Assembly (NCBI GenBank): GCA_013151865.1
Contig: JAADHN010000085.1
Location: 1-40,032 of the forward strand
Length of the DNA: 40,032 nucleotides
Reading direction: 5' to 3'
From: Kiritimatiellota bacterium
Lineage (GTDB): Bacteria; Verrucomicrobiota; Lentisphaeria; Oligosphaerales; JAADHN01
Shown here: positions 1 through 40,032 of the stretch, in pieces
Position numbering within the stretch: the first letter of the stretch is position 1
Layout of the letters: each line of letters starts with the position of its first letter
The notes under the pieces: model-generated
Databases searched by the model: none
The model's input: only the letters and a program-made list of their open reading frames with translations
Told to the model about the DNA's origin: nothing
Program-made: the position numbers and the translations under genes

Positions 1-418
1 CATCGCAGGCCTCGCAGATCTCGCACAGCGCCTGGCAGATCTCGCAGGTGGTCAGACATCCTTCCTGACAGGCGCCTTCGCACGTCGTCTGGCAAGCCAC
101 TTGACAGGTCTCGCAAACGTCGCACGCCTCGCAGGCCCCCTCGCACGCTTCACAAGCCCCCTCGCACGCTTCACAGGCCGCTTGGCAGGCGGCATCGCAG
201 GCCTCGCAGATCTCGCACAGCGCCTGGCAGATTTCGCAAGTGGTCAGACACCCCTCCTGACAGGCGCCTTCGCACGTCGTCTGGCAGGTCACCTCACAAG
301 CGGCCTCGCAGACCACTTGACAGCCCGCCTCACACTCGTCGGGGCAGTTGCCGACGACCTCTCTCGTCACCGAGTTGTCCACTGCATCGTAGGCTTCTCT
401 GTTCGGCGCCGCAGTCAT
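1..418 (-). CDS. Cys-repeat RiPP precursor candidate, 3' end cut by window edge
   Basis: I read 139 codons from an ATG at 418 to the window edge with no stop. Residues 1-24 form a Cys-free, mildly acidic leader-like segment. From residue 25 onward a Cys occurs every third or fourth residue (CxxxC and CxxC), giving 32 Cys by residue 138. The spacers are mostly Glu, Gln, Ala, Gly, Thr and Ile, for example CQTTCEGACQEGC. Residues 45-75 and 109-139 are identical, so the gene carries an internal duplication with a period of 64 residues. A GGGAGGA ribosome-binding site lies about 7 bases before the ATG. The gene follows the radical SAM/SPASM gene by 83 bp on the same strand. Known family behaviour: Cys-rich peptides beside SPASM enzymes are often thioether-crosslinked ranthipeptides. 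That this one is modified is inference. A metal-binding scaffold is the main alternative. Confidence 0.8.
   Translation of the reverse strand, partial: MTAAPNREAYDAVDNSVTREVVGNCPDECEAGCQVVCEAACEVTCQTTCEGACQEGCLTTCEICQALCEICEACDAACQAACEACEGACEACEGACEACDVCETCQVACQTTCEGACQEGCLTTCEICQALCEICEACD
2..286 (-). repeat. In-frame 192-bp-period duplication inside the Cys-repeat gene
   Basis: The stretches 194-286 and 2-94 encode the same 31 residues and differ only at a few synonymous bases. The period of 192 bp equals 64 codons. Shorter units (a seven-residue CEACEGA-type module) are reiterated between the two copies. The frame and Cys spacing are kept throughout, which points to selection on the protein rather than a neutral satellite. 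Confidence 0.85.
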
Positions 419-501
419 GTTGTTTCCTCCCCTTCTCGCCCATCCGAACTCGGGCGGCTTTCGGTCTCCCGGCGAACCGTCGGTCGGGTCCGCACTCCGG
501 G

Positions 502-1647
502 TCAACGGCGCCCCACCGGCTCGCACGTCGGCGACGACCGCCGTTTCTGCCTGTATTGCGACCCCTGCAACAATTTCGGCAACAGGGGATTGTTTTCCTT
601 CTTGAGTTGTTCATAAAGCCATGAGGCGGCACGAAACTGCGAACGAATGATGGCGCATTGGGCCGGCCAAGGCGTGTAAATATCTCCAGCACAGAGGACA
701 TTGACTGCCGGACACCCGCCCGCACAAAACATCCGCACCGGGCATTCGTCGCACCCCCGCAGATGCCGGGACTCGTAGGAGATAAACTTGCGTCGCATGT
801 CGGGGTCCGTCACTTCCTGGAGCGTGCCGAACCGACACGAATCCGCAGCCGAAAAGCGCTGGCACGGATACACACCACCGTCCACGGAAATCCCGATATA
901 GGCCGCGCACACCCCGCACGGAATGCGCATCCGCCGCTTGAAAGTGGACATTCGCCCGATGTATTTGGTCAAGAAAACCACATACCGCAAATCACCGGCT
1001 CGCATCCGTTCGAGCACCGCCGCGGCAATGCGCTGGAATTGTTCGCCGGCAGCCGCCAAACTCTCTTCGGTCCAATCGGCCTCGAGTGCCGCAATGGGCG
1101 CGGTGTATCGGAACCCCCGTTCCCAGAGATACTCGTGATCTGCGTGCAAGGAATGAACCGTCTGCGGGTCGTAAGTCATGCGGGCCCCCTGACGGGGGTT
1201 CCGCGCCAGGATCTTGTCGATTACGGCGTCCAATGCCTGGAACGACCCCGCTCCGTTCACCGTTTTGCGATTGAAATCCTGAGTCGCGGGCATTCCATCC
1301 ACGCTCAGGTTGATGGATACCTTGTGATCAAACAGGAAATCCAATGCCTCATCGGTCAACAAGGTGCCGTTGGTGGTGACTCCAAGCCGCAATTCTTTCC
1401 CGACTTCCTCGGCACGCCGGCGCCCGTACAATGTCAATGCCTTGAGTGTTTCGAACTCGAGAAGCGGCTCTCCGCCGAAAAAGTAAATGGCGACCTGTTT
1501 CTCCTTCGGCGGGGCCGCCAGCATGAATTCAACCACTTGGCGACCGGTTTCCATGGAAAGCCGCCGCGGCTGTTTTTTCAGAAAGCAGTAGCGACACCGG
1601 AGGTTGCAGGCCTCGGTCAAATACAGCGATACAACGGAAATAGCCAC
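502..1647 (-). CDS. Radical SAM/SPASM peptide maturase
   Basis: This 381-residue protein has the radical SAM cluster motif CNLRCRYC (C14, C18, C21), the GGEP SAM-binding motif at residues 58-61, and a C-terminal SPASM-type region. The SPASM Cys include C244, C247, C262, C299, C302, C308, C312 and C331, with the typical CDECPVRMFCAGGCP block for auxiliary iron-sulfur clusters. Such enzymes cleave SAM to a 5'-deoxyadenosyl radical and crosslink or otherwise modify ribosomal peptides. The start is a GTG at 1647 preceded by an AGGGAG site; no in-frame ATG fits better. The Cys-repeat peptide gene follows directly, the usual arrangement of maturase and precursor. A sulfatase-maturing enzyme (anSME) is a less likely alternative, raised only because a Cys-type sulfatase lies 3 kb upstream. 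The C-terminal tail is Arg-rich and not conserved-looking. Confidence 0.88.
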   Translation of the reverse strand: MAISVVSLYLTEACNLRCRYCFLKKQPRRLSMETGRQVVEFMLAAPPKEKQVAIYFFGGEPLLEFETLKALTLYGRRRAEEVGKELRLGVTTNGTLLTDEALDFLFDHKVSINLSVDGMPATQDFNRKTVNGAGSFQALDAVIDKILARNPRQGARMTYDPQTVHSLHADHEYLWERGFRYTAPIAALEADWTEESLAAAGEQFQRIAAAVLERMRAGDLRYVVFLTKYIGRMSTFKRRMRIPCGVCAAYIGISVDGGVYPCQRFSAADSCRFGTLQEVTDPDMRRKFISYESRHLRGCDECPVRMFCAGGCPAVNVLCAGDIYTPWPAQCAIIRSQFRAASWLYEQLKKENNPLLPKLLQGSQYRQKRRSSPTCEPVGRR

Positions 1648-1956
1648 CCCGACTCCCTCGCTTCCACGTCGATTCGACCCCGCGCAAACCCGGTCACCGA
1701 ATCATCGCCCACAGCGTCTCCGACGGGCGCCAGAGGTCGTTCCCGTCTCCCGGCCACACCAAGGGCAGGCGACGTGTGACGGTGCTCGGGGCGCCTCCAC
1801 AATGACGGTTTCACTCCCTGGAGGGTTAGATTACCCTGCAATCGAACGTTATCCAGCGCTGAAACAAAAAAAAACAGCCGCAGCAAACTCGGCCGCCTCC
1901 GAACGGCAATGGCGGTCGCATCTCGGGGCGCGCCGGAATCGCTCAGGGCACGCGCG
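1648..1956. other. Intergenic region before the radical SAM gene
   Basis: No gene is visible. On the minus strand a run of nine T lies at 1866-1874, just after a G+C-rich imperfect hairpin, and probably ends the Hsp70-like transcript. Closer to the radical SAM gene, AGGGT (1822-1826) and ACCCT (1833-1837) form a short inverted repeat separated by six bases. It could be a regulator site, but I see no convincing -35/-10 pair. Confidence 0.4.
1865..1896 (-). terminator. Probable intrinsic terminator after the Hsp70-like gene
   Basis: On the minus strand an imperfect stem (CGGCCGAG, loop TTTG, CTGCGGCTG, with one mismatch and one bulge) runs straight into nine consecutive T. It lies about 60 bp after the Hsp70-like stop codon. 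The T-run is clear; the stem is modest. Confidence 0.45.
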
Positions 1957-4764
1957 CTACGGGGCCCGGACGCCCCCACCGCCCGCTGCCCTTGCCCCGT
2001 CCTCGCCGGCAGGGCCCGCGACGAGATCGAGCCCCAACGGCAGTGAGTCCCCGGCGAACTCGGCCCGGTACTGCCGCGTATCGTCGCAGACTTCGGCAAG
2101 CTGTTTCAGCCATTCGCCCGGAGCGTTTTCCGCAGTGAGGATCTGCACGGCACGCTCCCGAGCCTCTGCGGAGAGGTCCAGGTCGCGGACTCTGCACACT
2201 CGACACACGGCCGCCAAGGCGAATAAAGCCTGGCGAGCAGGACGACGCCGAACCTGCTCGAACAGTTTCGGCAGGAGCGAGATCAAGTCTGGCGCCCGCA
2301 CGACGGCGTCCAAAGGACCGTACATGGGACGGCGCGCTCCCAGCCGCGCCAAGGCCCACCAGTGACACTCCTTCAGGATGCCGGCATTGGCGGTCAACCT
2401 CCGGAGGACCCGGAGCTTCTGCCGCGACGGAATACGTTCGAGCGCACCGAGACAGCGCCACATTTCCCGTCCGGCGTATGCCAGCGACTTGGGCGGCCCG
2501 AGCCCGCCGCCGGAACTCTTGGGCAACAGGTCGCGACACAGCCGGCCGGCAATCTGTTGCTGTTGGCCGGCCCGCAGCCCGCCGGAGGCGCGGCGCCACA
2601 AGACCCACCACTCGGTCGTGACCCGAGCGGACCGGGGGTGCAGGGGCCCCGCGGGCCAGATCCGCCACAGCCGGCGAATCCGCCAGTCGTCTCCCGGAAA
2701 GCCGTAACCCGGGCGCACGAAATACCCGGCCAAATTCAGCCACCGCGCTTCATGCTCGGGCGACTGCGTGCGCAGTTCCGCCCGGTCGAGCATCCAGTCC
2801 GCCAGCCGCCGCAGCAAGGCGGCCCCCCACTCGCTGCGCGGCGCACCTACGACCTCTTCCAAATCTCGCATGACCCCCCGCAGCCGGTGGCGGTCGTCGA
2901 AAGCGGCTCCGAGAAGCCGACCGGCCTTGTCCAGGATCGCTTCCGGCACTGTTGCCCCGTGGTCTGCTCCGCTGCCGCTCGTTCCCGCGGCTCGCAGGTC
3001 GAAAGAGAGCGGAAACCGGTGTCGACCGTCAAGCGTGGTACACCACAGGTCGAGGGTCCCGATTTCCGTCAGGACCGCGTTCATTTGAACATCCATCACC
3101 TGACACCGGTCACGGCGACCATGGACGAGCACGGTCTGGACAGGGGGCAGCGGCGTCAATTCGTCTCGGTCCCGGATGACCTGGCCGGGCTGGTCGCCCA
3201 AACGGGTCGAGCTGGCGTGAAGGGCAAAGCGCACCGGGCGATTGGTCGTGACGCGAAAACGTCGGGCGGCGAGGTGCACTACCTGTCCTTCCTCGGCGTC
3301 CCGGGGCAATACACAGACCAGTTCCACATCCCGGCCGCGCCGCGCCGCGATGTAATACGACCGCGCCGCGCCGCCCCGCACCCGAACCCCGGCGCCCCGG
3401 CGGACCAAACCATAATAGGCCGCTCCCCCGGCAACGGCCGTTCGCAGGCTGGAGGCGGCCAGTTCCGGCAACGGCCCGTCCAACGCCAGCCATTGCCCCA
3501 ACACGGAGCGCAAGCGCTCCCGGAAAAGTGCCGGCAAGAGGGCGCCGCCGTTGAAAAGGACATGCGTGAGCGAAGGCAGACCCGCCGCGCGCAAAAACGC
3601 GAGCAAATGTCTTGTGATAGCCGGATCGGAGGCGTACGGCAGCCCCATTTGGCGAATCCCCGCGCCCCGGGCTGGTGGGGACGCGTCCGGACCAACGGGG
3701 GGGAAAAAACCTTCGAGAAGCGCGCCTCGCACGTCCGACCGCAAAAACGTCCAGGTTCGTGTGGAGCCCACCACGGCGCTTCCCGGCGCGGCGACGGCGA
3801 GGAGATGCCGGTCGGGGGCGTCTTCGGCCATGAGTGTTTCCTTGGCCTGGCGACACGCCTGACACAACTGAGACCATTGCCGGGCGGGGAGCGGTTCGCC
3901 CCCCCAGCCCTGCTCCACCGCCTTTGCCAGGGCCATGTCCATATTGTCCCCGCCCAGGAGAAGATGGTCGCCCACCGCGGTGCGCCGCAACGCGCCATCC
4001 CCTGCCACGGAGACCAGGGAGAAATCCGTCGTCCCACCCCCCACGTCCACGATCAGGACCGTGGCGTCCGCGCCCAGGGACGCCCTCCAAGTCGATTCAT
4101 GGCCGCGGAGCCAATCGTAGAACGCGGCGAGCGGCTCTTCCAGAAGCACAGGGGTCCGAATCCCCGCCTCGGCCGCCGCTTCGAGCGTAAGACGACGGGC
4201 GGCCTCGTCGAACGAAGCCGGCACGGTGATGATCACCTGCTGCTCGGCAAGGCGACATGGCGTCCCCTCCGCATCGAGTTCCTGCCCGAAACGCGCGTCC
4301 CAGGCGCAACGCAGGTGCTCGAGATAGAAAGCCGTCACAGCCACGGGAGATACCGCCCTCTCGCCCAGGTCGCCGCCCCAGGGCAAGATCCCCCGAGTCC
4401 GGTCCACGCCGCCATGCGCCAGCCACGATTTCGCCGAGGCAATCAGGCGACCGGGAGTCGCCGCGCCTCGGTCTCGGGCGAAAGCACCTACGGCGTAGCT
4501 TTTCTCGCGGTCCCATGGGAGGGTCAATGCCCCTTCCGGCAATTCATGCTCGGCCGGAAAATAACAGAACGCAGGTAGAAGGTCCCCCTCGGACGTCTCG
4601 CCGGGGCCCGTCAATTGGGGCACGGGAAAGGGACGAACCACCCGGTCGCGGGCCGTGTCCACGTAGGACACCGCAATGTTCGTCGTGCCCAGATCGATTC
4701 CAACCACAAACCGCGCTGCATAGTCCGGGGACGCCGTCCCCGATACGTCAAAGCATTCTTCCAT
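1957..4764 (-). CDS. Hsp70-family ATPase with atypical C-terminal half
   Basis: The first ~430 residues of this 935-residue protein are an Hsp70/actin-fold ATPase: phosphate-1 loop IDLGTTNIAVSY near residue 23, phosphate-2 motif IVDVGGGTTDF near 240, and an adenosine-side motif FNGGALLPALF near 400. The remaining ~500 residues do not look like the DnaK substrate-binding domain and lid. They are Arg- and Leu-rich and mostly helical in appearance, as in large bacterial Hsp70-like proteins of unknown client. No signal peptide is present, so it is probably cytosolic. An AGGAG lies about 13 bases before the ATG at 4764. No grpE or dnaJ is nearby. It is upstream of the radical SAM gene on the same strand but separated by 309 bp and a probable terminator. 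Confidence 0.85.
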   Translation of the reverse strand: MEECFDVSGTASPDYAARFVVGIDLGTTNIAVSYVDTARDRVVRPFPVPQLTGPGETSEGDLLPAFCYFPAEHELPEGALTLPWDREKSYAVGAFARDRGAATPGRLIASAKSWLAHGGVDRTRGILPWGGDLGERAVSPVAVTAFYLEHLRCAWDARFGQELDAEGTPCRLAEQQVIITVPASFDEAARRLTLEAAAEAGIRTPVLLEEPLAAFYDWLRGHESTWRASLGADATVLIVDVGGGTTDFSLVSVAGDGALRRTAVGDHLLLGGDNMDMALAKAVEQGWGGEPLPARQWSQLCQACRQAKETLMAEDAPDRHLLAVAAPGSAVVGSTRTWTFLRSDVRGALLEGFFPPVGPDASPPARGAGIRQMGLPYASDPAITRHLLAFLRAAGLPSLTHVLFNGGALLPALFRERLRSVLGQWLALDGPLPELAASSLRTAVAGGAAYYGLVRRGAGVRVRGGAARSYYIAARRGRDVELVCVLPRDAEEGQVVHLAARRFRVTTNRPVRFALHASSTRLGDQPGQVIRDRDELTPLPPVQTVLVHGRRDRCQVMDVQMNAVLTEIGTLDLWCTTLDGRHRFPLSFDLRAAGTSGSGADHGATVPEAILDKAGRLLGAAFDDRHRLRGVMRDLEEVVGAPRSEWGAALLRRLADWMLDRAELRTQSPEHEARWLNLAGYFVRPGYGFPGDDWRIRRLWRIWPAGPLHPRSARVTTEWWVLWRRASGGLRAGQQQQIAGRLCRDLLPKSSGGGLGPPKSLAYAGREMWRCLGALERIPSRQKLRVLRRLTANAGILKECHWWALARLGARRPMYGPLDAVVRAPDLISLLPKLFEQVRRRPARQALFALAAVCRVCRVRDLDLSAEARERAVQILTAENAPGEWLKQLAEVCDDTRQYRAEFAGDSLPLGLDLVAGPAGEDGARAAGGGGVRAP

Positions 4765-4908
4765 CGATACTGCACTGCTCCTGCCGGAAGGACCTCGGAA
4801 ACCACAGGGGGGACCGGTCGAACTCGCCCTGGAGGACAGCGGCGACGCCCGGGGGAAAGCCCCCGGCTCGATAAATCTGCGGACATGCGCCCCCCGGCCA
4901 TCGGCGTC

Positions 4909-6279
4909 TCACGACGCGCCGACCCGCCGATCCTGTCCGCCGCCGTCGACCGGAAAACGGCGGCCGTCCCGGTGGGGGATCACGTAGCGTCGGAACCACT
5001 CGTCCAAACGCGCCCGCAAATCGCCGACCAAGCTTTGAAGGCCGGATTCCTCCACCCGGTTCTCGCATTCCTCCGGGTCGCGGATCAGATTAAACAGCTC
5101 GTGCGGACCGCTCGGATAGCGGTGGACATATTTCCATTCCGGGGTCCGAATCATACGCACCGCCCCGTACTCGTCGAACACCACCACCTGGTCGCGTTCT
5201 GTGTTGTCCCGGCCTTCAAGGACCGGCAAAAAGGAGTGCCCGGGAAGGTCCCGATTCTCGGGCAAGGGCAATCCGACATAGTCCAAGAGCGTGGGCAAGA
5301 AATCGTACGCACTGACCATCGCCCCGGCAACGGTCCCTGCCGAAATTCGGCCCGGCTGACTGAAAATGGCCGGGACCCGAATGGACCGTTCGTACATGTT
5401 CAACGGGTTCGTCCCGTTGCCCTTTCCCCAGAAACCGCGGTGCCCGCAACTGAACCCGTTGTCACTGAGAAAAACAATCAGCGTGCTCTCGCGCAAGCCG
5501 AGTTCGTCGACCTTGTCCAGGATTCGGCCGACATCGGCGTCCATGGCCGTCACAGCGGCAAAGTACCCCTGGAGCATTTCCCGGTTGTTGAGACACTTGT
5601 CGGTCAAGCCGATGGCCCAGGGGTGGCGCGGCTCTTGGGGGCAGGACTCGAACGGGCAGTCGGCATAAGAATCGAAGACCTCCGGCAGGTGCTGGGCACG
5701 CCCCCACGGACTGTGCGGGGCGGTGTAGTGCACCGAGAGATAGAACGGGCCTCCACGGGCCGCGGAATCAAGGAAGCGCAGGGCGTCCTCCGTAATGATG
5801 TTCGTCACGTATCCCGGAATCTCGACGAGTCGACCGTCCACCACCATCGGCGGGTTCATGTAGGGTCCGCCGCCGCGCTGATGCACAAACCAATGCGAAA
5901 AACCGTGCTGCGGGCGCTGACTGTCGCCCATGTGCCACTTACCGCTGATCCCACAATTCCACCCGTTTGCGGCGAGAACGTCCGTGTAGGCGACCTCCCC
6001 GTCGAGGTAACGGATGGCCCCGGGATCCACGTTCCCACCCCGCAACCAATCGTGAACGCCGTGTTGCGACGGGATGCGACCGGTGAGGAGGGTCGCTCGA
6101 CTCGGCGAACAGACCGGTGTTGCGACAAAAAAACTCTCGAACCGCATTCCTCCTGCCGCGAGTCGGTCCAGGTTCGGAGTCCGGATTTCCGGGTTGCCGT
6201 AACAGCCGGCGGCCCAGACACCTTGATCGTCGGTCAGGATCACAATGATATTGGTCGGTGATGTTTTGCCGCCTTGCAT
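4909..6279 (-). CDS. Sulfatase, Cys-type, cytoplasmic
   Basis: This 456-residue alkaline-phosphatase-fold sulfatase has the maturation motif CSPSR at residues 57-61, where C57 would become formylglycine. The metal-ligand pair D17-D18 lies in ILTDDQG, and a later SDNG motif supplies the other metal ligands. It hydrolyses sulfate esters, probably on carbohydrates; the substrate cannot be read from sequence. No signal peptide precedes the first motif, so it likely acts in the cytoplasm on imported or released oligosaccharides, unlike most exported sulfatases of this kind. The start at 6279 has a clear AAGGAG site. It lies 32 bp after the histidine kinase stop codon on the same strand, so it may be co-transcribed with the two-component system. 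Other carbohydrate genes in this window lie more than 20 kb away. Confidence 0.93.
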   Translation of the reverse strand: MQGGKTSPTNIIVILTDDQGVWAAGCYGNPEIRTPNLDRLAAGGMRFESFFVATPVCSPSRATLLTGRIPSQHGVHDWLRGGNVDPGAIRYLDGEVAYTDVLAANGWNCGISGKWHMGDSQRPQHGFSHWFVHQRGGGPYMNPPMVVDGRLVEIPGYVTNIITEDALRFLDSAARGGPFYLSVHYTAPHSPWGRAQHLPEVFDSYADCPFESCPQEPRHPWAIGLTDKCLNNREMLQGYFAAVTAMDADVGRILDKVDELGLRESTLIVFLSDNGFSCGHRGFWGKGNGTNPLNMYERSIRVPAIFSQPGRISAGTVAGAMVSAYDFLPTLLDYVGLPLPENRDLPGHSFLPVLEGRDNTERDQVVVFDEYGAVRMIRTPEWKYVHRYPSGPHELFNLIRDPEECENRVEESGLQSLVGDLRARLDEWFRRYVIPHRDGRRFPVDGGGQDRRVGAS

Positions 6280-6311
6280 CGCCCTACTCCTTCGTGTCTC
6301 CGCCTCCCACG

Positions 6312-8135
6312 TCAGCCCGCAGAGGCATCGGTTACCTCACTGTCGTCGCCCGGATCGCAGGGAAGGGACAGCACAAAACACGCGCCGCCGCCGGGGACGT
6401 TTGCCAGTCGAATCGAGCCGCCGTGCAATCGCGCAACGCGCTCCACGATCGCCAGCCCGAGCCCGGTCCCTTCCGGATTGGCCTTCTCGCCGTGTCTCCC
6501 CCGAACAAAACGTTCGAGGATGCTCTTCTGTTCGGCAGGCGGTACCCCCGGTCCGCTGTCCCGTACTCGAAACTCGATGCTTCCATCCTCGGTCAGACCC
6601 GCACTCAACAGGATTCGCTCCCCCTTGGGCGAGTACCGCACCGCGTTGTCGAGTAGATTGCGCAAGGCCTGTACAAGAAAGTTCGGCAGGCAGGAAATCG
6701 GCGGCAAGTCGTCGGAAACGCGGAGTTCGATCCGCTGCCCCCGGGCACGGGCCTGAGAGGACACCTGCTCGGCCGCCTCGGCGACCAGCTCGTAAACCGG
6801 CACGTCCTCGAACTCCGCGGCCCCCGCGAGCCCGTCGAGTCGAGAAAGCTGCAAGGTCTCGTCCACGAGTCGCTGCATACGAGCGGCATGGTGAGCGATG
6901 ATTTCGAGAAACTCGCGCCGCGCCGAATCGGTCCCGGCCGAGCCGTCGAGCAGCGTCTCGGCTGTCGACGCCACAATGGCCAGCGGCGTCCGCAACTCGT
7001 GCGAGGCGTTCGCCACTAATTCCCGCCCCATGCGCGCGGTGCGCCGCGCCTCGGTCATATCCCGCAAGACCAAGACAACCCCTCGTTCCCCGGACTGGTC
7101 GTTTTCGGCACGCACCGGCGACACCGTCACCCGGACAACCCGCTCTCCGGCTTCCACCCGTCCGAATTCGAGACTCTCCGCGGCGCCCGACGCCCGAACT
7201 CGCACCACCGCGGAAAGCAGTTCATCCCGCAGAGGGAGTGCCTTCAGTTCAACCCCGGAGGCCGGCGGCGTTCTCATATTCAACAACTCCGCGGCCGCGT
7301 CATTGGCGAACAAGACCCGAGCGCCGGAGTCAAAGGCCAATACGCCGTCCGCCATACTCCCGACGATCGCCAAGGCTTGGTTCCGCTCTCGAGAAATCTG
7401 GTCGAGATTTTGCCGCAATTCCCGACGCATACGGTCCAAGGCTTCAGCCAGACGACCGATCTCATCCGGGCGGTCGACCACGACGCTGCCGTCGAAATCT
7501 CCCTCGGCGATCCGTTCCGCCAAGGCGGTCATTCGCTCGATCGGTCGCGCAATCCGCCGGGACGTCGTCACCCCCATGATCAGAGCCACCACGACCGCGG
7601 CCACACCACAGACCAACAAAAGGGTGCGAAGGTCACGCAATTGCATTCGGACCGGGGCCAGAGGCAACGCCAGGCGGGCTGTGGCCGGAGCGCTGCCCCC
7701 CAGCGACAAGGGAACCTGCACCGTGACCGTGTCCTTGACCGGCAGGTTCCCGGCGATCAGTTTGTCCCGGTGCGTCCGGATCACGGCCAGGCACTCGGGA
7801 CTGGCCCGCTCCGCGCAGCGAGCGCTGATCGAGTCCCCCATCACGCGACCGTCGCGGGTCAAGATCGACACCCGGCCGTTGAACCCCATATTCAAACGCT
7901 CGCACAGCAAGTCCAGGGCCAAACGGTCGCCGCGCTCGGCAGCCCGACGCAGGTCCGGTTGCAACCGGTCCACCTCATCACCGAAAACCTCTGCCGCCCG
8001 GGAAACATAGTCGCGGCGCAGGAGTACGTGCAGCGGAATGCCCACAAACGCCACGCAAATCAAGACCAACAACGTGTACGCGGCGAGCAGGCGGGTCGAT
8101 AACCTGCGAGGTCGTTTGTCGTTCGGTGGTTTCAT
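6312..8135 (-). CDS. PhoR-like sensor histidine kinase
   Basis: From the chosen ATG at 8135 the protein has 607 residues. Membrane segments lie near residues 18-38 and 172-190, flanking a ~130-residue extracytoplasmic sensor. A HAMP linker (~192-245) and a PAS-like domain (~250-360) follow. The phosphoacceptor helix contains NASHELRTPL with H379, and the ATPase domain has the N box LRNLLDNAVRYSPKG, G1 RDSGPGVP and G2 EGTGLGLAIV. It should phosphorylate the OmpR/PhoB-type regulator encoded just upstream. The open frame continues to 8456, but that extension is Arg- and Pro-rich with no domain, so I start at the Met before the first membrane segment. No strong ribosome-binding site is visible there. 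The signal is unknown; phosphate is only one option, since no pst or phoU gene is present. Confidence 0.92.
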   Translation of the reverse strand: MKPPNDKRPRRLSTRLLAAYTLLVLICVAFVGIPLHVLLRRDYVSRAAEVFGDEVDRLQPDLRRAAERGDRLALDLLCERLNMGFNGRVSILTRDGRVMGDSISARCAERASPECLAVIRTHRDKLIAGNLPVKDTVTVQVPLSLGGSAPATARLALPLAPVRMQLRDLRTLLLVCGVAAVVVALIMGVTTSRRIARPIERMTALAERIAEGDFDGSVVVDRPDEIGRLAEALDRMRRELRQNLDQISRERNQALAIVGSMADGVLAFDSGARVLFANDAAAELLNMRTPPASGVELKALPLRDELLSAVVRVRASGAAESLEFGRVEAGERVVRVTVSPVRAENDQSGERGVVLVLRDMTEARRTARMGRELVANASHELRTPLAIVASTAETLLDGSAGTDSARREFLEIIAHHAARMQRLVDETLQLSRLDGLAGAAEFEDVPVYELVAEAAEQVSSQARARGQRIELRVSDDLPPISCLPNFLVQALRNLLDNAVRYSPKGERILLSAGLTEDGSIEFRVRDSGPGVPPAEQKSILERFVRGRHGEKANPEGTGLGLAIVERVARLHGGSIRLANVPGGGACFVLSLPCDPGDDSEVTDASAG

Positions 8136-8592
8136 ACACAGAGCGTCGCGGAATGGTCCGGGACATGTTGCGGGCCTGCGGGTTGCCGTGCGTTTCAAAC
8201 TGTTTCGAGACGGTCGGTGAGCCCTCGCATCCGTTCGCAGGTTACGGAACCTTTCGCCGAACCGACCGGCGGCGGGACCGAACTCGGAAAGGCATGCGGC
8301 GAGCAGTCCGAGAACACCGGGCGCGACCGCGGACGGCAAGCGGACAAGGACCGAAAAACCGCGGCGCCGCCGGCGTTGTGCCGGCAACCCGCGCCGCCTT
8401 TGCCGTGCACTGCGGAGTCGCCCGGGCCATCCTTCAGGGCTCGGCGCCCCGCCCATGGGCCCCGGACCGGAGGCTGGAATTCCTGCTGGGGCCCGGCCAC
8501 AAAGGGCGCGTGGCCCATGTATCCCCCGCCGGCTTGTTGGGGTGCGGATGAATCGGGCGGTATCCCCCGTGCACCCGGTCGTTTCGAGGCGG
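8136..8592. other. Unusually long gap between response regulator and kinase genes
   Basis: These 457 bases separate two genes that normally abut or overlap. The kinase frame is open back to 8456, but the translation is low-complexity and very basic. I see no second gene, no clear terminator and no clear promoter. The region may hold a promoter for kinase and sulfatase, or a missed small gene. Confidence 0.35.
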
Positions 8593-9309
8593 TCAATCCG
8601 CGTCCGGTGTCTCGGCGAGCCTGTAGCCTATGCCCCAGACGGTTACGAGTTGCTTACCTGCCGGACCGAGTTTCCGGCGGATGGTGCGGATGTGGGCGTC
8701 TATGGTGCGCTCCTGAACGGAACCCCCGGCGCCCAAAGCATCCGTGCAAAGCTGTTGCCGGGTGAACACGCGCCCGGGCCGACGGACAAAAAAGGCCAGC
8801 AAATCGAATTCCGTGCGAGTTAGGGGCACCGGGCTCCCGTGGGCAAGGGTTTCTCGTGTCTCGGGATCCATCGAAATGCTCCCGGCCCGCAACGGCGCGG
8901 CATCGCCCGAAACCGCGTCACCGGTGGTGGAACGCCGCGCAAGCGCCCGGTCGACCCGGGCAAGCAATTCGCGCGTACGAAACGGCTTGGTCACGTAATC
9001 GTCCGCCCCGGAATTCAGCGCAGCCACCACGGTTTCTTCATCGCCCAGGGCACTAACCACGATGACCGGCGCGGCCAACGGCGACGGGCCGGACTTCAAC
9101 TCCTCGAGCAGTTCGAGGCCAGAAACGTCCGGAAGGCGTAAATCGAGCAAGACCAAGTCGGGGACGTCGCTCCCGAGCCGGTCCCGGGCCGCGCGACCGG
9201 TCCCCGCCGTCCATACCTTGCAGCCATGCCGCTCCAGATTGTACGACAGGACTCGGGCCATGTCCGGCTCGTCTTCGATGACCAGCACTCTTGCGTTGGA
9301 CTTCGCCAT
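8593..9309 (-). CDS. OmpR/PhoB-family response regulator
   Basis: This 238-residue regulator has a receiver domain with acidic pocket E12-D13, phosphoacceptor D56 in VLLDLRLPD, and K108 in VTKPF. A winged-helix DNA-binding domain follows, with LTRTEFDLLAFFVRRPGRV and the usual ERTIDAHIRTIRRKLG recognition helix. The start at 9309 has a GGCGGAAG-like site. An upstream Met eight codons earlier and a longer frame to 9477 also exist but add only non-conserved residues. It is transcribed toward the histidine kinase and sulfatase genes and is probably the partner of that kinase. Target genes are not evident from sequence; the downstream sulfatase is the most obvious candidate. Confidence 0.93.
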   Translation of the reverse strand: MAKSNARVLVIEDEPDMARVLSYNLERHGCKVWTAGTGRAARDRLGSDVPDLVLLDLRLPDVSGLELLEELKSGPSPLAAPVIVVSALGDEETVVAALNSGADDYVTKPFRTRELLARVDRALARRSTTGDAVSGDAAPLRAGSISMDPETRETLAHGSPVPLTRTEFDLLAFFVRRPGRVFTRQQLCTDALGAGGSVQERTIDAHIRTIRRKLGPAGKQLVTVWGIGYRLAETPDAD

Positions 9310-9546
9310 CCGGACTTCCGCCTTTTTCCGCATCCCGCACCGGGGAGACCGGGTCCCGGTCCATGCGATGCCGTGGAACGGGAAGCCGACCTGCAAATGA
9401 ATTGCCCGTACTGTACCACCTGCCTGCGGGTTTTGACAGGTTCGCCGTGTGCCGGCCGTCAAGACGCGTGGCGGCACGACCGCAGACCGGGAATCCCGCC
9501 GCTCTTCCCGCGCCCGGACAGTCGGCGAAAAAAGACTTTCTCCTGC
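9310..9546. other. Divergent promoter region between regulator and secreted protein
   Basis: There is no gene here that I can support. On the minus strand an extended -10-like TGGTACAGT lies near 9407-9415 and could serve the response regulator, but its -35 is weak. On the plus strand the region leads into the strong promoter at 9547-9574. Confidence 0.3.
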
Positions 9547-9574
9547 TTGACAAACCTACCCGCTTGCCTATAGA
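9547..9574 (+). promoter_or_regulatory. Sigma-70 promoter of the secreted CARDB protein gene
   Basis: TTGACA (9547-9552), a 16-bp spacer and TATAGA (9569-9574) form a near-consensus promoter facing the secreted-protein gene. The predicted start near 9581 gives a leader of about 180 nt, which contains the hairpin at 9606-9656. Confidence 0.65.
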
Positions 9575-9605
9575 TTAAGAAGGCACCGAAGACGTGTGTC
9601 GTACG

Positions 9606-9656
9606 GGAGGCGTCTTGAAATGGGAAGACCGTGCGACTCGGGACGGTCTCGCCTCT
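9606..9656 (+). promoter_or_regulatory. Structured 5' leader hairpin
   Basis: Two adjacent perfect stems can stack. The outer stem pairs GAGGCG (9607-9612) with CGCCTC (9650-9655). The inner stem pairs AGACCGT (9626-9632) with ACGGTCT (9643-9649) around a 10-nt loop, with a 13-nt bulge on the 5' side. The element sits between the predicted promoter and the start codon at 9762. I do not recognise a known riboswitch class. Confidence 0.45.
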
Positions 9657-9761
9657 ACCTCATTGCGTGCGAGCAGCCTCGGACGACGATGCCCGCCCGT
9701 TTGAGTGCCGTTGGATGTCGGCCTTATGGGGGAATGCCTGAAACAAGGGAGTTCGGGAGAA

Positions 9762-11297
9762 ATGAAGAGCAGAATCAACGATTGCAGAAGCGCGTACGTT
9801 TCCAGAAGGGCCAAGTTTGCGAGCGTTATGCTGGCGCTCGTCGGTCTTTGCGCACTGCCGGCGGCCCGGGGCGCTTTTCTTTCGATCCAGGGGCATCCGC
9901 TCGAAATACGGGCGGACGAGTTCGGCACAATGGGAGTGCTTCGATGGCAGAACGGCGCATTGGTACGGCAGTACTACAGCATCTACGCCAAAGGTTCGGC
10001 TTTGTTCCTGAACGGCGCCGACACCGCTTCCCGCTATGGCGGTGGGGAGAGCACGTTCGAAATGTGGACCAACGCCAACAATCATTTCGTCCCTGTGAGT
10101 CATCAGAAACTGGATGACTGGACCATTCAAACCGTATTCGACGCCGACGCGACCGGGGTCCGCATCACTCAGACCATATCGTATGTCGAAGGCAGTCTCT
10201 ATTACACCATCACATGGGAGATCGCCAACAACGGCACGACCACCTTCAACGACGTTCGCTTCATCCACGGGGGAGACACGTATTTCGCCGGCGACGACGA
10301 CTCCCAGGGGCACTGGGACCCGACGCTGAGAATGGTCTACCTGACCAATCCGGACCCGGAGATCACCGGGATCATGGGCTTCTACGGGGCCCTCGATTCA
10401 CCGGCCGACCATTATAACGAAAGTTATTACGGGACCAACGAGGATGTTGCCCTTGCCGGTCAATTGCCCGACTCGGTGGATCCCTCTTATCACGATGCAG
10501 GCTACGCCCTTCAATGGAACCGGGCATCTCTCGCCCCCGGCGACACTTGGACCATCACCGCGTTCGAGAAATGGACCGAAGCCGGCTTTGTCCAGGTACT
10601 GGCCCCGCCCGACCAACCGGTTTCGTCAGGCACGACCGTCGATTATTTGTTCACGATCCAGAATTTTCAGAGTGTGGAGGACACGTTCAACCTGACCGCC
10701 GCCTCGTCCAACGGCTGGGACGTCGCCTTCGCCCCGCTCGTGCGCGATGCGACCGACACCGTGACGGTCGGCCCCGGAGCTGCCCAGAAGGTCGTCGTGC
10801 AGGTCACGGTCCCCGACGGGACCCCTCCCGGGACGCAGGATGTGCTGACCGTTACCGCAACCTCCCAAAACGATCCCACGATTTTCAATCAGGACAGCGT
10901 AACCAGCACGGTGACCACCACGCTCCCCGACCTTGTCGTGGCCAAACTCGACCGGCACCGCCTGCTTTCCACCCGTCGCCTGCTCCGTTCCGGACTCGTG
11001 CTGCTGAAGTACCGGGTCGTGAATCAGGGCGGCGCGGCCGCGCCCCGGAGCGTCCTTCGACTTTATCTCTCCCAGGACCAAACGCTCGATGCGACCGACC
11101 GGCCGGTCACCCGGCGCCTGGTTCCCGGCTTGCCACCCGGCGAGTCGACCCCGGAAAGGCTGATTCATTTCCGTCTCCGCCGACGACGAGCCGCGGCCCG
11201 AAACTACTATATCATCGGCAAAATCGATCCGGCCAACGTGATCGAGGAAGAGAACGAGGACAACAATACCGCCGAGGTCCGTTTCCGGACCCCGTAG
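9762..11297 (+). CDS. Secreted NPCBM-associated/CARDB domain protein
   Basis: This protein has 511 residues from the ATG at 9762, which follows GGGAG-type sites. A signal peptide is visible, with a basic start, a hydrophobic core ending VGLCALPAARGA, and likely cleavage near residue 37. Residues ~40-270 are a Trp/Tyr/Asp-rich beta domain that I cannot name. Next comes an immunoglobulin-like repeat of the alpha-galactosidase-associated type (starting PPDQPVSSGTTVDYLFTI), then a C-terminal CARDB adhesion domain with the signature IDPANVIEEENEDNNTAEV. CARDB domains are calcium-dependent-looking adhesion modules of extracellular proteins, so a surface or matrix role is likely. It has its own promoter and leader and is not linked to the downstream receiver gene, from which it is separated by 528 bp and a strong hairpin. 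Confidence 0.8.
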   Translation: MKSRINDCRSAYVSRRAKFASVMLALVGLCALPAARGAFLSIQGHPLEIRADEFGTMGVLRWQNGALVRQYYSIYAKGSALFLNGADTASRYGGGESTFEMWTNANNHFVPVSHQKLDDWTIQTVFDADATGVRITQTISYVEGSLYYTITWEIANNGTTTFNDVRFIHGGDTYFAGDDDSQGHWDPTLRMVYLTNPDPEITGIMGFYGALDSPADHYNESYYGTNEDVALAGQLPDSVDPSYHDAGYALQWNRASLAPGDTWTITAFEKWTEAGFVQVLAPPDQPVSSGTTVDYLFTIQNFQSVEDTFNLTAASSNGWDVAFAPLVRDATDTVTVGPGAAQKVVVQVTVPDGTPPGTQDVLTVTATSQNDPTIFNQDSVTSTVTTTLPDLVVAKLDRHRLLSTRRLLRSGLVLLKYRVVNQGGAAAPRSVLRLYLSQDQTLDATDRPVTRRLVPGLPPGESTPERLIHFRLRRRRAAARNYYIIGKIDPANVIEEENEDNNTAEVRFRTP

Positions 11298-11326
11298 CGG
11301 CCGCTCCCGTTTGTCCGAAATCGCAA

Positions 11327-11358
11327 CCCCGCGTGCCGCCCGTCGCCGGCACGCGGGG
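11327..11358 (+). terminator. GC-rich hairpin after the CARDB gene
   Basis: CCCCGCGTGCC (11327-11337) and GGCACGCGGGG (11348-11358) form a perfect 11-bp stem around a 10-base loop, 29 bp after the stop codon. The tail (GATTCTCT) is only partly T-rich, so termination is plausible but not certain. Confidence 0.5.
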
Positions 11359-11704
11359 GATTCTCTGCCGACCCGAGTGCCCCGCTTATCTCCCGACCCC
11401 GTCGGGCCGTCCCCCGTTCTCTCCGCCGGGCCGCCGCGCCCGTGAAATCCCGAAAACACCCCCTGCTCCGGCCGTGCCCGGCCGGACGGAACGCGGGCGA
11501 CAACCAACCTGAATAACCCATGAGCCATCTGCGGCGGCACGTCTCACACGCCCCCAAAAACACTGCCGTCGCTCACCGACCGAGGTGGTGTTTCAACACA
11601 GCCGCGTTCAACGTTCGACGCAGTGAACTGAATCCGTATAAGCTGTGCCCTCTCGCGACGAAGTTCGGAAATCAATCAGGCCAAGAGACGTTTTGGGCGT
11701 GTAT

Positions 11705-11732
11705 TGATTTTTCCACAATCGGCAGTACTCTG
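11705..11732 (+). promoter_or_regulatory. Weak sigma-70-like promoter for the receiver gene
   Basis: TTGATT, a 16-bp spacer and TACTCT lie about 95 bp before the receiver ATG. The match is partial, but the local sequence is more AT-rich than its surroundings. Confidence 0.3.
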
Positions 11733-11825
11733 CAAACCGTGATCCACCCCCGGATAATTGCCGACGGCAGAAACGCCCGCCGAACGCCTGCCGTCTTGAA
11801 CACCCCAACCAGGAGCATCGCAAAA

Positions 11826-12233
11826 ATGCCCCGCCGGGTTCTGGTCGTCGAGGACAACCTGGTCAATCGCAAGCTAATGGAAGTGCTTCTCAAGGCCGGC
11901 GGTTACGAGGTCGTCACCGCGACGAACGGCGTGGAGGGCCTGGAAAAAGCCATTGGCGAACCCTTCGACGCTATCCTCATGGATGTTCAAATGCCCGTGA
12001 TGGACGGTGTGACCGCGGCCCTGAAAATCCGGGAGTGGGAGGCCAAGCTGCCGCCACCGGGACGGCACGTTCCCATCATTGCCGTCACGGCCCACGTCAT
12101 GAAATGGAACCGGGACCAGTGCATTCGGGCCGGCATGGACGATTTCCTCGCCAAACCGATTACAAAGAAGAGCGCACTGCACATCCTCCGGAAATGGACC
12201 GATCCGACGGTCCCGAGCCAAACACTTGATTGA
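11826..12233 (+). CDS. Single-domain CheY-like receiver
   Basis: This 135-residue protein is a lone receiver domain: acidic residues E9-D10, phosphoacceptor D53 in ILMDVQMPVMDG, and K110 in DDFLAKPI. The spacing and the DVQMPVMDG sequence resemble receivers split from hybrid kinases. No output domain follows, so it would act by protein contact or phosphorelay. The start is the ATG just before the first strand (PRRVLVVEDN); upstream codons in the frame encode nothing recognisable. Its likely kinase is not adjacent, and the PhoR-like kinase in this window already has a partner. The lnt gene begins downstream on the same strand. Confidence 0.9.
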   Translation: MPRRVLVVEDNLVNRKLMEVLLKAGGYEVVTATNGVEGLEKAIGEPFDAILMDVQMPVMDGVTAALKIREWEAKLPPPGRHVPIIAVTAHVMKWNRDQCIRAGMDDFLAKPITKKSALHILRKWTDPTVPSQTLD

Positions 12234-12374
12234 ACATCCCGCACCCTGATGTCGATGACGCCGGCCCGACCCGTCGCAAAAGTTCGGCACTGCGCGCAAT
12301 CCTCTTGGGCTTCGTCCGTTTTGCGTCAATCGATGCGTGCTCTTCTCGTGCGCCCCTGGGAAGGATCTCCCGCC

Positions 12375-14144
12375 GTGACGGAAACCGATGCTCCCCGTGG
12401 AATCCGCGCACCGGCCGCGACAGACTTGCGCCGCTTGGTTGCACGTCCCCATCGGGTTGCCGCGGCAGCAATCGCGGGACTCTCCGGCGTATTGCTCAGC
12501 ACGGCATTCCCCCCCCTCGATCTCGGCCCCATCGCCTGGGTGGCGCTGGCGCCGTTTCTCCTCCTGCCTCCCCCGCGGCGAACGGCGACCCAGGCTGTGC
12601 GTGGGTTCACACTGGGTGCGGCCCATTTCCTGACGTGCCTCTTCTGGTTGACGACGGTCACCTGGACCGGGTGGCTCCTCCTGGCTCTGACCTGCGGACT
12701 CTTTCCCATGTTTTGGGCTGTCCTCTGCCTGCCCCTGTTTCGAGCGATGCACGGCCGCCCCCCCTTTCCCGGCACGGGACGGACGCACCCCCCTAACGGG
12801 GCCGTCAGGACCGGCGCCGTCCTACTCAGCGCCGCCGTCTGGTGTGCTCTCGAGTGGTTGCGGTCAACGCTGTTCACAGGCTTCCCCTGGAACTTGCTCG
12901 GCGGCAGCCAGTGGCACAGCCCGCTCTTGCTCGCCACAACAACGGTCACAGGCGTTTACGGTCTGAGCTTCGTCTTGATCGCCGCAAACACGGCGGTCGC
13001 GGCCGGACTGCGGCGCTGGACCCTCGGATTCCTCCGCGGCGGCCTCCGGGGCATCCCTTGGGAATCGCTCGCGGCCACGGCAACCTGTGCGGCGGCACTT
13101 TGGGCGGGATTGACCGCGCCGCGCCTCGGGGCGCCTCGGGGCGCCCTCCGCATCGCCGCGGTCCAAGGCTGTCTGCCACAGGCACGACAGTGGACCCCGG
13201 AACAGCTTGCGCAGGCCCTCAAGGTGTACGACCGACTCAGTCGCACGGCGGCACGCCTACCGGACCGGCCCGACTTGATTGTCTGGCCCGAGACCGCCGT
13301 CCCGGCCCCGCTGCGTTGGGAGGAAAGCTATGCAAACATGTTTCGAAAACTGCTTGCCGACTGTTCCACTTGGTTCCTTATCGGGACTATCGACTACCGT
13401 TTCCCAACCGGAACCAAACCCGAGGCCGAGGCGGAGCCGAATGTTTTCAACAGCGCCTTTCTCTTCGATCCGCGGGGACAACTGCGGGACAGCTACGACA
13501 AGACGCATCCAGTCCCGTTCGGGGAATACACGCCGTTCGAAAAGTATTTGCCATGGCTGGAACGCTGGATCGGCATGGGCCGCAGCCTCACTGCCGGCGT
13601 CGAGTACACCGTGCTCCGACTGCCCAAAAACGTCCGGGCAGGGGTGAACATCTGCTACGAAGACGTCTTTCCCCGAATCAGTCGCGAGTTCGTCCGACGC
13701 GGTGCGAATCTGCTGGTGACGCTGACCAACGACGCCTGGTACGCGGAGAGTGCAGGTTCCGCGCAACACCTGAGCCATGCCGTGCTGCGGGCGGCGGAAA
13801 ACCGGAGGCCGCTGTTGCGCTCCGGAAACAACAGCGACACCTGCCTGATCCTTCCCGACGGCAGGATCACCGCCCTGCTCCGCGACCCCGTGACCGGCGA
13901 CCGATTCCTGCGAGGCGTCCAAACAATCGAGGTCCCCGTTTGGCAGGACCCTCCCCTGACATTCTACGCCCGGCACGGCGACTGGTTCGCCCGCCTCTGC
14001 ACGCTGACAGCCGGATTGTGGGGCCTTGCCTTGGCCGTGCATGGACTGCGTCGACGCGCCTTGCTCCGCACGCGAGTCCTGGGAGCTGAAGCACCCCGTG
14101 CAATGCCGGAGGACGTCCCCGCGGACAGACGGAAAGATCACTGA
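12375..14144 (+). CDS. lnt: Apolipoprotein N-acyltransferase
   Basis: This enzyme adds the third acyl chain to the N-terminal Cys of lipoproteins at the inner membrane. The N-terminal half has several hydrophobic segments. The C-terminal half is the nitrilase-like domain with the catalytic triad E306 (VWPETAVP), K376 (YDKTHPVPFGEY) and C427 (NICYEDVFP), followed by LLVTLTNDAWY and a final membrane segment. From GTG 12375, which has a GGAAGGA site 9 bases upstream, it has 589 residues, slightly long for the family. The frame is open from an ATG at 12249 that lacks a ribosome-binding site. The stop overlaps the convergent PqqD-like gene by 7 bp. Its presence implies a two-membrane envelope with triacylated lipoproteins. 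Confidence 0.93.
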   Translation: MTETDAPRGIRAPAATDLRRLVARPHRVAAAAIAGLSGVLLSTAFPPLDLGPIAWVALAPFLLLPPPRRTATQAVRGFTLGAAHFLTCLFWLTTVTWTGWLLLALTCGLFPMFWAVLCLPLFRAMHGRPPFPGTGRTHPPNGAVRTGAVLLSAAVWCALEWLRSTLFTGFPWNLLGGSQWHSPLLLATTTVTGVYGLSFVLIAANTAVAAGLRRWTLGFLRGGLRGIPWESLAATATCAAALWAGLTAPRLGAPRGALRIAAVQGCLPQARQWTPEQLAQALKVYDRLSRTAARLPDRPDLIVWPETAVPAPLRWEESYANMFRKLLADCSTWFLIGTIDYRFPTGTKPEAEAEPNVFNSAFLFDPRGQLRDSYDKTHPVPFGEYTPFEKYLPWLERWIGMGRSLTAGVEYTVLRLPKNVRAGVNICYEDVFPRISREFVRRGANLLVTLTNDAWYAESAGSAQHLSHAVLRAAENRRPLLRSGNNSDTCLILPDGRITALLRDPVTGDRFLRGVQTIEVPVWQDPPLTFYARHGDWFARLCTLTAGLWGLALAVHGLRRRALLRTRVLGAEAPRAMPEDVPADRRKDH

Positions 14145-14566
14145 GCATCGGGTTGGCCGCCGCCGGTCCGGCGTTGCGGGTCGCGCCGGGAACCGTCAGG
14201 GATTTCCATGGAGATCAAGCCCCGAGTCATCAGGGACTTCAAAAACTCCACGACCGCCACTTCCGCCTCGCGGCGGTTGACGTCGAACTTGTCGGAAAAC
14301 GCCCGAACGAGTTCCCGGACCGTCCGGCGTCCGTCAATCCACTGCCAGACTTGGGCGCCGATCTCGTCGAGTTCGATGCGCCGTTCGCGCACGACCGGGG
14401 CCAGGCGCTCCAGCCACTTCGAACGGAACGGGGGCCTCTTGACGACCAGCAGAAGCGCTTCCCCACCGTCGGCGGGGAACATGCTTACGCCGGGCCGGCG
14501 CACCGGGAGTGCGGAGAACGCTTGGCCACGGCTGAGCTTCGGGGCCTTCGAACCGAACAGCGGCAC
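14138..14566 (-). CDS. PqqD-like protein of an ABC transporter operon
   Basis: This 142-residue protein starts at a GTG (14566) with a strong GGAAAGGA site 8 bases upstream, 25 bp after the ABC ATPase stop; the longer frame to 14683 would overlap that gene. The core reads like a PqqD fold: a beta-rich start ([13 protein letters not shown]), then [17 protein letters not shown], then helices with TVRELVRAF and a C-terminal [12 protein letters not shown]. PqqD-type domains bind leader peptides of RiPPs in many pathways. No pqqA, C or E gene is present, so PQQ synthesis is not implied. It has Arg-rich tails at both ends. Its place at the end of an ABC-FtsX-ABC operon suggests a role tied to that exporter, perhaps substrate recognition; this is inference. 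Confidence 0.72.
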
Positions 14567-14591
14567 CTTTGCAGTCCTTTCCGAACGCGGG

Positions 14592-15401
14592 TCATTCCTC
14601 GCTGTCGTCAATCGTCCCGACGGAAATTCGCAGTTCCTCGCGCCGCTCGATCCGCTCGACCTTGCCATCGCGAATCCAAACAACGCGGTCGGATACGTCC
14701 AGCATCTTCATGTCATGCGTGGCCGAGATGATTGTCACGCCCATACGACTCTTCAAATCGAGCAGCAACTCGATGATCTCGCGCCCCGTCTTCAAGTCGA
14801 GGTTCCCGGTCGGTTCGTCCGCAAGAACAATGGCCGGGTCGTTCGCAATGGCCCGGGCCACGGCCACACGCTGTTGCTGTCCGCCCGACATCTGGAACGG
14901 ACGGTGAAAAACCCGGTCGCCCAATCCCACCATGGCCAGGATTTCGGCCCCCTTCTCGCGCGCATCGTCCGGATGCATCCCCGCAAACAACATGGGCATC
15001 GTGACATTCTCGAGAGCGGTCAGCACCGGCAGCAGATTGAACGATTGGAAGATATACCCGATCTTTCGGCAGCGCAGCCAAGCCAACTCGTAGCTGTCGA
15101 GCTGGGCCACGTCCACCTCGTCGATGAAGACCATGCCGGCGCTGGGAACATCCAATCCGCCGATCATGTTGAACAATGTGGACTTCCCCGAACCGGAAGG
15201 ACCCATGATCGAAAGATACTCGCCCCGGTGGATGCTCAGATCCACGCCCTGCAGTGCGTGAGTGACGCTGCCGCCCATCACGTATTCCTTGGTCACCCCG
15301 ATGGTGCGGACCACCACGTCGCGCGTCAGTCGCCCGCTGTCCGCCGGGGCGGCGGCGGCCGCTTGTGTCGGACACGCCCGATCTGCCGCAACTTCAGCCA
15401 T
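14592..15401 (-). CDS. ABC transporter ATPase, MacB/LolD type (second copy)
   Basis: This 269-residue ATPase of the MacB/LolD subfamily has Walker [10 protein letters not shown], a Q loop in [11 protein letters not shown], the signature [14 protein letters not shown], Walker B IVLADEP and the H loop ISATHD. It would drive an FtsX-type permease that moves lipids, lipoproteins or peptides out of the inner membrane or acts mechanically. I start at the Met at 15401, whose N-terminal ~30 residues are Ala-rich; the frame extends further but overlaps the permease gene. It lies 128 bp after the permease stop. It closely resembles the ATPase encoded at 16237-16998 (shared [16 protein letters not shown]), so the two look like paralogs serving one permease. 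Confidence 0.9.
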
Positions 15402-15529
15402 CAGCGGGTTCCCTATGTTCTGCCCCGGACGCCGCGGCCCGGCCCCCGGGCATCTATGGCGTCCCGCATTTCTCTGCGCCCGCATCCGCTCGACCGGGTC
15501 CACTCCGGTCGGTTCCATGTGAGGCGGGA

Positions 15530-16240
15530 CTACTCTTCCACTCGCAACGCCTCGACCGGCTGCATCCGGGCAGCCTTCCAGGCCGGCCCCACGGCCCCCA
15601 CCACCGAGAGAACGGTCCCGGCAACAGTTCCCCACAGCAGGACACGGACCTCCTGGGCCCAAGGGAAGAACTGCACCGTGTACCGCCCGTACTGAATGCC
15701 CGCAACCGCACCGGCCACCAACAATCCGACAAACTGCCCGATCACGGTACCCACGAGTCCCAAAAAGAGAGATTCCAACAAGAACAGATGCACCACCAAG
15801 CCGTCGGTGGCGCCCAGACATTTCATGGTCCCGATTTCCCGAAACCGCTCGGCCACCGACATGAGCATGGCATTGGCGATCCCCACTGTGCAGGTCAACA
15901 AGGCCATGACGATCAACCAGCGGTCGCGGGGATTGCCGGCCAATGTCGCTTCAATGTTCACACCTGCATCGTAGAGAAGAATGTTGATCGCGTCGTCCCG
16001 CTGCGCCGCCAACTGAGAATTCACCGCATTGATCGTTCCCATGTAGACCAAAAAAGCGATGGCCAGAACGATGGAGGTCATGGTCACCGACGACCGGGCA
16101 ATCCGCACCCGCAGACTCCCGGCCGCAATCGCCGTTTTGGTCGACAGCGGCAAGTGCGCGGCGCCCGAACTCAGCTCCTCGAGCAGGCGGGCGGCGTCTT
16201 CCCCAAGGTCCGCCCGCACATTGTCCGCCACCATGTTCAT
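15530..16240 (-). CDS. Short FtsX-family ABC permease
   Basis: This 236-residue permease has about four membrane segments: one near residues 55-72, two near 105-125 and 143-170, and one near 200-220. The conserved FtsX/MacB cytoplasmic loop ERFREIGTMKCLGA and the C-terminal KAARMQPVEALR are present. Its periplasmic loop is only ~35 residues, so it lacks the large MacB domain and is much shorter than MacB or LolC/E (~400). Its start overlaps the upstream ATPase stop by 4 bp (ATGA), implying translational coupling. The substrate is unknown. With one permease and two ATPases it may form a homodimeric permease with a heterodimeric motor. Confidence 0.87.
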   Translation of the reverse strand: MNMVADNVRADLGEDAARLLEELSSGAAHLPLSTKTAIAAGSLRVRIARSSVTMTSIVLAIAFLVYMGTINAVNSQLAAQRDDAINILLYDAGVNIEATLAGNPRDRWLIVMALLTCTVGIANAMLMSVAERFREIGTMKCLGATDGLVVHLFLLESLFLGLVGTVIGQFVGLLVAGAVAGIQYGRYTVQFFPWAQEVRVLLWGTVAGTVLSVVGAVGPAWKAARMQPVEALRVEE

Positions 16241-16998
16241 TCGATCGTCCCCACCTCGATTTTGATGTCCTTGCGTTCCTCGACGCGCTCAATCTCTCCG
16301 CTCCGCACCCAGACAATCCGGTCGGACACCGATAGCATCTTGTGGTCGTGGGTGGCGGATATGATGGTCACGCCCCGCTCGCGGCTGAGCGATGCCAGCT
16401 TCTCGATGATCTCCTGCCCCGTGTGAAGGTCGAGGTTGGCGGTGGGTTCGTCCGCCAGGATGATCGACGGATCGTTGGCCAGGGCCCGGGCAATGGCCAC
16501 GCGCTGCTGCTGCCCGCCGGACAACTGGTCCGGACGGTGGTGCAGGCGGTCGCCCAGCCCGACCTCAGAGAGGAGGGAAGCGGCCTTTTTCGCGGCCTCG
16601 GACGGCGGCGTCCCCAGAAACAGCATGGGCAGCATTACATTCTGCAACGCCGTCTGAACCGGGATCAAATTGTAGCTCTGGAACACGTAGCCGATCTTGA
16701 GGCAACGGAATCGGGCAAGTTGGACCTGGCTGAGGGTCTTAAGATCGATCCCGTGCACACGAACCGAACCCGCTGTCGGCACGTCCAAGCCGCCGACCAT
16801 GTTGAAGAACGTCGACTTTCCGGAGCCGGACGGCCCCATGATGGAAAGGTACTCGCCCGTGAACACGTCCAAAGACACGTTGCGCAAGGCCTCCACAGTC
16901 TCCCCGCCCAGTCGGAAGACTTTACGGAGCCCCCTGGCCTCGATGATCACGTTCGATCTCGGCGGCCCCGGGGCGGCAGTCTCGATTGCATCCATCAT
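16237..16998 (-). CDS. ABC transporter ATPase, MacB/LolD type (first copy)
   Basis: This 253-residue ATPase has Walker [21 protein letters not shown], the signature [14 protein letters not shown], Walker B IILADEP and [11 protein letters not shown]. It is coupled by an ATGA overlap to the FtsX permease and pairs with the second ATPase downstream. I start at the double Met (16998); the frame runs back to 17193 but without domain content. No strong ribosome-binding site is seen. It lies 201 bp after the HgcAB-like gene on the same strand, with no clear terminator between them, so read-through from the arsR promoter is possible. Confidence 0.9.
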
Positions 16999-17199
16999 GA
17001 GAGAGACGGTCCGAAAATACGCCTTGCGAAAACTCGCGACACGTGCGGATTCGTCCCCCGCAAACCGACCCGACACGTCTGTGCAACGGGTCTTGGCGTG
17101 TTTCGCGACCGGGTTCGGCGCGGGGCCGGAGAAAACGGGCAACATACAGGTCGAACGCCCGTCCGACAAGGCTCCGCGGCGGCCCCAAACCAACCCCTG

Positions 17200-18414
17200 C
17201 TACGGTTTCACCGTTGATGTTGCCGCGTCAGGGGCGGCACAGGTTTTGGAATCGCAGCAGTGAGATGACGTCGCCGTCTCGGTCCCCGGTTCTTTCTGCC
17301 CGTCCGCAGGTTGCCCGAACGATCTGGCGGCGTGGATCGCGGCACAGGCTGGACAAGAGCAATGCCCCGACCGGAAATTGGTTTCGATCGCCTCTGCCGG
17401 ACAGTTTTCGAGGCAGGCGCCGCAAGCTTGGCAGGCGTCATGGTTTACAACCGTAGCTTTCTCTGTTTCGGCATCTCGGGCGAATACATTGGCCGGACAC
17501 ACGATTCGACAGAGCCCACAACCGACGCATCGTTGGGGCACAATCGCAATCCGGGTGCGTTTTACGCCCAGGGCGAGTTCCTTCACATCCGCCCGCCATA
17601 AAGGCGACCAACCGGGCATGTCATAGCCGAGGTAGGTCGCAACCAAGACAATCCAGCCCGTCCACCCCACGGTCTGCCACCCCCCCAAGCCCCATATCGC
17701 CTGCGAAACGACCACAAATGCCGCCGAAACCATAAGCCCGAGCGAGAAGCCTTTCTGTACGCCGGGCTTCCCGGGCAGCCAGAATACCAGCACACTGTTG
17801 AGCATTGCAAGGGAGAACACCAGCGGAACGGAGATCCAGAACAAACCGCGTACCCAAATCGAAACGACCAGCAGGGGGAGGGCCAGGAACAACAACGAAC
17901 TGAAACCAAGATTCGTCCCCATGACGATCCGGTCCGGAAGCTCGAACCTCACGTGGCGGTACGCCCGTGCGACCGACGATTCGCCGCCGCCCAGATACGC
18001 GGCCAAGTGTTTGATGTCCACAGGGCCGAAACGCGGCTCCCAGCCTGTGCGCTTTTTCAGCGCCCAGACGTTTACGCCGGTCGCCGAAAGTTGCGGGAGG
18101 ATCAGCTCCCGGTGGTCGACCCTGTTCTCGACACCGCTCGTCTTGAGTGCCGAAACCACGGTATCGGTCGTGAAATGACCGCCGCCCGCCGCACACCACA
18201 CGTTGATTCCTTTGGTGGGAGCCACGAGTAACCACGCGTCAATGCCGTCGCGCGTCAAGGTTTGAACAACCTTGCGCACAGTCAATTCGAAGTTGCACGT
18301 CACCAGCACCGGAGAGGAGCGCCCGGGATTCCCCACCGGCCGGAGACCCGGCTTGGTTGGGAAGGGGAACAAACGGCCGAAAAGAAGCCAGAAGTCTTTC
18401 AGCAGGTTCCACAT
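17200..18414 (-). CDS. HgcA-HgcB-like fusion: corrinoid membrane protein with ferredoxin domain
   Basis: This 404-residue fusion begins with an HgcA-like corrinoid-binding domain (residues ~35-165) containing NVWCAAG at 71-77. In HgcA the Cys of this motif (here C74) coordinates cobalt of the cobamide. The family's usual Lys after AAG is Gly here (AAGGGHF). About four membrane segments follow (~168-188, 190-213, 222-243, 250-264). The C-terminal part is a two-cluster ferredoxin as in HgcB: C296-C299-C302-C306 and C328-C331-C334-C338. A Cys-rich tail follows (C352, C354, C357, C386-C387, C392), recalling the C-terminal Cys pair of HgcB. HgcAB methylates mercury; whether this fused, Lys-less form does is unknown. 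Its ATG overlaps the methyltransferase stop (TGATG). The upstream ArsR gene supports a metal-linked role. Confidence 0.85.
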   Translation of the reverse strand: MWNLLKDFWLLFGRLFPFPTKPGLRPVGNPGRSSPVLVTCNFELTVRKVVQTLTRDGIDAWLLVAPTKGINVWCAAGGGHFTTDTVVSALKTSGVENRVDHRELILPQLSATGVNVWALKKRTGWEPRFGPVDIKHLAAYLGGGESSVARAYRHVRFELPDRIVMGTNLGFSSLLFLALPLLVVSIWVRGLFWISVPLVFSLAMLNSVLVFWLPGKPGVQKGFSLGLMVSAAFVVVSQAIWGLGGWQTVGWTGWIVLVATYLGYDMPGWSPLWRADVKELALGVKRTRIAIVPQRCVGCGLCRIVCPANVFARDAETEKATVVNHDACQACGACLENCPAEAIETNFRSGHCSCPACAAIHAARSFGQPADGQKEPGTETATSSHCCDSKTCAAPDAATSTVKP

Positions 18415-19052
18415 CACACTTTCTCCATCACAAACAGAGCCAACGTGCCGAACAGATAATCCCGGCGGCAAACGACCCGGAAACCCGCGCGTCCGAGCCG
18501 CTCTTCAAACCGTTTCAGCGCGTGCGTCGTGTTTCGGGTAAGCACAAAGGTCAACGCCGCCGCGGGCCACCTGACAAGGCGGGCGAACAGCCGCTTCCCC
18601 CAGGTCGGCGCCGGCGCCTCGTCGGCCACCACCAACTTGCCGCCTGCCTTGAGAAGAACGGATGAAGCCCGGAGCACAAAATCGAGTTCGTCTTCCGAAA
18701 GTTCACCGAGGGAGAGCGTCGCAACGATACGGTCGAAGCGATCCTCGCCCAGTGCGTCGATCTCCGACGCCGTCATCCGAATCAATTCGGCCTCCGGTGC
18801 GTTCCGGCCGGCTATGGCCAACATGGCCTCCGAGATGTCGATCCCTACAACGCGAGCACCGCGTGCGGTCATCAAAGCGGCAAGTGTCCCCGTCCCGCAA
18901 CCGATCTCCAAAACATCCTGGCCGGGCCCCACCCAGGTCGATGCAATTTCCCGCTTGATTCGATCAATCCGACCCAGGGTAAGGAGGCGCATTCCACGGT
19001 CGTACTTTTCCGGGGTCCGCTCCAGCATTTTCATGTAAACCAAGGTGGACAT
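18414..19052 (-). CDS. Class I SAM methyltransferase of the HgcAB-like operon
   Basis: This 212-residue Rossmann methyltransferase has motif I VLEIGCGTGTLAAL (residues ~47-60), an acidic motif II GIDISEAMLA, and a DRIVATLSLGELS motif IV region. The C-terminal third carries a hydrophobic stretch (WPAAALTFVL) that may dock at the membrane. It overlaps the HgcAB-like gene by one base in a TGATG junction, so the two are made together. Methyltransferases associated with corrinoid proteins of this kind have been named CpaM, from memory; I have not verified the match. It could supply or transfer methyl groups in the corrinoid pathway, or methylate a metal or a small molecule. The ATG at 19052 is the only convincing start. 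Confidence 0.82.
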   Translation of the reverse strand: MSTLVYMKMLERTPEKYDRGMRLLTLGRIDRIKREIASTWVGPGQDVLEIGCGTGTLAALMTARGARVVGIDISEAMLAIAGRNAPEAELIRMTASEIDALGEDRFDRIVATLSLGELSEDELDFVLRASSVLLKAGGKLVVADEAPAPTWGKRLFARLVRWPAAALTFVLTRNTTHALKRFEERLGRAGFRVVCRRDYLFGTLALFVMEKV

Positions 19053-19178
19053 CGCTTACTCCACTCTCACTTTCGACGCGCTCCGAAGCACTCACGCACA
19101 GTCGACAACGATGGCAGCAGCGACTTTGTCAACCGAGACGTCATTCTGGCGCAAGAACAACCGCGATAACACCTTATT

Positions 19179-19568
19179 TCATCTTCTGCCGTCCCTTTCC
19201 TGGACTCGTACCTCGGCATCTTCAGTGAGACACCAGGCGCTCTCCAACAGCTTGAAAACGCACGGATCAACCGCACGATACAAGATCCGGTTCCCATTTC
19301 GGCGGTACCCAAGTACGCCCCGGTGAATGAGTCGCTGGAGCTGGTTCGAAACGGCCGTGGGCTTCATGCCCAATGTTTTCGCCAACTCCGATACGCAAAT
19401 CTCGTCGGCCAGACAGAAGGCATGCAGTATCCGAAGCCTCGTACCGTTGGCGAGCACCTTGAAGGTCTGCTCAAGGGAGGTCGCCTGTTCTTCCGTAAGC
19501 AGGGGACGGCTTTTGAGGTCGGGCTTCACCGGGCAGCACGATCCCTTCCGTACCGCATTCATGGGCAT
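19179..19568 (-). CDS. ArsR-family metal-responsive repressor
   Basis: This 129-residue winged-helix regulator has LANGTRLRILHAF, CVSELAKTLGMKPTAVSNQLQRLIHRGVL (recognition helix) and the wing YRRNGNRILYRA. Candidate metal thiolates are C11-C12 near the N-terminus, C52, C58 (the EICVSELA position used by ArsR/CadC-type sensors), C103 and C113. It starts at the ATG at 19568 after a GGAGG site (TTGGAGGATGCCC). It is the first gene of the run into the methyltransferase and HgcAB-like genes, and its promoter carries a palindrome, so autoregulation with release by a thiophilic metal or metalloid is the natural model. ArsR-type genes are known beside hgcAB in some bacteria. Confidence 0.9.
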   Translation of the reverse strand: MPMNAVRKGSCCPVKPDLKSRPLLTEEQATSLEQTFKVLANGTRLRILHAFCLADEICVSELAKTLGMKPTAVSNQLQRLIHRGVLGYRRNGNRILYRAVDPCVFKLLESAWCLTEDAEVRVQERDGRR

Positions 19569-19596
19569 CCTCCAATTGCATCGTCCGTCAACCTGA

Positions 19597-19639
19597 ATCT
19601 ACACTATTCCAGTATAACGTGGATAGATGGTTCTGTCAA
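19597..19639 (-). promoter_or_regulatory. Consensus sigma-70 promoter and palindromic operator of the arsR operon
   Basis: On the minus strand TTGACA (19639-19634), a 17-bp spacer and TATACT (19616-19611) match the consensus almost perfectly. A dyad covers the -10: ATCTA (19597-19601) with TAGAT (19624-19628), and the inner half-sites CTAT(T)CCA and TGGATAG. A repressor bound there would block RNA polymerase. Confidence 0.75.
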
Positions 19640-19895
19640 CGCGCAGTGCGGCCCTTCTCCGCCAAACCCGGGGTCGACACTCCCGGCCGGGCGAGGGACC
19701 CGGCGGCGGGACGAGCGAACCGAGCCCCGCTCGTATGGCAAGCCCAGGTGACCGAAGGCTGGAATTCATCATGAATCAGTTCCTCACGGCCCCGGCTTTC
19801 CGCCGTTCTCGGCCCGCAGCCAGGTAACGTTTGGCTCGCATCCTGCATCTATTATTGTAAAGAAGCAGTGCTCGGCAGCCGGAGGCAGGTGCCCA
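19640..19895. other. Intergenic region between arsR promoter and ECF sigma gene
   Basis: No gene is visible. A partial promoter, TTGGCT (19831-19836), 16 bp, TATTGT (19853-19858), faces the sigma-factor gene and would give a leader of about 30 nt. Confidence 0.4.
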
Positions 19896-20618
19896 ATGGA
19901 CGACAAAAAGAACATCGAGGCGACGCTCGCGGGCGACACCCGGGCTTTTGCGGCGCTTGTTCGGAAGTACCAGGCAGTAACGTACGCCGTGGCCCTGCAG
20001 CGCGTGGGCAATGCCGCTGATGCGGAAGAAATCGTCCAGGATGTTTTCAGTTGCGTGTATCGCAAGTTGGATCAACTCAAAGACGCAGCACGGTTCGGCG
20101 CCTGGCTGCGTTCGATCACTCTCCGGCAATGCGGAATGCACCTTCGCGCCAAGAGCCGAAAGCTCGAGATCGTGGCGCTGCCGGCGGAAGCACTGGATTC
20201 GGTCGAGGACGTCGGTCGGCAGCGCGAGGCAATGTTTGACGTCGAGACCTTGATTGGAGAACTCCCGGAAGGGCTGAAAGCAGCGGCCGTGTTGTGCCTT
20301 TCGGACGACGTTTCACCGGCGGCTGCGGCAGCCATGCTCGGTCTCAAACCGGGGACTCTCCGCAAACGCCTTCACGATGCCCGCGCCAGGCTGCAGCGCC
20401 GGATCGTTGAAAAGGCAGAAAAAGAGATTCGGCTGCATCTATTGCCCAAAGATTTCGCCGAAAGATGCGTGTGTCGATGTGAGAAGGCTCGCGCGTCAAA
20501 GGCAGGAAAGGAGGTGAACCCCATGGCTGAGAACAAGAAGAAGGACTGCGGCTGCGGCTGTCTCGGCAAGGCCAAAGCGAAAGGCAAGACGGAACAGAAA
20601 GAGAAGAACAAGAAGTGA
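19896..20618 (+). CDS. ECF sigma factor with Cys/Lys-rich C-terminal extension
   Basis: This 240-residue protein begins as a typical ECF sigma-70 factor: region 2 (residues ~10-80, with RVGNAADAEEIVQDVF and RFGAWLRSITLRQC) and region 4 (~115-170, LPEGLKAAAVLCLSDDVSPAAAAAMLGLKPGTLRKRLHDARARL). ECF factors usually end there. Here ~70 further residues follow: CVCRC, a basic linker, then CGCGC and a Lys-rich tail. The start has GGAGGCAGG upstream. No anti-sigma gene is adjacent. The Cys clusters suggest metal or redox sensing, or binding of iron-sulfur components. The final 31 codons also form a separate small ORF with a perfect Shine-Dalgarno, so the extension may partly reflect a fused downstream gene. 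Confidence 0.88.
   Translation: MDDKKNIEATLAGDTRAFAALVRKYQAVTYAVALQRVGNAADAEEIVQDVFSCVYRKLDQLKDAARFGAWLRSITLRQCGMHLRAKSRKLEIVALPAEALDSVEDVGRQREAMFDVETLIGELPEGLKAAAVLCLSDDVSPAAAAAMLGLKPGTLRKRLHDARARLQRRIVEKAEKEIRLHLLPKDFAERCVCRCEKARASKAGKEVNPMAENKKKDCGCGCLGKAKAKGKTEQKEKNKK
20523..20618 (+). CDS. Nested small ORF, CGCGC Lys-rich peptide, in frame with the sigma factor
   Basis: An ATG at 20523 is preceded by AAAGGAGGTGA (20507-20516 plus one base), an 11-nt perfect match to the 16S rRNA 3' end, with GGAGG 8 bases before the ATG. The 31-residue product starts MAENKKKD, contains CGCGC at residues 9-13 and ends in a run rich in Lys and Glu. It is in the same frame as the sigma factor, so it would be made both as that protein's tail and alone. 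A metallothionein-like or metal-delivery peptide is possible. Independent translation is inferred from the ribosome-binding site only. Confidence 0.55.
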   Translation: MAENKKKDCGCGCLGKAKAKGKTEQKEKNKK

Positions 20619-20625
20619 GCCCTGC

Positions 20626-20660
20626 GGAGCCGGGGGACGGCGCTCCCGTCTTCCGGCTCC
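20626..20660. terminator. Hairpin between convergent sigma and YrdC genes
   Basis: A 15-bp stem (20626-20640 with 20646-20660; 13 Watson-Crick and 2 G-T pairs) with a 5-nt loop lies 7 bp after the sigma-factor stop. No T-tail follows on the plus strand. On the minus strand the two wobble pairs would become A-C mismatches, so it favours the plus transcript. Confidence 0.5.
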
Positions 20661-20872
20661 ACATTCTCCGCGTAGATCGAACCCGCAGAAACGATATGCC
20701 GAAGGGCCTTCACGACGGACGAGCAGGCGCTTCTCCGGCGTCGCCGCCTCTCCGCCCGCCTTCCACCACCGGCGGGACCGAACCATACGGCGGGCGCCGC
20801 TTGGCGGGGCAGCCGCGGACGTCGCCCCCCCCTCTTTCCCCCGTGACTTCTACAGTGGAAGCTGTTTTTCGC

Positions 20873-21478
20873 TCAGGCCAGAACGGTAAGAATCCGTGAT
20901 GCGCTGATCGGGCCCGGGCGCAGGATCTCGGCGGCCCCCTCCCCGCCCAGCCGAACCACTGTCGAGGCGCCGCCGCCCAAGACATGCCCGCCATCCACAA
21001 GCAGGTCCGGCTCTCCATGCAAATCCGCCGCCGCATTGACCGCCGCCAGGGCCGGCGGTCGCCCGGAGAGATTGGCGCTCGTGGCGGCCAGCGGCCCCCC
21101 GGCGAGCCGCAGAACTTCACGAATGAAATCTGAATCCGGTACGCGCACGCCGATGCTCCCCCCGTCCGAAGCACCGGCGACGACCGTGAGCGGACCGGGC
21201 CAGAACGCCGCGTCCAGACGCCGCAGTCGATCATCCGGCAACACGCCGGCCCGGAGCGCCGTATCCAAGCCGGAGGCCAGCATTTGCAGAGGTTTTCCCC
21301 GAGGACGCCGCTTCAGCACATAAATGCGTTCTCGCCCGGGCGCATTCTCCCATAACGCGAGCAGACCGTACACAGTATCGGTCGGCGCGACAACCACACC
21401 GCCCGCGACCAGCACCTCGACGGTCCGCAGCGCCGCGGCCTTCCATTGGAGGGCGTCCTGCGGTTGTAGGCGTTCCAT
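20873..21478 (-). CDS. Threonylcarbamoyl-AMP synthase (YrdC/Sua5 family)
   Basis: This enzyme makes L-threonylcarbamoyl-AMP for the t6A37 modification of ANN-decoding tRNAs. The YrdC core is clear: GGVVVAPTDTVYGLLA, a KRRPRGKPLQML motif that binds nucleotide and phosphate, FWPGPLTVV, IGVRVPDSDF and GGPLAATSANLSG. From the Met at 21478 it has 201 residues, the normal length of the short YrdC form. The frame is open to a GTG at 21592 with no added domain. It is alone on its strand here, convergent with the sigma-factor gene and divergent from nifU. Confidence 0.92.
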   Translation of the reverse strand: MERLQPQDALQWKAAALRTVEVLVAGGVVVAPTDTVYGLLALWENAPGRERIYVLKRRPRGKPLQMLASGLDTALRAGVLPDDRLRRLDAAFWPGPLTVVAGASDGGSIGVRVPDSDFIREVLRLAGGPLAATSANLSGRPPALAAVNAAADLHGEPDLLVDGGHVLGGGASTVVRLGGEGAAEILRPGPISASRILTVLA

Positions 21479-21619
21479 ATCCCAGTGTGACTCCCGGCTG
21501 TCCCTCCACCGGCGGAGAAACCGGACCGCGTCCGGAACCGGGGAGGGCGCTCCCTGTCTTACAGTGGGCATCGTGAAGGCAACCGCCCGCACGACGCCGC
21601 CGGCGCCGCCTTTGTAGGG

Positions 21620-21647
21620 TTGTGCATCGCCGACAGCGGACTATCTT
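21620..21647 (+). promoter_or_regulatory. Possible promoter of the nifU-nifS genes
   Basis: TTGTGC, a 16-bp spacer and TATCTT lie about 115 bp before the nifU start, in the divergent yrdC-nifU gap. The match to consensus is partial. No IscR- or Fur-like box is obvious. Confidence 0.35.
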
Positions 21648-21762
21648 ACACGGTTGCCGGCCGCCACGCCACTCGCCACTGGTCGCGGCAGAGGGGGCTC
21701 GGGGCGGCCTGCCGGCTGCCCGCGGCGAAACCGGCAAACGCGCCTTAAAGGAGTACGCCCGC

Positions 21763-22665
21763 ATGTGGAATTATACCAAGAAAGTCATGGACCACTTCCT
21801 GCATCCGCGCAATGTGGGGGAAATCCCGGATGCCGACGCCGTGGGTGAAGTGGGAAACATCGTTTGCGGCGACGCCATGAAACTCTTCCTCAAACTCGAC
21901 GAGTCCGGAACACGCATCGCCGACGCCCGTTTCCAAACCTTCGGCTGCGCCAGCGCCATCGCCAGTGCATCGGCCCTGACGGAAATGATCAAAGGCAAAA
22001 CCCTCGAAGAAGCGGCCCGAATCACGAACCAGGACATCGCCGACTTCCTCGGGGAACTCCCGGAAGAAAAAATGCATTGCTCGGTCATGGGGATGGAAGC
22101 ACTCCAGGCCGCTCTCCACGAAATGAATGTCGGCCCCAAACCCGCGGAAAGCGAGCCCGGCGCCGGAGGCGCCTACGATCCGGACGGCCTGGATCGGACC
22201 GTCTGTTACTGTTTCAGCGTGACCGAACGAACCATTCGGGACGTGGCTCGCGCCAACGACCTCCACGAAGTGGACGAAGTCACCCACTATTGCAAGGCCG
22301 GGGGCGGCTGCGGCGGTTGCCGGGACGACATTGCCGAAATCCTGGCCGACCTTTGGAAACAAGACGAGACGCAGGACAAAGCCGCCGAGGCCCCGACGGA
22401 AGCGGCGACCGGACCCGAAACCGGGACCCTCACCAATCTCGAAAAAATGATGCGAATCCAGAGCGCGATCAACGACGAAATCCGACCTGCCCTCCAGGCA
22501 GACGGCGGAGATCTGGAATTGGTCGACATCGTGGGGGACCGAGTCCTGGTTCGCCTGAAGGGAAGCTGTGCCGGCTGTCCCAGTGCACACATCACTTTGA
22601 AGCGATGGGTGGAAGCACGACTCAGGGAATTGGTCCTCCCCGAACTGAATGTCGAGGAAGCTTGA
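21763..22665 (+). CDS. nifU: Iron-sulfur scaffold NifU, three-domain form
   Basis: This 300-residue protein has all three NifU parts. The N-terminal IscU-like scaffold has C35, D37, C62 and C106. The central BFD-type [2Fe-2S] domain has C148, C150, C183 and C186. The C-terminal Nfu domain has C269-x-x-C272 in GSCAGCPS. It assembles iron-sulfur clusters from sulfur delivered by the cysteine desulfurase encoded next. The start at 21763 has an AAAGGAG site 9 bases upstream. Full-length NifU is used outside nitrogen fixation as a general system in several anaerobic lineages, and no nif structural gene is present here. A linker of ~35 Ala/Glu-rich residues separates the last two domains. Confidence 0.95.
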   Translation: MWNYTKKVMDHFLHPRNVGEIPDADAVGEVGNIVCGDAMKLFLKLDESGTRIADARFQTFGCASAIASASALTEMIKGKTLEEAARITNQDIADFLGELPEEKMHCSVMGMEALQAALHEMNVGPKPAESEPGAGGAYDPDGLDRTVCYCFSVTERTIRDVARANDLHEVDEVTHYCKAGGGCGGCRDDIAEILADLWKQDETQDKAAEAPTEAATGPETGTLTNLEKMMRIQSAINDEIRPALQADGGDLELVDIVGDRVLVRLKGSCAGCPSAHITLKRWVEARLRELVLPELNVEEA

Positions 22666-22687
22666 AACCGGGCGGACAACCCCGGTT
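22666..22687 (+). terminator. Small hairpin between nifU and nifS
   Basis: AACCGGG (22666-22672) and CCCGGTT (22681-22687) form a perfect 7-bp stem with an 8-nt loop directly after the nifU stop. It has no T-run, so it may tune expression of nifS or protect the nifU mRNA end rather than stop transcription. Confidence 0.35.
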
Positions 22688-22761
22688 CGACAAAACATCT
22701 TTGCGTCTGACCCCGTGCGGCAGGACGCTCACTCGGAAAGGCCCTGAAAGCGAGGTGCCTG

Positions 22762-23967
22762 ATGCCCGACGATCCTGAAGTCGTCTACGTAGACAACAAT
22801 GCAACCACCCGGGTGGCCCCCGAGGTCTTGGACGCCATGCTCCCCTTTCTTACCCGGTTCTATGGGAACCCATCGAGCATCCATACGTTTGGGGGCCATG
22901 TCCGACGGCACGTCGAACACGCTCGAGAGCAGTTGGCGGCACTCGTGGGCGCCGCTCCGAACGAAATCATCTTCACCAGTTGCGGGACGGAGTCGGACAA
23001 CGCCGCCATCCTGAGTGCACTCGAAAGCGACGTACGGCGCCGAAAGGTCGTGACGACCCGAGTCGAACATCCCGCCGTGCTCAGTCTCGGCAAGGTGCTC
23101 CAACAACGGGGCTACCACGTCGATTACGCTCCCGTAAACCACAAGGGACAGCTCTGCCTGGACGCTCTGTGCCGGATGGTGGACGACGAAACCGCGGTGG
23201 TGTCCGTCATGTGGGCCAACAACGAAACCGGAAACCTCTACCCGGTGCTCGAAATCGCGGAGATCGCACGCCAACACGGGGCGCTCTTCCACACAGACGC
23301 CGTTCAAGCGGTCGGGAAACTCCCCATCGACCTGCGCAAGAGTGCCATCGATTTCCTGTCTCTTAGCGGACACAAGCTCCATGCCCCGAAGGGAATAGGC
23401 GCACTGTACGTACGGAAGGGAATCAAGTTCAACCAATTCCTCATCGGCGGACACCAGGAATACGGCTTGCGTGCCGGAACGGAAAACGTGCCGGGCATCG
23501 TGGGCTTGGGCAAGGCCGCCGAATTGGCCGCCGAACACATGGCCGAAGAGCAGACCCGTGTCCGCGCCCTGCGGGACCGCCTGGAACAGGGGATCCTGTC
23601 GACCTGCCCGGATGCCCGCGTCAACGGGAACCCCGCTTCGCGCCTGCCCAATACGACCAACATCAGCTTCGAGTTCGTCGAGGGAGAATCCATCCTGCTG
23701 CTGCTCGATCGCTGGAATATCGCTGCCTCCTCCGGCTCGGCCTGCACCTCGGGCTCGCTCGAGCCGTCCCACGTGCTCCGGGCCATGGGCGTCCCCCAAA
23801 CCGCCATCCACGGCAGCGTGCGCTTCAGTCTGTCCCGATTCAATACCGCCGAGGAAATCGAGTTCATCATCGAGAAAATGCCCCCGATTATCCGCCGTCT
23901 CCGGGAATTGTCCCCTTACGGACGCCACGGGCGCCCCTCCCGGGAATCGACGGCCCCGGAAAAATGA
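22762..23967 (+). CDS. nifS: Cysteine desulfurase NifS
   Basis: This 401-residue PLP enzyme removes sulfur from cysteine for iron-sulfur assembly. Visible features are the N-terminal VYVDNNATT, the substrate-binding region FTSCGTESDN, the PLP lysine K205 in SLSGHKLHAPKG, and the persulfide-forming C328 in SSGSACTSGSLEPSHVL, the short group I loop. It lies 96 bp after nifU, with which it forms a functional pair. The start follows a GAGGTG-type site. The C-terminus is extended by ~25 basic residues. Confidence 0.95.
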   Translation: MPDDPEVVYVDNNATTRVAPEVLDAMLPFLTRFYGNPSSIHTFGGHVRRHVEHAREQLAALVGAAPNEIIFTSCGTESDNAAILSALESDVRRRKVVTTRVEHPAVLSLGKVLQQRGYHVDYAPVNHKGQLCLDALCRMVDDETAVVSVMWANNETGNLYPVLEIAEIARQHGALFHTDAVQAVGKLPIDLRKSAIDFLSLSGHKLHAPKGIGALYVRKGIKFNQFLIGGHQEYGLRAGTENVPGIVGLGKAAELAAEHMAEEQTRVRALRDRLEQGILSTCPDARVNGNPASRLPNTTNISFEFVEGESILLLLDRWNIAASSGSACTSGSLEPSHVLRAMGVPQTAIHGSVRFSLSRFNTAEEIEFIIEKMPPIIRRLRELSPYGRHGRPSRESTAPEK

Positions 23968-24138
23968 CGCGCGCCCCGAACACGGACCGGGTCGCAACCG
24001 GTTGAATCATTTTAAACGAGCTTGGAACCGAAACGATCTCGCCGACCCCGCAAGATCGCCCGATAATCCTGAGACGGACCGCAAAAACTGCACAGGAAAG
24101 TCCGAAATCGGACGCGCCGCAACCGGAGGGAACCGCAC

Positions 24139-24642
24139 ATGGCATGTGACGTTGCAGTCGTGATGGGAAGTAAATCGGACCTCCCCAGAATCGAGTCGAC
24201 CCTGGACATTCTCCGAGAATTCGATGTCCCCTTTTCCGTGCGGGTGATGTCCGCCCACCGCACCCCAAAATTGGTGGCCGAATATGCGGAAACCGCAGAC
24301 AAAGCCGGCGTCAAAGTCATCATCGCCGCCGCCGGCGCCGCAGCGCACCTCGCCGGAGTGGTCGCGGCCCACACCCGACTTCCGGTCATCGGTTTGCCTC
24401 TGAAAGGCGGCGCCCTCGATGGCTTGGACGCCCTCCTTTCCACCGTCCAGATGCCGGGCGGGGTCCCCGTGGCCACACTCGGACTGGGGTCGGGCGGCGC
24501 CAAGAACGCCGCTCTGCTGGCGATCCGTATTCTGGCGCTCGGCCAACCGCAACTGGCCCGGCGACTCGAACAATTCCACAGAGATCAGGCTGCGGCCGTG
24601 GCCGCCGCGGACGAAGAGGTCCAACAGAACTTATGCCCCTGA
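24139..24642 (+). CDS. purE: 5-(carboxyamino)imidazole ribonucleotide mutase
   Basis: Class I PurE, 167 residues, converts N5-CAIR to CAIR in purine synthesis. The motifs are MGSKSDLP at the N-terminus and the catalytic H40 in MSAHRTP, followed by AAAGAAAHLAGVVAAHT and GLPLKGGALDGLDALLS. The ATG follows GGAGGGAACC. No purK neighbour is seen. Its 3' end overlaps the following exported-protein gene by 10 bp, which suggests co-transcription despite unrelated functions. Confidence 0.95.
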   Translation: MACDVAVVMGSKSDLPRIESTLDILREFDVPFSVRVMSAHRTPKLVAEYAETADKAGVKVIIAAAGAAAHLAGVVAAHTRLPVIGLPLKGGALDGLDALLSTVQMPGGVPVATLGLGSGGAKNAALLAIRILALGQPQLARRLEQFHRDQAAAVAAADEEVQQNLCP

Positions 24643-25622
24643 TGCGACACATGCCCCGACCGGACCGACGCCCCGTGTTCCGATGCCTGCGCCCCGCCCG
24701 GGGCCACGGCCCCATCGCCTGGACCGCGGTCGCCGTCCTGACTTGGTCCCTGACCGCATCGGCCGTGGACAGTCGCCAGGCCCGGGCCGAGAAAGAACTG
24801 AAAAAGGCCGTTTCCGAACTGCTCGACGTCCTGGCCGACCGCGAATTGCTGAATCCGCCCGACGCCAAGACGCGCCGGGCCCTGCTGCAGGGCGTGCTCG
24901 ATGCCGTCGGCGCCGGCGCCGCATTGGCGCCCGTACCCGAGCACCGCCCGCCGAATACCCGGTCAGCGGGGGACCGGCCGGCCGTCAGCCGCAGTGAGGT
25001 CGTCGGCGGCGTGTTTTGTTATCTGCAGCTTACCGCCGTTTCAGCGGCTGCGGCCGATGAACTCGAGTCGCGGCTCGGTGATAGCGCATTCGGGCATTAC
25101 GAAGGCCTGATCCTGGATCTGCGCAACGCAGACGGAGACGTCCCGGCCGCCGCCGACAAAGTGGCGAAAACCATTCTCGCCACCCGGTTGCCCACCGCGC
25201 TGCTGATCTCCCGAAACACCCGGGGAGCGGCTGAACTGTTGGCCGCCCGATTGCGGGACCGGGGCGGTCGAGCGGCCCTTCTCGGGCAGCCGACAGCCGG
25301 ACATCCCTTCGGATGGCAGCGGGCCGAGCTGAGTACGGGCGACGCCATCCTGCTGCCGCCCGAACTGCCGCCCGAAATGAAACAGCGGACGGCCCCCGTC
25401 CAACCCGATGTCACGGTTTCCGACGTGCGCTCCGCAGCCGCCCTGCTCGACCCGGACCGGGACCTCGACCCGGACCGGGACCCGTGCCTGCGCAAGGCTA
25501 TGGACCTGCTTCGAGCCATGGCGGCATTCGACCCGCAGCGCACGCCGCGTCAGACAGCGCCGCCGGCCACGCAAACGGACCGCGATGCCGCCCCCCCCGG
25601 CGCGGCAAAACCCGGGCAGTGA
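24633..25622 (+). CDS. Exported degenerate S41-peptidase-like protein
   Basis: This 329-residue protein has a signal peptide or anchor near residues 24-44. The central part resembles the core of C-terminal-processing proteases (family S41): GLILDLRNADGDV, then PTALLISRNTRGAAELLAARL, then GQPTAGHPFG. At the position of the catalytic Ser-Ala-x-Glu motif the sequence reads RGAAE, so the nucleophile appears lost, and the Lys of the dyad is not evident. There is no PDZ domain. It is probably a non-enzymatic binding or scaffold protein. The C-terminus has an Asp/Arg repeat (DPDRDLDPDRDP) and a Pro/Ala-rich tail. The start overlaps purE, and the next gene begins 5 bp downstream, so it pairs with the following exported protein. 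The family call is moderate. Confidence 0.6.
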   Translation: MPLMRHMPRPDRRPVFRCLRPARGHGPIAWTAVAVLTWSLTASAVDSRQARAEKELKKAVSELLDVLADRELLNPPDAKTRRALLQGVLDAVGAGAALAPVPEHRPPNTRSAGDRPAVSRSEVVGGVFCYLQLTAVSAAAADELESRLGDSAFGHYEGLILDLRNADGDVPAAADKVAKTILATRLPTALLISRNTRGAAELLAARLRDRGGRAALLGQPTAGHPFGWQRAELSTGDAILLPPELPPEMKQRTAPVQPDVTVSDVRSAAALLDPDRDLDPDRDPCLRKAMDLLRAMAAFDPQRTPRQTAPPATQTDRDAAPPGAAKPGQ

Positions 25623-25627
25623 GTACC

Positions 25628-26935
25628 ATGGCCCGTATCCGAAGCCTCTTCCTCTTACCGGTTCTCGCCATCCTGGCCCCTGTCTGCCTCCACGCCCGCG
25701 ACGCGCTCGTCACCGACAGCCGTCTTCGGGTCCGAATCCGAGGGCCGCAAGGAGAATGCCGTGCGGTCCGGCAACTCGTTCGGCGTTGCCTGGACGTAAT
25801 GGCCGATTTCCTCGAACTTCGCAAGGGACCGACCACTTGGTTGGACGTCCGGATCGTCGCCCCCGCCGTTCCTGTTGCTCGCGACAGGTCGAACTCGAAC
25901 CCCGACCTGGCCCTGCCGGCGGACCTCACGCCTCTGCAGGCTGTACAAGAGATCAATCTGGCCCTGCTCGACCGGCTCGCCCGAACCCACCGCAAACCGG
26001 GACGCGACCGACTGCAGCCCACAACGGTCCATTGGCTGGCCGCGGCCCTCACGTTCGAGGCCCTCAAAGTCCGAAATCGACCCGACGGACTCGTGCTGCC
26101 CCCGGATACGACCCCCGCGTTCCTCGTGTTCGAACAGGACAGCTATCCGGACGTCCGAGTCCTGCTCTCCAAACCCGTCTCCACCGAGTGGCCGCTCTGC
26201 TACACTTTGTACGCACTCCACTGTCACCTCCTGGCTCGCTGCATCCGACTGGGAGACCGCTCGAACCCTTCCCGACTTTCCCGTATCCTCGAACTGCAGT
26301 ACCGGGGACGGCAACCCGCCGATGCCGTGCAGTTTGTTTTGGCCGACGCCCTCCGCCCGGGCGAAGATCTCCAAAGTTGGTACCGCCGCCGGGTTCGGCC
26401 CCTGGCACGCGTCGGAACAACACGCACCGCGCTGCCCGCGTTGACACGACGCGTGCAAGAATTGACGTCCGTTCCCGTCCTTGCCGCCGGGGACAACGGC
26501 GCATTCGGACATACACGCGTCCCGCTCGAACGCTTGGTGGGCAGGTTGCGCGATTATAAACTGAACAGTCAGGCCATACGTGCCCTCGACGACGGCTTCC
26601 AGGAATTGCTGATGCGAGCGCCGGTCATCTTCCAACCGTCCCTGAAGCAGTATATTCGCGCCATCCAGAAAATGGCCAAAGGCCGAACCTGGGGCGTGCG
26701 TCGCGAACTCCGCAACGCAGCCAAGGCCTTTGCCGCGGCCGTCGAGCGCCAGCGTCGAATCAATACATACCTGGATGAAGTCGCCGTACGCGCCCTGCCC
26801 CCCGAAGTGCGTCTCGCCGCCGACTTTGAAGCCCTCCGGCCAATCCCGGGACGCGCCCGGGGCCGGTCGCGGGAGCTGGACCGGTATCTCGATGCGCTGG
26901 CACGTTCGGTTCAAACCCCGGAGCACATTGATTGA
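25628..26935 (+). CDS. Exported protein of unknown function
   Basis: This 435-residue protein has a clear signal peptide (basic start, LFLLPVLAILAPVCLHA, cleavage near residue 23). The mature part is Arg- and Leu-rich. An N-terminal domain contains RQLVRRCLDVMADFLELR and a possible HWLAAALTFEALKVR helix. The middle resembles the helical, Trp/Tyr-containing scaffolds of gluzincin-like or peptidase-MA-like domains, but I find no HExxH motif, so enzyme activity is unsupported. It begins 5 bp after the S41-like gene and is surely co-transcribed with it. Both are exported, so they may form one envelope complex. I do not recognise the family. Confidence 0.75.
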   Translation: MARIRSLFLLPVLAILAPVCLHARDALVTDSRLRVRIRGPQGECRAVRQLVRRCLDVMADFLELRKGPTTWLDVRIVAPAVPVARDRSNSNPDLALPADLTPLQAVQEINLALLDRLARTHRKPGRDRLQPTTVHWLAAALTFEALKVRNRPDGLVLPPDTTPAFLVFEQDSYPDVRVLLSKPVSTEWPLCYTLYALHCHLLARCIRLGDRSNPSRLSRILELQYRGRQPADAVQFVLADALRPGEDLQSWYRRRVRPLARVGTTRTALPALTRRVQELTSVPVLAAGDNGAFGHTRVPLERLVGRLRDYKLNSQAIRALDDGFQELLMRAPVIFQPSLKQYIRAIQKMAKGRTWGVRRELRNAAKAFAAAVERQRRINTYLDEVAVRALPPEVRLAADFEALRPIPGRARGRSRELDRYLDALARSVQTPEHID

Positions 26936-26959
26936 CGCGGCCCGTTGCGCAAGTATCTT
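26932..26959 (+). promoter_or_regulatory. Sigma-70-like promoter for the carbohydrate block
   Basis: TTGACG (26932-26937), a 16-bp spacer and TATCTT (26954-26959) overlap the upstream stop codon and face the beta-helix gene at 27042. The predicted leader is about 75 nt. Confidence 0.45.
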
Positions 26960-27041
26960 GAGCCCGTCCGAAATGGGTCCGCGGCCGTGTACGCCGCCCC
27001 ACGGCAGCAAACCGGAACGTCCGAAACTGGAGGTCGCGACC

Positions 27042-29792
27042 ATGCCGCGCAACCCGGCCCCCGTCCCCCAACTGTACTCCAATTCGGTGGCCCTCGGCCT
27101 GGCAGTCGGACTGTGCTGCAGCGCCGCCACGCCGCAAGCGGATTTTTTCGTCGCCCCCAACGGCAACGACGCCTGGTCCGGCCGACTGCCGGCGCCCGAG
27201 CCCAAGCGCCGAGACGGTCCATTCGCCACCCTGACCCGGGCCCGGAACGCCGTGCGCGAACTCCGCAGAGCACGCCCCGCGCTCGACCGGCCCGTGACCG
27301 TCTTGATCCGGGGCGGGCAATACGTCCTCTCCGCCCCCCTTGCCTTCACGCCGGAAGACAGCGGCGGCCCCGCCTCTCCCACCATCTTCGCAGCCTTCCC
27401 AGGCGAGAAACCCGTCTTCTCCGGCGGAGTCGACCTCGGTCCGTGGGAAATCACGCCCGACGGAATGTTCCAAACCCGGCTGCCTGCCGCCTTCGCAAAT
27501 GAGCGTCTCCCCACCCAACTGTTCGTGAACGGCCAACGCCGAACCCGGGCCAGATCGCCCAACACGGGCTACTTCCGCACCGACGGCCCGCTGAACCCTC
27601 TCGGCGACCGAAACAAGGCCCGGCGCAACCCCGAAACAAAAATGGGGTTTCGCTTCAAGCCCGGCGACATTCGCGAATGGCCGGACTGGCGGAACATGAA
27701 CCTGGTGGTGTTTCACTCCTGGACCGCCTCGATCCACTGGGCGGCCGAAATCAGCGAGAAGAAACACACCCTTCGCTTTACCGCTCCCAGCGGCTGGCCC
27801 ATCGGCTGGTGGGAGAACAAACAGCGATACTACATCGAAAACGTCCGCGCCGCACTCGACGCTCCCGGAGAATGGATCGCCGACGCCGAGGCCGGCACGC
27901 TCCTGTACATCCCGCTACCCGGGGAAAAAGCCGATACCCTCCGCGCCGTGGCGCCGGTGAGCAACCAGTTGGTCCGATTCGAAGGCGACGCACGACTCGG
28001 AATGCCGGTCGAGTACATTCAACTCCGCAGTCTGACATTCCTGCACAGCGCCTGGGACTTGCCGCGGGACAAAGCGCACGACGGTCAGGCCGCCGTCAGC
28101 GAAGACGCCGCCATTCATCTCTCGGGCGCCCGCAACTGCCTGTTCGAAGACATCGAGCTGGCTCACGTGGGCGCCTATGGTGTCTGGTTGGCAGCCGGAT
28201 CGAAAAACAACCGGTTCGTCCGCTGCCATATCCACGACCTCGGCGCCGGCGGCATCAAGATCGGCGAAACGCGTTCCCCCCGGGACGACGCCCAGGCCGT
28301 CGAACACAACACGGTGGACAACTGCCTGATCCACGACGGCGGTCATGTCTTCCGCGCCGGCGTTGGCGTGTGGATCGGACGCGCAAGTTGGAACCGACTC
28401 GTGCACAACGAAATCTGCGACTTCGACTACACTGGGGTCTCCGTCGGCTGGAGTTGGGGCTACGCACCGTCATCCGCCAATCACAACCTCGTGGAGTACA
28501 ATCATATTCACCATGTCGGCAATGGTGTTCTCAGCGATCTGGGCGGCATCTACACCCTTGGCGTGTCGCCCGGCACCGTCCTCCGCGGCAACGTGATCCA
28601 CGACTCGTTCGCGTACTCCTACGGCGGCTGGGGACTGTATACCGATGAGGGCAGTTCGAACATCCTCATGGAAAAGAACATCGTTTACGACACCAAGTCG
28701 GGCGGCTTCCATCAGCACTACGGGCGGGAAAACATCCTGCGCGACAACATCTTGGCTTATTCCAGGGAAGCCCAGGTGATCCGCTCCCGGGAAGAAAACC
28801 ACCTTTCGTTCACGTTCGAGAGAAACATCGTGGTCTGCGACAACGGCTGGGTGCTCGGCGGCAATTGGAAGAACGGCCGCTTCCGACTCGACCGAAATCT
28901 TTATTGGAACGACGGCCAAACCCCGCTCACGTTCGCCGGCCGCAGCTTCGCCCGGTGGCGGAAGAAAACCGGCCAGGACGCCGCGTCCCGAATTGCAAAT
29001 CCGGGTTTTCTCGACGCGGCGAAACGCGATCTCCGACTCCGCCCGAACTCGCCGGCTCAAGCCCTCGGAATCGACGCCCCGGACCCCGCCCAGGCCGGAC
29101 TGTACGGCCCGACCGAGTGGACCCGCCGGGCGACTGCGCTCCAACACCGGACGCTCGACCCGGAAATGCGACCGCCACGTACTCCGCCCCTGAGCATTCA
29201 ACGCCGCCTGCTTGACGATTTCGAATCCACACCCGTGGGAGACCGCCCTCGTCAAGCCGTGGTCCAGGTCGGAAAGAAGGGCGGCGCAGTCGCCGTGACC
29301 GACGAACTGGCTGCCGACGGCAAGCACTGTCTGAAGTTCACCGACGCGCCGGGCCTTGAAAAGCCCTGGCTCCCCTACATCCATTACACCCCAAGATGGG
29401 ACGAGGGAACGGCCCTGCTGACCGTCGACCTCCGCCTCGAACCCGGGGCCGTCATCTGGCACGAATGGCGCGACAACGCCCGCCCCTACAACGTCGGACC
29501 GTCGCTCCGCGTCACGGCGAACGGCGAAGTGCAGCACGCCGGCCGTGTCGTAGCCCGTGTCCCCCTCGACCGATGGTTCCAACTGAAGATCGAATGTCCG
29601 CTCGGTTCCGCGGCCCCGGGCGTCTTCGACCTGACCGTGACCGTCCGGGGTGAAGCCCCGCAGCAGGTGCGGGGCTTGCCCTGCGGCTCGCCCGAGTGGA
29701 ACGAACTGGACTGGCTCGGCTTCGTCTCCCAGGCAAACCGGAAAACGGCCTTCTACCTGGACAACCTGAAGCTCGAACTCCGGGACGAATGA
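27042..29792 (+). CDS. Secreted right-handed beta-helix protein, polysaccharide-lyase-like
   Basis: This 916-residue protein has a signal peptide ([18 protein letters not shown]). After it, the typical beta-helix opener [13 protein letters not shown] and [13 protein letters not shown] is followed by a long right-handed parallel beta-helix (to ~residue 700) rich in Asn/His turns such as [16 protein letters not shown] and [14 protein letters not shown]. This fold is common to pectate-lyase-like, alginate-related and GH-type enzymes; no catalytic set can be assigned with confidence. The last ~190 residues, starting near [11 protein letters not shown], form a lectin-like beta-sandwich. The start has a GGAGGT site. 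It heads the carbohydrate block that continues with rhamnose mutarotase and fucosidase. Confidence 0.85.
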
Positions 29793-29890
29793 CGCCGGTC
29801 GGAGAGCGCCGCCGACGCATGTCCCGAGATCGACTGAGGATGCGGGCGACATCCATAACCGCTTCCCCGGAAAAAAGGAGTTGCAGCAGC

Positions 29891-30205
29891 ATGATTCGTA
29901 AAGCATTCGTCATGTCCGTCAACGCCGGTATGGAAGAGGAATACCGGAAACGGCACAATCCGATCTGGACCGACCTCGAAGCCGTCCTCAGAGAACACGG
30001 CGTCCACAATTACTCGATCTTTCTCGACCCCGAAACCCGGCAGCTTTTCGGATACGTCGAGATCGAAGATGAAGCCCGGTGGGACGCCATCGCCCAAACG
30101 GCCCCCTGCAGGCGCTGGTGGGCCTACATGAAGGACGTCATGCCCTCCAATCCGGACAACAGTCCGGTCTCGCGGGAGTTGACCGAAGTATTTCATCTGG
30201 ACTGA
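29891..30205 (+). CDS. rhaM: L-rhamnose mutarotase
   Basis: This 104-residue protein has the exact family length and the conserved residues Y18, H22 (YRKRH) and W76-W77 ([10 protein letters not shown]) of the RhaM/YiiL fold. It interconverts alpha and beta anomers of L-rhamnose and can act on related deoxysugars. An AAAGGAG site lies 10 bases before the ATG. Its place between a beta-helix protein and an alpha-L-fucosidase links the block to 6-deoxysugars. No rhamnose isomerase, kinase or aldolase gene is present in the window. Confidence 0.92.
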
Positions 30206-30389
30206 CTTGGGTGTGCCGGGACACCGACCGCGCACCCGGCACGGGCGGACTCGGCCCACGACGGTTGGAGCCTGAAGCATGTGCGACAGCAGCCGCATGC
30301 CGGCCCTCGCGCCGACAACCTCGACGGCGACGTGGCCGGCGGCCGAAACCCCGCATCCAAGTCTTCACCCCGGAAAAAGGGACCGCGCC

Positions 30390-32159
30390 ATGAACGCCGA
30401 CACCATCCGTCTTGGAGCCGCCGTCGTCCTCGTTTTTTCCACGGTCGCAGGCGCCGCCGAACCGGCTCGAATCACCACGACGCCGGCGGACCCGGAAACC
30501 CCCGAACAACACGACGCCCGAATGAAATGGTGGCGCGAGGCCAGGTTCGGCATGTTCATTCACTGGGGCCTCTACGCCGTACCGGCCGGGACTTGGAAGG
30601 GAAAACGCATCCCCGGTATCGGCGAATGGATCATGAACCGGGCCAAAATCCCGGTCGACGAGTATGCGGCCCTCGCCAAACAGTTCAACCCGGTCAAGTT
30701 CGACGCGGACGAATGGGTTCGGATTGCCAAGGACGCGGGCATGAAATACATCGTGATCACTTCAAAACATCACGACGGCTTCGCCATGTTCCGCTCGCGG
30801 ACCAGCCCGTACAACATCTACGATGCGACCCCGTTCAAGAGAGATCCCATCGCCGAGCTGAAAGCGGCGTGCGTGCGCCAGGGGATTCGCCTCGGCCTCT
30901 ATTACTCGCAGGCACAGGACTGGCATCACCCCGGGGGGGCCGCCGCCGGCGGCCACTGGGACCCCAAACAGGACGGCGATATGGACCAATACATCCGCAC
31001 CATCGCCGCGCCCCAGGTCCGGGAAATCCTCACCCGCTACCAACCCGCCATCATCTGGTGGGACACCGCCGTGAACATGACCAAGGCCAGGGCCGATATG
31101 CTCCTGCCGCTGGTCCGGCTCCGCCCCGGCATCATCATGAACAACCGGCTCGGCGGCGGCTACCGCGGCGACTATTCGACCCCGGAACAGCATATCCCCC
31201 CCACCGGCCTTAATTACGACTGGGAAACCTGTATGACCATGAACGGCACATGGGGATACAAGAGCTACGACAACAACTGGAAAAGTACCGAAACCCTGAT
31301 CCGCAATCTGGTGGACATCGCCAGTAAAGGCGGCAACTATTTGCTCAATGTCGGGCCCACCGCAGAAGGTGTCTTTCCGCGGCCGAGCATCGAGCGCCTC
31401 GCCGAAATCGGACGGTGGATGCGCGTGAACGGCGAATCCATCTACCGCACCCGCGCCAGCATCTTCACCCGACCGTTCGCCTGGGGACGCGTGACGACCC
31501 GACAAGACGGGAAGAGTGCGGTCCTTTACCTCCATGTCTTCGATTGGCCCGCCTCCCGCGAACTGCCCCTGCCCGGCTTGACCAACAAGGTCTTGGAGGT
31601 CGCCTTGTTGGCGGCCCCGACGGCAAAAACCGCATTCGCCCAGAACGAAACGGGGGTGGTCCTGCACCTCCCGCCCGAAGCGCCCGATCCCATCGACTCG
31701 GTGGTCAAGCTGACGGTCGCCGGAAAACTCAACGTCGTACTCGTGCCGCTTAAGGCCCGTAAAGACGGCTCGTTCCGCCTGCACGCCGCCCAGGCCTTGG
31801 TTCACGGCAAAAACCTGCGGTACGAGAAGAACCCGCGCCGGGGACTGGACAATCTCGGGTTCTGGACCGACCCCAACGATTGGGCCGAATGGCCTATCGC
31901 CGTCCGGCGCCCCGGGCAATACGAGGTCGAGTTCACGGTGGCGACCCCGGGGAAAGACGTGGAAGTGCTGATCTCGGCCGGCGACCGGACACTGGCCGCA
32001 ACCGTCGCTCGTACCGGCGCTTACAACAAGTTCGAAAAACAGAAGATGGGACGGCTCAAAGTCCCTGCCGGAGGCGCCGTGCGCCTTTCGGTCCGCTGCG
32101 GCAAACACTGGACGCCCATCAATCTGCGGGCCGTCGCCTTGAAGCCCGTGACCGAGTGA
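30390..32159 (+). CDS. Alpha-L-fucosidase, GH29
   Basis: This 589-residue exported enzyme has a signal peptide (AAVVLVFSTVAGAA) followed by the GH29 catalytic barrel: RFGMFIHWGLYAVPAG, ITSKHHDGFAMF, and IIWWDTAVN with D225 as the likely nucleophile. It removes terminal alpha-L-fucose from glycans. The catalytic domain ends near residue 370 with NYLLNVGPTAEG. It is followed by a C-terminal beta domain typical of GH29 and then an extra carbohydrate-binding-like beta-sandwich (WAEWPIAVRRPGQYEVEF). The ATG at 30390 is preceded by AAAAGGGA. GH29B-type substrate preference (alpha-1,3/4) cannot be told from sequence alone. Confidence 0.95.
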   Translation: MNADTIRLGAAVVLVFSTVAGAAEPARITTTPADPETPEQHDARMKWWREARFGMFIHWGLYAVPAGTWKGKRIPGIGEWIMNRAKIPVDEYAALAKQFNPVKFDADEWVRIAKDAGMKYIVITSKHHDGFAMFRSRTSPYNIYDATPFKRDPIAELKAACVRQGIRLGLYYSQAQDWHHPGGAAAGGHWDPKQDGDMDQYIRTIAAPQVREILTRYQPAIIWWDTAVNMTKARADMLLPLVRLRPGIIMNNRLGGGYRGDYSTPEQHIPPTGLNYDWETCMTMNGTWGYKSYDNNWKSTETLIRNLVDIASKGGNYLLNVGPTAEGVFPRPSIERLAEIGRWMRVNGESIYRTRASIFTRPFAWGRVTTRQDGKSAVLYLHVFDWPASRELPLPGLTNKVLEVALLAAPTAKTAFAQNETGVVLHLPPEAPDPIDSVVKLTVAGKLNVVLVPLKARKDGSFRLHAAQALVHGKNLRYEKNPRRGLDNLGFWTDPNDWAEWPIAVRRPGQYEVEFTVATPGKDVEVLISAGDRTLAATVARTGAYNKFEKQKMGRLKVPAGGAVRLSVRCGKHWTPINLRAVALKPVTE

Positions 32160-32292
32160 CTCGACCCCGGACCGACCCGACCGGATACGGAATAAACGGG
32201 CCCGCCCGTCTCGCGACCGACAACACGCGCGGGCGATGACCTGCGACCGCCGAGGAAACACCCAGCCCGCTCGAACGAGGAGAACGGACCCC

Positions 32293-33207
32293 ATGCACAT
32301 CGGCCGAGCCTGGTGGTCCCTGTTGCCGCTTATCCTGGCGGGCGGACTGCTGCGAAGCACAGCCGCCGGCATCGTCGTGGAGGGCAAAGAAGAGATCCTA
32401 TACCTTGACGGACTGGCGGAGCCGACCCGATGGCGACCGGCCGAATGTACGGTGACCCGGGCCGCGCAGAAATTCCGGGCCGAGGGACGCCCTACCCTTC
32501 ACCTCCATATCCCCGTCGACTACAGCGCAGGAGAAAAGCAGTATCCGATCGGCTGGCCGCGAATGTATTGCGGACTCCGCAAACCGGACGAAACCGACTG
32601 GACCCGGTTCGACCGGTTCGAATTCATGATCTATGCCGAAATGTCGCGACCGAAACCGCCGTCCAAACCGCTGACGTTCCAAATGCTCTGCCCCTTGCGC
32701 GACACCGGCTATGTCCATGAATTGACCGAAATCCGCCTCGGCCGATGGGTCCGTATTGTCGTACCCATCGCCGACAAACCCAACTTGGAACGCATCGCCA
32801 CGCTGGGGTTCAATATCTCCGAGTCCAACTACCGAGACGGCGACCGGCTCGATTTCTACGTCGGCGCTTTCCGACTGGTCCGCTCCACGGAGTGCGCCCT
32901 GAGCCGCGTCCGCATCCTGGCCCCGGCAATCTTCCAGGGACGTCCGGACCTGCCTGTCGAACTGGTGGTCACCGGTCCCCCCGCCAGGGTCGGCCGGGGC
33001 ATTCCGTTCACGATCCGGCGCGGTAAAGAGGCGCTGCGCCGCGAAATGCTGCCCGTCACCCGCGGACGACAGGTGCTGCACATGGGGATCGCGGAACTCG
33101 ACCTTTCGCCCGGCGACTACACGTTGACCGCGTTCGACGACGACCCGGAAAAACGCCGGACCGCGCACTTCAAAGTGGTGGCGACACCATGGAAAGGGGC
33201 GCAGTAA
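32293..33207 (+). CDS. Secreted beta-sandwich protein of the polysaccharide block
   Basis: This 304-residue protein has a signal peptide (WWSLLPLILAGGLL). Residues ~25-200 look like a galactose-binding-type beta-sandwich: a Trp/Tyr-rich start with LYLDGLAEPTRWRP, then FDRFEFMIYAEM and RWVRIVVPIAD. The C-terminal ~90 residues are an Ig-like domain ending DYTLTAFDDDP. No catalytic motif is seen, so a binding role is likely. The next gene starts 19 bp before its stop, and a third gene overlaps that one, so the three (304, 462 and 792 residues) form a translationally linked set. I do not recognise a named family. Confidence 0.8.
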   Translation: MHIGRAWWSLLPLILAGGLLRSTAAGIVVEGKEEILYLDGLAEPTRWRPAECTVTRAAQKFRAEGRPTLHLHIPVDYSAGEKQYPIGWPRMYCGLRKPDETDWTRFDRFEFMIYAEMSRPKPPSKPLTFQMLCPLRDTGYVHELTEIRLGRWVRIVVPIADKPNLERIATLGFNISESNYRDGDRLDFYVGAFRLVRSTECALSRVRILAPAIFQGRPDLPVELVVTGPPARVGRGIPFTIRRGKEALRREMLPVTRGRQVLHMGIAELDLSPGDYTLTAFDDDPEKRRTAHFKVVATPWKGAQ

Positions 33208-34577
33208 CCATTTCGCAGCCACCCCCCATTTCCAGATCTCCGGCGGCCCGGGAACGCAGACGCCCGGCGCTCCCCTGTCTGTTGCCCGTCGCGATGCTCC
33301 TGTGCGCTTGCGCCGCCGTCCAGGCGGAGATCGCAACCTATCGGATTCAACGTGCCGAAACACCGCCGACGGTCGACGGTTCGCTCTCCGACCCTTGCTG
33401 GACCAAAGCATGTCGGGTGACTTCTTTTCATCCCCTCGGTACAGCGGCCGGAACTACGGCCGCAGTCCCGGCCACCGAAGCATGGCTCACGTACGACGCA
33501 CAGGCCCTCTTCATCGCTTTCCGGTGTCGGGAACCTCTCGCCGCCGGACTCGAAGCCCCGGAGCGCCCGCACGACGGTCCGACTTGGCGCGACAACGGCG
33601 TCGAGATCTTTCTCGACCCCGCCGGCAACAGGACTCAGTACGTCCAGATTGCCGTGAACCTCGCCGGGAGCATCATGGACGGTTTCATCCCCTCCCCCGC
33701 CGGAAAGTTGAATCTCGGCTGGGAAACCGGCGCGTCCGCCGCAGTCCGCGTCGGAGACAACGAATGGACGCTCGAAATCCGGGTCCCGTTCAGCGGCCTG
33801 CCGCTGACTCGGCCGCGCGGGCCGTGGACCTTTCACCTCGCCCGAAATCGAGCCGCCGCCGGCCAGCACCTCACCTCGCTCCGAACCCCGGTCAGCGGTT
33901 ACCACGAAATTGCGAACTTCGCGCGCCTCGAAGGGATCGACCTTCCCGAGTTCGCCGTGTGTGTCCTGAACGCGACCCCCGGAGAATCCTTTGCCGGGAT
34001 CAACCGGTGTCGGGTACTGTTGCGCAATTGGGGAAAAGCACCCGCCGCAGTCCGGCTCGCGGCCGGGATCGAGGGAGAGGCGCGCCCGAAACGGACCCGC
34101 AAGGCCCTCCTGCTGGCGGCGAACAGCACTACAACCGCTGTATTGCCCTGGACGCTCGAAGCCGGCGACGGCGGAAAAAGATTCGCGATCGAAGTCCGCC
34201 TCGCCGAGAACAACCGGCTCATCCGCAGGCAAACCTGGCCCCTCCCCGAACCGCCGCCCATATTGGGCAAAATCGAACGCCCGGTCTTCTATTACCGACA
34301 GAGTCGCTGCGTGTTGCTGACGATCCCCATCAACCTGGCGGAAGGCTCCAGGGGCCGCGCCCGGCTGAGTTGGCAAGCCCGAAACGCCCGCGGGGACATC
34401 GTCGGAAACGGATTCACCACCGCGCCCAACCGAGACGCCGTGCTGCGCCTGTACTGGCCTCACTGGTTCCCGGGACGGTACACACTGCACATGACTCTCG
34501 CCCGAAACGGCGGTGTCCTGGCCGAGTCGGAACAGCCCCTGCGACTTGTCGAAAACCCATGGAACGAACGACGATGA
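33189..34577 (+). CDS. Secreted CBM9/DOMON-like protein
   Basis: This 462-residue protein has an N-terminal signal peptide (LLPVAMLLCACAAVQA) that contains a possible lipoprotein Cys. The next ~200 residues have the CBM9/DOMON-like signature: TPPTVDGSLSDPCWTKA, AWLTYDAQALFIAFRC, and DNGVEIFLDPAGNRTQYVQIAVN. These domains bind reducing sugar ends or heme. The context favours sugar. The C-terminal half is two Ig-like beta domains. It overlaps its neighbours on both sides (19 bp and 4 bp), showing tight coupling. No catalytic residues are evident. Confidence 0.85.
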   Translation: MERGAVTISQPPPISRSPAARERRRPALPCLLPVAMLLCACAAVQAEIATYRIQRAETPPTVDGSLSDPCWTKACRVTSFHPLGTAAGTTAAVPATEAWLTYDAQALFIAFRCREPLAAGLEAPERPHDGPTWRDNGVEIFLDPAGNRTQYVQIAVNLAGSIMDGFIPSPAGKLNLGWETGASAAVRVGDNEWTLEIRVPFSGLPLTRPRGPWTFHLARNRAAAGQHLTSLRTPVSGYHEIANFARLEGIDLPEFAVCVLNATPGESFAGINRCRVLLRNWGKAPAAVRLAAGIEGEARPKRTRKALLLAANSTTTAVLPWTLEAGDGGKRFAIEVRLAENNRLIRRQTWPLPEPPPILGKIERPVFYYRQSRCVLLTIPINLAEGSRGRARLSWQARNARGDIVGNGFTTAPNRDAVLRLYWPHWFPGRYTLHMTLARNGGVLAESEQPLRLVENPWNERR

Positions 34578-36952
34578 AGCATCCCCGAAATTCGGTGGTC
34601 TCGGATCGGCGGTGGCCGAATGCACCCGTGCGAGGCCGAGCCTTTCTCCTCGCGGCATTCGTTCTGCTCCGCGCCGCGGCGGCGCCGGGACCGGCGGCCG
34701 CCGTGCTTTTGGATTTCGGCAAGAACGATTCACCCTTGCAGAAAGGGTTCGCGCGACTGACCCCCACGTCCGTTTTCAAGCCCGGCGTCAGGGCCGGCTG
34801 GGTCCGACCGACCGGTCTCCGGGCCGAGGCGGACCCGATCCGACGCGAAGGCACGTACAGCGCCTCCCGCGGCAGGACGGAACCGCCGCCGATCTATCTC
34901 ACCGAACTCTCCTGCGACCGCGTCGAAAGCGACGCGGCCGCCGTGCTCCGGGTGACGCTGCCGCCCGGAAATTACCGGATGTGGGTCCTGTTGGGCCCCG
35001 GCGGCGGCAACAGGGCCCAGGTTTGGGATGCCGCCGTCGACGTGGCCGGTAGCACCCTGACCGCAACGCTGGCGGGCCCCTGGGACAGCCGGGTCCGCCG
35101 GCACGCTTTCTCGAACCCCGCCGATCAACTCGATATCCGCTTCGATACCCGCAGTCGTTGGGCCGTAAGTGCGCTGGCCATTGCGTCCGAAAAAGCGTGG
35201 CCCGCCATCGAGAAGGACTTCATAAAACCGGCGGAGCAGGCGATCTTTCTCTTGCCGCCCGAACTCCTGGCCAAGTGGAAGGTCCGACCTCGAGTGAAAC
35301 CGGACCCTCAACCCCAGTTCACCGACGCGGAGAAAAAGCGCGGGTTCGTGCTGTATCACCGGCACTGGTCGCAACCGATCTGGCCGACCAGTGCGCCTCG
35401 ACGAAGTGAAATCGACCCCACACTCAAGGCGTTCGCCGCTCCGGACGAGTACGAACCCCTGACCCTGTCCGTCTATCCGTTGCGGCCGGAAACCCTGGAA
35501 CGCGTGACCGTGACCGACCTGGTCGCCGCCGGTTCGGGCAGTCGGGTCCCCGCCGACCAGGTCGACGTGCGTTGGGTGCGTACCATGGCCGTCCGCCCGA
35601 ATTATCGCGTCGTCGGCGCCTATTATCGCGCGCCCGATGTGCTCATGCCGTGGCGCGGCCCCCGCACCCTCGTGCCGAACGAGAGCCTGAGGCTCTGGCT
35701 GACGCTCCATGTCGGCCCGGCAGTGCCGGACGACGTGTACCGCGGAGAAATCCGGTTGACATTCGCCGGGGGCGCCGCGACACGCACCCCCGTCGTCTTC
35801 CGGGTGGCCGGCATCAAACTCGAAAAGGACCGCTCCCTGGTGTACGGAGCCTACTACCACCACCCGTTCAACCGCATGTTCGCCGCCCCGGATGCATTCT
35901 CGCGGCAGTGGTGGCGCCGCAAAGCGGAACTCGAACACGCGGACATGGCCGCCCACGGCAACAATACCCTCGTGCTCGGGCTCGGCGGACACTCCGTCGG
36001 CGGCGGCAAGTGGCGGTTCGATTTCGACCGCCTCGGACAGATGATCGACCTCTACCGTCGCGTCGGCTTTTACCAACCCATCATCTGTCATTTCCCGGTC
36101 GGCAGCCTCTATCGCAAATACATGAAATCGTCGCCCGGCTCGCACCTCCGACTGGTCAAAATGCCGCCGAAACCCTTTTTCGACGAACTGACCGCCATGG
36201 TCCGCGACATCGAGACCGAACGCCGGCGGCGGCAGTGGCCCGAACTCCTCTACTACCCCATCGACGAACCCGCCACCACCGAAGTCGCCGTGAACTTCAT
36301 GACGCAGGTCATGAAAGCCATCAAACGCGTGCCCGGCGTCCGCACATACGTCACCGCCGATCCGGCCAATGACGCTTTTTCACCCATGCGCCCCTACGTG
36401 AATGTCTGGTGCTGCCAACCGTTCAGCCTCGCCCGGGACACCGTGATCGCCGACATGAAGAAGCGCCCGGTCGAGTATTGGTGCTACCCCAATCACGTCG
36501 CCGGCGAAAACGACCACACGCCGGTGGCCGGGGCACGCATGACCTACGGGTTCGGGTTCTGGCGGTCCGGGTTCCGCGCGCTTACACCGTGGATCTACCA
36601 AGCCGTGATCGGCAATCCCTGGAATTACCTCGACGGTGGCGCCATGGACTTCTTCAACCGGACCGACGACGACGGCAGCCCCATTCCCGTAACTCTGTGG
36701 GAGGCTTATCGCGAAGGTATCGACGACGGACGATACCTCGCCACCCTGGACCGCTGGATCGACCGCGCCCGGGCCGCGGGCAAGACCGACGCCGTCCGGG
36801 AAGCGCAAGCCGACCGCCGCCTGCTCTGGGAAGCCATCCCGGTCATGCCCAAGTACAAGTACGAAGTCGACTGGACCCCGGAAACGTTCGATGTGTTCCG
36901 TTGGCTCCTGGCGCAACGTATTCTCAAACTGAAGGCCGCTCTCGGGCAATGA
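34574..36952 (+). CDS. Secreted GH123/DUF4091-like glycoside hydrolase
   Basis: This 792-residue protein has a signal peptide (AFLLAAFVLLRAAAAPGPAAA). An N-terminal beta-sandwich (VLLDFGKNDSPLQKGF) is followed by an Ig-like domain and a TIM-barrel-like C-terminal half. The C-terminus carries the DUF4091 pattern (GNPWNYLDGGAMDFF, LWEAYREGIDDGRYLATL) seen after GH123-type barrels. The acidic pair in YPIDEPATTEV is the best active-site candidate. The activity is probably on N-acetylated or deoxy sugars; this is inference. The ATG overlaps the previous stop by 4 bp (ATGA); the frame is open 1.2 kb further upstream, but that part is a shadow of the CBM9-like gene. Confidence 0.83.
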   Translation: MKHPRNSVVSDRRWPNAPVRGRAFLLAAFVLLRAAAAPGPAAAVLLDFGKNDSPLQKGFARLTPTSVFKPGVRAGWVRPTGLRAEADPIRREGTYSASRGRTEPPPIYLTELSCDRVESDAAAVLRVTLPPGNYRMWVLLGPGGGNRAQVWDAAVDVAGSTLTATLAGPWDSRVRRHAFSNPADQLDIRFDTRSRWAVSALAIASEKAWPAIEKDFIKPAEQAIFLLPPELLAKWKVRPRVKPDPQPQFTDAEKKRGFVLYHRHWSQPIWPTSAPRRSEIDPTLKAFAAPDEYEPLTLSVYPLRPETLERVTVTDLVAAGSGSRVPADQVDVRWVRTMAVRPNYRVVGAYYRAPDVLMPWRGPRTLVPNESLRLWLTLHVGPAVPDDVYRGEIRLTFAGGAATRTPVVFRVAGIKLEKDRSLVYGAYYHHPFNRMFAAPDAFSRQWWRRKAELEHADMAAHGNNTLVLGLGGHSVGGGKWRFDFDRLGQMIDLYRRVGFYQPIICHFPVGSLYRKYMKSSPGSHLRLVKMPPKPFFDELTAMVRDIETERRRRQWPELLYYPIDEPATTEVAVNFMTQVMKAIKRVPGVRTYVTADPANDAFSPMRPYVNVWCCQPFSLARDTVIADMKKRPVEYWCYPNHVAGENDHTPVAGARMTYGFGFWRSGFRALTPWIYQAVIGNPWNYLDGGAMDFFNRTDDDGSPIPVTLWEAYREGIDDGRYLATLDRWIDRARAAGKTDAVREAQADRRLLWEAIPVMPKYKYEVDWTPETFDVFRWLLAQRILKLKAALGQ

Positions 36953-37021
36953 AGACGCCGGACGCATTGTTCGAAACGCGCCCGGCCAGGCCCGGGCGCC
37001 GTCCAAACCCTTTCGCCCGAG

Positions 37022-37873
37022 ATGCCGAACCGAAAACAACCGACGAACCCGGATCCGCCCATGCAAGAACAAGTCCCTGATTTGCGCCGCCCAGAACCGT
37101 TCGTCGAACCGCCGGAATACCACACTCCGCCGGGAAAAAAACGCGCGCCGAAACTCCCGGCACTGGCTTTCTACCCACGATTGCTCCAACTGGTCTGGCA
37201 CAGCTCCCGTCTCGCCAAACGCGGCCGGTACGACCGCGCCGCTTGGTGCCGAAGTTCCCACTGGTTCTTCCGCATCGCCGAAACATGCGGCGGTCGATTT
37301 CATATCCAGGGCCTCGACCGCCTCGTCGATCTCGATTCGCCCGTCGTTTTCGTGGCCAATCACATGAGTACCCTCGAAACATTCACCCTGCCCGGACTCC
37401 TGCTGCCGCATACGCCCCTCGCATTCGTCGTCAAGGAATCGTTGGTCCGGATGCCTCTTTTCGGGCACGTCATGAAGGCCACCCGACCCGTCGTCGTCAC
37501 CCGGCGCGATCCTCGGCGCGATCTGCGCGCCGTGCTGACCCAGGGAGTCGAAAAACTGCACGCCGGCGCCTCGATCTGTCTCTTCCCCCAAACCACTCGC
37601 GCCCCGGTCTTCCGACCGGCGCAATTCAATACCCTGGCAGTGAAACTGGCGGCGCGAGCCGACGTGCCGCTCATCCCCATCGCCCTGAAAAGCGATTTCT
37701 GGGGTACGGGAAAAGTCGTTCGCGATTTCGGCCCCATCCGACCGGAACTGGACATCCACTTGGCTTTCGGCCCGCGAATGTTCCCCGCCGGACAACCGCG
37801 CCAAGTCCACGCCGAAGTCATTGCGTTCCTCACCGAACACCTTCGCGCTTGGGGCGTGCCGTGCGAGCAATGA
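37022..37873 (+). CDS. PlsC-like 1-acylglycerol-phosphate acyltransferase family protein
   Basis: This 283-residue protein has the LPLAT motifs. Motif I is NHMSTLE, with E where most enzymes have D (HxxxxD). Motif III-like FPQTTR replaces the usual FPEGTR. PLIPIALKSDFWG corresponds to motif IV. It probably transfers acyl chains to a lipid or related acceptor at the membrane; the altered motifs hint at a non-standard substrate. The N-terminal ~45 residues are Pro-rich and disordered-looking. It is followed closely by the CysQ-type phosphatase gene. Confidence 0.85.
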   Translation: MPNRKQPTNPDPPMQEQVPDLRRPEPFVEPPEYHTPPGKKRAPKLPALAFYPRLLQLVWHSSRLAKRGRYDRAAWCRSSHWFFRIAETCGGRFHIQGLDRLVDLDSPVVFVANHMSTLETFTLPGLLLPHTPLAFVVKESLVRMPLFGHVMKATRPVVVTRRDPRRDLRAVLTQGVEKLHAGASICLFPQTTRAPVFRPAQFNTLAVKLAARADVPLIPIALKSDFWGTGKVVRDFGPIRPELDIHLAFGPRMFPAGQPRQVHAEVIAFLTEHLRAWGVPCEQ

Positions 37874-37965
37874 CCCACATTTCCCGACCGCCGCAGCACG
37901 ATGCGGCCGCCCGCCGGACTTGTTTGAACAACACCGAGGCCAATGTCACCGGAAAGAACCCCATT

Positions 37966-38811
37966 ATGCCCGAAGCCACGCTCGATCCCTTGCTCGTCGA
38001 AGTCATCGATGCCGCCATGCAGGCCGGAATTGCCATTTTCGAGAAAAGCGAGGCCGGCCCGGCCGATTCGAAACACGACGGCTCGCCCGTGACTGCCGCG
38101 GACCGGGCAGCCCATGAGGCAATCTTGGCCGTGCTGAAGGACCTGACCCCCCGGCGACCGATAGTCTCCGAAGAGGGCGATCTCCAACGGGAATTCTCCG
38201 AAGCCGCGCAAACCGAGGAGTTCTGGCTCGTGGACCCGTTGGACGGCACCAAGGAATACATCGCCGGACGGCCCGATTTCACCGTCAACATCGCCCTGGT
38301 CCGTCGGAATCAGCCGGTGCTGAGCGTCGTGCACGCACCCGCTACCGGCGCCCTGTATTTCGCCCGACGCGGCAAAGGCGCCTGGGCCGCGAGACCGGAG
38401 TTCCCGCTGGAACAGACCCCGCCTCTGCCCGACCCGGCCGCAGCGCATCCCGGGGTGCTCGTCGGCGCCATGAGCCGCTCCCACGGCGACCCGGAAACCG
38501 AGGCCCTGTTCAAAGCGCTCGGAATCGAAACGGTCGTCAGACGGGGGAGTTCCTTGAAACTCTGTTCCGTCGCAGAAGGCATCGCGGACTTCTATCCCCG
38601 CCTCGGTCCCACTTGGTATTGGGATACCGCGGCCGCGGCGCTCGTGGCCCGCGAGGCCGGCTGCCGCGTGACCGACCTGGCCGGAAGACCGCTCGATTAC
38701 AGTGCCGGCGGCACGTGGAAACACCAAGGCTTCCTCGTGGCGCGACAGGACGAACTCATCGCCCGGGCAACGGCGATTCTCCAGGATATGGGGAAGACCG
38801 CAACGGCCTGA
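37966..38811 (+). CDS. Inositol-monophosphatase-fold phosphatase, CysQ type
   Basis: This 281-residue protein has the metal-dependent phosphatase motifs DGSPVTAADRAAHEAI, IVSEEG, WLVDPLDGTKEYI and WYWDTAAAALVAREAG. The GSPVTxAD form and the length fit 3'(2'),5'-bisphosphate nucleotidase (CysQ), which removes PAP; other IMPase-family activities remain possible. I start at the Met at 37966, which has a GGAAAG site. The frame is also open from an ATG at 37870 that overlaps the previous stop (ATGA) and would add 32 residues. Linkage to a sulfatase elsewhere in the window is not evidence of sulfur cycling. Confidence 0.88.
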   Translation: MPEATLDPLLVEVIDAAMQAGIAIFEKSEAGPADSKHDGSPVTAADRAAHEAILAVLKDLTPRRPIVSEEGDLQREFSEAAQTEEFWLVDPLDGTKEYIAGRPDFTVNIALVRRNQPVLSVVHAPATGALYFARRGKGAWAARPEFPLEQTPPLPDPAAAHPGVLVGAMSRSHGDPETEALFKALGIETVVRRGSSLKLCSVAEGIADFYPRLGPTWYWDTAAAALVAREAGCRVTDLAGRPLDYSAGGTWKHQGFLVARQDELIARATAILQDMGKTATA

Positions 38812-38854
38812 TTCCGCATAACTTGAGACGGACGCACGCACCGGAGTCCACTTG

Positions 38855-39742
38855 ATGAACAGAGAACTGGTCTTTTACCTGGATCCCCGGGGGAACGAAC
38901 GGCACGCAATCATGACGGCGCTCGCGGCGCGAGGCGTGCGCCGTATCGGCGTGGACGGTTTTCCCTGGCGCCCCGGACGCGACGCGGAGGAAATCGAACG
39001 CTTCCGGGCGGACCTTCGGAGCACAGGCCTCACGGTACACTCCATGCACGCCGTGCCGCCGCTCGCGGCCGATGCGGACGGAATGCCGGACGATCTCTTC
39101 CAAGTGGTCGCTGCCGATCTTCACAGACTGGCGGCCGCCGGCGGGGCAACAGCGGTGTATCACGCCTGCTGGATGAGAGACGTGCCGCCTGAAACGATCG
39201 ACGCCGAAATCGGACGAGTCGGGTGGCGGACGTTCGCTTCAACCTACGCGGCGACCGTCGACCGGATCGCGGAAATAGCGGCCAAGCACGGAATCGCCGT
39301 GGTCCTCGAGAACGTTTGGCACAGCACTTATAGCCGTTCCGTCGTCCCCATCCTCGACATCCTGGACCGGGTCGACGCCCCCAACGTGGGGATTTGCCTC
39401 GATTCCGGACACGCGCATTTGGCCGGATGCAACGTTGCCGAAGAAATCCGCACCGCGGGGACTCGACTCAAGGACATGCACTTCCACGACAATGCAGGCA
39501 CACTGCACCACACTCACCCCGACCAGCACCTGCCGCCGGGCCTTGGTACGATCGACTGGCAGGCGGTCTGCCGGGCCCTGAACCGGATCGATTACCGAGG
39601 ACCTGTCGTCTTCGAAGGAGTCCTGGGGCCGGGCGACAGTATCGAGAAGGGACGCTTCGGGGGACGCCTCTCGCATGAAGATCTGATCGACATCACTGTG
39701 GCGAACTGGCGTGCGTTCGAAGCATTGGCAGTGACGCAGTGA
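38855..39742 (+). CDS. Sugar-phosphate isomerase/epimerase-like TIM barrel
   Basis: This 295-residue protein of the xylose-isomerase-like TIM-barrel family has a metal-site pattern: E in VVLENVWHSTYSR, D in GICLDSGHAHLAG, H in LKDMHFHDNAG and a late E in PVVFEGVLGPGDS. These residues bind a divalent metal in hydroxypyruvate isomerase, tagatose-epimerase-like and endonuclease-IV-like enzymes. The substrate is unknown; a role in sugar metabolism fits the block. The ATG at 38855 follows CGGAGT. Its last codons and stop lie inside the first copy of the 213-bp tandem repeat. Confidence 0.87.
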   Translation: MNRELVFYLDPRGNERHAIMTALAARGVRRIGVDGFPWRPGRDAEEIERFRADLRSTGLTVHSMHAVPPLAADADGMPDDLFQVVAADLHRLAAAGGATAVYHACWMRDVPPETIDAEIGRVGWRTFASTYAATVDRIAEIAAKHGIAVVLENVWHSTYSRSVVPILDILDRVDAPNVGICLDSGHAHLAGCNVAEEIRTAGTRLKDMHFHDNAGTLHHTHPDQHLPPGLGTIDWQAVCRALNRIDYRGPVVFEGVLGPGDSIEKGRFGGRLSHEDLIDITVANWRAFEALAVTQ

Positions 39743-40032
39743 CCGGATGACGCCATGACGCAGTGAGGACGGATGCTGCCGGCCGAGCGCGGCTTCTTCG
39801 GTCCTTCCGAAAGTCAAAAACTGCGTCACTGCGCCCTCCCCGACACCCCGGGCGCACCACCGCGAGAAAAGGCGGCAGAAGCCGTTCTCTCGCAATCGCC
39901 GGCCGCGACCAGACACCCGTTGCCGCACAAACGACGCAACTCAGTGACGCAGTGACCGGATGACGCCATGACGCAGTGAGGACGGATGCTGCCGGCCGAG
40001 CGCGGCTTCTTCGGTCCTTCCGAAAGTCAAAA
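39729..40032. repeat. 213-bp tandem repeat running off the window
   Basis: Copy 1 covers 39729-39941. Copy 2 starts at 39942 and is identical over the 91 bases visible. Within copy 1, CAGTGACGCAGT is followed by the related TGACGCAGTGA near 39756. A 13-bp inverted repeat, GCAGTGACGCAGT (39728-39740) and ACTGCGTCACTGC (39820-39832), brackets a 105-bp segment. No gene is present here beyond the isomerase 3' end. Confidence 0.85.

Follow-up and report, generated by a model that had tools for sequence, protein, structure and literature searches.

Thioether-forming radical SAM enzymes have so far been known to act on small peptides, into which they install one to six links, and on one enzyme subunit. 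In the SCIFF system (CteA/CteB), the precursor has six Cys in ~45 residues, and the RRE of the maturase CteB is located in its first ~95 residues. In the PapA/PapB (freyrasin) system, the substrate PapA is a small peptide with six Cys-X3-Asp motifs, several links are formed per peptide, and the maturase PapB carries an N-terminal RRE that binds the leader; Arg372 of PapB is its carboxylate-binding Arg. PapB joins Cys to Asp or Glu at Cys-Xn-Asp/Glu (n=0-6), seemingly needs only a thiol and a carboxylate outside the leader, and requires Arg372 for activity (PMC9413430). QhpD products contain Cys-Asp and Cys-Glu links, and NxxcA carries a Cys-Asn link (PMC8326336). The non-alpha thioethers of QhpD are made in a protein, with no small peptide involved.

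Here we analyzed a window of 40,032 nucleotides, which is the whole of one contig (C44) of a 6.2 Mb genome in 176 contigs, and which encodes at its left edge a Cys-rich protein and a radical SAM/SPASM enzyme. The likeness to PapA/PapB lies in the top-ranking enzyme model, in a Cys-to-Asp/Glu chemistry that fits a Cys/Glu-rich substrate, and in the multiple links proposed for the protein. The substrate is Cys-rich as in SCIFF, but with 35 Cys in 153 aa it far exceeds both the SCIFF precursor and PapA, in agreement with the preliminary description, which had noted that known SCIFF/ranthipeptide precursors carry far fewer Cys. The CXXX-repeat target family (TIGR04115) resembles the window pair in its name, through a four-residue Cys repeat as the target.

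The Cys-repeat protein

Within the window, an ORF on the minus strand runs from an ATG at position 418 to the edge (2..418) and encodes 139 residues with 32 Cys, the first 24 residues being Cys-free (MTAAPNREAYDAVDNSVTREVVGN; 347..418, minus strand). The remainder of the gene is found on contig C149 of the same genome, the end of which is identical to positions 1-91 of the window, a 91-bp overlap of k-mer type. The stop codon, which the preliminary description had placed somewhere left of position 1, lies there after 14 more residues. The sequence thus joined establishes the gene pair and a complete protein of 153 aa, in which MTAAPNREAYDAVDNSVTREVVGN is followed by CPDECEAGCQVVCEAACEVTCQTTC and the chain ends in CEACETGQ. 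The breaks of C44 and C149 both fall within the repeat, and the number of repeat copies given here may be too low.

The Cys-repeat core occupies 2..346 (minus strand) in the window and holds 32 of the 35 Cys. The CxxxC/CxxC spacing that had been described for the window extends to the full protein, where every one of the 34 gaps between successive Cys is 3 or 4, compared with 19 in the best of 20,000 shuffles; nine gaps of 4 come first, followed by a mixture of 3 and 4. Most Cys sit in C-X3-C, and Glu, Gln or Asp directly follows 32 of 35 Cys, with Gln accounting for about one third of the post-Cys residues. Nearly all Cys have an Asp or Glu within 7 residues. The protein contains 9 CX3[DE] motifs and 25 disjoint Cys-Xn-Asp/Glu pairs (n=0-6), a number that rises to 35 if Gln is included.

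The repeat also harbors a 49-residue internal duplication with an offset of 64 aa, the first copy covering residues 41-89 (152..298, minus strand) and the second beginning with residues 105-139 (2..106, minus strand) and running on into C149. The copies differ at 10 codons, of which 4 changes are silent and 6 replacing, and a single Cys is lost, at the extreme end. A ribosome-binding-site-like GGGGAGG (426..432, minus strand) lies 7 nt 5′ of the ATG. Given this motif, together with the silent changes and the retention of Cys between the duplicated copies, we took the ORF as coding. Since each contig ends within the repeat, and spurious Cys frames arising from DNA repeats were met at other loci, we considered whether the protein results from a chimeric joining of contigs or from a repeat read in a non-coding frame; the exactness of the 91-bp overlap, the ribosome-binding site, the varied Cys, Glu and Ala codons and the low repetitiveness of the DNA make such an artefact hardly credible.

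The radical SAM/SPASM enzyme

The enzyme gene (502..1647, minus strand) begins with GTG, encodes 381 aa and lies upstream of the Cys-repeat gene, with 83 bp between the two. The preliminary description had proposed a dedicated SPASM maturase at this place, and the enzyme proved to be complete, its assignment to the thioether type being well supported by its NCBIfam ranking and its resemblance to CteB; Pfam models also place it among radical SAM/SPASM proteins. The top four NCBIfam models are thioether-type or related, every score being below the model's cut-off: PapB (NF047865) scores 252.3 bits against a cut-off of 340, with a full-length alignment (3-326 to 2-330), followed by Nif11-rSAM at 203 bits, QhpD (TIGR03906) at 190 against 453 and SCIFF maturase (TIGR03974) at 177 against 425. 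The CXXX-repeat target model (TIGR04115) gives 101.9 bits against 350. The suggested search against SPASM and RiPP models gave no score above a cut-off, and because the tested thresholds failed, we did not file the pair as PapB, SCIFF or QhpD. CteB is the closest solved structure both by sequence and by fold (TM ~0.8, comparing an AlphaFold model of the enzyme with pLDDT 90).

All ten cluster cysteines are present, so that class and cluster ligands can be read directly from the translated gene. The radical SAM motif CxxxCxxC (1585..1608, minus strand) provides Cys 14, 18 and 21; in an alignment of 22 relatives, Cys 21 is invariant and Cys 14 and 18 are nearly so. The auxiliary-cluster region of the SPASM domain (655..918, minus strand) provides Cys 244, 262, 299, 302, 308, 312 and 331, which are invariant in the same relatives, as well as a YPCQRF motif with Arg 264. 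QhpD (HLCHRF) and Nif11-rSAM (YPCHRF) also have Arg at this place, whereas SCIFF enzymes have Gln (YPCHQF). In contrast to PapB, the enzyme has no RRE: it starts 2 residues ahead of the radical SAM domain, with 18 further codons open upstream, and the first ~95 residues of CteB have no counterpart in it. QhpD, which belongs to the same enzyme group, likewise begins ~90 residues earlier with an N-terminal domain, and no genes for QHNDH subunits were found among the annotated neighbors of the pair.

The nearest relative of the enzyme shares 32% identity with it. In a tree of 42 sequences it branches close to phage enzymes and to one enzyme from a Limisphaerales MAG and is excluded from the SCIFF/QhpD/Nif11 clade (support 98/98), the deep branches being weakly supported. 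Single-sequence scans of genome and viral contig collections gave no close relatives of the enzyme. A SPASM-based alignment scan of genome contigs yielded only 9 loci, all of them distant and all lacking a Cys-repeat neighbor. Among the INPHARED matches to the enzyme, SCIFF maturases from unverified gut contigs predominated; these, and the radical SAM matches in Campylobacter phages, had no Cys-repeat partners and were set aside.

Repeat-enzyme pairs in phages and in the phylum

A DNA-level scan of IMG/VR for sequences able to encode C[EQ]xx repeats gave 144 stretches, of which 38 contain a genuine in-frame, non-monotonous Cys repeat, a few possibly being false Cys frames (L101, L112); the other 106, with the DNA pattern alone, served as control. 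Matches to the enzyme-family profile, which was built in part from enzymes of these same loci, were found in 21 of the 38 repeat stretches and in 0 of 106 controls (Fisher p 3e-15, with some phage loci being near-duplicates, so that p-values overstate independence). A motif-only count that does not depend on the profile gave 18/38 vs. 0/106. When whole contigs were searched, the enzyme appeared in 8 of the remaining 17, bringing the total to 29/38, compared with 0/40 control contigs. The reverse search, with the enzyme as the only query, found a Cys-repeat ORF within 6 kb at 25 of 61 loci. At L075, L266 and L280 the enzyme gene is the immediate neighbor of the repeat gene or overlaps it.

The window pair, with its in-frame C[EQ]xx repeats and an adjacent PapB-like enzyme without RRE, follows the pattern of this group. 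All tested phage enzymes score best to PapB, below the cut-off, and Glu or Gln follows 60% of the phage repeat Cys while Ser, Thr, Gly or Ala precedes 66%, giving a grammar shared with the window: small-Cys-Glu/Gln-x. Grammar, enzyme group and adjacency are alike in the structural proteins of L119, L128, L263, L266, L280, L286 and L297. The partners in phages are mostly large structural proteins: a Hoc-like/Ig protein in a baseplate-type neighborhood at L280 and L297, a pair of tail proteins encoded in succession behind a tape-measure-like ORF at L128, and a protein of 720 aa encoded next to a capsid-like ORF at L119. There the repeat forms one domain within a large protein of the particle, in contrast to the small peptide PapA, whereas the window protein stands alone on a chromosome, with no fusion to a phage structural protein. 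The nearest to the window layout is L316, where one or two short ORFs with Cys repeats lie by baseplate-like genes. Since the phage relatives are particle proteins, the window pair probably represents a free-standing cellular form of a module carried mostly by phages.

In the phylum, we inspected matches of the bare Cys-every-fourth pattern in 388 genomes. Genuine stand-alone repeats were found in the window and in L367, L368, L369, L370 and L371, and a radical SAM gene adjoins 5 of these 6 CxxxC-repeat genes, the window included. The enzyme is PapB-like and directly adjacent in L367, L368 and L370, while the neighbor in L369 is a different radical SAM type; at L371, a locus cut by the contig end, no radical SAM gene was seen. 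Most matches of the pure DNA pattern were simple DNA repeats. Further matches that were checked were either such repeats or “CHSA” tails, which at L009, L026 and L037 terminate large membrane-like proteins, look separate and were set aside. Such CHSACHSA-ending proteins recur in the phylum, also at L372 and L374.

Taken together, the gene pair is real, beyond chance, and belongs to a wider pattern. The preliminary description had noted that its proposal would be weakened by Cys proteins occurring widely without a radical SAM neighbor, and the opposite was found, repeats co-occurring with the enzyme family in phages and in the phylum. This recurrence, which spans unrelated phages as well as the phylum, together with the frequent adjoining or overlapping of the two genes, argues against an unmodified Cys array that would bind metal, in a metallothionein- or Fe-S-like manner, or form a helical thiol scaffold while the enzyme acts elsewhere. 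A chain of 153 residues with 35 free Cys would be well suited to metal binding, and single-sequence AlphaFold predicts long helices for the protein; on balance we hold this explanation to be very improbable. The same model lends slight support to the earlier idea that, on a helix, CxxxC places successive Cys near one face, where a maturase could act processively.

Three features of the repeats and enzymes would also be compatible with a different modification, namely C-alpha (sactionine) links to the small residues adjoining each Cys, links to Thr or Ser like the Cys-Thr links of SCIFF enzymes, or a non-thioether product. A small residue (Ala, Ser, Thr or Gly) almost always precedes Cys in the window and phage repeats, some phage partners (L311, L320) have C-T instead of C-E/Q repeats, and one subgroup of the enzymes has CQEM/CQEL where others have the Arg-bearing motif. 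We nevertheless consider another chemistry fairly unlikely for the window pair, whose enzyme groups with the QhpD/PapB/SCIFF-type enzymes that make non-alpha thioethers, and in whose type of repeat nothing is as constant as the Glu or Gln that follows Cys.

Other Cys-rich or radical SAM arrangements were observed in the same collections. Tandem arrays of 3-5 different radical SAM genes occur in phage contigs L357 (4-11 kb), L353-L356 (5-9 kb) and L264/L350, the array in L357 adjoining proteins with CTCNCNYAC-type Cys repeats. The phage radical SAM enzymes of L279 and L281 carry a short Cys-rich C-terminal stretch (CSVCNTCQVCDTC in L281). In the phylum, L368 (G393:C29, 3788-9495) is a RiPP-like cluster in which two radical SAM/SPASM genes accompany two small precursors of CGG-CxxxC type, together with one ClpP/SppA-like and one ABC-transporter-like gene. 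L370 (G180:C13, 6444-9971) encodes a 601-aa protein with 117 Cys in CTAGC-type repeats beside its PapB-like radical SAM gene, and its upstream ORFs are primase-like and terminase-small-subunit-like, suggesting a possible phage element. In L369 (G402:C48, 2574-4514), a 100-aa Cys-repeat protein with a twin-arginine-like N terminus lies beside a NirJ2-like radical SAM gene.

Candidate modification and genomic setting

Based on the resemblance to ranthipeptide and QhpD-type systems, which the window system would parallel in its working, we think it probable that the two genes form a system in which the enzyme installs many Cys-to-Glu/Asp, possibly also Cys-to-Gln, thioethers along the repeat. The radical SAM/SPASM enzyme would bind the Cys-repeat protein and, using 5′-deoxyadenosyl radicals, connect the Cys sulfur to C-beta or C-gamma of a nearby Glu or Asp, perhaps Gln; we infer this bond type from family resemblance. 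Links would be made successively along the repeat, yielding a domain shaped like a rod or ladder and held by many thioether bridges, with up to 25 links if the acceptors are Asp and Glu only and up to 35 with Gln. Weighing against the thioether reading are the PapB score below cut-off, the weakly supported tree placement, and the Gln after about one third of the Cys, which is no proven acceptor for the enzyme family.

The preliminary description had interpreted the Cys-free N terminus as the leader of a RiPP. The first 24 residues are indeed Cys-free and a possible leader, and the structure and the enzyme class were as it had described them, but the classical arrangement of leader, protease and exporter, and with it the picture of a single leader, appears too narrow: no protease or transporter was noted among the annotated neighbors on C44 and C149. 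In phages the repeat sits at the N terminus (L280, L297), at the C terminus (L310) or internally (L263, L286, L305) of large structural proteins, from which we conclude that a leader is probably unneeded for modification. This variable position, together with the lack of an RRE, suggests that the enzyme recognizes the repeat itself.

From the phage setting we would guess that the product serves as a stable, hardened or displayed structural scaffold, and the recurrence of the pair points to a family of protein domains with heavy crosslinking that has apparently gone undescribed. We found no description of phage radical SAM enzymes or Cys-rich particle proteins of this kind in the openly accessible literature that we searched. 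A broader proposal, that radical SAM enzymes make leaderless poly-thioether ladders with tens of links per chain from an encoded Cys-Glu/Gln repeat, and that this covalently hardened repeat is a phage particle material of which some bacteria have a stand-alone version, is put forward tentatively, at somewhat less than an even chance. If true, radical SAM thioether chemistry would reach beyond peptide natural products into structural proteins, phages would gain a covalent means to stiffen or protect appendages, and the repeat would encode a simple, genetically programmable crosslinked material.

The pair could instead be a piece of a phage particle module that was captured recently or is decaying, without function in the cell. 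Phage enzymes (L286, L265, L263) are among the closest by E-value, and searches of 48 genomes from the order at E ≤ 1e-38 and of the 388 genomes of the phylum at E ≤ 1e-45 gave no relative. The Limisphaerales MAG enzyme (L341) is, however, equally close, neither gene is disrupted and each has a good ribosome-binding site, the repeat copies differ by silent changes, and no phage genes were noted among the annotated neighbors on C44 and C149, all of which makes a captured fragment distinctly unlikely. The neighbors in the window (Hsp70-like, sulfatase, histidine kinase) give the setting the look of an ordinary chromosome. The Hsp70-like gene, upstream of the pair (1957-4764), encodes an unusual Hsp70/actin-like protein of 935 aa, and on C149 a gene convergent to the pair (L004, 9848-12631) encodes a fusion of a protein kinase with a formylglycine-generating-enzyme-like domain.

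Follow-up and report, generated by a model that had tools for sequence, protein, structure and literature searches.

Canonical HgcA and HgcB are encoded by separate genes and together comprise a corrinoid domain with an NVWC cap, a membrane core, and a dicluster ferredoxin followed by a terminal pair of cysteines. Cys73 of HgcB is strictly conserved (PMC7305189, PMC11588087). Their methyl donor, measured in 2024, is SAM, although HgcAB has no recognized SAM-binding domain, and the purified canonical proteins use SAM without CpaM (PMC11588087). The fused HgcABs of Pyrococcus furiosus, Methanococcoides methylutens, Kosmotoga pacifica, and an Atribacterium, known here from the literature only, are likewise HgcA-HgcB fusions, and such proteins have been treated as HgcA paralogues and used to root HgcA trees (PMC7438021). 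In P. furiosus and M. methylutens, methylmercury did not rise above controls (PMC5893877). NCBIfam holds models for an “HgcAB-like fusion protein” (NF043039) and for a SAM-dependent corrinoid protein-associated methyltransferase, CpaM (NF043040), whose entries say nothing about function apart from the name. Our literature search found no paper naming CpaM or “HgcAB fusion,” and we know of no biochemistry on any CpaM-linked member. The protein described here shares the elements of HgcA and HgcB listed above, including a Cys73-like residue, and differs from them in being a single polypeptide, in having four rather than five membrane helices, in carrying glycine for lysine behind the cap cysteine, and in its CpaM partner.

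Architecture and position of the fusion protein

The window, which is the whole stretch of 40,032 nucleotides analyzed here from a Kiritimatiellota bacterium, encodes on its minus strand a protein of 404 amino acids (17200..18414, stop included), with the ATG at 18414 and the stop codon ending at 17200. It scored 371.8 bits against NF043039 (cut-off of 285) and matched positions 2 to 349 of the 350 in the profile. The single open frame and this full-length match rule out a chance or frameshift artifact. The scores against the models for HgcA (NF040863, 172.1 bits, cut-off of 275) and HgcB (NF040864, 47.8 bits, cut-off of 99) were below threshold, and the ferredoxin is also not a separate protein. 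The fusion is a member of an already named, functionally uncharacterized family and no new kind of protein; it shares with the NF043039/NF043040 family both the full-length match and a cpaM gene directly upstream.

The original prediction, made from the sequence alone, had placed a corrinoid cap motif, a membrane core, a two-cluster ferredoxin, and a cysteine-rich tail in one polypeptide, and the reading frame, the profiles, and a structural model all bear this out. From the N terminus, and all on the minus strand, these are a corrinoid-binding domain at about residues 20 to 141 (17992..18357; PF03599 at residues 17 to 138, 70.6 bits, cut-off of 24.8), which includes the cap motif NVWCAAGG at residues 71 to 78 (18181..18204); a membrane core of four long helices at residues 159 to 268 (17611..17940), delimited by DSSP of the model and by the hydropathy of fused and unfused proteins; and an HgcB-like dicluster ferredoxin at residues 289 to 345 (17380..17550), with partial matches to Fer4 (42.2 bits in the profile search) and NF040864 and two CxxCxxCxxxCP motifs starting at residues 296 and 328. 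The cysteine tail, delimited by alignment with relatives, consists of C352-S-C354-P-A-C357 followed by C386, C387, and C392 (17239..17361).

The AlphaFold model, built with 42 relatives, had a mean pLDDT of 77.8, with high values in the corrinoid and ferredoxin parts and a disordered tail. Its corrinoid domain is of the Rossmann type, with pLDDT mostly of about 90 to 96 and lower values near residues 71 to 80. The first Foldseek match was the HgcAB model 9a0b (E = 3.8e−12), followed by CFeSP structures. In the alignment, the N, W, and C of the cap are invariant, and Cys74 corresponds to the cobalt-ligand cysteine of HgcA. C352 takes the position of the essential Cys73 of HgcB, and the C-terminal cysteine pair of HgcB also has a counterpart. 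Fold and motif together support the prediction that the fusion protein uses a corrinoid. The large subunit of CFeSP (AcsC/CdhE; PDB 2h9a and 4djd) has a homologous corrinoid domain, superposable over about 127 residues at 2.1 to 2.3 Å, but unlike the fusion it has neither the cysteine cap nor a membrane part.

A rooted tree of 121 shared columns, which included 13 CFeSP and 15 HgcA proteins, recovered CFeSP (support of 100/100), HgcA (100/98), and the CpaM-linked proteins (98/82) as separate clades. The window fusion falls within the CpaM clade, in a bacterial subclade of ten sequences (100/96). In this tree the CpaM clade is the sister of HgcA, not of CFeSP; together with the cap motif, the separate position of the 13 CFeSP proteins rules out a CFeSP subunit. 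A place among CFeSP-like proteins outside HgcA, which the original prediction had named as its refutation, was not the outcome, but the protein does lie outside HgcA proper, in the sister clade. The homology to HgcA and HgcB, the use of a corrinoid, and a possible soft-metal acceptor, all part of the original prediction, are supported by the top structural match and by the grouping with HgcA. That prediction had missed the named family, the clade-wide absence of the lysine, and the upstream genes for ArsR and CpaM; the SAM partner and the ArsR operator are what alters the mechanism most.

Pairing with CpaM and the missing lysine

The cpaM gene (18414..19052, minus strand) encodes 212 amino acids, matches NF043040 with 258.3 bits (cut-off of 180), and ends in a stop codon that overlaps the start of the fusion gene by 1 nucleotide (TGATG). 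It occurs once in the genome of the window, beside the fusion. CpaM has an ordinary SAM-methyltransferase fold. The pairing extends well beyond this locus. Among 195 genomes that we label Asgard-type, after the phylum of a Baldrarchaeota locus, 71 encoded an HgcA-like protein, 72 encoded CpaM, and 70 encoded both (Fisher test, P = 1.6e−49, a value that ignores kinship among genomes). The 81 HgcA-like hits in these genomes had CpaM just upstream in 34 cases and in the same long open frame in 45 (79 of 81 in total). In a control phylum otherwise rich in canonical HgcA, 9 of 297 genomes encoded CpaM, 8 of them beside or in frame with an HgcAB-like gene and the ninth at a contig edge. CpaM was found beside none of 45 canonical HgcA loci (30 in the control phylum and 15 elsewhere). 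Nearly all members of the clade for which upstream sequence is available have CpaM there, the gene ends usually overlapping or almost touching (in L042, CpaM was identified by tblastn). In one relative, L043, ArsR and the fusion are present and no CpaM was found in its draft MAG.

In some genomes the partners form one protein. Complete CpaM-HgcA-HgcB polypeptides of 637 to 647 amino acids occur in three Asgard-type loci (L129, L131, and L132) and in one of the class Dehalococcoidia of Chloroflexota (L106), and a further case lies at a contig edge in another phylum (L223). The model of the triple fusion had a mean pLDDT of 89 and a pTM of 0.89. On the tree, the four complete fusions need at least two origins, one of them having a long branch. 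A third architecture, widespread in Asgard-type genomes, joins CpaM to HgcA (about 545 to 585 amino acids) and leaves the HgcB-like gene separate (L139 to L156 and L165 to L170). Gene order, these fusions, and, by analogy, the use of SAM measured for canonical HgcAB (PMC11588087) support a functional coupling of SAM and corrinoid through CpaM.

The lysine after AAG had been described as usually conserved in HgcA and replaced by glycine here. Both statements hold. The fourth residue after the NVWC cysteine was lysine in 43 of 45 canonical HgcA proteins and alanine in 2; in the CpaM clade it was glycine in 91 proteins, alanine in 1, methionine in 1, and lysine in none of 93, Gly78 being the residue in the window protein. 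This clade-wide absence rules out a one-off mutation. The sequence NVWCAAGAGTFGT, with alanine for lysine, is found in two canonical HgcA proteins that score far above the cut-off and have no adjoining CpaM (L207:1492-2640, minus strand, and L212:1345-2499, plus strand), so that the lysine is not an absolute marker of HgcA. Nor is its loss due to the fusion with HgcB: in Asgard genomes, CpaM-linked HgcA proteins without an attached HgcB part have glycine as well, which ties the change to CpaM rather than to the ferredoxin. Since the clade is one branch, this loss counts as one evolutionary event and the association is a correlation only. The cap lysine of canonical HgcA may belong to its own handling of SAM.

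Membrane topology also differs. Unfused HgcA proteins, canonical ones included, showed five hydrophobic segments in most cases and fused proteins mostly four, in agreement with the four long helices of the window model, which lacks the fifth helix of canonical HgcA. To judge from this topology, loss of the fifth helix may have permitted the C-terminal ferredoxin, because an even number of helices would return the C terminus to the side of the corrinoid domain.

The ArsR-linked subclade and its genomic context

Our scan of 85,000 species genomes for relatives of the fusion returned 11 loci: nine close relatives at 61 to 70% identity and a more distant pair, from Dehalococcoidia and Baldrarchaeota. 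The close relatives were recorded as including Bacteroidota, Deltaproteobacteria, Planctomycetota, Campylobacterota, Nitrospirota, FCB, and Kiritimatiellota, although individual host assignments could reflect misbinning, since some of the MAGs seem to stem from one study. The Kiritimatiellota relative (L006, identical in sequence to L045) comes from a MAG of the same class as the genome of the window. Members of the family above the cut-off were present in 8 of 245 Dehalococcoidia-class genomes and in 27 of 195 Asgard-type genomes. A canonical HgcA above the cut-off was missing from all 11 genomes of that first scan. A search of plasmids gave a single weak and partial match (31%). Two Bacteroidota-labeled MAGs (G319 and G320) encode, besides the ArsR-linked protein, a second HgcAB-like fusion of archaeal type (L137:4626-5780 and L226:7537-8691, both on the minus strand).

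Upstream of cpaM, the window encodes an ArsR/SmtB metalloregulator (19179..19568, minus strand; NF033788, 73.7 bits, cut-off of 55) that aligns with the regulators of eight relatives. An ArsR of this one kind is found upstream in all nine subclade loci that cover that side (the window and the eight relatives). The window protein has an N-terminal CysCys, a cysteine in EICVSEL, and the cysteines of DPC and WC; in the subclade, the N-terminal pair is present in most ArsR proteins and the DPC and WC cysteines in all. In most relatives, a promoter of the form TTGAC(A)-N17-TATANT overlaps the pattern CACTATTCCA-N8-TGGAATAGTG. The equivalent region of the window (19602-19639) contains a sigma-70-type promoter, TTGACA-N17-TATACT (19611..19639, minus strand), overlapping a probable ArsR operator, CATCTATCCA-N8-TGGAATAGTG (19602..19629, minus strand), which agrees with the pattern of the relatives at 16 of 20 positions; one such related pattern was found in the window against none expected from shuffled sequence. 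One relative (L041) showed neither the conserved promoter nor the operator. Promoter and operator, arsR, cpaM, and the fusion gene apparently form an operon in this order.

Other genes surround these. A gene for an ECF sigma factor runs divergently from arsR (19896-20618, plus strand), and its product has a lysine- and cysteine-rich tail (KKKDCGCGCLG...) that is unusual for its family. Downstream of the fusion, at 14138-17193 on the minus strand, lie two LolD/MacB-type ABC ATPases, parts of FtsX-like permeases, and a PqqD-like protein; these genes are not conserved in the relatives, which rules out the ABC transporters (14.6 to 17.2 kb) as part of the system. Between arsR and cpaM, relatives encode two further proteins (L038:8462-9369 and the equivalent regions of L037, L039, L040, L042, and L044): in five relatives a 141-amino-acid protein with weak similarity to an OB-fold, and in six a 161-amino-acid membrane protein with GCCGSP in a helix and a cysteine-rich end. 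Both are absent from the window operon and had no significant match to a Pfam family.

What the subclade of the window has beyond other NF043039 members is an ArsR whose operator is conserved, a tail of the form GxCxCPxC, and the arsC and acr3 genes found in one relative. The cysteines of the tail, 14, 16, and 19 residues after the second cluster, were invariant in all ten proteins of the bacterial subclade and missing from the other subclades read. In the Kiritimatiellota relative, the onward genes encode ArsR, ArsC (of the pI258 type, just below the model cut-off), a P1B metal ATPase, and the arsenite pump ACR3. Just after arsC lies a gene for a CysCys-rich protein of 62 amino acids (GGCCGSGESCCC ... 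SCCDSSCDC; L006:82-270, minus strand), which may bind a metal(loid). Another relative has a P1B ATPase after its locus, and ACR3 is encoded a few genes upstream of one Asgard-type triple fusion. Canonical hgcAB is often near ars genes too (PMC7438021); given this, and with arsC and acr3 flanking only 1 of 10 loci, the substrate cannot be read from the arsenic context.

Proposed mechanism and alternatives

The locus sits behind a metal-sensing switch, which suggests that the fusion probably methylates a toxic soft metal(loid) such as arsenic. With slightly better than even confidence, we propose that CpaM passes a methyl group from SAM to the corrinoid and from there to a thiophilic metal(loid), the element being left unnamed, at the membrane and under ArsR control. 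A thiophilic metal(loid) would free ArsR from its operator. The fused [4Fe-4S] ferredoxin would pass electrons to the bound cobamide, reducing it to Co(I), and CpaM would then move the methyl group from SAM to Co(I), giving a methyl-Co(III) stabilized by Cys74. Finally, the cysteine tail would hand over the soft metal(loid), which would accept the methyl group. The regulator, the tail, and a few neighboring genes hint at the acceptor, with arsenite as the favored and still tentative first candidate, and Hg(II) or another thiophile next. A bolder version, which we hold to be unlikely, is that anaerobes methylate arsenic by means of CpaM-HgcAB, a B12- and SAM-dependent system without relation to ArsM, whose dedicated methyltransferase loads the HgcA-like corrinoid protein; the sister HgcAB would have taken over the direct use of SAM, and the cap lysine would be part of that change.

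It is rather improbable that the operon encodes a second mercury methylase, a fused and CpaM-assisted HgcAB making methylmercury beside the canonical pair. All cysteines known to be important in HgcA and HgcB have counterparts (C74, C352, and the CC pair near the C terminus), the fold is that of HgcAB, and the lysine need not be essential, as the two canonical HgcA proteins with alanine are above the cut-off. Against this, the fusion reaches 172 of the 275 bits required for HgcA, no mer genes were recognized beside the operon in the loci read, and the two tested organisms with fused hgcAB, which may belong to another subclade, made no methylmercury above controls (PMC5893877). These scores and assays, with the missing lysine, leave the suggestion of the original prediction that the protein could methylate mercury unsupported as such.

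A non-metal methyl acceptor (for instance, a lipid, a thiol, or another protein), with ArsR sensing thiol or redox stress only, is likewise unlikely for the subclade of the window, where the presence of ArsR, its shared operator, and an unvarying CxCPxC tail argue against it. It gains from the rest of the clade: archaeal and other bacterial members, including those of Asgard genomes, Dehalococcoidia, and the control phylum, are mostly without ArsR, ars genes, and the cysteine tail, so that the family as a whole need not concern metals.

Because purified canonical HgcAB uses SAM without CpaM, the role of CpaM might be a different one. It could be a repair enzyme only, rescuing Co(II) with SAM in the way established for the reactivation of MetH, and a separate donor would then supply the working methyl group; several host genomes do carry CFeSP-type genes. 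We consider this quite improbable: in three hosts (G323, G325, and G326) no other CFeSP or HgcA relative was found, the protein already contains its own ferredoxin for reductive activation, and canonical HgcAB takes its catalytic methyl groups from SAM (PMC11588087). That the fusion is a decaying, inactive paralogue kept by chance after transfer, as the scattered hosts of the subclade might suggest, is hardly credible, since corrinoid and cluster residues, gene order, and operator are all kept at about 60 to 70% identity across many phyla.

The proposed transfer from SAM through CpaM and the corrinoid to a soft metal(loid) would belong to an ArsR-controlled, Cys-tailed subclade of a known uncharacterized family, a subclade of which we found no description. 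What makes the locus interesting is less the missing lysine than the almost strict way in which an HgcA relative and a SAM methyltransferase are paired. A sister family whose SAM methyltransferase adjoins, or is fused to, the same kind of corrinoid protein can be compared directly with HgcAB, whose native role and means of obtaining methyl groups are still in question. The genome of the window also encodes, on another contig, a canonical hgcA-hgcB pair identified by profile matches (G000:C175, about 33198-34800, corresponding to L138:8200-9802 and L004; HgcA, 442 bits; HgcB, 116 bits; motif NVWCAAGKGTFGT). A putative mercury methylator therefore also carries the CpaM-linked fusion, and the presence of both in one cell is a natural control. 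For metagenome surveys, CpaM-linked proteins should not be counted as mercury methylators, from which CpaM linkage and the missing lysine tell them apart. If the acceptor is arsenic, a B12-dependent route would be added to the arsenic cycle.
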